Assembly: GCA_012517065.1 (NCBI GenBank)
Contig: JAAYVR010000103.1
Coordinates: forward strand, 1-40,677
Length of the DNA stretch: 40,677 nucleotides
Source: Verrucomicrobiota bacterium
GTDB taxonomy: Bacteria; Verrucomicrobiota; Verrucomicrobiia; Limisphaerales; J093
Direction: 5' to 3'
Below are positions 1-40,677 of the stretch, piece by piece (positions within the stretch are counted from its first letter, which is position 1; each line of letters opens with the position of its first letter). The notes below the pieces were generated by a model. That model ran no database searches. It worked only from the letters and a program-made list of their open reading frames with translations, and was not told the origin of the DNA. Both the position numbers and the translations under genes were made by a program.

Positions 1-430
1 CCAACGCGTTAGAAGAAACACCGACGGTCGGGAACGCGGCCGTCCTCGGCCGCACCAACCTGACAACCGATCGTGTACCAGTTTCAATCACGGAAACCAG
101 CCACCCGAACATTCACCGGTCGGGGGCGGGCAAGAATGCCCGCGCTCCTGCCAGCGCGTTAGAACAAACACCGACGGTCGGGAGCGCGGCCGTCCTCGGC
201 CGCATCAACCCGACAACCGATCCTACGACCTGTTTCGATCATGCAAATCCTGAGCACGAATGTTCACCGGCTGGGGGCGGGCAAGAATGCCCGCGCTCCT
301 GCCGGCGCGTTAGAAGAAACACCGATGGTCGGGAGCGCGGCCGTCCTCGGCCGCATCAACCCGACAACCCATCCTACGACCTGTTTCAATCATGCAAATC
401 CTGCGCCCGAACATTCACCGGCTGGGGATG
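1..430 (+). repeat. Tandem ~150-bp palindromic repeat (family A), three units
   Basis: Units start at about 1, 151 and 302, giving a period of 150-151 bp; the third unit is cut at about 430. Each unit holds a hairpin GCGGGC-AAGAAT-GCCCGC (first copy 126-143), the near-palindrome CCGACGGTCGG, a second hairpin GCGGCCG-TCCT-CGGCCGC, and a less conserved spacer ending in ATTCACCGG. No convincing reading frame runs through it. More copies lie at 640-850, 24535-24780 and, inverted, at 35828-36215. Probably a non-coding intergenic repeat. Confidence 0.85.
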
Positions 431-504
431 CCCAAACACCGTGTCTGTCCCCATACGGGCCCATTCGCCCTCGCCGCTGATCCCGATGGTTTCTACCCCG
501 GAGC

Positions 505-600
505 CGCGGATGCAGTGGGCGGTGGTAGGCGCGAAGCGTTTGGAGTGCGGCAGCTTGCTGCCGCTTTGTTTGCATTCACAAACTCGGTGCCTGTCCCCAT
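505..600 (+). repeat. Family B palindromic repeat with 11-nt tag
   Basis: A ~95-bp unit with the perfect hairpin GCGGCAGC-TT-GCTGCCGC (547-564), ending in the tag TGCCTGTCCCC (588-598). A second tag, TGTCTGTCCCC, lies just upstream at 442-452. Other family B copies are at 17524-17620 (inverted), 24345-24412, 36246-36345 (inverted) and 40084-40180. Bases 431-504 and 601-640 show no gene. Confidence 0.8.
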
Positions 601-639
601 ATCCCATGTTCACCATCAGCCCGATGACCGGTCATGCGA

Positions 640-850
640 CCCGTTTTCATCCCCCAAATCGGGCCACCGAACTCAAACCGGCTGGGTGCGGCGAAGAATC
701 GCCGCGCTCCTGCCGGCGCGTTGGAGCAAACACCGACGGTCGGGAGCGCGGCCGTCCTCGGCCGCATCAACCCGACGACCGACCCTATGCCCCGTTTAGA
801 TCACGCAAATGCGGCGCCCGAACATTCACCAGCCGGAATGCGCCAACAAC
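640..850 (+). repeat. Family A repeat, single diverged unit
   Basis: One more family A unit. Its first hairpin is GCGGCG-AAGAAT-CGCCGC (688-705), where the 126-143 copy has GCGGGC/GCCCGC. Two stem base pairs are swapped on both sides, so pairing is kept. Bases 851-1003, up to the 3' end of the first minus-strand gene, hold nothing I recognise. Confidence 0.75.
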
Positions 851-1003
851 GTGCTTGTCACTTTATCCGACTCACTGCCAAAGGCCACACCGTGTTTGGA
901 CCTCGGCTCCGTTCGTTACAGCCGCAACGGATTTGATGTCGCACTACCTCACTTGTTTTGGCTGATGGAAAATGTCCGAAAATCGACTTTACACCCGCCC
1001 CTA

Positions 1004-2368
1004 TCATTTTGCTCTTATGTCATAGCAGAACAACAGATCCTGGTCCCGCAGGTACAGCTTGCCATTGGCAATGACGGGATGTGTCCAAGCTGGCTGCTGT
1101 GTGCGGTCGGGCTGCTCGAACCGACCTCGTTCGATGTACTCCTTTCGGTTTGGCTCGATCAGGAGCATCGTGCCCTTCTCTGTGCGGTAATAGAGCCGGT
1201 TATCGGCCATGACCAGCGAACCCTTTGGCGCGCGGCGTTCTGCGTCGTCGCGCATGTCCCATAGGACATCGCCGGTCTTGAAGTCGAGGCAGACGAGCGC
1301 GCCGCCTTCGTTGCCGCCGTTGGCGCCATAGAGGCAGCCGTCGAAAACGATCATGCCGCCGTGATGGTTCTGCATTTTCCTCGAGAACCACACCTCTTCG
1401 GCCTTGATTTCACCGCTTGCGTCCTTGATCAGCCTTGCCAAACCACCGCCGGCACCATACGCGGACGCAGCGAACACGTGGCCGTCGATGTAGATTGGCG
1501 TTGAACAGTTAATCCCCATGCCGTTGGCAGGCCGAGCGTATCGCCAAAGCAATTTGCCGTCAGACGCTGACACACCGACAAGTGCCTTTGCTGTGAGTTG
1601 CACGTACTGCCGCTGTCCTTCGAAGTCGATTGCGATCGCCGAGGCGTAACCCGCCCCTGAAGGCGGACCACCACCGAAACCGCCGCGGCGGCCACCGGGA
1701 CCGGCAGGTCCACCGCCGCCACTGCCGGAACCTTCTTGCACCTGGCATTTCCAGATCGGGTCACCGGTCAGCTTGTTTAGTGCCAAGATGGTTGCCTCTT
1801 CGCCACCGGGCGTACAGATGAGTTTGTCACCGTCAATCAACGGCGACTCGCGGTAGCTCCACATTGGCACGCGCCCGCCAAAATCGCGCGTAAGATTGCG
1901 TTGCCATAGAATCTTGCCGTCCTTGACCTGCAGACACGCGAGCTCGCCGCCCAACCCCAAGACATAGAGCCGGTCACCATCGACCGTCGGTGTACAGCCC
2001 GGTCCTTCTTTTCCTTGTGGCCACGATTGTTTGAACGCAGGGCCGAGGCGGGTCACCCAAAGTTCCTTGCCGTCTGATTCAGACAGCGCCCAGACGACTT
2101 CGTCCTCGCCGCGGTTGCTCATGCCGAATATGCGTCCGGCGGCGACGGAAGGGCCGCTGTAGCCGCCGCCGAGGCCGTTGGCTTTCCATGCGAGCGACGG
2201 ACCTTCCTTGGGCCATTCCTTGAGCAGACCGGTCTCCTTCGAGATGGCGTTCCGGTCGGGTCCCTGCCACTGTGGCCAGTCGTCAGCCGGCGCACGAGCC
2301 AGCAAGACTGCCGTGCCAAGAACGACGAGTAGTGTTGTTGGATAACGCACAGGTTTTTCGAGGTTCAT
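1004..2368 (-). CDS. Secreted PQQ-type beta-propeller protein (454 aa)
   Basis: A PQQ-binding-like (BamB/quinoprotein-fold) beta-propeller. The N-terminus has a short basic stretch and hydrophobic segment at about residues 12-27, read as a signal peptide, followed by the [10 protein letters not shown] opening common to secreted propellers of this group. Blades carry DGKxLW-like motifs (GKELW, DGKILW, DGKLLW, GDVLW). A glycine-rich loop lies at about 215-240. No dehydrogenase-type catalytic or PQQ-ligating residues could be assigned, so an enzymatic role is not claimed. It is the last gene of a probable operon with 2384-3790 (15-nt gap) and the CotH-like gene 3844-5985. The gene pair looks like an old duplication because the openings and blade motifs match. 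Export to the periplasm or cell surface is inferred; the ligand is unknown. Confidence 0.85.
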
Positions 2369-2383
2369 AAGAATCGACCAGTA

Positions 2384-3790
2384 TTAGTTCCTAACGCCCG
2401 TTACCAAGAGGCATTTCAACGTGGTTTGGTCCCGGACAAGGAGCTTGCCATCGGCCAGTGCAATCGGCGCCCAGTTCTGGGTTGTGCCTCCGATTCGTGA
2501 GGCCATCGGATCGTTTTCTGAGCCGGTCCCACCTTCTGCGAGGACCTTTGCCGACGCGATCGGCTTGAATCCCGATGGATCCGGCTCGATTAGATAGAGA
2601 GTCTGGGCGCCGTCAGTGGCCAAAATGAGGTCGTCTGCGAGGATCATGCTCCCTTTGTTGAAGTCGGGGGAGCGCTTGGTCTTCCAGAGTATCTTGCCGT
2701 CCATTGTCATGCACACCAAGCCGTCGCGGCGGCTGTTTGTCCCGTATTGCGCATAGAAATGCCCCTTGTATTGGATGGGCGGCTTGGTGTGATCCCCAAA
2801 TTCCTTGGTTGTGAACAGCTCAGTTGTGTTGTAGTGGCCATCGGCCTGCTTTTCGACCTTGATCATGGTTGCGCCGAGCTCATATCCACCGACGACGAGC
2901 ACCTTGTTTTCTCCGACATCCACCGCAGGTGCAACCGAGATGTGGCATTCCCACTTCTCGTATTTCCACAGGATTTCTCCTGTAAGCGGAGCTATCCCAA
3001 CAATACTGCCAAACTTGAATTCGTCCGGCCTCGAGCGCATGAAAGGATTAGTGGACGGAGTGACCATCACCACATGGTCCTGCCCATCTATCTTGACGAT
3101 GGTAGGGCTGACATAGCCGACATACCCAAGCGACGGCGTTTTCCATTTAACGTTTCCGGTCAGCTTGTCGTACGCAACGACTCCGGCTTCCGGAGCCTGC
3201 GAAGCGACTATGACCAAATCGCCGTACACCAAGGGACACTGTGTGATGGCCCAGAATGGAAACCTCGCCGCCAGCGGTATTTGCTGTGTCGATGCGCCAG
3301 GCGGTGACCCGCCAAAATCTGTCCAGATATTCTTGTTCCAAATCGGCTTGTGGGTGTCGATGTCAATGCAATACAGATCGCCGTTGTGGCCGCAAGAGTA
3401 CACGCGATTGCCGTCCACTGTTGGCACGCTTCGCGAGCCAGGGAACATCACCGTCCCCGGAGCGTCGTAAGCGAAATGCCAAAGCTCCTTGCCTGACGCA
3501 AGGTCAAGGCAGCGGAGGTTGTCACCTACCTTGTCGTCCCTATCGAGGATGTACACTCTCCCATCTTTGACCACTGGTCCCCCAAAACCTCGGCTGACAG
3601 GAGCAGTCCAGAGCACCTCTGGTCCATTCGCCGGCCAAGTGCGCAAGATGCCTTTCTGGTCGGACGTGCTGTTCCTGTGAGGGCCGAGATACTGCGGCCA
3701 ATCACCCCCGAAAGCGCTGAACGTAAGGATTGACGAACAAATGGCGCCGATGATTGACAGTCTATGACGCATCAGTTGTTTTCTATTCAT
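2384..3790 (-). CDS. Secreted PQQ-type beta-propeller protein (468 aa)
   Basis: A second propeller of the same kind. A signal peptide lies at about residues 10-28 (hydrophobic stretch ending SAFGG), then WPQYLGPHRN, then blades with motifs such as GKELWHF, GEILWKY and GKILWKT. It lacks the glycine-rich loop of its downstream neighbour. A central blade with KIDGQDHVVMVTPS resembles the family's variant in which the propeller crosses a conserved GYVSP strand. It begins 53 nt after the CotH-like gene and ends 15 nt before the next propeller on the same strand, so co-transcription is likely. A shared envelope role with the CotH-like protein is inferred from context only. The ATG at 3790 directly precedes the signal peptide and is preferred. 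Confidence 0.85.
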   Translation of the reverse strand: MNRKQLMRHRLSIIGAICSSILTFSAFGGDWPQYLGPHRNSTSDQKGILRTWPANGPEVLWTAPVSRGFGGPVVKDGRVYILDRDDKVGDNLRCLDLASGKELWHFAYDAPGTVMFPGSRSVPTVDGNRVYSCGHNGDLYCIDIDTHKPIWNKNIWTDFGGSPPGASTQQIPLAARFPFWAITQCPLVYGDLVIVASQAPEAGVVAYDKLTGNVKWKTPSLGYVGYVSPTIVKIDGQDHVVMVTPSTNPFMRSRPDEFKFGSIVGIAPLTGEILWKYEKWECHISVAPAVDVGENKVLVVGGYELGATMIKVEKQADGHYNTTELFTTKEFGDHTKPPIQYKGHFYAQYGTNSRRDGLVCMTMDGKILWKTKRSPDFNKGSMILADDLILATDGAQTLYLIEPDPSGFKPIASAKVLAEGGTGSENDPMASRIGGTTQNWAPIALADGKLLVRDQTTLKCLLVTGVRN

Positions 3791-3843
3791 ACCGCATCGT
3801 CACGTTTAACATTGGTTAGATCACAACCACGGAGTCAAAGTTG

Positions 3844-5985
3844 CTAATTGACCGGAGGCTGTTGCAATGACCCTTGATTGTTGGACTGCGAGTTCTGCTG
3901 GGTCGGAACAGGCCTTCGGTCTCCGGACAGACCGCCACCGAAGCGGTTTGGGTCACCCGCGAAACCGCCAGGGTCGCCTGGACCGCCACGGCTACCGCCG
4001 CGTCCGTCCGGACCTCCACCGAAAGGCGGGAAACGTTGCGCCGCCGGCGGCAGGTGTTTTTCGATGCCCGCCCGCACATCAACCAACGTGAGATGGCCGT
4101 TCTTGTCACCATCCCATTTCTCGAACAATTTGGCGAAACCGTCGGTGAATTCATCCAGCGTTACAAATGAGTCCTTGTCCCTGTCTAGTGTCTGGCAGAG
4201 AGATCGCCCGAACATGTTTCCAAGGCTGCTTCCGCCGCCAAAGCCGCCCGGGAATCCAGCTCCTGCAATCATGCCCTCCGATTTCCCGGCGAGCTGGTCG
4301 CGAATGGATTCTGTGCGCGCCACAGTAAACGGTTTGATGGGCTTGGTCTGGCCGCCGAAAGGTCCGAAACCGCCGCGTTGCAGGGTTTCCCCAGCCACAA
4401 CCTTGTCAAAGCGCGCCAGTTTTTCCGCGGATTCTTCTTGTACGGCCAGGCGAATTGCAGCGGCAACTTCATCAACCTGTTGAGCGAATCGCTCCGGCCG
4501 GAAGAGTGTCCTGCTGAACTCGGTCAGCCGTTCGATGTAGGGCCGCTTGAACGCTTCGACTTTGAACATGCGTTCGAGGAAATAGTTATCTCCCTGCCAT
4601 GGACGGTGGATGCTCAACTTGTCGCGCTGTTCCTGGCTGGCGCGGTCGAATTGCCCCCATGAATGATCTTGGTCCCATGGTATGAACTGGAACTGTTGAG
4701 TCTTTGGGTGGAGATACAGGTAAAGGTTCTGGCCCGGCCCAAGAATCCCGTCAAGGTCAGAGAGATAAACCATCACGGCCATGAACCGAGCGAACTCCGG
4801 CAGGTCGATGAACTCGCCGATGTGCGCAGCGAAAGTCGCGTCGTCGGCGTGGGTCACAAAGCGAGACAATTCCATAACAGCCTTTTTCTGCTCATCATAC
4901 AGGGCGCCTTTGGGATCGTAGATTTGGTTATACGCACTCCAATCAGCGCCGAGGTCGGTGAACAGCGAAGGGGTTACGGGCTTGAAGAGCGCACCGCGTT
5001 TGGTGCCGAAGTGTCGTTCCGCAAACTTCTTGTCCACAGCCTCGCTCATCGAGTAAAGACCGAGGTATTGCCGATCATGCTTCCCCGGCACGGTCACAAA
5101 CACCCTCGCATAAGCGGTCCGTGGCGCGGGAACACCTGCGTCGCGGTACAAGCGATAAGCCAGCACCTCATTCATCATGCTGACATCGGTGACGTTGTTC
5201 TGGAGGTTCAATGTTGTGACGCCATCAAGGCTCTGGCCTTTGACGTACTTGTTAAGCTGAACTTTCAAGGAGCGTTTCAAGGAATTGCGCGACTCCATGA
5301 ATGTCCCGTTCCCTTTGTATCGCACGCCCACATCGTACAACAATCGGCCCTCGAACTCCAAATCCGCATGCACATACTCAAACTCGAACCCCAGGGCGGC
5401 CCCGATGCCGTTCCGTTTTCCTTCCGGGGCGAGCAACATGGCTGAAATGCCTTCCGGCGCCGGGTTTCGGATTTTACCGAGACCAGCCCGGATTTGGCTT
5501 TCATCGAGCTTGCCCGATTGGTTGGTGTCCCAAGCCTTGAACCAGCGTTCTGCCAGCCCTGCGAACTCGTGCTGTGAAATGCGCCCATCTCTGTCGGAAT
5601 CGCCGTGGCTCATGAAAACCGGAGCAAGCGACCTGTCACCGTTTGCGCCTCTGCCGCCTCCGGGCCGACCGCCTTGCGGGCCGCCAAAGAATGGATTGCT
5701 GCCGCCTTTGGGCTCCATGGCTTCCCACTGGTCTGGTTCGAACTTCAGATGAATGGTCCAGACGTTGGTAAGGTTGTAGATGCGGTCGGCGTCCAGGATT
5801 TGGTTGAAAGCTGAGCCGCTCAGGGAAACCCGCTGCAGCGCGACTGCTCCCCAGAAAAGGACCAAGAACAGAAGCGCTCCGACAAAGACCGTCAGGGCAC
5901 GGCGCAAGCGCATGGCTCTACTCCGTGCCGCTGGCCCTTTCCCACCGTGAAATCCTGTTTCTCGTGTTTGGGCTCGTTCTGTCAT
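3844..5985 (-). CDS. CotH-kinase-like membrane-anchored protein with four EF-hands (713 aa)
   Basis: One transmembrane helix lies at about residues 30-49 after a basic stretch, so the body is likely outside the cytoplasm. The central domain (about 70-500) matches the CotH family: IPWDQDHSWGQF at 435-446 is the family's D-x-D-H-S-W-G core, and the YxGLYSMSEAVDKKF strand is near 307-321. CotH of Bacillus spores is an atypical protein kinase; no activity is shown here. Four EF-hand loops flank it: D129-E140 and D153-E162 are inserted near the N-terminus, and loops at about 601-612 and 625-636 follow the domain. Glycine-rich linkers (about 95-115, 535-590, 655-690) separate the modules. It is the first gene of a likely operon with two propellers. 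Translation could also begin at Met25 (5913). Calcium control of surface assembly is an inference. Confidence 0.85.
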   Translation of the reverse strand: MTERAQTRETGFHGGKGPAARSRAMRLRRALTVFVGALLFLVLFWGAVALQRVSLSGSAFNQILDADRIYNLTNVWTIHLKFEPDQWEAMEPKGGSNPFFGGPQGGRPGGGRGANGDRSLAPVFMSHGDSDRDGRISQHEFAGLAERWFKAWDTNQSGKLDESQIRAGLGKIRNPAPEGISAMLLAPEGKRNGIGAALGFEFEYVHADLEFEGRLLYDVGVRYKGNGTFMESRNSLKRSLKVQLNKYVKGQSLDGVTTLNLQNNVTDVSMMNEVLAYRLYRDAGVPAPRTAYARVFVTVPGKHDRQYLGLYSMSEAVDKKFAERHFGTKRGALFKPVTPSLFTDLGADWSAYNQIYDPKGALYDEQKKAVMELSRFVTHADDATFAAHIGEFIDLPEFARFMAVMVYLSDLDGILGPGQNLYLYLHPKTQQFQFIPWDQDHSWGQFDRASQEQRDKLSIHRPWQGDNYFLERMFKVEAFKRPYIERLTEFSRTLFRPERFAQQVDEVAAAIRLAVQEESAEKLARFDKVVAGETLQRGGFGPFGGQTKPIKPFTVARTESIRDQLAGKSEGMIAGAGFPGGFGGGSSLGNMFGRSLCQTLDRDKDSFVTLDEFTDGFAKLFEKWDGDKNGHLTLVDVRAGIEKHLPPAAQRFPPFGGGPDGRGGSRGGPGDPGGFAGDPNRFGGGLSGDRRPVPTQQNSQSNNQGSLQQPPVN

Positions 5986-6817
5986 TCGACGGTCATTCCG
6001 GCGTCCATACGACCTATCATGCGCAGAACTCGGTCAAAACCCGCCATGTTTGTCGAATGGCCAGAGCCGCACCCATGCCAGCTTGGGCTAACGTTACAAG
6101 TCCGGTCCCTTGCGCGCGTCGGAGACTCACCGCGGATTTCCGAGACCAATTCACCTGAAAAAAGACCATCGGCGGCCATAAGAGAGAGCATGGACCGCAG
6201 AGCCTCGCTAACACCCCAGCCCCGTTTGACTCCCGGAGCGTGTTGTGCGGTTTTACCCCCAAATAGAGGGACAGACACGATATTTCCGCACGCCATATGC
6301 GGAATCGCACCGCTGAAACGACGAGAAGTCCGATCACATCACCGTCCAGATATCGTATGGATTACGCGGCGAGAACAAGGATGGAAGGATTCTCTCGCTT
6401 TCGCTAACCTCAACCCCATGAACGCAAATAACCAGATGGGTTCAGCACTGACGCGGGAGCAGATTCTGGCGGCCATGCGCGCTTTGTCTGATGCCCTCTG
6501 AAAGCGGGTTCTTGAGTTGTGCCATCGCGCCGCACCGGGAGCGTTCAGCTTGTGTTGGTCCCGTCACTGTTCAAGTTGCCAGTGCTGCGACACCAAAATA
6601 GGGGTGCAGCTTGGCAAGAACCGGTTGGCTCCTCGGTTCAAGTTTATGCTAATTTTCCTCCTAAACGCGCCCAGCGTTAGGATCGAAGCAGCAGAATCGC
6701 TGCTTCACGGTGGGCGGTGGGCAGCGTGAACAATTGAATGGCGGGAGCCAGATCGCGATGGCTGATCGTCGGCGGCTTCGGAATCGTCTTCCCCATTCCG
6801 CACAGCGCTAGAAGCCT
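5986..6817. other. Gene-poor gap upstream of the secreted-protein run
   Basis: No intact gene is seen. There is a diverged copy of the 11-nt tag at about 6266-6277 (AGGGACAGACA) and the gene remnant at 6418-6501. A 27-residue ORF (6738-6821) with a hydrophobic centre has a stop overlapping the ATG at 6818 (ATGA); it could be a coupled leader or chance. This stretch must hold the promoter of the minus-strand operon beginning at 5985, but no clear -35/-10 pair was found. Confidence 0.5.
6418..6501 (+). pseudogene. Possible N-terminal remnant of a nucleotidyltransferase-like protein
   Basis: From the ATG at 6418 the frame gives TREQILAAMRALSDAL and then TGA. Beyond the stop, the same frame gives KRVLELC, which loosely matches the continuation (KRG-x-x-GELC) I associate with DUF6036-type nucleotidyltransferase-like proteins. 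Only about 35 residues can be compared. The match comes from memory of the family and could be chance. Confidence 0.2.
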
Positions 6818-7186
6818 ATGAGCAGCCAGTCTCAATCCCGTTATTCCAAAGTTTGCCCAAAACCAATCACCTCTCCCGCACAACCTCCGCCCTCAAGGCG
6901 TCTGTGCTCCCGGGCCTGTTGGCCAGGCCTGGTGATGGCGGCGGCCCTCGGTCTGGTAGCTGCCAAGAGTGAGGCCGCACCGTCAGTGGGAATCTCACAG
7001 CCCGCCGATGGCGCAAGTGTGAACTCCGCGCCTGTCCACATCACGGCGGTGGGAGGTGAACCGCACGGCTCGGCGTTTGTCCAGAACCTGACCTCGACTG
7101 CCGCAGTTGCACCAGGCTCCCACTCCCTCAATCACCGCAAGACATATCCCTCAACTCCGTTGAAACAAAACTCGAAACCCGTATGA
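6818..7186 (+). pseudogene. Truncated secreted protein with start of an Ig-like domain (122 aa)
   Basis: After a poorly conserved, Ser/Pro-rich N-terminus of about 37 residues comes a hydrophobic segment (LVMAAALGLVAAKSEA), read as a signal peptide. The next stretch, SVGISQPADGASVNSAPVHI, is typical of the first strands of bacterial Ig-like or cadherin-like repeats. Such proteins are usually several hundred residues long. Here the resemblance stops after about 35 residues and the remainder is unlike the family. The stop overlaps the ATG of the next gene by 4 nt (ATGA), which could allow coupled translation. It may be a decayed 5' end of a larger repeat protein (compare the fragment at 12137-12282) or a small secreted protein in its own right. 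Confidence 0.4.
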
Positions 7187-8835
7187 AACGAATCCCGTTC
7201 CTTGTTACCGCCGTTGCCCTCTCGCTGCGGCTCCTGCGGCCCGATGCCACCCTCGCCGTGGACGCCGTCTGGCGCGCGGACTCGGGGGTCTTGCCTGACC
7301 GAGTCTGGCCCAACTGGAATCCAGGGATCGTCAACGGGGTGTCCACCCCGGTTTACCTCACCTTCACCAACAACTGCCTCCTGGTGGACACTTCGGGCGG
7401 GGGCGACCACAACAAGGCCGCCTATTGGCTCCAAGACCACGCCACCTTGACGATTCCCACCAACTACGTCATCGAAGCCCGCGTGCGTTACGTGTCCGGG
7501 GCGAGACGCCTGGCCGGGCACAGCCACTGCTGCATCTCGTGGGAAACCACGAACTACGTCGGCAACGGCCTGAACATCCTGGACGGGGAAATCTGCCTCT
7601 GGCTTCCCAACGGCGGGAAAGGTCCGAGTGCCCCCGTGGACACCTCAAGTGCCCCGCATACGTACCGCATCGAATTCCAGGGCACACACGCCGGAAGTCC
7701 TTTCAAGGTTTATCAGGATGGCGTCCTGGTCTTGTCCGGAACCAATGACTACAGCCCCTCTTGGTATGCCGCGTACCCGCGGCTCTGGTTTGGCGATGGC
7801 TCATCGCAAGCCTACGGGGTCGCCGAGTGGTACAGCTTTCGGCACAATGCGCTAACGCCGGCGGTCGCGGGCTTGGGCAAAGGCCTCTACTGCGCGGCGA
7901 GCAAGTACGTGGGCGTCATCAACCCGACGAACGCCCAGGCGGCCTTCGTCTGCGTCAACACGAACGTGCCCGGCGATCCGAACAACCTGATCTACGGCTT
8001 GGCCACCGACCCGAAATCGCAGTGGCTCTACAGCATACTGGCCCCGAACAGCACCCTGCCGCAGCTCTTTCGCCTGAACCCGGCGAACGGCGATCAGGCG
8101 GTCATCGGCACCCTCCAGACCACGGACAAGCTTATTCAGAGCACGAAGGCGCTGGCGTTCAATCCGGTGACCGGCGTGCTCTATGCCAGCGTGCGCACCA
8201 ATCTGTCCGGCACCGCCGCGCCGGTCATCGTGACCGTGAACCCCCAGACCGCCGAAGCCACCATCGTCAACACCATCACCGGCACGGCCCGGGACGATCT
8301 CGATGCACTGGGTTTCATCGGCAACACACTCTACGCGCTGGACATTGACCCGATGGTCACCAACCTGACCTACCTCTACACGATCAACCTGGAGACTGGC
8401 CAGGCCACTCTCGTCGGTTCGACCGGGATCGGAGCGCTTTACGGACTGGCCTACAACCCGGACGACGGCTTCTTTTACAGCTCGGAGGCTTCGGCGCGGA
8501 AGTTGTATCGCGTGTCGCCGACGACCGGCGCGGCCACGCTGGTTGGCACGACGCACACTTCAAGCGAATTGGGCGGGCACGTGATCTACGCGCTGGACTT
8601 CGCCACGCCGCCCGGACCGCCGCCCGCGATTCAGCCCGCGGCCAACGGCGTGGAAATCGCCTGGCCATCCATCGCCGGCGCTTTCTACTGGGTGCAAAGC
8701 GTGCCCGCCCTCGTGCCGGGCGTGGTCTGGACGAACCTCGCCGGTCCCTTCACCGGCAGCGGCGCGGTGGATCGTTACACCGATCCGAGCACCGGCGAGC
8801 CAAGCCGGTTCTATCGGATGCGTGTCGGATGGTAG
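7183..8835 (+). CDS. Secreted concanavalin-like plus beta-propeller protein (550 aa)
   Basis: A signal peptide lies at about residues 1-25 (MKRIPFLVTAVALSLRLL, then a small-residue cut region). Residues 30-225 look like a concanavalin/LamG-type beta-sandwich: IEARVRYVSG, then HTYRIEFQG, FKVYQDGVLVLSG and RLWFGDGSS, the usual order of strands in such lectin-like folds. Residues 230-475 have propeller-like repeats (LYGLAYNPDDGFFYSSE, FNPVTGVLYASV, ALGFIGNTLYALD). The last 70 residues form a module ending FYRMRVGW, shared with the next two genes. No catalytic residues are recognised. Start ATG 7183 overlaps the preceding stop. Base composition is more GC-rich than the preceding gap. Function unknown; an exported carbohydrate or surface-binding role is possible. 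Confidence 0.75.
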   Translation: MKRIPFLVTAVALSLRLLRPDATLAVDAVWRADSGVLPDRVWPNWNPGIVNGVSTPVYLTFTNNCLLVDTSGGGDHNKAAYWLQDHATLTIPTNYVIEARVRYVSGARRLAGHSHCCISWETTNYVGNGLNILDGEICLWLPNGGKGPSAPVDTSSAPHTYRIEFQGTHAGSPFKVYQDGVLVLSGTNDYSPSWYAAYPRLWFGDGSSQAYGVAEWYSFRHNALTPAVAGLGKGLYCAASKYVGVINPTNAQAAFVCVNTNVPGDPNNLIYGLATDPKSQWLYSILAPNSTLPQLFRLNPANGDQAVIGTLQTTDKLIQSTKALAFNPVTGVLYASVRTNLSGTAAPVIVTVNPQTAEATIVNTITGTARDDLDALGFIGNTLYALDIDPMVTNLTYLYTINLETGQATLVGSTGIGALYGLAYNPDDGFFYSSEASARKLYRVSPTTGAATLVGTTHTSSELGGHVIYALDFATPPGPPPAIQPAANGVEIAWPSIAGAFYWVQSVPALVPGVVWTNLAGPFTGSGAVDRYTDPSTGEPSRFYRMRVGW

Positions 8836-8898
8836 GCCGCCGCGGTCAACTGGCACTCACAAGTTCTGCACCTTCCCGCAGCAACAGGACAAAGCCGT

Positions 8899-10698
8899 AT
8901 GAAGCTCAAACACCCCCTCCTCGCCCTCGCGTTGACGCTGCCCCTGGCAGGCGCGAGCGCCCAAACCACGCAGAAAGTCACTGTCACGGCAGGGATGCTA
9001 TCTGCCTCAAGCGTCTATGCCGATTACACGCCCATCAGGGCGTTTGACGGCGTCATGTCGCAGAACACAGGCTGGTGTGCTGCGGGTGGTGTGAGGCAGG
9101 CCTGGCTGGCCGTGGACTTCGGCACGCCCCGCCACATTGCCTACGTGCAAGTCTTCCCGGACCGTTACATCGCTGGCGACACCGCGTATGGCTATCTCGA
9201 CCGCTTCCGAGTCGAGATCCCGAGCAACGACACCTGGCAGGCTGTCACGCCGCTGATCGCCACGCCGCAAGAGCAATGGTACTCAGCCGACGTGAACTTC
9301 GCCACCGCGCAACTGCGCTTCTGGTGTGAATCGGACGGCAACGGTCCGCAGGTGAAAGAGATTGAAATCTACGAATTCGTGCCGCCGCCTCCGGTCACTT
9401 TCACCACCAACACCTTCGCCGTGGGCGATGAAGACAGCGGACCCGATTGCGTGGCTTTCGCGGATGTGAACGGCGATGGCCGGCTGGACTTGATCAGCGC
9501 GAATTACGGTTTCCGCTGGGCACTGCCCGGTGAACCGGGCGGATGGAACACCACGCTCACCGTGTTGACCAACAACCGCAGCGGCGCGTTTGGCTCGAAT
9601 GCGTCCCTGACGATCGGCCGTGGCCCGACCGCCGTCGTTGCGGCGGATGTGAACGGCGATGGCCGGCCGGACTTGATCAGCGCGAATGAGACGGACAACT
9701 CGCTGACCGTGCTGACCAACAATGGCAATGGCGGCTTCGGGTTCAAAGCCACCCTGCCGGTGGGCAGCCAACCGCACGGCCTCGTGGCCACGGATGTCAA
9801 CGGCGACCTCGCGTTGGATCTGGCGTGTGTAAACGCCGGCGCAAACTCGGTGTCCGTGCTGCTGAATCAGGGGAGCGGCGTTTTCGCGAGTCTCGCGACA
9901 CTGCCGGTGGGCAACCAACCGGTGTTCATTGCGGCGTCCGATGTCAATGGGGATGGCCAGCCGGATTTGATCACCGCGAACAAGGCTGACGATTCGCTGA
10001 CCGTATTAACGAACAACGGCGGTGGTGGCTTTGGCTTCAATGCCACGCTCCCGGTTGGGCATTTCCCCAATGCGATTTCGGCGGCGGATTTGAACGGCGA
10101 TGCCCGAGTGGATTTGGTCAGCGTGAATTGGGGCGCGGCCACGATGACGGTGCTTACGAACAACGGTAGCGGCGGCTTTGGCTTCAACGCCACCCTCGGC
10201 GTCGGCAATTACCCCTCGACCGTGGCGGCGGCGGATTTCAATGGCGACGGCGCGGCGGACCTGATCTGTGCCAGCACGGAAGCCAACTCGCTGCGGGTGT
10301 TCACGAACAACGGCAGTGGGGTCTTTGGCCACGACACAACCGTCGCCTTGGGGCGGATTCCAAATGTGTTCGCCGCGGACCTGAACAGCGATGGCAGAAT
10401 GGACCTGGCCTGCCCGAGCTTTCGTGATGGCACCGTGACGGTGCTGCTCAACACCACGGCCTTTGCCCCTGCGAATTCTCGACCGACACTGACCATCGAG
10501 CGCCAAGCCAACAGCGTGCGCGTGGCGTGGCCGGCGGCGTCACCCGGTTGGTCGTTGCAGCAGAAGCCGGACGTGAACGCCGCGAACTGGCTGCCGAGCG
10601 GTCATGAAGGGTTCGGGATTGCCGACGACGGGCTCAACAAGAGCCTGACGTTGCCAGCCTCGCACGCGAGCCGATTCTTCCGGCTCCTGCATCCTTGA
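8899..10698 (+). CDS. Secreted discoidin-like / FG-GAP repeat protein (599 aa)
   Basis: A signal peptide ends near residue 21 (LPLAGASAQ). Residues 23-157 resemble an F5/8 type C (discoidin) sandwich: AFDGVMSQNTGW, WLAVDFGTPRHIAYVQVFPD and a C-terminal VKEIEIYEF strand, as in carbohydrate-binding modules of the CBM32 kind. Residues about 170-525 carry seven FG-GAP/VCBS repeats, each with a calcium-loop motif such as DVNGDGRLDLISAN, DVNGDGQPDLITAN or DLNGDARVDLVSVN, spaced by about 50 residues and separated by TVLTNNGxGGFG strands. The last ~65 residues repeat the C-terminal module of the preceding gene (WLPSGHEGFG, then SRFFRLLHP). It starts 63 nt after the preceding gene and is likely co-transcribed. 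The substrate is unknown. Confidence 0.85.
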   Translation: MKLKHPLLALALTLPLAGASAQTTQKVTVTAGMLSASSVYADYTPIRAFDGVMSQNTGWCAAGGVRQAWLAVDFGTPRHIAYVQVFPDRYIAGDTAYGYLDRFRVEIPSNDTWQAVTPLIATPQEQWYSADVNFATAQLRFWCESDGNGPQVKEIEIYEFVPPPPVTFTTNTFAVGDEDSGPDCVAFADVNGDGRLDLISANYGFRWALPGEPGGWNTTLTVLTNNRSGAFGSNASLTIGRGPTAVVAADVNGDGRPDLISANETDNSLTVLTNNGNGGFGFKATLPVGSQPHGLVATDVNGDLALDLACVNAGANSVSVLLNQGSGVFASLATLPVGNQPVFIAASDVNGDGQPDLITANKADDSLTVLTNNGGGGFGFNATLPVGHFPNAISAADLNGDARVDLVSVNWGAATMTVLTNNGSGGFGFNATLGVGNYPSTVAAADFNGDGAADLICASTEANSLRVFTNNGSGVFGHDTTVALGRIPNVFAADLNSDGRMDLACPSFRDGTVTVLLNTTAFAPANSRPTLTIERQANSVRVAWPAASPGWSLQQKPDVNAANWLPSGHEGFGIADDGLNKSLTLPASHASRFFRLLHP

Positions 10699-10757
10699 TT
10701 CCGGGTCTGATCCGAATTGAACATGGCAACCAATATGCCTTGCATTCCGAACAGATC

Positions 10758-12136
10758 ATGAAGACCGGACGCCTGGTCCTCCTTGCGATCCCGCTGACGC
10801 TGCCGTTCGCGGCCCACGCTCAACCGATCGTTACGTACTTCACCACATCGGTTTACGCCGTCGTGCCGGATCCCGTGCGGTTGTCGTTTGCGCCGGATGG
10901 CACGCTGTACGCCGGCCGCGACGCCAGCGGCTCCGGGGACGGTTTATGGCGCGGCGGTAAAGGTGCATCGTATCGCTCCGGGCGGCTCGCCGGTCACAGA
11001 ATTTGGCAACGCCGACGGCACACTGCTGAACGGCAACTTCGCGACGCTCAAGACCGTTTCGCCTCTGGCTAGCGGGCCGCGGGGCGCTTGGGGAACGGAT
11101 TTGTATGCGGTGGCAGCAAACGGCGATTTGGTGCGCGTGGACCTGCAGGGCAAATGCCACGAACCGCGTTGGCTCGGGTTTTAGCAACGTGCAGGACCTC
11201 CAGTTCGGTCCGGATGGCGCGCTCTATGTGAGCGAGTTTAATTCAGACCTGATCTGGCGCATCACGCCGCCGAACTGCGTGCCACAGCCTGCGGGTCTGG
11301 TCAGTTGGTGGTCCGGCAACGGCACCCCCGAGGACGCCACAGGGCTGAACGATGCCGCGGCAATGGGTGGGCTGAAGTACGCAGACGGTATGGTGGCTCA
11401 GGCGTTCGATCTCAATGGGAGCAGCGCTTTTGCCCAGGTGGCGACGCCCGCCGGACTGCCGCTGGGCAACGCGCCGCGCACACCGGCGTTGTGGTTCAAG
11501 ACGCCGCGCAATCTCTCTTCCGATACGGAGTCCGCACTGTTCCAGTACGGCTCGGATGGCAACGGCCAGATGTTCGGATTGATTACATCGGCCAACGCCC
11601 CGGGCAGGCTGTACTTCTTTGCCTACAATCGTGACCTCGCCGGGAATACCGCACTGGCGGCCAACACGTGGTATCACGCCGCCGTAACCTATGACGGCAC
11701 GACGGTGACCCTCTACTTGAACGGGCAACCAGATGGCTTCCGCGCGGTTGACTTGAACACGACACTCAACGCGAACGGGCTGACCATTGGCTACCGGCCC
11801 GGCGGCTCAAGATGGCTGGGCCAACTCGACGAGGTCATGCTTTTCGATCGTGCGCTGGCAGCCGATGAAATCGCGGCGATCTACGCCGGCAGCAATGGCG
11901 TCTGTCCGCAAACCTCCTGCCCAAGCCTCACGGTCGCGCGGGTGGGGGAGCAACTGCTGTTCAGTTGGCCGTCTCAGGCGGGCATTTGGTACCAACTCCA
12001 GTCGGCCACCAACCAGCAACCGGCAGCGTGGCTGCCCGAGGGTTTGCCGTTTCCCGGAACCGGCGGCGTGCTGACAACCGACTTCCCAATCGGCCCCGAG
12101 CCGCAAGAATTCTTCCAACTTCAAGCAACCCGCTGA
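10758..12136 (+). pseudogene. Secreted NHL-like plus LamG protein interrupted by two +1 frame changes
   Basis: The product is read across three frames. Frame one, from ATG 10758, gives a signal peptide (LVLLAIPLTLPFAAHAQ) and LSFAPDGTLYAGRDASGSGDG. At about 10935-10950 the homology moves +1 (AAVKVHRIAPGGSPVTEFGN, NADGTLLNGNFATL, GTDLYAVAANGDLVRVDLQG). Near 11150 it moves +1 again (NATNRVGSGFSNVQDLQFGP). The rest is one frame: GLVSWWSGNGT to DEVMLFDRALAADEIAAIYA, a full LamG/concanavalin domain (about 11280-11900), then the C-terminal module ending PEPQEFFQLQ. Both shifts fit single-base insertions, the second in the AAA of GGCAAATGCC, the first near a GGGG run. They could be sequencing errors or real decay. 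The intact protein would be about 458 residues. Confidence 0.7.
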
Positions 12137-12282
12137 CCCCGCCGAAGCCCACGCCCGCCATCAAGGCCACCAACGCCTTCACGGTCACCGTCAACGAAGT
12201 CAACACCGCACCCGTTTTGGCGGCTGTTGCGAACCGCACCAACAACCCGGGCCAGACGGTCAGCTTCGGCCCTGCGGGCTAG
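12137..12282 (+). pseudogene. Fragment of a cadherin-like / Ig-repeat protein
   Basis: Directly after the previous stop, the frame reads AFTVTVNEVNTAPVLAAVAN, then NRTNNPGQTVSFGPAG and a stop. The VTVNEVNTAPVLA linker is the typical junction between tandem cadherin-like (He_PIG/Ig) domains in large surface proteins. Nothing before or after it supports a complete domain, so this is a leftover. It may be the distal end of the same lost gene as the Ig-like start at 6818-7186, but that link is speculative. Confidence 0.5.
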
Positions 12283-12290
12283 GCTTGGAC

Positions 12291-12491
12291 GTGAGCAATC
12301 CTTGGATTACAAAGGGCTTTCGGATTCTGTTATCGATCACAGTCGGACTTGTGCTTTACCTTGGCCTTCGTTTCCTGGCTCTGTCCATGCAGCCGATGCT
12401 GCCGCTAACAAATCCCTATCGCAAATGCAAAGAGCCAACCGTTACCTTGTCCCCGAGCAGGTGTAACGCTGCACGGAAGTTTATGAATTAA
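12291..12491 (+). CDS. Possible small membrane protein (66 aa)
   Basis: From a GTG at 12291 the frame gives NPWITKGFRILLS, then a single hydrophobic stretch (ITVGLVLYLGLRFLALSM) and a short polar tail ending at 12491. It has one predicted transmembrane helix with a basic residue inside it. No family is recognised, there is no clear ribosome site, and local GC is lower than in the neighbours. It may be chance coding in a decayed stretch. The following 190 bases to 12681 show only a short direct repeat, AGATGGAAAGCCG, twice near 12520-12550. Confidence 0.2.
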   Translation: MSNPWITKGFRILLSITVGLVLYLGLRFLALSMQPMLPLTNPYRKCKEPTVTLSPSRCNAARKFMN

Positions 12492-12681
12492 AGGGTCGTT
12501 TTTCTCAGGATGTTTTGAGATGGAAAGCCGTTCAGATGGAAAGCCGGTTGGTTTCAAATTAACACGATAGAAATGTCCCAGCGCCCCTTGTCAGAAGAAA
12601 TGGTTTCCGAATGAGGCCAACTGAGGCAATGAAAACGTCATCCAAACAATATACACAACCTCGCTGACCCCGGAACAGTAC

Positions 12682-12930
12682 GTGGCAACACAGGCTCACA
12701 AGCAAGTCAAACCTCCGGAATGTTGTCCCAACTGCCGCCGGGTTGGTTCCTTCGGAGCGCATGGTTACTACCAAAGCTACGTAAGCGGGAACACAAAGAA
12801 AGAATTGCGGATTGCTGTTCGGCGGTTCAAGTGTCGAAACTGCGCGGTAACAGTCAGTTGTCTGGCCTCCCTTCCAAGGAACAATCTGAGCGAATCCGCT
12901 TGTATGCTTTGGAACAACTGCGCCGCATAA
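12682..12930 (+). pseudogene. Zinc-ribbon fragment of a DUF6431-type transposase-like protein
   Basis: From a GTG at 12682 the frame carries PPECCPNCRRVGSFGAHGYY and, after about 20 residues, RRFKCRNCAVTVSCLASL: two CPxC-type knuckles followed by the TVSCL motif I associate with DUF6431 proteins, a transposase-like family usually over 200 residues. The match ends by about residue 65. A shifted frame then gives SERIRLYALEQL before stopping, so the 3' part is lost or frameshifted. No terminal inverted repeats were found around it. Bases 12931-13200, down to the kinase gene's 3' end, show nothing else. Confidence 0.5.
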
Positions 12931-13200
12931 AGGACAGACTCGGCCATCAAACATCCTGAACACATCCACACCAACAATCCTCCATAACAACATCCCAAAA
13001 CCCTGCCTGATTATCATGATCACCTGCACCCGAATCCGACAAATTATTATGAGAATTTCCCCTCAAATTAACGTGCAACGTAACAGGTATGAAATATGCG
13101 GGCTAAAGCTACACTCACGCCTTGGCTGTCGCAGAATCCAGCGGGCTTGCACAGCTTGAAATCACGCCTGACGGACCTCTCTTCAGCCGAGGACGGATTC

Positions 13201-16200
13201 TCACGGACCGAGCGAACTGGGGCCCGAAGCTGCGGTCTTGTTGGCATCGAGATCGTGTGATGCATCCAGCAATTGCAAGCCACTGCTTGTTCTGGCAGCT
13301 AGCCAGTCGCCGTCCGGCGAGAACAGAATCTCTCTGACTGGATCAGCGAGCCGGCGAATCGAAAGGAGTTCCTGCTGCGTGCGAACGTTCCAAAAGCGCA
13401 ACGTGCTGTCGTCGCTGACCGATGCGAGGGTCTCGCCATCGGGCGAGAACGCCAGCCACCTTACGCCCTGGGTGTGCCCTTTGCAGACACCGAGCAGCGC
13501 TCCGTTCCTCATGTCATATAAGCGAATTGCGTTTTCGGCCTCTGCGATGGGGTTGGACCCAACTGCGAGAACACCGCCGTCATCTGAAAGTGCGATTGGA
13601 GTAGCAAAGCCGAAGTCAGCGGCCAGCGGGAATTCCGCTTTCAACGACCGGGTTGCGGGATTCCATACCTTGATCGAGCCGTCGTGGAGCGTAACGAGGA
13701 CAGCGCCATTTCGAGAGAAGAGCGCGCCTTTGCCCTGGATTCGCAGTGGGGTTTCTGAAGGGGCCAGAAGATTCCACCAATGCACGGAGTCTCGTTCACC
13801 TCCGGCCAGAACTGCTGATCCGTCGGGCGAAATGGCCGCCCAGAATGAGCGCTTTTCGTGGCTTTCGAGGTCGAATGATTCCTTGGTTTTCAAGTCCCAG
13901 ACACGGAGTCCGCCTTCGGGCAATGGATGAACCAGCACGCGGAAATCATCGCTGACTACGCCCGTCCACCGGCCGAACGGGACCTTGCCCAATGGCAGAC
14001 TGTCCTCCGGCTCACCTGTTCTGAGGTTCAGCAGCACGAATGTGGACCGGTCATCAACGGCTGCGAGCGTGTGGCCGTCTTTGGAAAACCTGATGGGCGT
14101 CCAGTTGCCTTCGTAGAGCCGTTCTCTGGATGTTGTGTTTGTTGACCACAACCTGACCGTTCCGTCTTTGGCGCCGCTGAGCACAGTCCTGCCGTCATAG
14201 GAAAAAGCCACAGCCCAGACCTCCGAAGGATTCCCGTGCAGCCTTCCGATGCACCGCCGGGTCTCAAGCTCCCACAATCTGATCGAGTGATCGTGGCTGC
14301 CCGAAACCAGCAGTTGGCCGCTGCGAGCAAACGCCACCCCCGAGACCAACCCCGCATGCTCAACCGTATCGCGGCCAACCGGCAAGGTTCCCACTTTCTC
14401 ACCGGTGGCAGCCGACCATACGTCGAGAACGAAGATGCTGCCGTCCCTCAGGACATTCCGAGCGGCGACCACATAATGTCCGTCCGGAGAAAACGCAAGG
14501 AGGTTCATGTGCCGCATTCTTGGGTCGATGAACATTCCGTCCGAATGCTCGAGGATGCACAAGGTTCTCGCCGTTGCCACATCTTTGAGAGCAATACCAT
14601 TCCGGGTGTCAACTGCGATCACATCGCCGCGGGGGCCGAAAGCAAAAGGCGGCATGCCGTCCGGGATCGCAGTCACGAGGTTTCCATCAGGACCGAAAAC
14701 GTGGATTCCCTCAGGGGAAGTCGCTGCCAGATGCCGGCCTTCGGGCGAGAAACCCACCGGATCGGCATGTTCGGCAAGGGAATAAACTTCGGCCCAATCA
14801 GACGTTCGCCAGACCCGCACGGCGGTCTTGCTCGCTGTCGCAAGCAGGCCCGCCGATGACAGCGCCACGGAGAAACCCGGCTTGACCAGAGTCTTTATCG
14901 GCCCGCCGGTTTTCGCATCGTAGATGCAGACCGAGTCTCGCAAGCCAACGACAATGAATTCGGAGGAGGCCGCCAGAGATTGGACGCTCGAGGACTCGCG
15001 CGCTACAACCTGATGGTCATTCCCCTTGGCGGCGTGCCACAAGTACCGCCACTCGAGACGCTGCGAACCGGTGTTGCGGTGCCTGGCAAGGAGCTCGGTT
15101 GCTCGGGCAATGTTCCCGGCCAGGATCGAGTGGTGCGCCAGGTTGATGTCGGCGATGTACTCGTTAAGCTCGGCTTTCCGTTGGCTCTCGAGAGCGCGTT
15201 CTCGTTCAAGTTCGGCGTTGTGACGAAGTATTTCCTCGTTTTTCCGGCGCTCTTCTGCAATGCGCTCTGCTCTGGTGGCGCGCAATGCCTGCCAGACGCT
15301 GACCGTCGTACCAAGAACGACAGCGACCAGGATTGCAGTGCCCGCGGCAAAAGCGACGCGATGCCGGCGCAAAGCTTTCTGCATGCGATACAGCGTGCTC
15401 TGAGGCCGAGCCATGACCGGCTCGTGATCGAGATAACGCTGGATGTCAGCCGCAAGTTCCTGCGCAGTTGCGTAGCGGCGCGTGCGGTCCTTCTCCAGAC
15501 ATTTCATTACTATCCAGTCCAAATCCCGGTCCACGGTCGCGATCGGCCAATCGGCCCGTGCACTGACAATCGCGCGGCGCAAGCGCGTCGAAGGTTTCGG
15601 TGGCTCGACTTCCTTGATCACCCGTCGCATCCCATCAAGCCCGGATTCAGCCAGCTCCTTCGCGTCAAACGGGGTCACGCCTGTGAGCAACTCATAGAGC
15701 AGGACCCCAAGGGAATAGATGTCACTCCGCGTGTCCACGTCCGCGCCGGTCATCTCTGCCTGTTCGGGACTGGTGTAGGCTGGTGTGCCAATGAACGCGT
15801 GAAAGTTTGTAAGAACGGTTTTTTCCGTTAGCGGTTCTTCGATTGCTTTGGCGACTCCAAAATCAATGACTTTTGGCAACGGTTTACCATCCAGAACCGT
15901 AACCAAAACGTTGGACGGCTTTAAGTCGCGGTGAATAACCCCTTTTTGGTGAGCATGCTGGATGGCGTGGCAGAGCTGGATGAACAAAGCAAGGCGGTCT
16001 TCGAGCGAAAGTTTGTTCGCCCGGCAATAGTCTGTGATCGGAACGCCGCGAACCAGCTCCATCACAAAATAGGGACGGCCGGTTGACGTCGCCCCACCGT
16101 CCAGCACGCGGGCAATGCTCGGATGATCCATGAGCGCCAGCGCCTGCCGTTCCGCTTCGAACCGGGCCACGACGCTCTTGGTGTCCATGCCCAGCTTGAT

Positions 16201-16560
16201 CACCTTGACCGCGACCTCTCGCCGAACGGGCTCGTGTTGCTCGGCACGATAAACCATTCCAAAGCCACCCTCACCGATCTTCTCGAGAAGCTTGTAACGC
16301 CCGACAAAACCCCCTATCTGCTCCTCACGAAATGCCAGTCGGCCCGCGACTTCCATGGATTGCCGAAGACTCTCGACAGGACCGTGTTCGAGAACGGCTT
16401 GCGCTTCATCGATCTCGAGCAGGTCCAAAACGGATTTCCTCAGCTCAGGGTCACCGGCCGTCGCGCGCTCGACAAAGACCACCCGCTCCTCCTTTGAAGA
16501 GTACTCGAGGGCCTCGAGGAAAATCTCGCGTTCCCGGTTTATATGATTGTCTCTTGGCAT
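13201..16560 (-). CDS. Transmembrane Ser/Thr protein kinase with C-terminal WD40 propeller (1119 aa)
   Basis: A Hanks-type kinase domain spans about residues 88-375: glycine loop GEGGFG (96-101), AVKV with Lys119, a Glu near 137 in the C-helix, HRDLKPSN (210-217) with catalytic Asp212, DFG (233-235) and TSPEQ in the activation segment. All key residues are present, so it should be active. A transmembrane helix lies at about 403-423, then an Arg/Glu-rich probable coiled coil (about 424-475), then about 12 WD40-like repeats to the C-terminus with motifs such as GHTQGVRWLAFSPDGETLAS and SGSHDHSIRLWEL. The first 80 residues are helical and resemble the N-terminus found in kinases paired with ECF sigma factors. 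It lies 53 nt downstream of the sigma gene. The propeller is probably extracytoplasmic and could sense a ligand; both points are inferred. Confidence 0.93.
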   Translation of the reverse strand: MPRDNHINREREIFLEALEYSSKEERVVFVERATAGDPELRKSVLDLLEIDEAQAVLEHGPVESLRQSMEVAGRLAFREEQIGGFVGRYKLLEKIGEGGFGMVYRAEQHEPVRREVAVKVIKLGMDTKSVVARFEAERQALALMDHPSIARVLDGGATSTGRPYFVMELVRGVPITDYCRANKLSLEDRLALFIQLCHAIQHAHQKGVIHRDLKPSNVLVTVLDGKPLPKVIDFGVAKAIEEPLTEKTVLTNFHAFIGTPAYTSPEQAEMTGADVDTRSDIYSLGVLLYELLTGVTPFDAKELAESGLDGMRRVIKEVEPPKPSTRLRRAIVSARADWPIATVDRDLDWIVMKCLEKDRTRRYATAQELAADIQRYLDHEPVMARPQSTLYRMQKALRRHRVAFAAGTAILVAVVLGTTVSVWQALRATRAERIAEERRKNEEILRHNAELERERALESQRKAELNEYIADINLAHHSILAGNIARATELLARHRNTGSQRLEWRYLWHAAKGNDHQVVARESSSVQSLAASSEFIVVGLRDSVCIYDAKTGGPIKTLVKPGFSVALSSAGLLATASKTAVRVWRTSDWAEVYSLAEHADPVGFSPEGRHLAATSPEGIHVFGPDGNLVTAIPDGMPPFAFGPRGDVIAVDTRNGIALKDVATARTLCILEHSDGMFIDPRMRHMNLLAFSPDGHYVVAARNVLRDGSIFVLDVWSAATGEKVGTLPVGRDTVEHAGLVSGVAFARSGQLLVSGSHDHSIRLWELETRRCIGRLHGNPSEVWAVAFSYDGRTVLSGAKDGTVRLWSTNTTSRERLYEGNWTPIRFSKDGHTLAAVDDRSTFVLLNLRTGEPEDSLPLGKVPFGRWTGVVSDDFRVLVHPLPEGGLRVWDLKTKESFDLESHEKRSFWAAISPDGSAVLAGGERDSVHWWNLLAPSETPLRIQGKGALFSRNGAVLVTLHDGSIKVWNPATRSLKAEFPLAADFGFATPIALSDDGGVLAVGSNPIAEAENAIRLYDMRNGALLGVCKGHTQGVRWLAFSPDGETLASVSDDSTLRFWNVRTQQELLSIRRLADPVREILFSPDGDWLAARTSSGLQLLDASHDLDANKTAASGPSSLGP

Positions 16561-16613
16561 CCGGCCAACATGACATGCGGACGATCGCCCAAAAATCCGC
16601 CAGTTTGTTGCTG

Positions 16614-17183
16614 TCAGTCGCGCCCCGAAAGCTGTCTTTCAATCTGTCTTCTCAGCCATGCGCGCGCGTATGTCCACGCGCGTTCGGCACTCCTCAACGA
16701 CATGCCCATCGCTGTGGCAGCTTCTTCCATGGTCATTCCGACGAAATACCGCAGTTTTACCAGATTGGCTCCGACGGGGTCTTCCTCGGCCAGCAATTCG
16801 AGTGCTTCGTCAACCGCCAACAGTTCATCAGGAAGGACGCCCTGGACAAGATGATCTTCAGACAACTCCTCGCGTGTTGCACTGCCGCCGCGTCGCAGCG
16901 CTCTCTTTCGCCGCGCCGAGTCAACCAGGATGCGCCGCATGGCCTCAGCAGCTGCCGCAAAGAAATGCGCCCGGTTTTCAAAAGAAGCATCACCGCTGCC
17001 CACCAGCCTCAGCCATGCTTCGTGGACAAGCGCGGTCGGTTGCAGCGTTTGCCCGGGCGCTTCACCCGACATTTTCTGGGCGGCAATTCGCTTCAGCTCG
17101 GCATATACGAGCGAGAGCAACTGTTCGGCGGCTTGCTGGCTGCCGCCCTTCATCTCACTCAGCAGTTGTGTGATTTCAGACAT
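16614..17183 (-). CDS. ECF-type RNA polymerase sigma factor (189 aa)
   Basis: Matches the Sigma70-ECF family common in Planctomycetes and Verrucomicrobia (PF07638 type). Start ATG 17183 gives MSEITQLLSEMKGGSQQAAE; an upstream frame extension exists but looks unlike the family. Region 2 is the stretch with QPTALVHEAWLRLVG and FENRAHFFAAAAEAMRRIL, including the conserved TALVHEAYLRL-like segment. Region 4 is the C-terminal helix-turn-helix with LVKLRYFVGMTMEEAATAMG and SLRSAERAWTYARAWL. No anti-sigma gene is next to it. Instead the transmembrane WD40 kinase begins 53 nt downstream on the same strand. Sigma factors of this type are thought to be controlled by such kinases through phosphorylation, which is the likely regulation here (inference). 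Target promoters are not known. Confidence 0.92.
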   Translation of the reverse strand: MSEITQLLSEMKGGSQQAAEQLLSLVYAELKRIAAQKMSGEAPGQTLQPTALVHEAWLRLVGSGDASFENRAHFFAAAAEAMRRILVDSARRKRALRRGGSATREELSEDHLVQGVLPDELLAVDEALELLAEEDPVGANLVKLRYFVGMTMEEAATAMGMSLRSAERAWTYARAWLRRQIERQLSGRD

Positions 17184-18049
17184 ACGCTCACTGGCAGCCC
17201 GCAACATGTAGGAAGCATAATGGAAGCCAGGCAAAAACCGAGACCACTGCGACACCTGACGGCTGCCATATTGCATACGTCTCCCGCAAATCTGGCAAGT
17301 GCGTTGTTCTGCTCGACCGTCAGGCCAGGCCGCAGTTCGACGGGATTCCCGCCGGGTCGGCCTTCCACCGCGACGGAAACCCGGAGTATTTGGACTTATT
17401 CGACAATTTCAGTGAAATTCGCGTGTTCAGTTTGTTTCGTGGTTAGGAATAACAAGGCCGGGGCAAAGCTCCACAATAGGCCCATCCCACCAACGTTTCC
17501 GGGTGTTCAGCAAGGGGTCGTCTGGGGACAGACACGTTCTTTGCGCATAACAACAAAGCGGCAGCAAGCTGCAGCACTCCAAACGCTTCACGCCTACCAC
17601 CGCCCACTGCATCCGCCGCAGCGCGTGAGATACCATCGCGATCAACCGCGAGATCGAACCAGGCCACATGGGGACAGACACGTTGTCGGGTCGGAGCACA
17701 GCGAGTCGCCCCTTGGCTCAGGTGCAAAGCGCCGCGCTAGCACAATCAGGACCGGAAAGCTCTTAGTTTTCCGCGTAAACGCGACAGTCTGGCAGCGATG
17801 GGTTGCACTGCACCTCGGGCGATGCCGCGCCCACGGCTGCCAGAGTCCCGCCTTTAGGCGGCTTTGAAACAAGCATTCGTCGAGCAGTATCACCTCTGAA
17901 CGTTGTACGTTGAGCGTTGCACGTTAAACGTTCTCAACAAGACGACCAAGCTGATAAACCCGTGAAAACTTTCAACTTACAACTTTCAACTTACAACGTT
18001 CAACCGGGCCGCGGGTTTGCCAACCGAGTGGCGTTGTCCCCCGCGGCCG
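17184..18049. other. Gene-free gap with several repeats
   Basis: No supported gene. It holds a family F copy (TTCGCGTG to TTCGTGGTTA, 17418-17445), an inverted family B unit with tag (17524-17620), a second inverted tag (17670-17680) and an inverted family D hairpin (CCGCCTTTAGGCGG, about 17848-17861). From 17896 to 18004 there are short tandem repeats: first near-repeats of ACGTTG/ACGTTA, then two copies of a 16-nt CTTTCAACTTACAA unit. The sigma factor's promoter should lie at the right-hand side of 17184 but was not identified. Confidence 0.6.
17524..17620 (-). repeat. Family B repeat, inverted, with tag
   Basis: Read on the minus strand it has the family order: GCAGTGGGCGGTGG, GAAGCGTTTGGAGTGC, the hairpin with one base difference from the perfect form, and the terminal tag TGTCTGTCCCC (17524-17534 in reverse). 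The stem here reads GCGGCAGC/GCTGCAGC on the plus strand, so one pair is lost. Confidence 0.7.
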
Positions 18050-18342
18050 TTAGAGTCCCGAACATAGATCGTCATACAGCCATTTCGGCACGCCCAGCAA
18101 ATCTGCTGTAACAAGCACACAGAGCTCGCCTCCTTGGTCTTCCAGCACCAATACCTTGGCCCACAGATCGTCCAACGTCCCCTCAGCAGGTTTCGTCCGA
18201 GCAGCAAACCCCGCCATCCAGAAAAGTTTCTCGGGTGTAATCTTGCCCGGGCAGTTCCAAAACGCCAAACGCCTTCCCCGCCGGACACGGCAGTTGCACC
18301 TGCCAGAATCAGCCAGAGCCATATGGCCGCCGATTGCCGCAT
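18050..18342 (-). pseudogene. 5' remnant of a neutral/alkaline ceramidase-like gene
   Basis: An ATG at 18342 opens a clear signal peptide (RQSAAIWLWLILAGATAVSG). The family match then continues in another frame: KITPEKLFWMAGFAARTKPA, then GTLDDLWAKVLVLEDQ and LVTADLLGVPKWL. These match the N-terminal part of neutral/alkaline non-lysosomal ceramidase-type proteins, where SITPEKxxWMAGYAARTKPAEG is characteristic. The frame changes once between the signal peptide and this segment, and the gene stops after about 95 residues where the family normally has 400 or more. It is a dead fragment. It lies about 80 bp downstream of the heparinase-like fragment on the same strand. Confidence 0.7.
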
Positions 18343-18419
18343 AGCAAAAACGAGTACCGCGCCCGTCCCTGAAAAAATTACCTTGGCCATAATCGAACAT
18401 TATCCAACTCGATCAACTC

Positions 18420-19043
18420 AACGGCATCACCCCGTCCCGCAACAATCGCCTGTTTCCACTGGCCGTAAATTAGATAAGCCCCGATAAACCGCCAACGTTT
18501 TCCTCCCTCGACATACCCTTCGCCGTCATCGACACCAAACTTGTGCAATGGATCCGCCGGGTCCGGGTGCTCCAAGTTGAACAGCAAGGATCTGTCCGCA
18601 CGCTTTGGATCAAAAACATTCTGCTCGTTCAGTCCAGACCGATAGAACTTCAGAAAATCGTTCTTCGGAAACAGTTCCCTGCAATGTGGACATCGCATCT
18701 TCCACGGCTGACCAAGCGCATCTGCAATCCACTCGTACATCGGAACCGGCCTCTTGCAGGCCGGACAATAACCGTCCGACCACACCTGCCATGCGCGGCG
18801 AATTGTGTTACCAAACATGAGGTCCCACTATTCATCGTCGGATAATTCCACCCACGGCCTTGCAGCCGTCTCGAGTGACGCGGAAATGTTCGATGCCCAT
18901 GCGTACTGCGACGCGTTCGTCCGCGCACACGCCACCAGTTCAGACGGGAAAAATGCGCTCGCCCATGCCTTCCCCACCACGAACAAGACAAGAGCTAACA
19001 ACCCAACGCAGGCGGTCACCACACCAAACCGCTCCCGCGTCAC
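18420..19043 (-). pseudogene. Truncated heparinase II/III-like gene with an in-frame amber stop
   Basis: Read on the minus strand from GTG 19043: a transmembrane or signal segment (FGVVTACVGLLALVLFVVGK), then SLETAARPWVELSDDE, an in-frame TAG at 18828-18830, and at once WDLMFGNTIRRAWQVWSDGY. It continues as CPACKRPVPMYEWIADALGQ, MRCPHCRELFPKNDFLKFYR, HPDPADPLHKFGVDDGEGYV and WRFIGAYLIYGQWKQAI, the N-terminal region of heparinase II/III-family proteins. Homology ends near 18430, after about 200 residues; the catalytic and C-terminal domains are absent. The family sequence runs unbroken across the TAG, so that stop is a point mutation, not a gene boundary. A variant of the 11-nt tag (TGCCTGTCCCT) lies just upstream at 19078-19088. 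Confidence 0.8.
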
Positions 19044-19203
19044 CACCCTGACTGGTCTTCGCAACTTGCGCACAATGTGCCTGTCCCTGTTAAGCTCGAT
19101 TCCTCCGGATTCCTTCGCCTCACCAGAATCCGTCGTTCTACCCGGTGGCACCGGGGGCCACGGCTCTTCTACGAGATTCTGCCTGACTCGAATCCTTCTT
19201 CCG

Positions 19204-20769
19204 CTACCCGGCCACTTTGATCTCAACAATGTCGTGCGGTCCCGCCTCGCGTTGCCCAGCCGAACTCACTCGGATGAACCGCGCTTTCGCCCTCAGTTCT
19301 TTAAGGTTGACAGCGCCAAGGTAACCCATCCCGGATTGAATCCCCCCCACGAGTTGCATCAGGACCGAATCAAGCGGACCTGACGCTTCCTTGAGCGCTT
19401 CAACGCCCTCGGCTGCGATCTTTCGGGCAGGCGACGACTGATGCCCGTACCGGGCAGCAGAGCCCGCTTTCATTGCTGCAAGGCTGCCCATCCCCCTGTA
19501 CTCCTTGTACCGTTTTCCCTCGATGGTCACGATGTTGCCCGGGGCTTCATCGCACCCCGCAAGCAACCCGCCACAAACAACCGCATGCGCAAGCGTCAAC
19601 GCTTTGACAATGTCGCCCGACTTCGTGATCCCACCGTCTGCAAGGATTGTCACTCGTTTTCGCGCAGCAGCTCGCGACGTAACATAAAGCGCTGTCAACT
19701 GCGGCACGCCAACCCCCGCAACAATCCGCGTCGTGCAGATCGACCCCGGTCCCTGCCCCACCTTGATGATGTTCGCGCCGCAATCGGCAAGGTATTCAAC
19801 CCCGGCAGCCGTGGTAACGTTTCCAGCAATGATCGGAAGAGACGGAAATGCATCACGGATCATTCGCACCGCGTCTCCAACTCCCTTGCTGTGGCCGTGC
19901 GCAGTCGATACCGCCACTACATCGACACCGCGCTCAACCAACGCGCCAACTTGCCCAAGTATGCGCTTGCGGTCCAGCTCGCCAAACGCATTGCGAGTCG
20001 CTGACACCGCAGCGCCACACAACAATCTCAGACGCGAATCGCGAGCGGCCTTGAACTGCGATTTGCGTTCGAGCGTGATTTTTTCGACGTCACTCAGCGT
20101 AAACAAACCGCGCAAATGATCTTCGCTGTCCACAACCAACAGCTTGTGTATCCCCGGATGATCCGTGAAAAACCGGTCAGCGCGGCTTATCGGGTCGTTG
20201 CCCAGTTCACGTTCGTGGATTGTCTGAACCTGTGCACGCGGTGTGAGGGCTTCGGCGACTTTGCGTTGCGCATAGCGTTGTTTGACCACGTGCCCCGGCA
20301 ACAAACCAACAAGGCGGTTCTGGGCATCCACCACCGGAAACGTGCTGAAATTGAACTTGTGGCGCTCAATCATTTTCAGCACATCGCCGATTCGCAAATC
20401 CGGCGTGACCTTCACCGGTTCCTGGATCAATCCCAATATGTGATTCTTCACCCTGCTGACCTCAACAAGCTGGTCCTCGTCAGACATGTTATAGTGGATC
20501 AGACCCAGTCCGCCGTTCAGCGCCATTGCGGTTGCCATGCGCCATTCTGTGACAGTGTCCATGTCAGCCGAAATGATCGGGACGTTAAGCCGCAGCCCTT
20601 CCGCAAGTTCTGTTGCCAAAACAGTCTGACTGGGCAGCACCTCCGAATACCGCGTCGCCAGCGTCACGTCGTCGTACGTCAACGCCAAATGCGGATGCGC
20701 AGGGAAAAACTCATCAGCCGGCAAATAAAACCGGCCGTCAAGATCTGTCCATTGAGATTCGCTTGCCAT
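19204..20769 (-). CDS. guaB: IMP dehydrogenase
   Basis: Oxidises IMP to XMP with NAD+, the first step of GMP synthesis, in the cytoplasm. Counting from ATG 20769 (521 aa; a TTG 15 nt upstream is less likely), the barrel opens with LTYDDVTL, two CBS domains lie at about 115-235 ([40 protein letters not shown]), and the catalytic loop GPGSICTTR places the nucleophile at Cys345. The substrate segment [16 protein letters not shown] and the flap [13 protein letters not shown] are present, as is the Arg-Tyr pair of the flap (ARY). Odd points: where most family members have D-S/T-x-H-G-H-S this has STAHGHS, and after the flap EGVEALK replaces the usual EG(I/V)EGRV. Divergent from dsbD with about 115 bp between start codons. 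Confidence 0.93.
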
Positions 20770-20777
20770 GGCCAACT

Positions 20778-20806
20778 TTGACAACTCATTACTGCCAAAT
20801 CAAGAT
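20778..20806 (+). promoter_or_regulatory. Candidate sigma-70-type promoter for the dsbD-like gene
   Basis: TTGACA (20778-20783), a 17-bp spacer, then CAAGAT (20801-20806). The -35 box is perfect; the -10 keeps A at position two and T at position six. It lies in the guaB/dsbD intergenic region, just outside the guaB start codon, so the two genes' control regions must overlap. Seen by eye only. Confidence 0.4.
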
Positions 20807-20883
20807 CAACGTGTCGGTCCTGATTCTTCAGCAGCACGATCGAGGTGGCGAACCCACAGTTGTTGGGCTACCATTCCGCCGTA

Positions 20884-23112
20884 ATGCTCGCGAGAATGTT
20901 TTGTCAAACAACCATTTCCACCGGCCGCCACCGACCGGAACAAAAGCGGCTCCCGCTGATTGTCGCAGCAGCCGTCGCTGCAGTCGCGTTTGCACTCACC
21001 TCGATAACGCAAGCGCAACCCAACACGTCGGTCAACCTTCTACTCAACGCTGCCGCCGCACGCCCGGGCGACACGGTCTTCGCCGGCATTGTGCTCGAAA
21101 GCGCGCCCAACTGGCACACATATTGGCGCAACCCGGGTGAATCCGGAGCCGCAACAAAAATCGACTGGGCCCTGCCCTCCTTCATAACCGCAGGCGACAT
21201 CATGTGGCCGCCGCCAGAAGAACACGTTGCCGGCGGGCTCACGACTTACGTCTATCACGGCAAAACAATGCTGATTGTTCCGCTGACCGTCTCGAGCAAC
21301 GCCGTTCCCGGCCAGTACGAAGTCACTGCAAAGGTTGACTGGCTTGAATGTTACGAGGAATGCGTCCCGGGCGAAAGCACTGTCAAAGCTCGACTCGAAA
21401 TTGCCACTGAACAACGCGCCTCTCCCCATGCCGATCAAATCAACGATTGGTTGAAACAAATCCCCCGCAGATATCCCGATCTGCAGGTAATCTCATACTG
21501 GAATCAAAACCCGTCAGGCGACATCAACGAGCTCGCCATCGTCGTCGCCGCCAACACCAATATCCAGCCAGCCAATTTCATCGCTTACCCGATCGACGGA
21601 GTCGAAGTGTTGCCCGCAGTGCAATTGGAAACCACAGCTCAAGGCGAAACCCGGCTTCTCAAAAAGGTTAAACTGTATGGCGCCGGTTTGCCCCAGAGCA
21701 TAAGTGGCATTCTGTGGCGCCCAGGGAAAGGCCTTGAAAAGCCCGTCGCAGTCGAGGTCGAGCTCAAACCAGCATCTTCGGCAAAAGCCGCCCAAACCGC
21801 GACTCAGACAACCGCCGCGCCAACCACAGCGCACGCTGCGTCCGGTGTTGCCGCATTGATCGCAATGCTCGGATTGGCGTTCTTGGGCGGGTTGATTCTG
21901 AACATCATGCCATGCGTGCTCCCTGTGATATCGTTGAAAATACTCGCGTTCGTCCAGCAGAGCAAAGAATCGCCCGGACGTGTTAAAAAGATGGGTTTGC
22001 TGTACGGCCTTGGCGTTGTGTTCTCGTTTCTCGTGTTGGCCGGCATTGTTATTGCAGTGCAAAGAGCCGGTGGCGCCGCCAGTTGGGGAATGCAAATGCA
22101 AAACCCTTACTTCCGATTCGCTCTGTTGCTCGTCGTCACACTGGTGGCTCTTAACCTGTTCGGGCTTTTCGAGGTCGGCCTGGGCGCCACGGTCCCGGGC
22201 GCGGCGTCAAACCTGACCAGAAAAGGAGGCCCATTCGGTGCCTTCTTAAACGGCGTGTTGGCAACCGCTCTTGCAACCCCCTGCACAGCGCCGTTCCTCA
22301 CTGCAGCCCTCGGATTCGCTTTTGCGCAGTCGTCTGCGAGCGTGATTCTGCTGATCTTTGCCTCGGCGGCGATTGGCCTGGCTGCGCCATATGTTCTTCT
22401 TAGCTGGCAGCCAGCGTGGTTGAAGTTCCTTCCAAAACCAGGCCCGTGGATGGAACGGTTCAAGGTCGCAATGGGCTTCCCGATGCTCGCCACAGCAGTT
22501 TGGCTTTTTGACCTGACCGCCCCGTCTTTCGGCGACGGCGGGATACTCTGGCTGGGCTTGCTGCTTGTGCTGGTGGGAGTTGCCGCATGGGTTTGGGGCG
22601 AGTTTGTCCAACGCAGCATCGGCCAACGCAAAATCGCCCCGCGCGTGGCAATTGTCTTTTGCTTGGCCGGTTGCGCAGCAATTCTTGAAGGGCCTCTGGA
22701 TTGGCGGCATCTGAACAAACACCCAGCGACCGGAACCGCCCGCCAAAACACACGCGGCGGAATTGACTGGCAGCCATGGTCGAGGGAAGCAGTCGAAAAA
22801 GCACGCGCAGAAGGCCGCCCTGTGCTGGTGGATTTCACCGCTCGCTGGTGTCTAACCTGCAAGTCAAACGAGAGATTCGCAATTGAAACCTCGGAGGTCC
22901 GCGAAAAGCTGCGGCTCATCAACGCCGTCGCTTTCAAAGCAGATAACACAGACCCAAATCCCGAGATCACCGCCGAACTCAAAAAGCACGGGCGCGCCGG
23001 TGTCCCGCTCGTTGTCGTGTACCCGCGGCGGGCTGATCAACCGCCAATCGTGCTGCCGACCGTTCTAACGCCCGGTCTTGTGCTTGATGCCTTGGAAACT
23101 GCCGGAAAATGA
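20884..23112 (+). CDS. dsbD: DsbD-like thiol:disulfide interchange protein (742 aa)
   Basis: Carries electrons from cytoplasmic thioredoxin across the inner membrane to periplasmic thiol proteins. Three modules are visible; residue numbers run from a GTG at 20845, 13 residues before the preferred ATG 20884. A basic N-terminus plus hydrophobic segment (about 36-55) is the signal. The periplasmic alpha-like domain (58-310) has Cys169 and Cys173 (WLECYEECVPGES). The eight-helix domain (335-605) has NIMPCVLPVISLK with Cys357 and ATPCTAPFL with Cys480, the pair that relays electrons. The C-terminal thioredoxin domain (640-755) has WCLTCK with Cys669 and Cys672. All redox cysteines are present. The alpha domain's C-x-x-x-C differs from E. 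coli DsbD but is usual in this longer family. A secreted CPFC thioredoxin-fold gene follows and is a likely partner. Confidence 0.92.
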   Translation: MLARMFCQTTISTGRHRPEQKRLPLIVAAAVAAVAFALTSITQAQPNTSVNLLLNAAAARPGDTVFAGIVLESAPNWHTYWRNPGESGAATKIDWALPSFITAGDIMWPPPEEHVAGGLTTYVYHGKTMLIVPLTVSSNAVPGQYEVTAKVDWLECYEECVPGESTVKARLEIATEQRASPHADQINDWLKQIPRRYPDLQVISYWNQNPSGDINELAIVVAANTNIQPANFIAYPIDGVEVLPAVQLETTAQGETRLLKKVKLYGAGLPQSISGILWRPGKGLEKPVAVEVELKPASSAKAAQTATQTTAAPTTAHAASGVAALIAMLGLAFLGGLILNIMPCVLPVISLKILAFVQQSKESPGRVKKMGLLYGLGVVFSFLVLAGIVIAVQRAGGAASWGMQMQNPYFRFALLLVVTLVALNLFGLFEVGLGATVPGAASNLTRKGGPFGAFLNGVLATALATPCTAPFLTAALGFAFAQSSASVILLIFASAAIGLAAPYVLLSWQPAWLKFLPKPGPWMERFKVAMGFPMLATAVWLFDLTAPSFGDGGILWLGLLLVLVGVAAWVWGEFVQRSIGQRKIAPRVAIVFCLAGCAAILEGPLDWRHLNKHPATGTARQNTRGGIDWQPWSREAVEKARAEGRPVLVDFTARWCLTCKSNERFAIETSEVREKLRLINAVAFKADNTDPNPEITAELKKHGRAGVPLVVVYPRRADQPPIVLPTVLTPGLVLDALETAGK

Positions 23113-23160
23113 CCTCCACAATTTGAATACCGCACCTCATGCGCTAATCTAATCATCGAT

Positions 23161-23197
23161 CGGGCTCGCGGCGAAAGACACTGGATCGCCGAACCCG
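23161..23197 (+). promoter_or_regulatory. Hairpin between dsbD and the thioredoxin-fold gene
   Basis: CGGG (23161-23164) and CGGCGA (23169-23174) pair with TCGCCG (23186-23191) and CCCG (23194-23197), giving a 10-bp interrupted stem, then TTTGATAAAA. Without a clean U-run it may be a weak terminator, an attenuating hairpin or an mRNA-stability element in the 103-bp gap. Function not shown. Confidence 0.3.
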
Positions 23198-23215
23198 TTT
23201 GATAAAAACAGAAAC

Positions 23216-23818
23216 ATGAAAACAAGAGTGTTGTCAGCAGTTGCAGGGTTGTGCTGCGCTTTCCTCGCGCTTGGCGATGCCAAAGTAGGTCAACCCGCCC
23301 CGGACTTCACCGGCACAGATATCAACGGGAAAACTCACAAGCTCAGCGATTACAAAGGCAAGATCGTGGTGCTAGAAGCTTACAATTCCGATTGCCCGTT
23401 CTGCGCCAACCACTACAAGACAGGCGCAATGCAGGGGCTCCAGCAGTCCGCCGTCAGCAAGGGCGTCGTCTGGCTCATCGTTAACTCAGTCAACGCCAAG
23501 CATCCGTCATATCGCAAACCCGAAGCCGCACGAAAAGAGTTCGCAGATTTCGGCATCAAAGCAACGGCTTGGATCGACGACAACTCCGGCACAATCGGCA
23601 AGCTCTACGGCATGAAAACCACGCCCCACATGTTCGTCATCAACCAACAAGGCGTGCTCGTATATCAGGGCGCAATCGACGACCGCCCCGCAAGTAGTGG
23701 AGATCCACGCACTGCGCGAAATTTCGTCAAAGCAGCAATCGAATCCTTGCTCGTTGGAAAGCCAGTGCCGACTCCCGAAACCCAACCGTACGGATGCGGC
23801 GTCAAGTACGCCGAGTAA
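23216..23818 (+). CDS. Secreted thioredoxin-fold (AhpC/TSA-like) protein with CPFC site (200 aa)
   Basis: A signal peptide (about residues 1-20) is followed by VGQPAPDFTGTDINGKTHKL, DYKGKIVVLEAYNSDCPFC with Cys60 and Cys63, and a cis-proline segment GMKTTPHMFVIN. This is the order of a peroxiredoxin/thioredoxin-like protein of the AhpC-TSA/redoxin group. The CPFC pair is more reducing-oxidoreductase-like than peroxidatic; a peroxidase role is not excluded. It lies 103 bp after the dsbD-like gene on the same strand, so periplasmic reduction by that protein is the simplest reading (inference). The C-terminus ends with PYGCGVKYAE, whose extra Cys near residue 195 is conserved in some relatives. 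ATG 23216 follows an A-rich stretch. It ends about 240 bp before a strong terminator. Confidence 0.88.
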   Translation: MKTRVLSAVAGLCCAFLALGDAKVGQPAPDFTGTDINGKTHKLSDYKGKIVVLEAYNSDCPFCANHYKTGAMQGLQQSAVSKGVVWLIVNSVNAKHPSYRKPEAARKEFADFGIKATAWIDDNSGTIGKLYGMKTTPHMFVINQQGVLVYQGAIDDRPASSGDPRTARNFVKAAIESLLVGKPVPTPETQPYGCGVKYAE

Positions 23819-23873
23819 CCTGCGAATTGATGCTGCGCAGAATCCTAGTTGCAAATCATTGATAATTAAAGAC

Positions 23874-24005
23874 ATGCGTCAACACACTTTTATGCGCACC
23901 CGCCACAGCATGTCTTGCCGCGCCATCAATCGCCCCGCGCAACCCGAATTCTTCCGAGACATATTCACAAAAACGAGAAGTTGGCACGAAAATCGCTACT
24001 TCTAG
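23874..24005 (+). CDS. Possible small basic protein (43 aa)
   Basis: ATG 23874 to TAG 24003-24005 gives a short basic product rich in Arg and His (RQHTFMRTRHSM, then RDIFTKTRSWHENRYF). A -10-like GATAAT lies at 23861-23866, and a structured region with terminator follows at once, so a separate short transcript is possible. No family is recognised, and the ribosome site (AAAGAC) is weak. It could equally be the non-coding 5' part of a small RNA. Confidence 0.22.
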   Translation: MRQHTFMRTRHSMSCRAINRPAQPEFFRDIFTKTRSWHENRYF

Positions 24006-24010
24006 GTGGT

Positions 24011-24056
24011 GCAGTCGGGTGACCGGCTGCCTGGTTGGTTAGGTTACTTGGGTTGG
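24011..24056 (+). ncRNA. Candidate structured RNA segment: GNRA hairpin and G-run linker
   Basis: GCAGTCGG (24011-24018) pairs with CCGGCTGC (24023-24030) with one G-U pair, closed by a GTGA tetraloop of the GNRA class. The linker to 24056 has five G-runs separated by T-rich loops (GG-TT-GG-TTA-GG, then GGG-TT-GG), which could form a two-layer G-quadruplex. An intrinsic terminator follows directly. It may be part of a small RNA starting near 23870 or the 3' UTR of the 23216 gene. Confidence 0.35.
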
Positions 24057-24057
24057 T

Positions 24058-24101
24058 ACCCGCCGGTAGAACTTGGAAGTCCTGCCGGCGGGTTGTTTTT
24101 T
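24058..24101 (+). terminator. Strong intrinsic terminator
   Basis: ACCCGCCGG (24058-24066) pairs perfectly with CCGGCGGGT (24085-24093), followed by TG and six T (24096-24101). It ends transcripts from the dsbD/thioredoxin region or from a small transcript starting near 23870. Confidence 0.85.
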
Positions 24102-24141
24102 CTACAGTTGCAAACTTTCAGGGGCGCACTCGAATCTACCG

Positions 24142-24268
24142 CCCGCCTATTTTCCACCCTGGTGTAGCCGGAACCAAAGTCGCATAACGGACAGCGCCCC
24201 GGCTCTTGCACCACCCGAACCTTCAACTACGCCGAGTTGGGAAACATGCCCTGCGACTCCGTCGCAAG
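24142..24268 (+). repeat. Family C element, diverged copy
   Basis: Shows the family C core GGAACCAAAGTCGCATAACG and the distal GTTGGGAAACATGCCCTGCG, but its terminal inverted arms (about 24149-24168 and 24225-24247) have many mismatches. It is followed by the TGCGACTCCGTCGCA hairpin. Compare the well-preserved copy at 36399-36501. Confidence 0.6.
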
Positions 24269-24344
24269 GAACAGCGCCCTGATCCCAATGGTTTCTCACG
24301 CGCTGCCGCGGGTGCCGTGGGCGTTGATCAGCGCGAAGCGTTTG

Positions 24345-24490
24345 GATGCAGTGGGCGATGGTAGGCGCGAAGCGTTTGGAGTGCGGCAGCTTGCTGCCGC
24401 TTTATTGTTCACGACCGTTGGTGCTCCTGGACCAGTAATTCCACGGCCGAAGGCCCGGCCCCATACCTGCCTGGGCCAGCGGCATAGGTG
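24345..24490 (+). repeat. Family B then family E repeats
   Basis: Family B with the perfect hairpin GCGGCAGC-TT-GCTGCCGC, but its tag end is replaced by family E from about 24412. Family E reads GACCGTTGGTGCTCCTGGAC, then GGCCGAAGGCC and CATACCTGCCTGGGCCA, and recurs at 40600-40677 with a few base changes. Confidence 0.7.
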
Positions 24491-24508
24491 AAAGCCGCTC
24501 ATTTCACA

Positions 24509-24820
24509 GCCGCCTAAAGGCGGGACTCTGACTGCGGTGGGTGCGGCGAAGAATCGCCGCGCTCCTGTCGGCGCGTTAGAAGAAACACCGGCGGTCGGGA
24601 GCGCGGCCGTCCTCGGCCGCAACAATCCGACGGCCGGAACTTGAACGGCTGGGAATCCACAAACAACGTGTCTGTCCCCATATCCCGTTTCGGATGCGCG
24701 GCCGTCCTCGGCTGCATCAATCCGACGCCCCCGATCCAACACCGGTTTCGATCATCCTGATCCCGCGCCCGTACGTTGACGAGCTGGGGATTGGCAAACC
24801 ATGTGCCTGTCCCCATTTGA
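24509..24820 (+). repeat. Family D hairpin, family A units and two tags
   Basis: GCCGCCTAAAGGCGG hairpin and GACTCT (24509-24530), then a family A unit with GCGGCG-AAGAAT-CGCCGC (24543-24560), tag TGTCTGTCCCC (24669-24679), a partial family A unit with spacer text, and tag TGCCTGTCCCC (24804-24814). Confidence 0.7.
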
Positions 24821-24913
24821 TTTCTTGGCAATAATCCGGCGAACGGGCTCGATTGGAGCCGAGGAGTGGAGAAGCGGCAGACACGGCTGCGGGACAGTCG
24901 TGAGGGATCACGA

Positions 24914-24945
24914 TTGACACACAGAGCTCGGAAATCGTGTACACG
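24914..24945 (+). promoter_or_regulatory. Candidate promoter with 10-bp palindrome
   Basis: TTGACA at 24914-24919, an 18-bp spacer and a weak -10 TGTACA (24938-24943). The perfect palindrome CGTGTACACG (24936-24945) covers the -10 and could be an operator for a repressor. It lies about 210 bp before the ATG at 25157. Weak evidence. Confidence 0.25.
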
Positions 24946-25156
24946 TAACAACGGCGGATAAATGGGCGGCACCAAGCAGTAACCAGAAGAACCGTGTGCG
25001 CCTGGCTGCCGGCAGGCAGGGTAAGACCGCTCGCACGGGTCTGAGGCGGGAGCTTCGCTGACTCAGTCGAGAAATGCAGGGCTGGGATTGAAATCGGGGT
25101 TGGTATCGAGCCGGTTTCAGAATTGCGTGATTTGCCATTTGATCTAGTCTTGGGCC

Positions 25157-27433
25157 ATGCTGTCGAAGGTATTGTCGTTTTGGGCGTTATGCATTTTGGG
25201 CGCTTGTTTGGCGAATGCCGCTGACATTGTGCAAGCGCCGCAAAAGTTCAAGCAGGAGATCGCAAAGTCCTACACAACGGCGCATGGTTTGCCGCAGAAA
25301 CCTGTCCAGTTCGTGCATGTCGGGCCCGGTGGACGTGTCTTCGCGTTTTGCGATGGCAGGTGGCTGGTAATGGATGGCGAGACATGGCATGAGGTCAAGG
25401 AACTAACGCCAGCTTCTGAATCAGAGTTTGTTTTCCCCGGCACCAACGGAGCACCTGTGAAAGTGCCACTTGCATGGCGCAGCGTCAGACAGTTGGTGTG
25501 CAAGTGGAACGCTGCATGGGTCGGAACAGAGACAAACCTTGTGCGGGTGGACGGCAGACAAATTCACAGCGTTCCACTGCCAAGAAACTTTTTCTTGCGC
25601 GGGCTTGCCGTGGGAGACGATGGCCGGCTTATTGCCGGCGGCACAAGCGGCCTGTACGAGTTTGTAAATGACGCGTGGTTCAGGGTTGCCGTGCCTGACA
25701 AACAGGGCAGAAGATGGGCCGCACGGGATGTGGCGTGCGTAGCACTGGACTCCGCGCAGCGCATATGGTTTGGAATAGGAGCGGGCGTTGCATGCAAAGA
25801 GACTGCCGACTGGCGCTTCTACGAGGGCAAAGACGGCCTTCCATGGAGCGAATTCACCTGCGTGCGGGTTGGGGCTGGCGGCGAGGTTTGGTTCGGAACA
25901 ACCCTCGGCGCGATAATGTTCGACGGAAATGACTTCCATTACCGTCAGGGCCCGCGTTGGCTTCCAGACGACAACGTCAACGACATCGCCGTGAGCAGTG
26001 ACGGCACGGTTTGGTTTGCCACTTCAGGTGGGGTTGGCTGCAACCGGCGAGTCGATTTCACCCTGGCGAAGAAAGCCGCCTTTTACGAAGACGAAATAGA
26101 ACGCTACATCAAACGAACGCCTTTCGGCTATGTGGCTGAGGCAGCTCTGAGAGTTCCAGGCGACAGGTCCACGGCCGACCCACAAGACAGCGATAACGAC
26201 GGGCTGTGGACCGCAATGTACGGGGCGGGAGAGTGTTTCGCTTACGCAGCCACGGGCGACCAAAAGGCCAAGGAACGCGCGCGAAAAGCGTTTGAAGCGC
26301 TTCGTTTTCTCCAAAAGGTCACTCAGGGCGGCACGCATTCTCCGCCAAAGGGTTTCGTCGCCCGCACAATCCGGTCTGCGGAACTGCCAAACCCCAACAC
26401 GGGACGGCTCGAGGCTGATCGAGAACAGCAAAAGCATGATTCATTGTGGAAAGTGTACGAACCGCGTTGGCCCCTGAGCGAAGACCGGCAATGGTATTGG
26501 AAAAGTGACACAAGCAGTGACGAGCTTGACGGCCATTATTTCTTTTACCCGCTCTATTATGATTTCTGTGCCGACACTGAATTGGAGAAAGAACGCGTGC
26601 GTGAAGTGGTTCGTGACCTGACGGATCATCTGCTTGAACATGGGCTGGTGCTTGTGGACCATGATGGACGTCCGACTCGCTGGGCAATCTATGCACCTGA
26701 ATACTTGAACCGCGATCCGCGATGGTATCCCGAACGTGGCCTCAACTCGCTCAGTATTTTGAGCTATCTGACAGTCGCGGCACACGTCACAGGCGACTCG
26801 AAGTACACCGATGCCGCAAAGAAACTGATCGATGAGCACGGGTACCACCAAAACGCAATGTACCCCAAAGTGCAGTTTGGTCCGGGCTCGGGCAATCAGT
26901 CGGACGACGAAATGGCTTTCATGTGTTACTACAACCTGCTGCGGTACGCGAAGGACGAAAACCTGAAAGCGCAAATCAGGTTTTCCTTGTTCAGTTATTG
27001 GGCAAACGAAGCGCCGGAAATGAATCCGCTGTTCAATTTCATCTGCGCCGCGCATTGTGCGGGACAGTCCCATGCAAACCCGTTTGGCCGATTCCCGCTA
27101 ACACCATGGGAAGGCTGGCTTGACGATGCGATGCGCACTTTGCGCGGATTCCCATTGGACAGGATCAACTGGCCGCACCAGAACAGTCATAGGCTCGACA
27201 TCGTGCGCCTGCGCCCGCCCCAGTCGATTGATCCGTATGACATCGACCGGCGTCTGCGGGGGTACCGCACAAACGGCAAGGTGTTGCCAGTCGAAAATCG
27301 CCACTTCAATCACTGGAACACGGACCCGTGGACGCTTGATTACCGCGGGAACGGCAACGAACTCGCCTCGGGCACAGTCTTCCTGCTGCCCTACTACATG
27401 GGACTTTACCACGGTTTTATTGAGAAACCGTGA
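25157..27433 (+). CDS. Secreted two-domain protein: beta-propeller plus alpha-helical toroid (758 aa)
   Basis: A signal peptide lies at about residues 1-21 (FWALCILGACLANAA). Residues about 40-295 have propeller-type repeats with W-(F/V)-G motifs (WVGTETNLVRVDG, RIWFGIGAGVACK, EVWFGTTLGAIMFDGNDFHY, TVWFATSGGVGCN), as in the ligand-binding propellers of two-component sensors. Here they are not followed by a histidine kinase. From about residue 310 the sequence is helical and rich in conserved Trp, Tyr and Asp: DSDNDGLWTAMYGAGECFAY, GHYFFYPLYYDF, RWYPERGLNSLSILSYL, GSGNQSDDEMAFMCYYNLLR. The spacing resembles an (alpha/alpha)6 toroid like those of glycoside hydrolases and lyases, but no catalytic pair is assigned. 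No close named family is recognised. The next gene is convergent, 87 bp away. Confidence 0.8.
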   Translation: MLSKVLSFWALCILGACLANAADIVQAPQKFKQEIAKSYTTAHGLPQKPVQFVHVGPGGRVFAFCDGRWLVMDGETWHEVKELTPASESEFVFPGTNGAPVKVPLAWRSVRQLVCKWNAAWVGTETNLVRVDGRQIHSVPLPRNFFLRGLAVGDDGRLIAGGTSGLYEFVNDAWFRVAVPDKQGRRWAARDVACVALDSAQRIWFGIGAGVACKETADWRFYEGKDGLPWSEFTCVRVGAGGEVWFGTTLGAIMFDGNDFHYRQGPRWLPDDNVNDIAVSSDGTVWFATSGGVGCNRRVDFTLAKKAAFYEDEIERYIKRTPFGYVAEAALRVPGDRSTADPQDSDNDGLWTAMYGAGECFAYAATGDQKAKERARKAFEALRFLQKVTQGGTHSPPKGFVARTIRSAELPNPNTGRLEADREQQKHDSLWKVYEPRWPLSEDRQWYWKSDTSSDELDGHYFFYPLYYDFCADTELEKERVREVVRDLTDHLLEHGLVLVDHDGRPTRWAIYAPEYLNRDPRWYPERGLNSLSILSYLTVAAHVTGDSKYTDAAKKLIDEHGYHQNAMYPKVQFGPGSGNQSDDEMAFMCYYNLLRYAKDENLKAQIRFSLFSYWANEAPEMNPLFNFICAAHCAGQSHANPFGRFPLTPWEGWLDDAMRTLRGFPLDRINWPHQNSHRLDIVRLRPPQSIDPYDIDRRLRGYRTNGKVLPVENRHFNHWNTDPWTLDYRGNGNELASGTVFLLPYYMGLYHGFIEKP

Positions 27434-27520
27434 TGCTTGCGGGCGTGAGGACGCGCGCAATTTGGAACGCACCGTCGTATGTCCGACGGAGCCAAATGAG
27501 TCATAATACCTCCGGGCGCA

Positions 27521-29020
27521 TTATCTGCTGGTGCCGGGGGCTGTTGGGGCGGGCGATGCCGGACTGGAAGGGGGCGCGTTGGTCAGGGGCGCTGGGATCG
27601 CATCACCGAGCTGGCTGCGCAATATGGCAGCGGCTTCGGGTCGCAAGCCTGTCTGTGGATCAAGGAGCCGTCGAAGAACGTCATCACGCATTTCAGAAAG
27701 CGGCCTGAGTCCGACTCGCTTTTCCGACGGGCCGCCGACGATCTTGCTTTGGTATCGAGACCAGATTGTGCGAGCGAGGGCCTGGTACCCGTTGTAAGTG
27801 TCGATTTCGCCGTCGATGAGGTTCAGGTACGACTGTTCAAGCGCACCATAAATGTTTGAGATAGTCCGGTTCATGTCGGTTTCGCCGAGGTCTTCGCCGA
27901 ACCTGCTCAGTACGTACTCGTCCAGTGTCATGTTTTCCGGGTAATCTTTCGGATACTTTTCTTTGACGATCTTGAACCAGCGCTCGGCTTCACGGGGTCG
28001 GCTGTGGACGTAAAGGTAGTTAACGGCGTTCAGCAAAAAATTCTTATGGGCACGGGCAATGTGATCGCGCATCTCCTGGTCCTCGGCCATTGCCTCCTCG
28101 TAAGCGGCGTTTGTTTTTTCGACCAGATCGATGTTTTCGCCGAAGCGAAATCCCTCGCCACCCTTGTTCTCGATGAGCCGACCGCGTTTGAAGGCAAGGT
28201 CCATTGACTGATAAATGACGCGGCGGAGCTGGATTAGTTCTTCCTTTTTTCTTGCGTTACGTTTGCCGACAACAGCCCAGTATATGGCGTGCGCTTCGGG
28301 CAGCCGCCATTCGAGCGGCCCGTACTGCTGGTCAACTTCCTTCATAATGGCCGGGTCCATTTTGAATTCCTCGCGCAAACGCCGGGCACGCACAGCCGTC
28401 TCGGGTGTCTTTGGATCGATTAACTCGTCGAAATTGGGGTGGCCGCTGCCGAGCACTTCCTGCATCCAACCCGCCCAAATGCTCTTGTAGTAGAGATGCA
28501 TGTCGTCAAGGTTATGCCCCATCTTGTTTTGGAAATGCCACGCCAGCTCGCGGTAGATGGGAACCTCGCGTGGGTTGTATTTGAGGGCTTCGTCACGGAG
28601 CAATTGGATGCCGCGGTACACCCATCGCCAGCGGTCCGACGGATCGCTGAATTTGATCGAGATGTTGTACGACATGTCCCACGCCTGGACTATCCAGACG
28701 GTGGTGTTGTGCGGCGTGAGTTTGGTGATCCAGTCCGCAAGCTGCACTTTCTCGAAGTACTTGTCTTCGTCCTGGAGTTCCATGGCGCGGACCCACAGCG
28801 CATTGGCGATCAACCCCCTGAAACCGCCGAGGACAACCGTCGTGAACGCCACCAATGGCGGCGCGTTCTTTGGCACTTCGAGCCGCGTTAACCCGAGAGC
28901 TTCGCGCCGTTTGTTGAGCGAGTTCTCTGAATAGAAAGCCGACGTCAATAGCAAGCCCGCAAGGGCGACCAGCCCAACCTTCTTCAACTTTGACCCCGAG
29001 CCTGTCATGGCGTCATCCAC
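27521..29020 (-). CDS. Membrane-anchored helical protein of an ABC exporter operon (499 aa)
   Basis: A transmembrane helix lies near residues 13-28, then a conserved segment VVLGGFRGLIANALWVRAME, and long helical stretches resembling TPR/SEL1-type repeats: FEKVQLADWITKLTPHNTTV, EALKYNPREVPIYRELAWHF, HKNFLLNAVNYLYVHSRPRE, AERWFKIVKEKYPKDYPENM. The C-terminus is Pro/Ala rich and likely unstructured. The start codon (GTG 29020, or ATG 29008) overlaps or almost touches the permease stop at 29013-29015, so translation is coupled to the permease. No named family is recognised. A scaffold or accessory subunit of the exporter is an inference from position and coupling. Confidence 0.8.
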   Translation of the reverse strand: MDDAMTGSGSKLKKVGLVALAGLLLTSAFYSENSLNKRREALGLTRLEVPKNAPPLVAFTTVVLGGFRGLIANALWVRAMELQDEDKYFEKVQLADWITKLTPHNTTVWIVQAWDMSYNISIKFSDPSDRWRWVYRGIQLLRDEALKYNPREVPIYRELAWHFQNKMGHNLDDMHLYYKSIWAGWMQEVLGSGHPNFDELIDPKTPETAVRARRLREEFKMDPAIMKEVDQQYGPLEWRLPEAHAIYWAVVGKRNARKKEELIQLRRVIYQSMDLAFKRGRLIENKGGEGFRFGENIDLVEKTNAAYEEAMAEDQEMRDHIARAHKNFLLNAVNYLYVHSRPREAERWFKIVKEKYPKDYPENMTLDEYVLSRFGEDLGETDMNRTISNIYGALEQSYLNLIDGEIDTYNGYQALARTIWSRYQSKIVGGPSEKRVGLRPLSEMRDDVLRRLLDPQTGLRPEAAAILRSQLGDAIPAPLTNAPPSSPASPAPTAPGTSR

Positions 29021-30395
29021 GTTGACCTGCGGTGGCCAGCTCGCGTTTCGTGAAAATGCTCATTCCGATCGCGGCAAACAAACCGCCCATCACAACAACA
29101 ATCTGCAAAATGGCACGCAGCAATTGCCACCATGATATGCTGCGACCGGTGCTGAGCGAATCGATGGGTGAAAAACCTCGAACCATGTTCACCACCCCCA
29201 GCAGACCCTTGAATACAAGAACGGTCGCAGTGTCGAAAACCGTCGGTTCATCTGCCATGCCAGTGTCCGGGTTAACGCTCAGTATTGTTCCCTGTTCGAT
29301 GATTGTCTTCATCGTGCCCGTCGAAAACGCCACAACAAGCAGTCCCAAAGAGACAAATGCGGCCACGGGAAAGGACAGAAAACTGGATGCGGCCAAGCCC
29401 AAAGCTGCCAGCAATGCCATCCAACAGAAAACTATTGCCACGCCACGGAAGTAGTTGAGTGCGAACCCGCCCTCACGGTACAGGACTTCAAAACCGTCTT
29501 CGAGCGGGAACAACACCGCGGTGTCGTTTGGGTTCGTGAACTCGACGGTCAGGATGCCCTGGTCGTCGAACAGATTCGCCGGGATTGAAAACTCATGAAA
29601 CGTTTCCGGTGCCTGGCTGAGCACAGCCCTTGCGCGTCGCGGTGACTCTGGCGGGCCTGCCTCCCAGATGGCGGTAAGCGTCCCACTCGCCGGTTTTTCG
29701 GCGGCGAAAAACTTGATTCGCAGAAACATGGGCTTGTCGCGCAACAATTGTTTGGCCAAACCGACATTCACCTGCCATCTCCGGGTCATGCCTGGCGGGA
29801 CAACCTGCAGTCTGGCTTTGAGCTGTTCGCGCAACAGTTTCCGCAGCTCGGCGGGCGGCATTCTGGCGAGGGCTTCGTTCGACTTTACTCGCTCGGCCAT
29901 CAGCCGTTCAACCGTCGGCTCGAGATATGGCATCGGCTCACGCAAAGAACCGCGAGCAACAAAAATCTCCTGATTCAGCACTTCTCTTTGTTCGGGCGGG
30001 AGCTTCTTGGCGCGCCATTGGAGCTGGACATAAACCGCGCCGGTCGAGACTGCCAGCATGAGCGCGTTCAAGAAAAGAATTCCCAGCCACTTGCCAAGCC
30101 AGATTTGCCATCGAGCAACGGGCTTGACTGCCACGACCTGGATTTGGCATTCCTCGATTTCCCGCGCCAGTGTGCCGCACGCCAGCCAGAGAGTTGTCAG
30201 CCCAAGCACCGCAGTGATAAGCCCGAGGTTGTATGTCAAAACAATTTGCGTCAGCCCCCGCGCCGTACCGTCGTCCTTGATAACTGCCGGCAACAGCAGC
30301 ACCGCCCCAAGCAAAAGAGTGAGAAGGACGGGCACAAGCCGGAACCGAAAGGCGGCCTTGAACGTCAAACGTGCTATGGCGAGCAAAGCTTGCAT
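29013..30395 (-). CDS. ABC-2-type transporter permease (460 aa)
   Basis: The membrane subunit of an ABC exporter. The N-terminal helix (VPVLLTLLLGAVLLLPAVI, about 22-40) is followed by two more (about 55-75 and 100-125), then a long extracytoplasmic segment (about 130-320) with beta-like stretches (FAAEKPASGTLTAIWEAGPP, FSIPANLFDDQGILTVEFTN), then helices at about 325-375 and 425-447. The large loop between helix pairs is unusual for simple ABC-2 permeases and recalls GldG/ABC-2-like export subunits, but no clear identity can be claimed. It starts 39 nt after the ATPase gene and overlaps the downstream gene, making one operon. Substrate unknown. Confidence 0.87.
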   Translation of the reverse strand: MQALLAIARLTFKAAFRFRLVPVLLTLLLGAVLLLPAVIKDDGTARGLTQIVLTYNLGLITAVLGLTTLWLACGTLAREIEECQIQVVAVKPVARWQIWLGKWLGILFLNALMLAVSTGAVYVQLQWRAKKLPPEQREVLNQEIFVARGSLREPMPYLEPTVERLMAERVKSNEALARMPPAELRKLLREQLKARLQVVPPGMTRRWQVNVGLAKQLLRDKPMFLRIKFFAAEKPASGTLTAIWEAGPPESPRRARAVLSQAPETFHEFSIPANLFDDQGILTVEFTNPNDTAVLFPLEDGFEVLYREGGFALNYFRGVAIVFCWMALLAALGLAASSFLSFPVAAFVSLGLLVVAFSTGTMKTIIEQGTILSVNPDTGMADEPTVFDTATVLVFKGLLGVVNMVRGFSPIDSLSTGRSISWWQLLRAILQIVVVMGGLFAAIGMSIFTKRELATAGQRG

Positions 30396-30434
30396 GTCAA
30401 ACCGTGGTTTCCGCTCTTTGGAATCTGTCCAGTC

Positions 30435-31652
30435 TCATGACTTGTCGCCGAGCAGATCGGAGAGTTTTTTGTCCGCCTGCTCCAACACGTCTTCGGGCGG
30501 AGGCGTTGCGACCCGCGGCGAAGGCGCCGGTTCCTTTTTGGCCTCAGCAAGCGCTTCGAGCTTGGCGGAATCGATTTTCTCCGTCGGCGCCACCACAGCA
30601 ACCTGCGGCTCGGGTTTCTTCTCGGGCAGGGTCAACCGCGCGAGCACACGCTCAGCAGCGCTCGGGCCTTCGGCTTCACCTCGCAAGTATTCAGCCACAC
30701 GATGACCGGAAGTTGCGCCTGAGGTTGTCTCGCTTCGTTTTGCGCGTTCGACCACGCTGAGGAAGTAGCTTTCGAGGTTCTGCGTTGGCGTATCCACCTC
30801 GAGCTTCCCGTCGCCCACTTCCTCCCGTATGATGTCCAGAACGCGTTTCATTGTCTCCCGTGAGAGTATTGGCGTGGTGATTCGAATTGCATCGGGCGTT
30901 GCAAGCAGTTCTTTCAATGTTCCGATGGCCTGGATGCGGCCGCCGTAGTAAATAACGACTCGATCACACACGTCTTCGACATCGGCGAGGAGATGGCTGC
31001 TGAGAATGACGGTCTTGCCACGGCGCGCGAGTGCCAAAATCAGGTCTTTGACCTCCCGGCAACCGATCGGGTCAAGCCCCGAGGTTGGCTCGTCCAACAA
31101 AACAAGGTCCGGATCGTTGATCAACGCCTGTGCCAGGCCAATCCTGCGCTGCATGCCCTTTGAAAATTCGCCTACGGTGCGTCGGCGGACCTCGGCAAGG
31201 CCTACCATCTCGAGCAGTTGCTCGATTCTCTTACGCCGCTCCTTGTTTGGCAGATGAAACAAGTTGCCAAAAAAGTCGAGTGTCTCGGCCGAATCCAGAT
31301 AACGGTACAAGTAAGATTCCTCGGGAAGATACCCAATGCGCTGTTTTGTTGCCACGTGCCTGGGCGAATGCCCGAATACTTCAATGATCCCTTTGGTCGG
31401 ATAGAGGAGCCCGAGGATCATCTTCACGGTTGTGGATTTGCCCGAACCGTTTGGCCCAAGCAGCCCAAACACCTCGCCGCGGCGAACGTCAAAGCTCACG
31501 TTGTCCACAGCCCGCGCTTTCGGGCGCCCCCAGAAATCCTTGAAAATCTTGGTAAGCCCGCGCACGGACACGACGATGTCGTCACTGACATGCCGCTCTT
31601 GCGCGCTGCTTGTCGTGCTCGACGTCACATTCTTTGTTTCAATTGCAACCAT
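30435..31652 (-). CDS. ABC transporter ATP-binding protein with long C-terminal extension (405 aa)
   Basis: The energising subunit. From ATG 31652 (a TTG six codons upstream is less likely): Walker A GPNGSGKST (66-74), signature FSKGMQ (163-168) where most transporters have LSGGQ, Walker B LVLLDEP (183-189) with the catalytic Glu188, D-loop SGLD and H-loop SSH (H220). The FSKGM variant is usual in exporters of the ABC-2 group such as antibiotic or Gld/Nos-type systems. The last ~95 residues (about 310-405) are Ala/Pro/Glu/Lys-rich and not part of the ATPase fold, so they may contact a partner. It is first in the operon with the permease 39 nt downstream. Confidence 0.92.
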   Translation of the reverse strand: MVAIETKNVTSSTTSSAQERHVSDDIVVSVRGLTKIFKDFWGRPKARAVDNVSFDVRRGEVFGLLGPNGSGKSTTVKMILGLLYPTKGIIEVFGHSPRHVATKQRIGYLPEESYLYRYLDSAETLDFFGNLFHLPNKERRKRIEQLLEMVGLAEVRRRTVGEFSKGMQRRIGLAQALINDPDLVLLDEPTSGLDPIGCREVKDLILALARRGKTVILSSHLLADVEDVCDRVVIYYGGRIQAIGTLKELLATPDAIRITTPILSRETMKRVLDIIREEVGDGKLEVDTPTQNLESYFLSVVERAKRSETTSGATSGHRVAEYLRGEAEGPSAAERVLARLTLPEKKPEPQVAVVAPTEKIDSAKLEALAEAKKEPAPSPRVATPPPEDVLEQADKKLSDLLGDKS

Positions 31653-32115
31653 GACCGTAACTTGCGCCAAAGACAGGCACTGCCGAATCTGCCGTTAATC
31701 AGCAGTGCGGTTCCAAGATACTTTGCTGCTGTTATCAAGGCAAACGGCTATTTACCCCCTACGCCCCTGAACGCTCGACTTGCCAAGGCTTTCAGGGTCG
31801 CCAAAGACGAGGGCCGCAGACATTTCTACGTTAGCAAGCACATCCTGCTTCGACAACTGCGCGTTTTGCAGCACACTTCATCAAACGCCCAGACGCATGG
31901 GTTTCCCCCTCCCATTGCCTTAACGTCGCCATATGACAGTCACCGCGGTCCCCCGCGAGAAGCAAACAAGATGCAACACCACTGCAGTCGTCGCGATTTC
32001 ACTTCTTGCAGAAGCGCAAGCTGCCCGACTTCAAATGCTTTGTGCTTCTCCAGCGACAACTCGATCGAGAGGGAATTGGTTTGCACTGGATCGGCAGAAC
32101 ACCGAGGATAGTACT
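31653..32115. other. Intergenic region between divergent genes
   Basis: No gene supported. It contains the inverted pair CACTGC/GCAGTG near 31679-31716, which could be an operator or terminator-like hairpin for the ABC operon starting at 31652. Open frames here do not resemble proteins. Promoters for both divergent genes must lie here but none stands out. Confidence 0.5.
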
Positions 32116-32493
32116 GTGAAGGACGACACGGAGATGGACAAGGCACCGGCAGGCCGATCACGAACCGGGCGGTGTTTCTTTGGCCACAAGTGGGAGGGTT
32201 GTTGTTGCACGCGCTGTGACACGGTACGCGATCGCGATCACGACTGGGACCATTGCCGGTGCAAGCGTTGCGGCATGCTGCGCCAGTCTGACCATGATTG
32301 GGTCGGTTGTGTATGCCGGGTGTGCGGGAAAACCAACCATGCCTGGGTCGAGGGCGTCTGCCGAGCCTGTGGCGCGACCTGCACGCATGCTGAACTGTCG
32401 GAACTCGGTGACGAAGCTGTCAATGGCCCCACAACACGCGTCCGTCGGTTCCGAATTTGCCCGACGTGTGGCGCCAGAGTAGCGCTCGAATGA
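32116..32493 (+). CDS. Small Cys/His/Trp repeat protein, putative metal-binding (125 aa)
   Basis: The GTG at 32116 has a Shine-Dalgarno-like GAGG eight bases upstream and is preferred over ATG 32134. After a short charged start there are four imperfect tandem units of 15-19 residues, pattern H-x-W-x-x-C-x-C-x-x-C: HKWEGCCCTRC, HDWDHCRCKRC, HDWVGCVCRVC and HAWVEGVCRAC. Each closes with a short charged spacer. A separate CPTCG zinc knuckle ends the protein (RRFRICPTCGARVALE). The arrangement suggests several bound Zn or other metal ions in series. I do not recognise a named family; similar H-W-C-C repeat stretches occur in small uncharacterised bacterial proteins. It is divergent from the ABC operon and lies 200 bp upstream of the ilvB leader, with no evident link to either. 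Confidence 0.75.
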   Translation: MKDDTEMDKAPAGRSRTGRCFFGHKWEGCCCTRCDTVRDRDHDWDHCRCKRCGMLRQSDHDWVGCVCRVCGKTNHAWVEGVCRACGATCTHAELSELGDEAVNGPTTRVRRFRICPTCGARVALE

Positions 32494-32648
32494 GAATTCT
32501 GAGTGTGTGAGTCAGGTTTTCATCGCACAACTTTGACGGCATTGGCGAACAAGTCGATTGCGGTGCAGAGCTCCCGTGGTTTACGGATTAACGGCTGGAC
32601 CTGGCAAACCTAAGATGCGCCAGCCGATTTCCAAGCGCGATTCGCCCC

Positions 32649-32677
32649 TTGACTGATCCTGCTGTTTGCGCTACGGT
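32649..32677 (+). promoter_or_regulatory. Promoter of the ilvB leader
   Basis: TTGACT (32649-32654), a 17-bp spacer, TACGGT (32672-32677). The -35 matches five of six, and the -10 keeps the first two bases and the last T. The expected start is about 32684, a few bases before the leader peptide ATG at 32691. Confidence 0.55.
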
Positions 32678-32690
32678 GTCGGCGGTTTTT

Positions 32691-32774
32691 ATGAATTTGG
32701 TTGCACGGCAAGTATCGGTGCTGCTGGTCGCTGTCGTCGTTCGCGGCGGCGCCGCGGGGACTTGTCGTGCCTGA
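32691..32774 (+). CDS. Branched-chain amino-acid leader peptide (27 aa)
   Basis: A short ORF from ATG 32691 to TGA 32772-32774. Seven of its 27 residues are Val and three are Leu, with the cluster VSVLLVAVVV at residues 8-17; there is no Ile. This is the layout of ilv/leu-type attenuation leaders, in which ribosome stalling at scarce charged tRNA-Val or tRNA-Leu lets the operon be read. The sequence GCACGGCAAG (32703-32712) can pair with CTTGTCGTGC (32761-32770) around the Val/Leu codons. The terminator at 32792 and ilvB at 32873 follow. The role as a leader is inferred from codon content and position. Confidence 0.75.
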   Translation: MNLVARQVSVLLVAVVVRGGAAGTCRA

Positions 32775-32791
32775 AAGCACTCTAAAACAGG

Positions 32792-32826
32792 AACCCACGG
32801 CTGCCGAGACGGTCGTGGGTTTTTTT
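32792..32826 (+). terminator. Attenuator terminator upstream of ilvB
   Basis: AACCCACG (32792-32799) pairs exactly with CGTGGGTT (32814-32821), and the loop can extend by a few G-U/C-G pairs. A run of seven T (32820-32826) follows. It lies between the leader peptide and ilvB, 47 bp before ATG 32873. An alternative pairing of GCCGCGGG (32751-32758) with CCCACGGC (32794-32801), with one mismatch, would block it and is a candidate anti-terminator. Confidence 0.8.
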
Positions 32827-32872
32827 GTTAACCCCGTCGAAGCAGCCCCGAAAACACAGCGAGAACAGACAA

Positions 32873-34708
32873 ATGCAAAAGACGAAGTCAGCGCGGATTC
32901 AACAGAAACAATCGGAACCTGCGCCAGCCACAGCGCCTGCCAAGGCCACCGGCGCAACGATGCTCGGCAGCCAAATCCTGGTTGCCGCCCTTGAACGGGA
33001 AGGTGTGGATGTCATTTTCGCATACCCCGGCGGTGCCAGCATGGAAGTCCACCAAGCGCTTGTTAAATCAAACAAAATCCGTGTTTACCTGCCCCGGCAT
33101 GAACAGGGCGGCGTCTTCGCGGCTGAAGGATATGCACGTGCTTCCGGAAAAGTTGGGGTTTGCATGGCCACCAGCGGGCCGGGGGCCACAAACCTCGTCA
33201 CCGGCATAGCCAACGCTTACATGGACTCGGTGCCGCTTGTGGCTATTACAGGTCAAGTGGTCCAAACGATGATCGGCAAGAACGCGTTCCAGGAAACCGA
33301 CATATTCGGAGTCACACTGCCGATCGTGAAACATAGTTATCTCGTGACCGACGTGAACAGCCTGGCGCGGATCGTCAAGGAAGCATTCTACATTGCAAGA
33401 ACCGGCCGGCCCGGACCGGTGGTCATTGATTTGCCAAAGAACATCCAGCAACAGCGTACCGTTCCAGTGTTTCCAGAAACCGTCTCTTTGCGCGGTTACA
33501 ACCCTGACTTGCGCGCCAGTGACGCGGAATTGGAGGAAGTGATCAAGCTGATCGAGAAAGCTGAACGACCGGTTCTGTATGTGGGCGGCGGGATCATCAG
33601 CAGCGGCGCGGCGGACCAGTTGCGGCGTTTCGTCGAGCTCACCCGCATACCTGTAACGACCACTCTGATGGGCATCGGCGCATTTCCTGAAACCGACCCT
33701 CTATCGCTAAAGTGGCTCGGTATGCACGGCACCGCCTATGCCAATTGGGCTGTGGCTGAAGCCGACCTGTTGTTGGCCTTCGGCGTGCGGTTTGACGACC
33801 GGGTGACCGGCAAGGTGGACAAGTTCTGCGAGCACGGAACCATTGTGCACATCGACATCGACGCTTCCGAGCTGAACAAGAATCGCAAGGTTCACCTCCC
33901 GATCATCGGCGACATCCGGGACGCTATTGAAAGGCTGAACAGCATGTTGGAGGACCGCCCGCCGGTTAAGTCTTTCTCTGCATGGCACAGCAGAATCGCC
34001 GAGTTGAAAGCCAAGGGGCCGCTCAAGTACCGCGTCACCGAAGAGGTCCTTAAATCGCAACATGTTCGCGACTTCATGAACGGCGATGCCACCCAGGTAA
34101 TCCTGCCCCAAGAAGCCGTCGCCACTCTTTACGAACTGACCGCCGGTGAGGCTGTGATTGCAACGGGCGTCGGACAGCACCAGATGTGGGCCGCACAATT
34201 CTACAATTACAAATATCCGCGCCAGTTCGTCACCAGCGGCGGCCTTGGATCAATGGGCTTCGGATACCCCGCAGCAATTGGCGCAAAAGTCGCCCGCCCA
34301 GACATGCAGGTGATCGACATCGACGGCGACGGTTCGTTCCTGATGAACATTCAGGAGCTTGCAATGGCCCACATCGAGGGTGTGCCTGTCAAAGCCATGA
34401 TCTTGAACAACCAACACCTGGGCATGGTCGTCCAATGGGAAGACCGGTTCTACGGCGGCACGCGCGGCAACACATACATCGGAGATCCCTCCAACCGAAA
34501 ACAAATCTATCCCGATTTCGTGCAAATCGCCAAGGCGTTCAATGTCAAATGCGAACGCGTCATATACAAGAAAGATCTCCGGCCCGCGATGCAAAGAATG
34601 CTCGAATCAGACGAACCGTACGTGCTGGACGTGATCACACCGCACACCGAACACGTTTTGCCGTTCATCCCTGCAGGCCGCACGGTCAACGAGATGATCT
34701 GGGAGTAA
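32873..34708 (+). CDS. ilvB: Acetolactate synthase, large (catalytic) subunit
   Basis: Condenses two pyruvates, or pyruvate and 2-ketobutyrate, in the first common step of Val, Leu and Ile synthesis; uses thiamine diphosphate, Mg and FAD. From ATG 32873 (611 aa): [39 protein letters not shown] with the catalytic Glu at about 77, [20 protein letters not shown], the FAD-contacting middle domain ([19 protein letters not shown]), and the ThDP/Mg motif from GDGSF at about 485 to the NN near 513. The first 28 residues are an Ala/Pro/Lys extension. It lies behind the leader peptide and attenuator, so control by Val/Leu supply is likely. No ilvN/ilvH small subunit gene follows; the next gene is unrelated. 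The regulatory subunit must be elsewhere. Confidence 0.94.
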
Positions 34709-34754
34709 CCACGGTCTTGTGCGGTTGGCTCGTTTTGCTAGTGTCCTTGTGCAC

Positions 34755-35810
34755 ATGAAACACTGCCAGTGGATGTCTCTGGCCCTGCTATGCTCGACGC
34801 TGTGTATCGGCGCTGAACGGGTCGTAGATATCTCAGATGCCCAGCCCGGAGCTGTTCCAGATTGTTTCCGCAGCGCACTTGCCGGAACAGGCCAGCCCGG
34901 CGAATGGCGCATCGTTCTGGACGACGTCCCAACCGCACTTGAACCGCTCACACCACAGGCTCAAAGCTCAATCAAGGTGCCCGTCATCGCCCAGGTCTCA
35001 ACCGATCCCACCGACGAGCGCTTTCCTCTGTTGATTCTGGATGACGAGACATACGCCGACTTCACGCTGAGCGTCAAGGTCAAGACCGTGGCCGGGTCCA
35101 AGGAGCAAATGGCCGGCATCGCATTTCGATTACAGGATGAAAAAAACTTCTACGTCCTCAGAATAAGCAGCCTCGGTAACACGTTCCGATTTTACAAGGT
35201 TTTCGACGGCGCTCGCGATAACCCCATCGGCCCCCAAGTCCAGATTGCTTCCAACGTCTGGCACGAAATCTATATCCAATGCGAAGGAAACCGCATCCGA
35301 ACCAAACTGAACGGAGAAGAACTTATCCCCGAGTTGACCGATAACTCCTTTTCCCAAGGCAAAATTGCACTTTGGACAAAGTCGGATTCCGTCAGTTACT
35401 TTCGCGATCTTCGAATCAGCTTCAAACCGCGCGAGCCTCTCGCGGAAACATTGGTGCGCGAGGCTATGCAGCGGTTCCCCAAACTGCTCGCGGTGAAAAT
35501 CTTCTCAACCACACCTGCCAAACCCGAGCTGCACGTGATTGCCAGCAGCGATAAAAAGGACATAGGCCGGCCCGCCGGCAAATACGAACGCGAATGTGTC
35601 TCGGGCAACACCGCTTTCGCAGGCAAATCAGGCGACCGCGCCGTGGTCACCATGCCGCTTCACGACAGGAACGGTGACCCAATCGCAGCCGTGCGCATCG
35701 AAATGAAAAGTTTCCCCGGGCAAACCGACGCAAATGCAGTTGGCCGCGCAACGCCTGTCATCAAGCGCATGCAAGGCCGAGTTCAGTCCCGCGAAGACTT
35801 GATCCAATAG
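34755..35810 (+). CDS. Secreted DUF1080-like protein with C-terminal domain of unknown function (351 aa)
   Basis: ATG 34755 opens a signal peptide (WMSLALLCSTLCIGA); an upstream GTG is less likely. Residues about 20-215 resemble the beta-sandwich of the DUF1080/3-keto-disaccharide hydrolase-like family: YADFTLSVKVKTVAGSKEQM, AGIAFRLQDEKNFYVLRISS, NVWHEIYIQCEGNRIRTKLN, GKIALWTKSDSVSYFRDLRI. Residues about 225-345 are different and carry LLAVKIFSTTPAKPELHVIA, then TMPLHDRNGDPIAAVRIEMK and SFPGQTDANAVGRATPVIKR; the GDPIAAVRI strand is reminiscent of small sensor-like folds, but this is a guess. Catalytic residues were not assigned. It starts 46 bp after ilvB on the same strand; whether they share a transcript is unclear. 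Confidence 0.7.
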   Translation: MKHCQWMSLALLCSTLCIGAERVVDISDAQPGAVPDCFRSALAGTGQPGEWRIVLDDVPTALEPLTPQAQSSIKVPVIAQVSTDPTDERFPLLILDDETYADFTLSVKVKTVAGSKEQMAGIAFRLQDEKNFYVLRISSLGNTFRFYKVFDGARDNPIGPQVQIASNVWHEIYIQCEGNRIRTKLNGEELIPELTDNSFSQGKIALWTKSDSVSYFRDLRISFKPREPLAETLVREAMQRFPKLLAVKIFSTTPAKPELHVIASSDKKDIGRPAGKYERECVSGNTAFAGKSGDRAVVTMPLHDRNGDPIAAVRIEMKSFPGQTDANAVGRATPVIKRMQGRVQSREDLIQ

Positions 35811-35827
35811 ACGCCACACCGTCATCG

Positions 35828-36215
35828 GCAGAAGCGCGGGCATTCTTGCCCGCCCCCAGCCGGTGAATGGTCGGACGCCGCATTTGCGTGATCCAAACGG
35901 GTCGTAGGGTCAGTCGTCACGTTGATTGCGGCCGAGGACGGCCGCGCTCCCGACCGTCGGTGCTTCTTCCAAAGCGCCGGCAGGAGCGCGGGCATTCTTG
36001 CCCGCCCCCAGCCGGTGAACGTTCGGGCGCAGGATTTGCATGATCGAAACAGGTCGTAGAATCGGCCGTCACGTTGATGCGGCCGAGGACGGCCGCGCTC
36101 CCGACCGTCGGTGTTCATTCTAACGCGTCGGCAGGAGCGCGGCGATTCTTCGCCGCACCCAGCCGGTGTATGTTCGGTGGCCCGATTTGCATGATCGAAA
36201 CGCGTCGCAGTACCG
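35828..36215 (-). repeat. Family A repeats, three inverted tandem units
   Basis: The same ~151-bp unit as at 1-430 but in the opposite orientation: hairpin cores recur near 35836, 35987 and 36137. The first two have GCGGGC/GCCCGC stems and the third has GCGGCG/CGCCGC. The cluster lies between the 3' ends of two converging genes. The gap 35811-36530 holds no gene. Confidence 0.85.
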
Positions 36216-36245
36216 GTCAACGGGCTGATGGGGAATATGGGATAC

Positions 36246-36345
36246 GGGGACAGACACGTTGTTTGGGCATAGAAACAAAGCGGCAGCAAGCTGCCGCACT
36301 CCAAACGCTTCGCGCCCACCAACGCCCACTGCATCCGCAGCAGCG
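36246..36345 (-). repeat. Family B repeat, inverted, with tag
   Basis: Tag GGGGACAGACA (36246-36256), then CGTTGTTTGGGCATAG, a perfect GCGGCAGC-AA-GCTGCCGC hairpin and GCACTCCAAACGCTTCGCGC. This is the mirror image of 505-600 and 40084-40180. Confidence 0.8.
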
Positions 36346-36398
36346 CGTGAGAAGCCATTGGCATCAGCACGCTCTTCCTTGCGACGTAGTCGCAGCAG

Positions 36399-36501
36399 AT
36401 ATTTCCCAGCCCGGCGTAGCTGAAGGTCCGAGGGGGTGCAAGAGCCGGGGGCGTTGCCAGTCAGGCAACTTTGGTTCCGGCTGCGCCGGGCTGGGAAATA
36501 T
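36399..36501. mobile_element. 103-bp MITE-like element with 22-bp terminal inverted repeats (family C)
   Basis: Left arm 36399-36420 (begins ATATTTCCCAGCCCGG) and right arm 36480-36501 are inverted copies differing at one of 22 positions. The interior is non-coding and contains CAACTTTGGTTCCGG. Related copies lie at 39721-39842 and, more diverged, at 24142-24268; all three share the ACCAAAG core and a nearby TGCGAC-type hairpin. No target duplication was identified with confidence. A transposed non-autonomous element or a REP-type unit are both possible. Confidence 0.6.
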
Positions 36502-36530
36502 GCGGGCTCTGGGAAACCAGCCGCATCCTG

Positions 36531-37319
36531 TCAAGGTGCGGCCCACAGCTCGCCCGGCGTCTCTTTGAGGGCTCTCGGCGGACCAAGAATTACGGCGGCT
36601 ATAAGCGCCTGACTGGCACTGCGCGGGTTGCCAAGCATCTCACGAACCTGCTGCACTTCCGGAGACACACCGCCTGTCGGCACGCGCGACCGCTCATATC
36701 CACCTACGCCACGCAGCCGCGCGATTTCCTCGAGTCTGGCTGCGGTTTGCGCGGCAAGTTCAGCAGCGCGTTTGTACGCCGCCGCCGAGGCTTCAAGTTT
36801 CGCAAGCTCAGTGGTCACACTGGTGCCTGTGTAAGACTCTTCGGCTTTGGAATGCGGCGGCGCGGCAGGAGACACAGGCGTTGGTGCCGCCTGCACCGGA
36901 CGCGCCGGAGCGCCTTGTTCTGTAGGAGCCCGCTGAACATGTTCTTGTGGCTTCGTCGGCCCGGCTTGAGGGATCAGAGGCGGCGGAACCGGTGTCTGTT
37001 GCGAAGGCTCTGCACCTGTCGGCATTTGCTCGGGAACAACTTCAGGTTCGGGTGCGCCGACATCGCCTTCGAGGAACCGCCGCAATTGCTCTTCCCAGTC
37101 AAGCTTGGGTGGCGGCGCTGGTTGTGGCGGTTGAACCGTGGGAGGCAGCTGACCTTGCGGCGAACGCCTGGTCACCATCGGAGGACCCTGCAGGTTTCGT
37201 CGCCGTTGTTGTTCGAGCTCTTTCTTCTGCTTGAGCCAGTTGGAAAGCGCCGATAACAACACGATGACCAGGAAAACCAGCAGGCCTTCTATCGATGCGA
37301 TTATCGTCAGCAAGGTCAT
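36531..37319 (-). CDS. Membrane-anchored proline-rich protein in the nfeD-floA operon (262 aa)
   Basis: One transmembrane helix (about residues 8-25, GLLVFLVIVLLSALS), then a basic/Gln-rich helix (KQKKELEQQRRRN), a long Pro/Gln/Ala-rich probably disordered region (about 45-160), a helical stretch (TTELAKLEASAAAYKRAAEL, about 165-200) and a C-terminal conserved-looking segment (QVREMLGNPRSASQALIAAV). The disordered tail would face the cytoplasm. ATG 37319 has AGGAG nine bases upstream. It follows floA by 21 nt on the same strand, so co-expression with the flotillin is likely. I know no named family for it; a tethering or assembly partner of flotillin is an inference. Confidence 0.75.
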   Translation of the reverse strand: MTLLTIIASIEGLLVFLVIVLLSALSNWLKQKKELEQQRRRNLQGPPMVTRRSPQGQLPPTVQPPQPAPPPKLDWEEQLRRFLEGDVGAPEPEVVPEQMPTGAEPSQQTPVPPPLIPQAGPTKPQEHVQRAPTEQGAPARPVQAAPTPVSPAAPPHSKAEESYTGTSVTTELAKLEASAAAYKRAAELAAQTAARLEEIARLRGVGGYERSRVPTGGVSPEVQQVREMLGNPRSASQALIAAVILGPPRALKETPGELWAAP

Positions 37320-37340
37320 CCTTATGGCTCCTCTGTGCTG

Positions 37341-38408
37341 TTACGATCCGGATGTTTTCTGTCCTGCGCCTGGTTGAGGAGCTGAACCGCCGGCGATGCT
37401 TTCGCGCATCGTTGTATCCGCCTGAATGTTTCTCAATCTGTAGTAATCCATCACCCCGAGATTCCCGCTGCGAAGAGCGTCTGCAATGGCGAGTGGTATC
37501 TGGGCCTCGGCTTCCACAACGCGCGCCCGCATTTCCTGTGTTCGCGCAACCATTTCCTGTTCCAGAGCGACAGCGGCTGCGCGGCGCATTTCGGCCTCGG
37601 CTTGTGCGACCAATTTCTTTGCTTCCGCTTGTTCAGCCTGGAGTTTTGCGCCAACGTTTTCGCCGATGTCAACGTCAGCGATGTCAATCGAGAGAATCTC
37701 GAAAGCGGTGTTGGCATCAAGAGCCTTGTCAAGGACCGTCTTTGAAATCCTGTCCGGTTGCTCCAGAACATCCTTGTAACTTTCGGAGGACCCTATTGTG
37801 GTCACTATTCCCTCGCCCACGCGCGCGATGATTGTCTCTTCGGTTGCACCGCCCACGAACCGGTCCAGGTTCGTGCGCACGGTCACTCTTGCGCGCGCCC
37901 TGACAACAATACCGTCCTTGGCAACGCCATCAATCGTCGGTTTTCCTGAAGCCGGGTTTGGACAGTCGATCACCCGCGGGTTAACCGAAGTTTTTACGGC
38001 GTCGAGCACGGTTTTGCCAGTGCCTTTGGTGGCCAGATCGATCGCACATGCCCGATCGAAGTTCAAATGAATGCTCGCCTTTTGCGCTGCGATCAAAGCC
38101 CGTACGACCATCTGAACGTCGCCACCCGCAAGAAAATGCACGTTAAGCTGGTCAACCGTGATGTCCAACCCCGACTTTCGCGCGTTTATGTAGTTGTCAA
38201 CCACAAGTCCCACCGGAACGCCGCGAAGCCGCATCGCAGCCAGCTCGATCAATCCAACATATGCGCCTGACACCCACGCGCGTATCCAAATCCCGAAAAA
38301 ATTGAACAGCAGAATCAGCAGTACAAGCCCAACTACAGCCAATATCACCCAGAACGCTGTCCAAAACATTCCCGGGATTTCTGCCAACATCGAGTTCATA
38401 GCATTCAT
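37341..38408 (-). CDS. floA: Flotillin-like protein FloA
   Basis: A flotillin of the bacterial FloA (UPF0365/YqfA) family, which organises membrane microdomains. A membrane segment lies at about residues 15-40 ([20 protein letters not shown]), then the SPFH-like region: [80 protein letters not shown]. The C-terminal coiled coil has repeated Glu-Ala stretches ([20 protein letters not shown]) and ends with [20 protein letters not shown], a signature of the family. ATG 38408 has a good AGGTGA site six bases upstream. It is preceded by an NfeD gene (42 nt) and followed by the proline-rich anchor gene (21 nt). Confidence 0.95.
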
Positions 38409-38450
38409 GTTCTTTCACCTCACTTTCAAAAAGCGCCGGTCGCTCCCACA

Positions 38451-38906
38451 TCATACCTTCCGAACCACCACGCGCATGCCTTCCACTGCCACAACCTTGA
38501 CTGTAGCCCCGCTTTCTATCCATGGCCCCTCCGTCACCACGTCAACACGACGGCCGTTAATAACCGCCGTGCCCGACGGACGCAACGGCGTCAAGGCTTT
38601 TCCTGTCTGGTCCAACAATTCAGGCCGCTCCACACCAAGATCGCCAACAGTCTGCCGCGTCACCAACATCTGGCCAACGCGGCTCCGTGGGAAAAAACGA
38701 ATCCACAATACCGCCATCACCACCAACCCAAGAATCACGCCAAACAACACACGATTCCCCACAGAAGCACCAAACCGCGTGTACGCAAGCACAACGCCCC
38801 CAACTATGCACAAAAACCCAACCACCCCGGCGACCATCCCCGGCAACACGGTCTCCAAGAGCAGTAGAATAACCCCTATTACCAGCAAGGCACCGACTGT
38901 TTCCAC
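38451..38906 (-). CDS. NfeD-like membrane protein
   Basis: A partner of SPFH/flotillin proteins. From GTG 38906 (151 aa; an upstream TTG start would add ~40 unlikely residues): three or four hydrophobic segments between about residues 3 and 70 (VGALLVIGVILLLLETVLPG, VVGFLCIVGGVVLAYTRFG, VLFGVILGLVVMAVLWI), then the C-terminal OB-fold (DQTGKALTPLRPSGTAVING, RRVDVVTEGPWIESGATVKV, GMRVVVRKV). The order G-x-A-x(2-3)-L-x-P-x-G-x-A matches the NfeD family. It is short, lacking the N-terminal ClpP-like protease domain of the long NfeD types. It lies 42 nt upstream of floA. Confidence 0.9.
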   Translation of the reverse strand: METVGALLVIGVILLLLETVLPGMVAGVVGFLCIVGGVVLAYTRFGASVGNRVLFGVILGLVVMAVLWIRFFPRSRVGQMLVTRQTVGDLGVERPELLDQTGKALTPLRPSGTAVINGRRVDVVTEGPWIESGATVKVVAVEGMRVVVRKV

Positions 38907-39239
38907 ATGCACAGGATGAACGCAAAAGCTCTTGTGCGCAAGCTCAACTCGCCCAACCCACCAGGTCCGCCCAGCGTAAAATCCTGACCGATTGAACCGT
39001 GATTGTTCAGCCCCATGTTTGTCCAATCAGTTGTCACGAAAGAATGCGATTCAAACGCAGCGCGGCGCAGCCGCAACCAAACGGTCGCGCCAAGATGAAG
39101 GCGTGCGTTGCAGGCTTGGCAATCCGCCATGCCGCGCTGCCCGGGGCGACTTCGTCGCCCCCGGCGACGCTGAGTTGGGAGTTGGGATAAGTGGATAAAT
39201 CATTTGAAATAAAAGGCTTGAAAGACTAAACAAACTACG
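38907..39239. other. Intergenic region upstream of nfeD and the two-TM gene
   Basis: No gene seen. From 39190 to 39239 it is AT-rich compared with its surroundings and probably holds the promoter of the gene at 39240. GCGGCGCAGCCGC-type sequence near 39061 can form a hairpin. The region should also hold the nfeD promoter, which was not identified. Confidence 0.45.
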
Positions 39240-39584
39240 ATGCTTGCGCCAATTCCTGAAGGTCACAGTAAGGAGCCACCCGTGCCAGTTGCGGTGGACC
39301 CGGGCACAAAACTGCGCGTTTTGCAAAACTCGAGGCTTTCTCTCGTATCGAGCTTTTTCGGTCTTTTGCCGGTAGTCGGGCTGCCGTTCGCCATCCATGC
39401 ATTGATTCTGGCAAGGCGCGCGCGCGTAAATGCCGATTCATGGTCCAACCCCGGGCGCTATCACGTCAAAGCTGCACGTGTCATCAGTTGGTTGGGATTG
39501 TTCATCAGCCTGATCTCAATCTGTGTACTTCCGCGAATCGGGAGTTCATTGACCGAAGGTGGTGGCGGCGGCGGAGGAGGGTGA
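39240..39584 (+). CDS. Small two-TM membrane protein, DUF4190-like (114 aa)
   Basis: Residues about 30-52 (RLSLVSSFFGLLPVVGLPFA, followed by IHALILARRAR) and 80-98 (VISWLGLFISLISICVLP) are transmembrane helices separated by a polar loop (NADSWSNPGRYHVKAAR). The arrangement resembles small DUF4190-type membrane proteins with a helix, GHxAR-like loop and helix. The C-terminus is a run of Gly after SLTEG. ATG 39240 has no strong ribosome site but lies after an AT-rich stretch. Function unknown. It is divergent from the nfeD operon. Confidence 0.65.
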   Translation: MLAPIPEGHSKEPPVPVAVDPGTKLRVLQNSRLSLVSSFFGLLPVVGLPFAIHALILARRARVNADSWSNPGRYHVKAARVISWLGLFISLISICVLPRIGSSLTEGGGGGGGG

Positions 39585-39720
39585 GGCCCGTACTAAATCA
39601 GCCACATGGCGTGGCTCCGACAAGCTCCCAAGGAACACGTAAGCAGTGTCATTCCGCAATCAGCGTTGAATTCTACTGGCAGCAAAGGCCAAACACCATG
39701 GGCCAAGGATTGTCTAGCCC

Positions 39721-39842
39721 GCCCATTTCCCAGCCCGGCGTAGCGGGAACCAAAGTCGCCTGACGGGCAACACCCCCGGCTCTTCATCCCCGAACGTTAA
39801 GCCGCACCGGCTTGGGAAATATGCCCTGCGATTCCATCGCCG
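39721..39842 (+). repeat. Family C element
   Basis: Left arm ATTTCCCAGCCCGGCGTAGC (39724-39743) and right arm 39801-39822 (GGCTTGGGAAATAT) are diverged inverted copies, with the core GGGAACCAAAGTCGCCTGAC between them. Followed by TGCGATTCCATCGC. Same family as 36399-36501. Confidence 0.65.
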
Positions 39843-39912
39843 GGAAAACCACTTTGATCAAGCCCACACTCGACGCGGCGCTGCCGGGTAACTCCCAACC
39901 AACTGTAACTGT

Positions 39913-40076
39913 TCCGCCTAAAGGCGGGACTCTAACGGCCGCAGGCGTGGCATCGCCCGATGCGCCGAACAACCCATCGCCGCTAGAGTTCCGCGTTTAC
40001 GCGGAACACATGCAGTTCACTGAACAGTGCTAATGGTCAGGTTAATGAAACTGTTCCGCCTAAAGGCGGGACTCTA
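39913..40076 (+). repeat. Family D hairpins
   Basis: TCCGCCTAAAGGCGGGACTC occurs at 39913 and again at 40055, and a second hairpin TTCCGCGTTTACGCGGAA lies between them. Another copy lies at 24509, and inverted ones near 17769 and 17848. Confidence 0.7.
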
Positions 40077-40083
40077 GCGGCCG

Positions 40084-40180
40084 TGGATGCAGTGGGCGTT
40101 GGCAGGCGCGAAGCGTTTGGAGTGCGGCAGCTTGCTGCCGCTTTGTTTCTATGCCCAAACAACGTGCCTGTCCCCATATC
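40084..40180 (+). repeat. Family B repeat with tag
   Basis: GATGCAGTGGGCGTTGGCAG, GAAGCGTTTGGAGTGC, perfect hairpin GCGGCAGCTTGCTGCCGC, then TTTGTTTCTATGCCCAAACA and tag TGCCTGTCCCC (40165-40175). Confidence 0.8.
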
Positions 40181-40198
40181 GCGTCATCCGCAAAACCC

Positions 40199-40414
40199 TT
40201 TCGCGTGTTCCGCGTTTTTCGTGGTTACAACCAACCAAACCACCGGTCGCACCTTCCCAAATCCGCTCAATTGCATGACACTATTCCACCCAGCCCGCAA
40301 GTCTCGCCGCCTTACCAGACCACGACACCGAACGATTCATTCCGATCGGAATTCAGGCCGAGTGGGCTTGGACGGACATTGCATCAACCACGAAATACAC
40401 CAAACACGCGAAAA
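40199..40414. repeat. Family F short repeats (direct and inverted)
   Basis: TTTCGCGTGTTCCGCG to TTTCGTGGTTAC at 40199-40228 and its inverted relative CCACGAAATACACCAAACAC at 40388-40407. A third copy lies at 17418-17445. Confidence 0.55.
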
Positions 40415-40474
40415 CGGTGCTGGGATAGTCCTGGCTTTCAGCCCTTGGATTGTGGAAAGTGATGTCGAGATGGC

Positions 40475-40677
40475 CCTTGTCGTGGGGCTTCGCCCCACGC
40501 TGGTATGGACCGCGCCGTTGGCGCTTCGATGACCGACCAAGACAGCCCCGTTGTGCACAGCAGCGCAGTTGATTGTTTCAGCCATGAACGCCCCTGACTG
40601 TGTTCCAGACCGTTGGTGTTCGTGGACCAATAACTCGAGGGCCGAAGGCCCGGCGCCATACCAGCCTGGGCCAAGGG
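40475..40677 (+). repeat. Family E hairpins
   Basis: GTGGGGC-TTC-GCCCCAC (40482-40498), GCGCC-GTT-GGCGC (40512-40524) and, from about 40600, GACCGTTGGTGTTCGTGGAC with GGGCCGAAGGCCC and CATACCAGCCTGGGCCA, the last matching 24412-24480. The unit continues past the window end. Confidence 0.65.

Follow-up and report, generated by a model that had tools for sequence, protein, structure and literature searches.

The closest described relatives of the repeats reported here are REP elements, hairpins accompanied by REP-associated tyrosine transposases (RAYTs). In Nunvar et al. 2010 (PMC2817692), the REPs on either side of RAYT genes have GT(A/G)G heads, and selection for complementary mutations is pointed out. 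A GTAG-tagged REP superfamily, which includes the Verrucomicrobium O. terrae, comprises subfamilies with alternative complementary stem residues (PMC3733652), and compensatory changes are common in the REPINs of Pseudomonas fluorescens SBW25 (PMC3116915). How far REP recognition relies on the head, the loop or the stem varies between systems; in S. maltophilia group 3, stem mismatches reduce cleavage (PMC8266576). Stem-paired REP subfamilies are thus already published, and because compensatory changes are on record for other REPs, the headline observation made on the present DNA is not new and its mechanism is known in kind.

The window, meaning the whole stretch of DNA that was analysed, consists of 40,677 nt from a Verrucomicrobiota bacterium (contig JAAYVR010000103.1 of GCA_012517065.1, positions 1-40,677, forward strand). 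An earlier note had described in it a hairpin repeat, family A, with two stem alleles in which both sides were changed together, and had placed both alleles in a first cluster and again, inverted, at 35836-36150. A search with the degenerate pattern GCGGSSAAGAATSSCCGC, zero mismatches being allowed to count, gave 7 matches where 0.11 were expected by chance, at 126, 277, 688 and 24543 on the plus strand and at 35836, 35988 and 36139 on the minus strand. The allele GCGGGC-AAGAAT-GCCCGC was found at 126-143 and 277-294 and, inverted, at 35836-35853 and 35988-36005; the allele GCGGCG-AAGAAT-CGCCGC at 688-705 and 24543-24560 and, inverted, at 36139-36156. Both statements were borne out; the copy at 24543 had been missed.

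The family-A hairpin has a 7-bp stem, closed by an A-T pair, and a 4-nt loop, which is its computed minimum-energy fold as single-stranded DNA. A conserved head, GGAGC, lies on the strand complementary to the AAGAAT orientation; read on that other strand, it precedes six of the seven copies, the exception being that at 35836 (GAAGC). A mechanical scan of the window for GGAG followed by a perfect hairpin returned, besides two chance-like matches, only the kinds A, B and C. The elements found by the searches are the following:

31..53, plus strand: B-type REP, degenerate head GGAAC (sequence; D4/D7 repeat families)
126..148, minus strand: A-type REP, GGAGC GCGGGCA TTCT TGCCCGC (pattern match and GGAG hairpin scan)
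181..203, plus strand: B-type REP, GGAGC GCGGCCG TCCT CGGCCGC (GGAG hairpin scan and B search)
277..299, minus strand: A-type REP, stem GCGGGCA/TGCCCGC (pattern match and GGAG hairpin scan)
332..354, plus strand: B-type REP (GGAG hairpin scan and B search)
542..564, plus strand: C-type REP, GGAGT GCGGCAG CTTG CTGCCGC (GGAG hairpin scan)
688..710, minus strand: A-type REP, stem GCGGCGA/TCGCCGC (pattern match and GGAG hairpin scan)
743..765, plus strand: B-type REP (GGAG hairpin scan and B search)
24378..24400, plus strand: C-type REP (GGAG hairpin scan)
24543..24565, minus strand: A-type REP, stem GCGGCGA/TCGCCGC, the copy missed earlier (pattern match and GGAG hairpin scan)
24598..24620, plus strand: B-type REP (GGAG hairpin scan and B search)
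35831..35853, plus strand: A-type REP, degenerate head GAAGC, stem GCGGGCA/TGCCCGC (sequence and pattern match)
35928..35950, minus strand: B-type REP (GGAG hairpin scan and B search)
35983..36005, plus strand: A-type REP, stem GCGGGCA/TGCCCGC (pattern match and GGAG hairpin scan)
36079..36101, minus strand: B-type REP (GGAG hairpin scan and B search)
36134..36156, plus strand: A-type REP, stem GCGGCGA/TCGCCGC (pattern match and GGAG hairpin scan)
36280..36302, minus strand: C-type REP (GGAG hairpin scan)
40119..40141, plus strand: C-type REP (GGAG hairpin scan)

The arrays are located between the main genes, the third between the convergent genes 34719-35810 (+) and 36531-37319 (-). All three families share a common design, namely GGAG, one unpaired base, a 7-bp stem and a loop of 3-4 nt: A consists of GGAGC plus GCGGCGA or GCGGGCA with loop TTCT, B of GGAGC GCGGCCG TCCT CGGCCGC, and C of GGAGT GCGGCAG CTTG CTGCCGC. 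With up to two mismatches allowed, about 315 copies of A, 322 of B and 370 of C were counted genome-wide, compared to 10, 0 and 0 for the reversed patterns used as controls, giving more than 1000 copies of these short palindromes in the genome (hereafter G000). Since several contigs end in or beside arrays, copy number is probably underestimated, and the repeats probably contribute to the fragmentation of the assembly into 298 contigs. GGAG hairpins with at most one mismatch numbered 158 in 318 kb of G000, a sample partly picked for holding repeats and hence no measure of genome-wide density, compared to 2 in the reversed sequence.

Successive A and B hairpins point in opposite directions and are separated by about 31 nt where their heads face each other and by about 71 nt where their tails do. 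The A/B unit recurs in tandem arrays with a period of 147-151 nt; these are inverted REP doublets repeated in arrays, as in REPINs and BIMEs. The conserved unpaired tetranucleotide that REPs carry at the 5' foot of the hairpin is here GGAG, present at 110 of 138 sites anchored on the tail (nearly all the A-type ones). Where the tagged superfamily has GTAG or GT(A/G)G, the hairpins here and beside homologous RAYTs have GGAG. We conclude that the window hairpins are REP elements in REPIN/BIME-like arrays.

Resemblances to the described systems extend to several levels. Like the REPs, BIMEs and RAYTs of Stenotrophomonas and others (PMC2817692), they are high-copy hairpins with a conserved 5' tetranucleotide, in alternating tandem arrays to which a RAYT gene is tied, and their stems are changed by complementary mutations; the head, however, is GT(A/G)G there, and GGAG plus one unpaired base here. 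With the GTAG superfamily (PMC3733652; Opitutus terrae GTAG-20) they share stems within 6-9 bp, short loops, dimers, clusters and occurrence in Verrucomicrobia, but the published tags are GTAG, GYAG, GYRG, GTRG, GTMG and GTGG, with no GGAG among them. The SBW25 REPINs (PMC3116915) are likewise RAYT-linked inverted doublets with a spacer and compensatory changes, whereas the doublets here mostly combine the two REP types A and B and are often repeated in tandem; the Pseudomonas REP 16-mer GTGGGAGGGGGCTTGC (PMC3116915) also has the string GGAG beside its palindrome. The TnpAREP/REP pair of S. maltophilia group 3 (PMC8266576) combines an HUH single-tyrosine enzyme with a cognate hairpin (8-bp perfect stem, 3-nt loop) and is comparable in this, but has a GTAG head; the GGAG head proposed here is known from sequence, through its conservation rather than from cleavage mapping.

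Pairing within the stems was measured on sites chosen by head and loop alone (GGAGY-N7-TTCT-N7). All seven pairs were formed in 164 of 186 such sites. In the 179 sites where five or more pairs form, pair 5 was C-G in 117, G-C in 59 and mismatched in 3, while pair 6 was G-C in 99, C-G in 78 and mismatched in 2; the arms were thus near-perfect and one-arm intermediates rare. In a second check, for which the 138 sites were chosen by the tail sequence outside the hairpin, the loop was TTCT in 110 and all seven pairs were formed in 104; about 20 of the remaining sites resemble another element. The two stem forms of the earlier note exist as described, but they are not the only ones: in the sampled sequence, perfect A copies comprised about 92 CG, 56 GC and 18 CC stems, this third allele (GCGGCC/GGCCGC) being present genome-wide, and family C has the alternative stems GCGGCAG, GCGGCGG, GCGGTGG and GCGCCGG, each with its complement. 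The result that the earlier note had named as counting against its proposal, only two alleles genome-wide and no further covarying pairs, was thus not obtained.

The analysis was then extended to four genomes, pairs 5-7 being left free. The paired fraction was 0.72-0.87, compared to 0.38-0.56 after shuffling; shuffles within each genome failed to reproduce the pairing, G032 being borderline (1/2000), and twelve fully paired upper stems were found. The earlier note had proposed collecting copies from the genome and its relatives for a covariation test. On 92 distinct rows from the four genomes, in which G-U cells are present, the upper stem does covary, with a score of 0.372 compared to 0.103 for shuffled alignments and at most 0.130 for slid structures. 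As the shuffle preserves column make-up and not relatedness, more weight is given to the fact that different genera have different paired stems. Because pairing is far above chance when the search leaves it free, the data support real paired stem changes and a structural constraint on the hairpin rather than simple drift.

A RAYT gene of 241 codons lies elsewhere in the genome (G000:C169:6940-7662). Its product scores 84 bits against NCBIfam NF047646 (REP-associated tyrosine transposase, cut-off 80), has TnpAREP as closest solved structure (PDB 4er8, E 5e-9), and carries the HUH motif PNHVH, the tyrosine motif YIELNP and the threonine of the N-terminal VTFRL, that is, the HUH and single-tyrosine domain of the REP-associated family. 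The gene is embedded in an A/B array: upstream of it are four intact A hairpins, and downstream both A and B hairpins. A second RAYT-like gene, on contig C289, scores 75.7 bits, just below the cut-off, and has an HYH motif; the GGAGT hairpins that surround it have CTTG or CTCG loops, and match family C in head and loop. Genes flanked by putatively cognate REPs thus occur on C169, on C289 and among homologues in other genera. This arrangement suggests that the A/B and C hairpins have separate partner enzymes, and that the two RAYTs may mobilise the REPs beside them. IS200/IS605 was considered as a direct source of the hairpins and rejected: contig C124 carries an IS200-type transposase gene and no A, B or C hairpin.

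At 13 RAYT homologue loci of other genomes, 45 GGAG hairpins were found in 36.5 kb, compared to 4 in 55.5 kb of control sequence taken arbitrarily from related genomes that also carry RAYTs; of the 256 possible heads, GGAG was the commonest. The RAYT-flanking stems vary by genus yet pair (GCGGACA/TGTCCGC, GCCGAGC/GCTCGGC, GCCGGCG/CGCCGGC), these examples being picked for perfect pairing and showing stem diversity, not pairing rate. GGAG hairpins are also present at RAYT loci with 38-49% identity, in Verrucomicrobia, Thiohalocapsa, Armatimonadota and Melainabacteria records, whereas more distant RAYT loci favour GTAG (13 versus 3). The one unusual feature is the GGAG head, which accompanies this RAYT lineage in several phyla; no earlier report of a GGAG-headed REP was found in the literature searched, in which few subscription journals were covered.

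Taken together, the hairpins are very probably REPs, non-autonomous mobile DNA recognised by a RAYT as folded single-stranded DNA, and it is this recognition that would maintain the paired stems. The RAYT (HUH, single-tyrosine) encoded elsewhere in G000 would recognise the 5' GGAG tag and short hairpin in single-stranded DNA, and cut and join the strand close to it. Two oppositely oriented REPs, an A and a B, would together behave as a unit that spreads to hundreds of sites, some units growing into tandem arrays with a repeat length close to 150 nt. As the enzyme requires the hairpin, only copies whose arms still pair would keep spreading, leaving stem alleles that differ by compensated changes around a fixed tag. 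The earlier note had proposed selection on an RNA or cruciform structure rather than drift. The constraint on pairing holds, with covarying pairs in the sister families and in other genera, but an RNA or a cruciform is not the strongest candidate for the substrate: single-stranded DNA bound by the transposase, its recognition driving the covariation, appears likeliest, since the hairpins have REP anatomy and flank RAYT genes, and the RAYT relatives that have been studied act on single-stranded DNA hairpins.

An orthologous site shared with a congener (G001) bears on how the arms change. One A unit is present near 5700 of G000:C107 and two near 3800-4000 of G001:C10, with both flanks alignable, which indicates a change in unit number and not an insertion; the two species also differ in the first A stem, CG/CG versus GC/GC. 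Such a difference in both arms at once, like the near-perfect arms and rare intermediates, is what template-switch (quasi-palindrome) repair would produce by copying one arm onto the other, without selection on structure. As a full explanation this is unlikely: it accounts neither for the constant GGAG head, nor for the hundreds of sites occupied, nor for the association with RAYTs. Template-switch correction or gene conversion could nevertheless contribute to arm identity alongside transposase recognition, and conversion from another copy could also explain the C107/C10 stem difference. No clean empty site could be identified for window arrays 2 and 3, the congener flanks lying on different contigs or beside a different gene, and no A, B or C hairpin was found in the congener stretches examined around these sites. 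No RAYT was found in G001, which has 211 hairpins; the congener contig with the left flank of the RAYT locus ends close to the match, so the gene may be missing from the assembly rather than from the genome. Near 5650 of C107 (L120, about 640-660), an upstream open frame seems to continue into the repeat as far as the TGA within TTGATGCGG, so that the array may supply its stop codon.

The position of the arrays downstream of genes, the third of them between two convergent genes, raises another explanation, in which the hairpins are kept as RNA elements at transcript 3' ends, for termination or mRNA protection. Other REPs have been proposed to act in this way, and the G-U cells of the cross-genome set would fit selection on an RNA stem. 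We consider it very unlikely as the main cause, as the hairpins in the sequences inspected are not followed by a T-run, a scan of the window with the curated covariance models of Rfam at gathering scores gave no family match, and the unpaired conserved GGAG head and the RAYT-gene surroundings are left unexplained; an RNA role may coexist as a secondary one. That a few founder alleles were copied around, the covariation reflecting shared descent with no structural constraint, is hardly credible: three alleles do make up nearly all family-A copies, leaving few independent events inside G000, but B, C and the C variants add paired states there, twelve fully paired upper stems exist across four genomes, within-genome shuffles lack such pairing (borderline solely in G032), and different paired stems beside the RAYTs of other genera contradict it.

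Recognition of the hairpin by a transposase would link the covarying stems to a mobile system and supply a natural variant of the guide sequence with which to study the choice of cleavage site by TnpAREP enzymes. A tentative extension, which we rate slightly below an even chance, is that this RAYT lineage switched its guide from GTAG/GTGG to GGAG across phyla (Verrucomicrobiota, a Thiohalocapsa, Armatimonadota and Melainabacteria MAGs), and that the base after the head, together with the loop, separates co-resident RAYT-REP pairs (GGAGC with TTCT/TCCT versus GGAGT with CTTG). The distribution of heads may reflect a single change from GTAG to GGAG. If the switch is real, cleavage at CT should persist, because A3G4 is kept under the published guide rule, and CC should replace CA. 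Two RAYT-REP pairs with separable heads and loops in one genome would allow recognition rules to be compared side by side.

Several other repeats were encountered. A fourth hairpin repeat, GTTCCGCC-TAAA-GGCGGGAC, is present in the window at 17761-17798, 24500-24537, 39904-39941 and 40046-40083, and in L287 at 1588 and 1730; contig C288 ends in a RAYT-like fragment with a similar hairpin, GTTCCGCG-TAAA-CGCGGAAC, close by, and hairpins of this type may form a third REP family that has an enzyme of its own. The motif GGGGACAGACACG adjoins the hairpin arrays (6263-6290, 17520-17547, 36242-36269), and a sequence like it is found upstream of a further, multi-copy Y1 transposase. Of this Y1-type transposase (MRLPRIKLQGKTVVYHCMSRIVG...) there are six near-identical starts, each truncated by a contig end in roughly the same position; it is probably a multi-copy element collapsed in the assembly:

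G000 C78:4-171, Y1-type transposase start
G000 C281:4-165, Y1-type transposase start
G000 C59:4-165, Y1-type transposase start
G000 C84:7799-7960, Y1-type transposase start
G000 C20:50237-50389, Y1-type transposase start
G000 C40:14493-14681, Y1-type transposase start

A dispersed repeat, GCCCGGCGTAGC...GGAACCAAAG, occurs in the window at 24141-24200, 36448-36507 and 39717-39776, and at 24135 and 36452 similarity to the congener breaks off at or close to this repeat. Finally, a 147-nt in-frame repeat (ADVNGDGRPDLI...) at 9460-10419, inside the open reading frame 8899-10698, probably encodes protein repeats of the FG-GAP/VCBS type and is unrelated to the hairpins despite its similar period.
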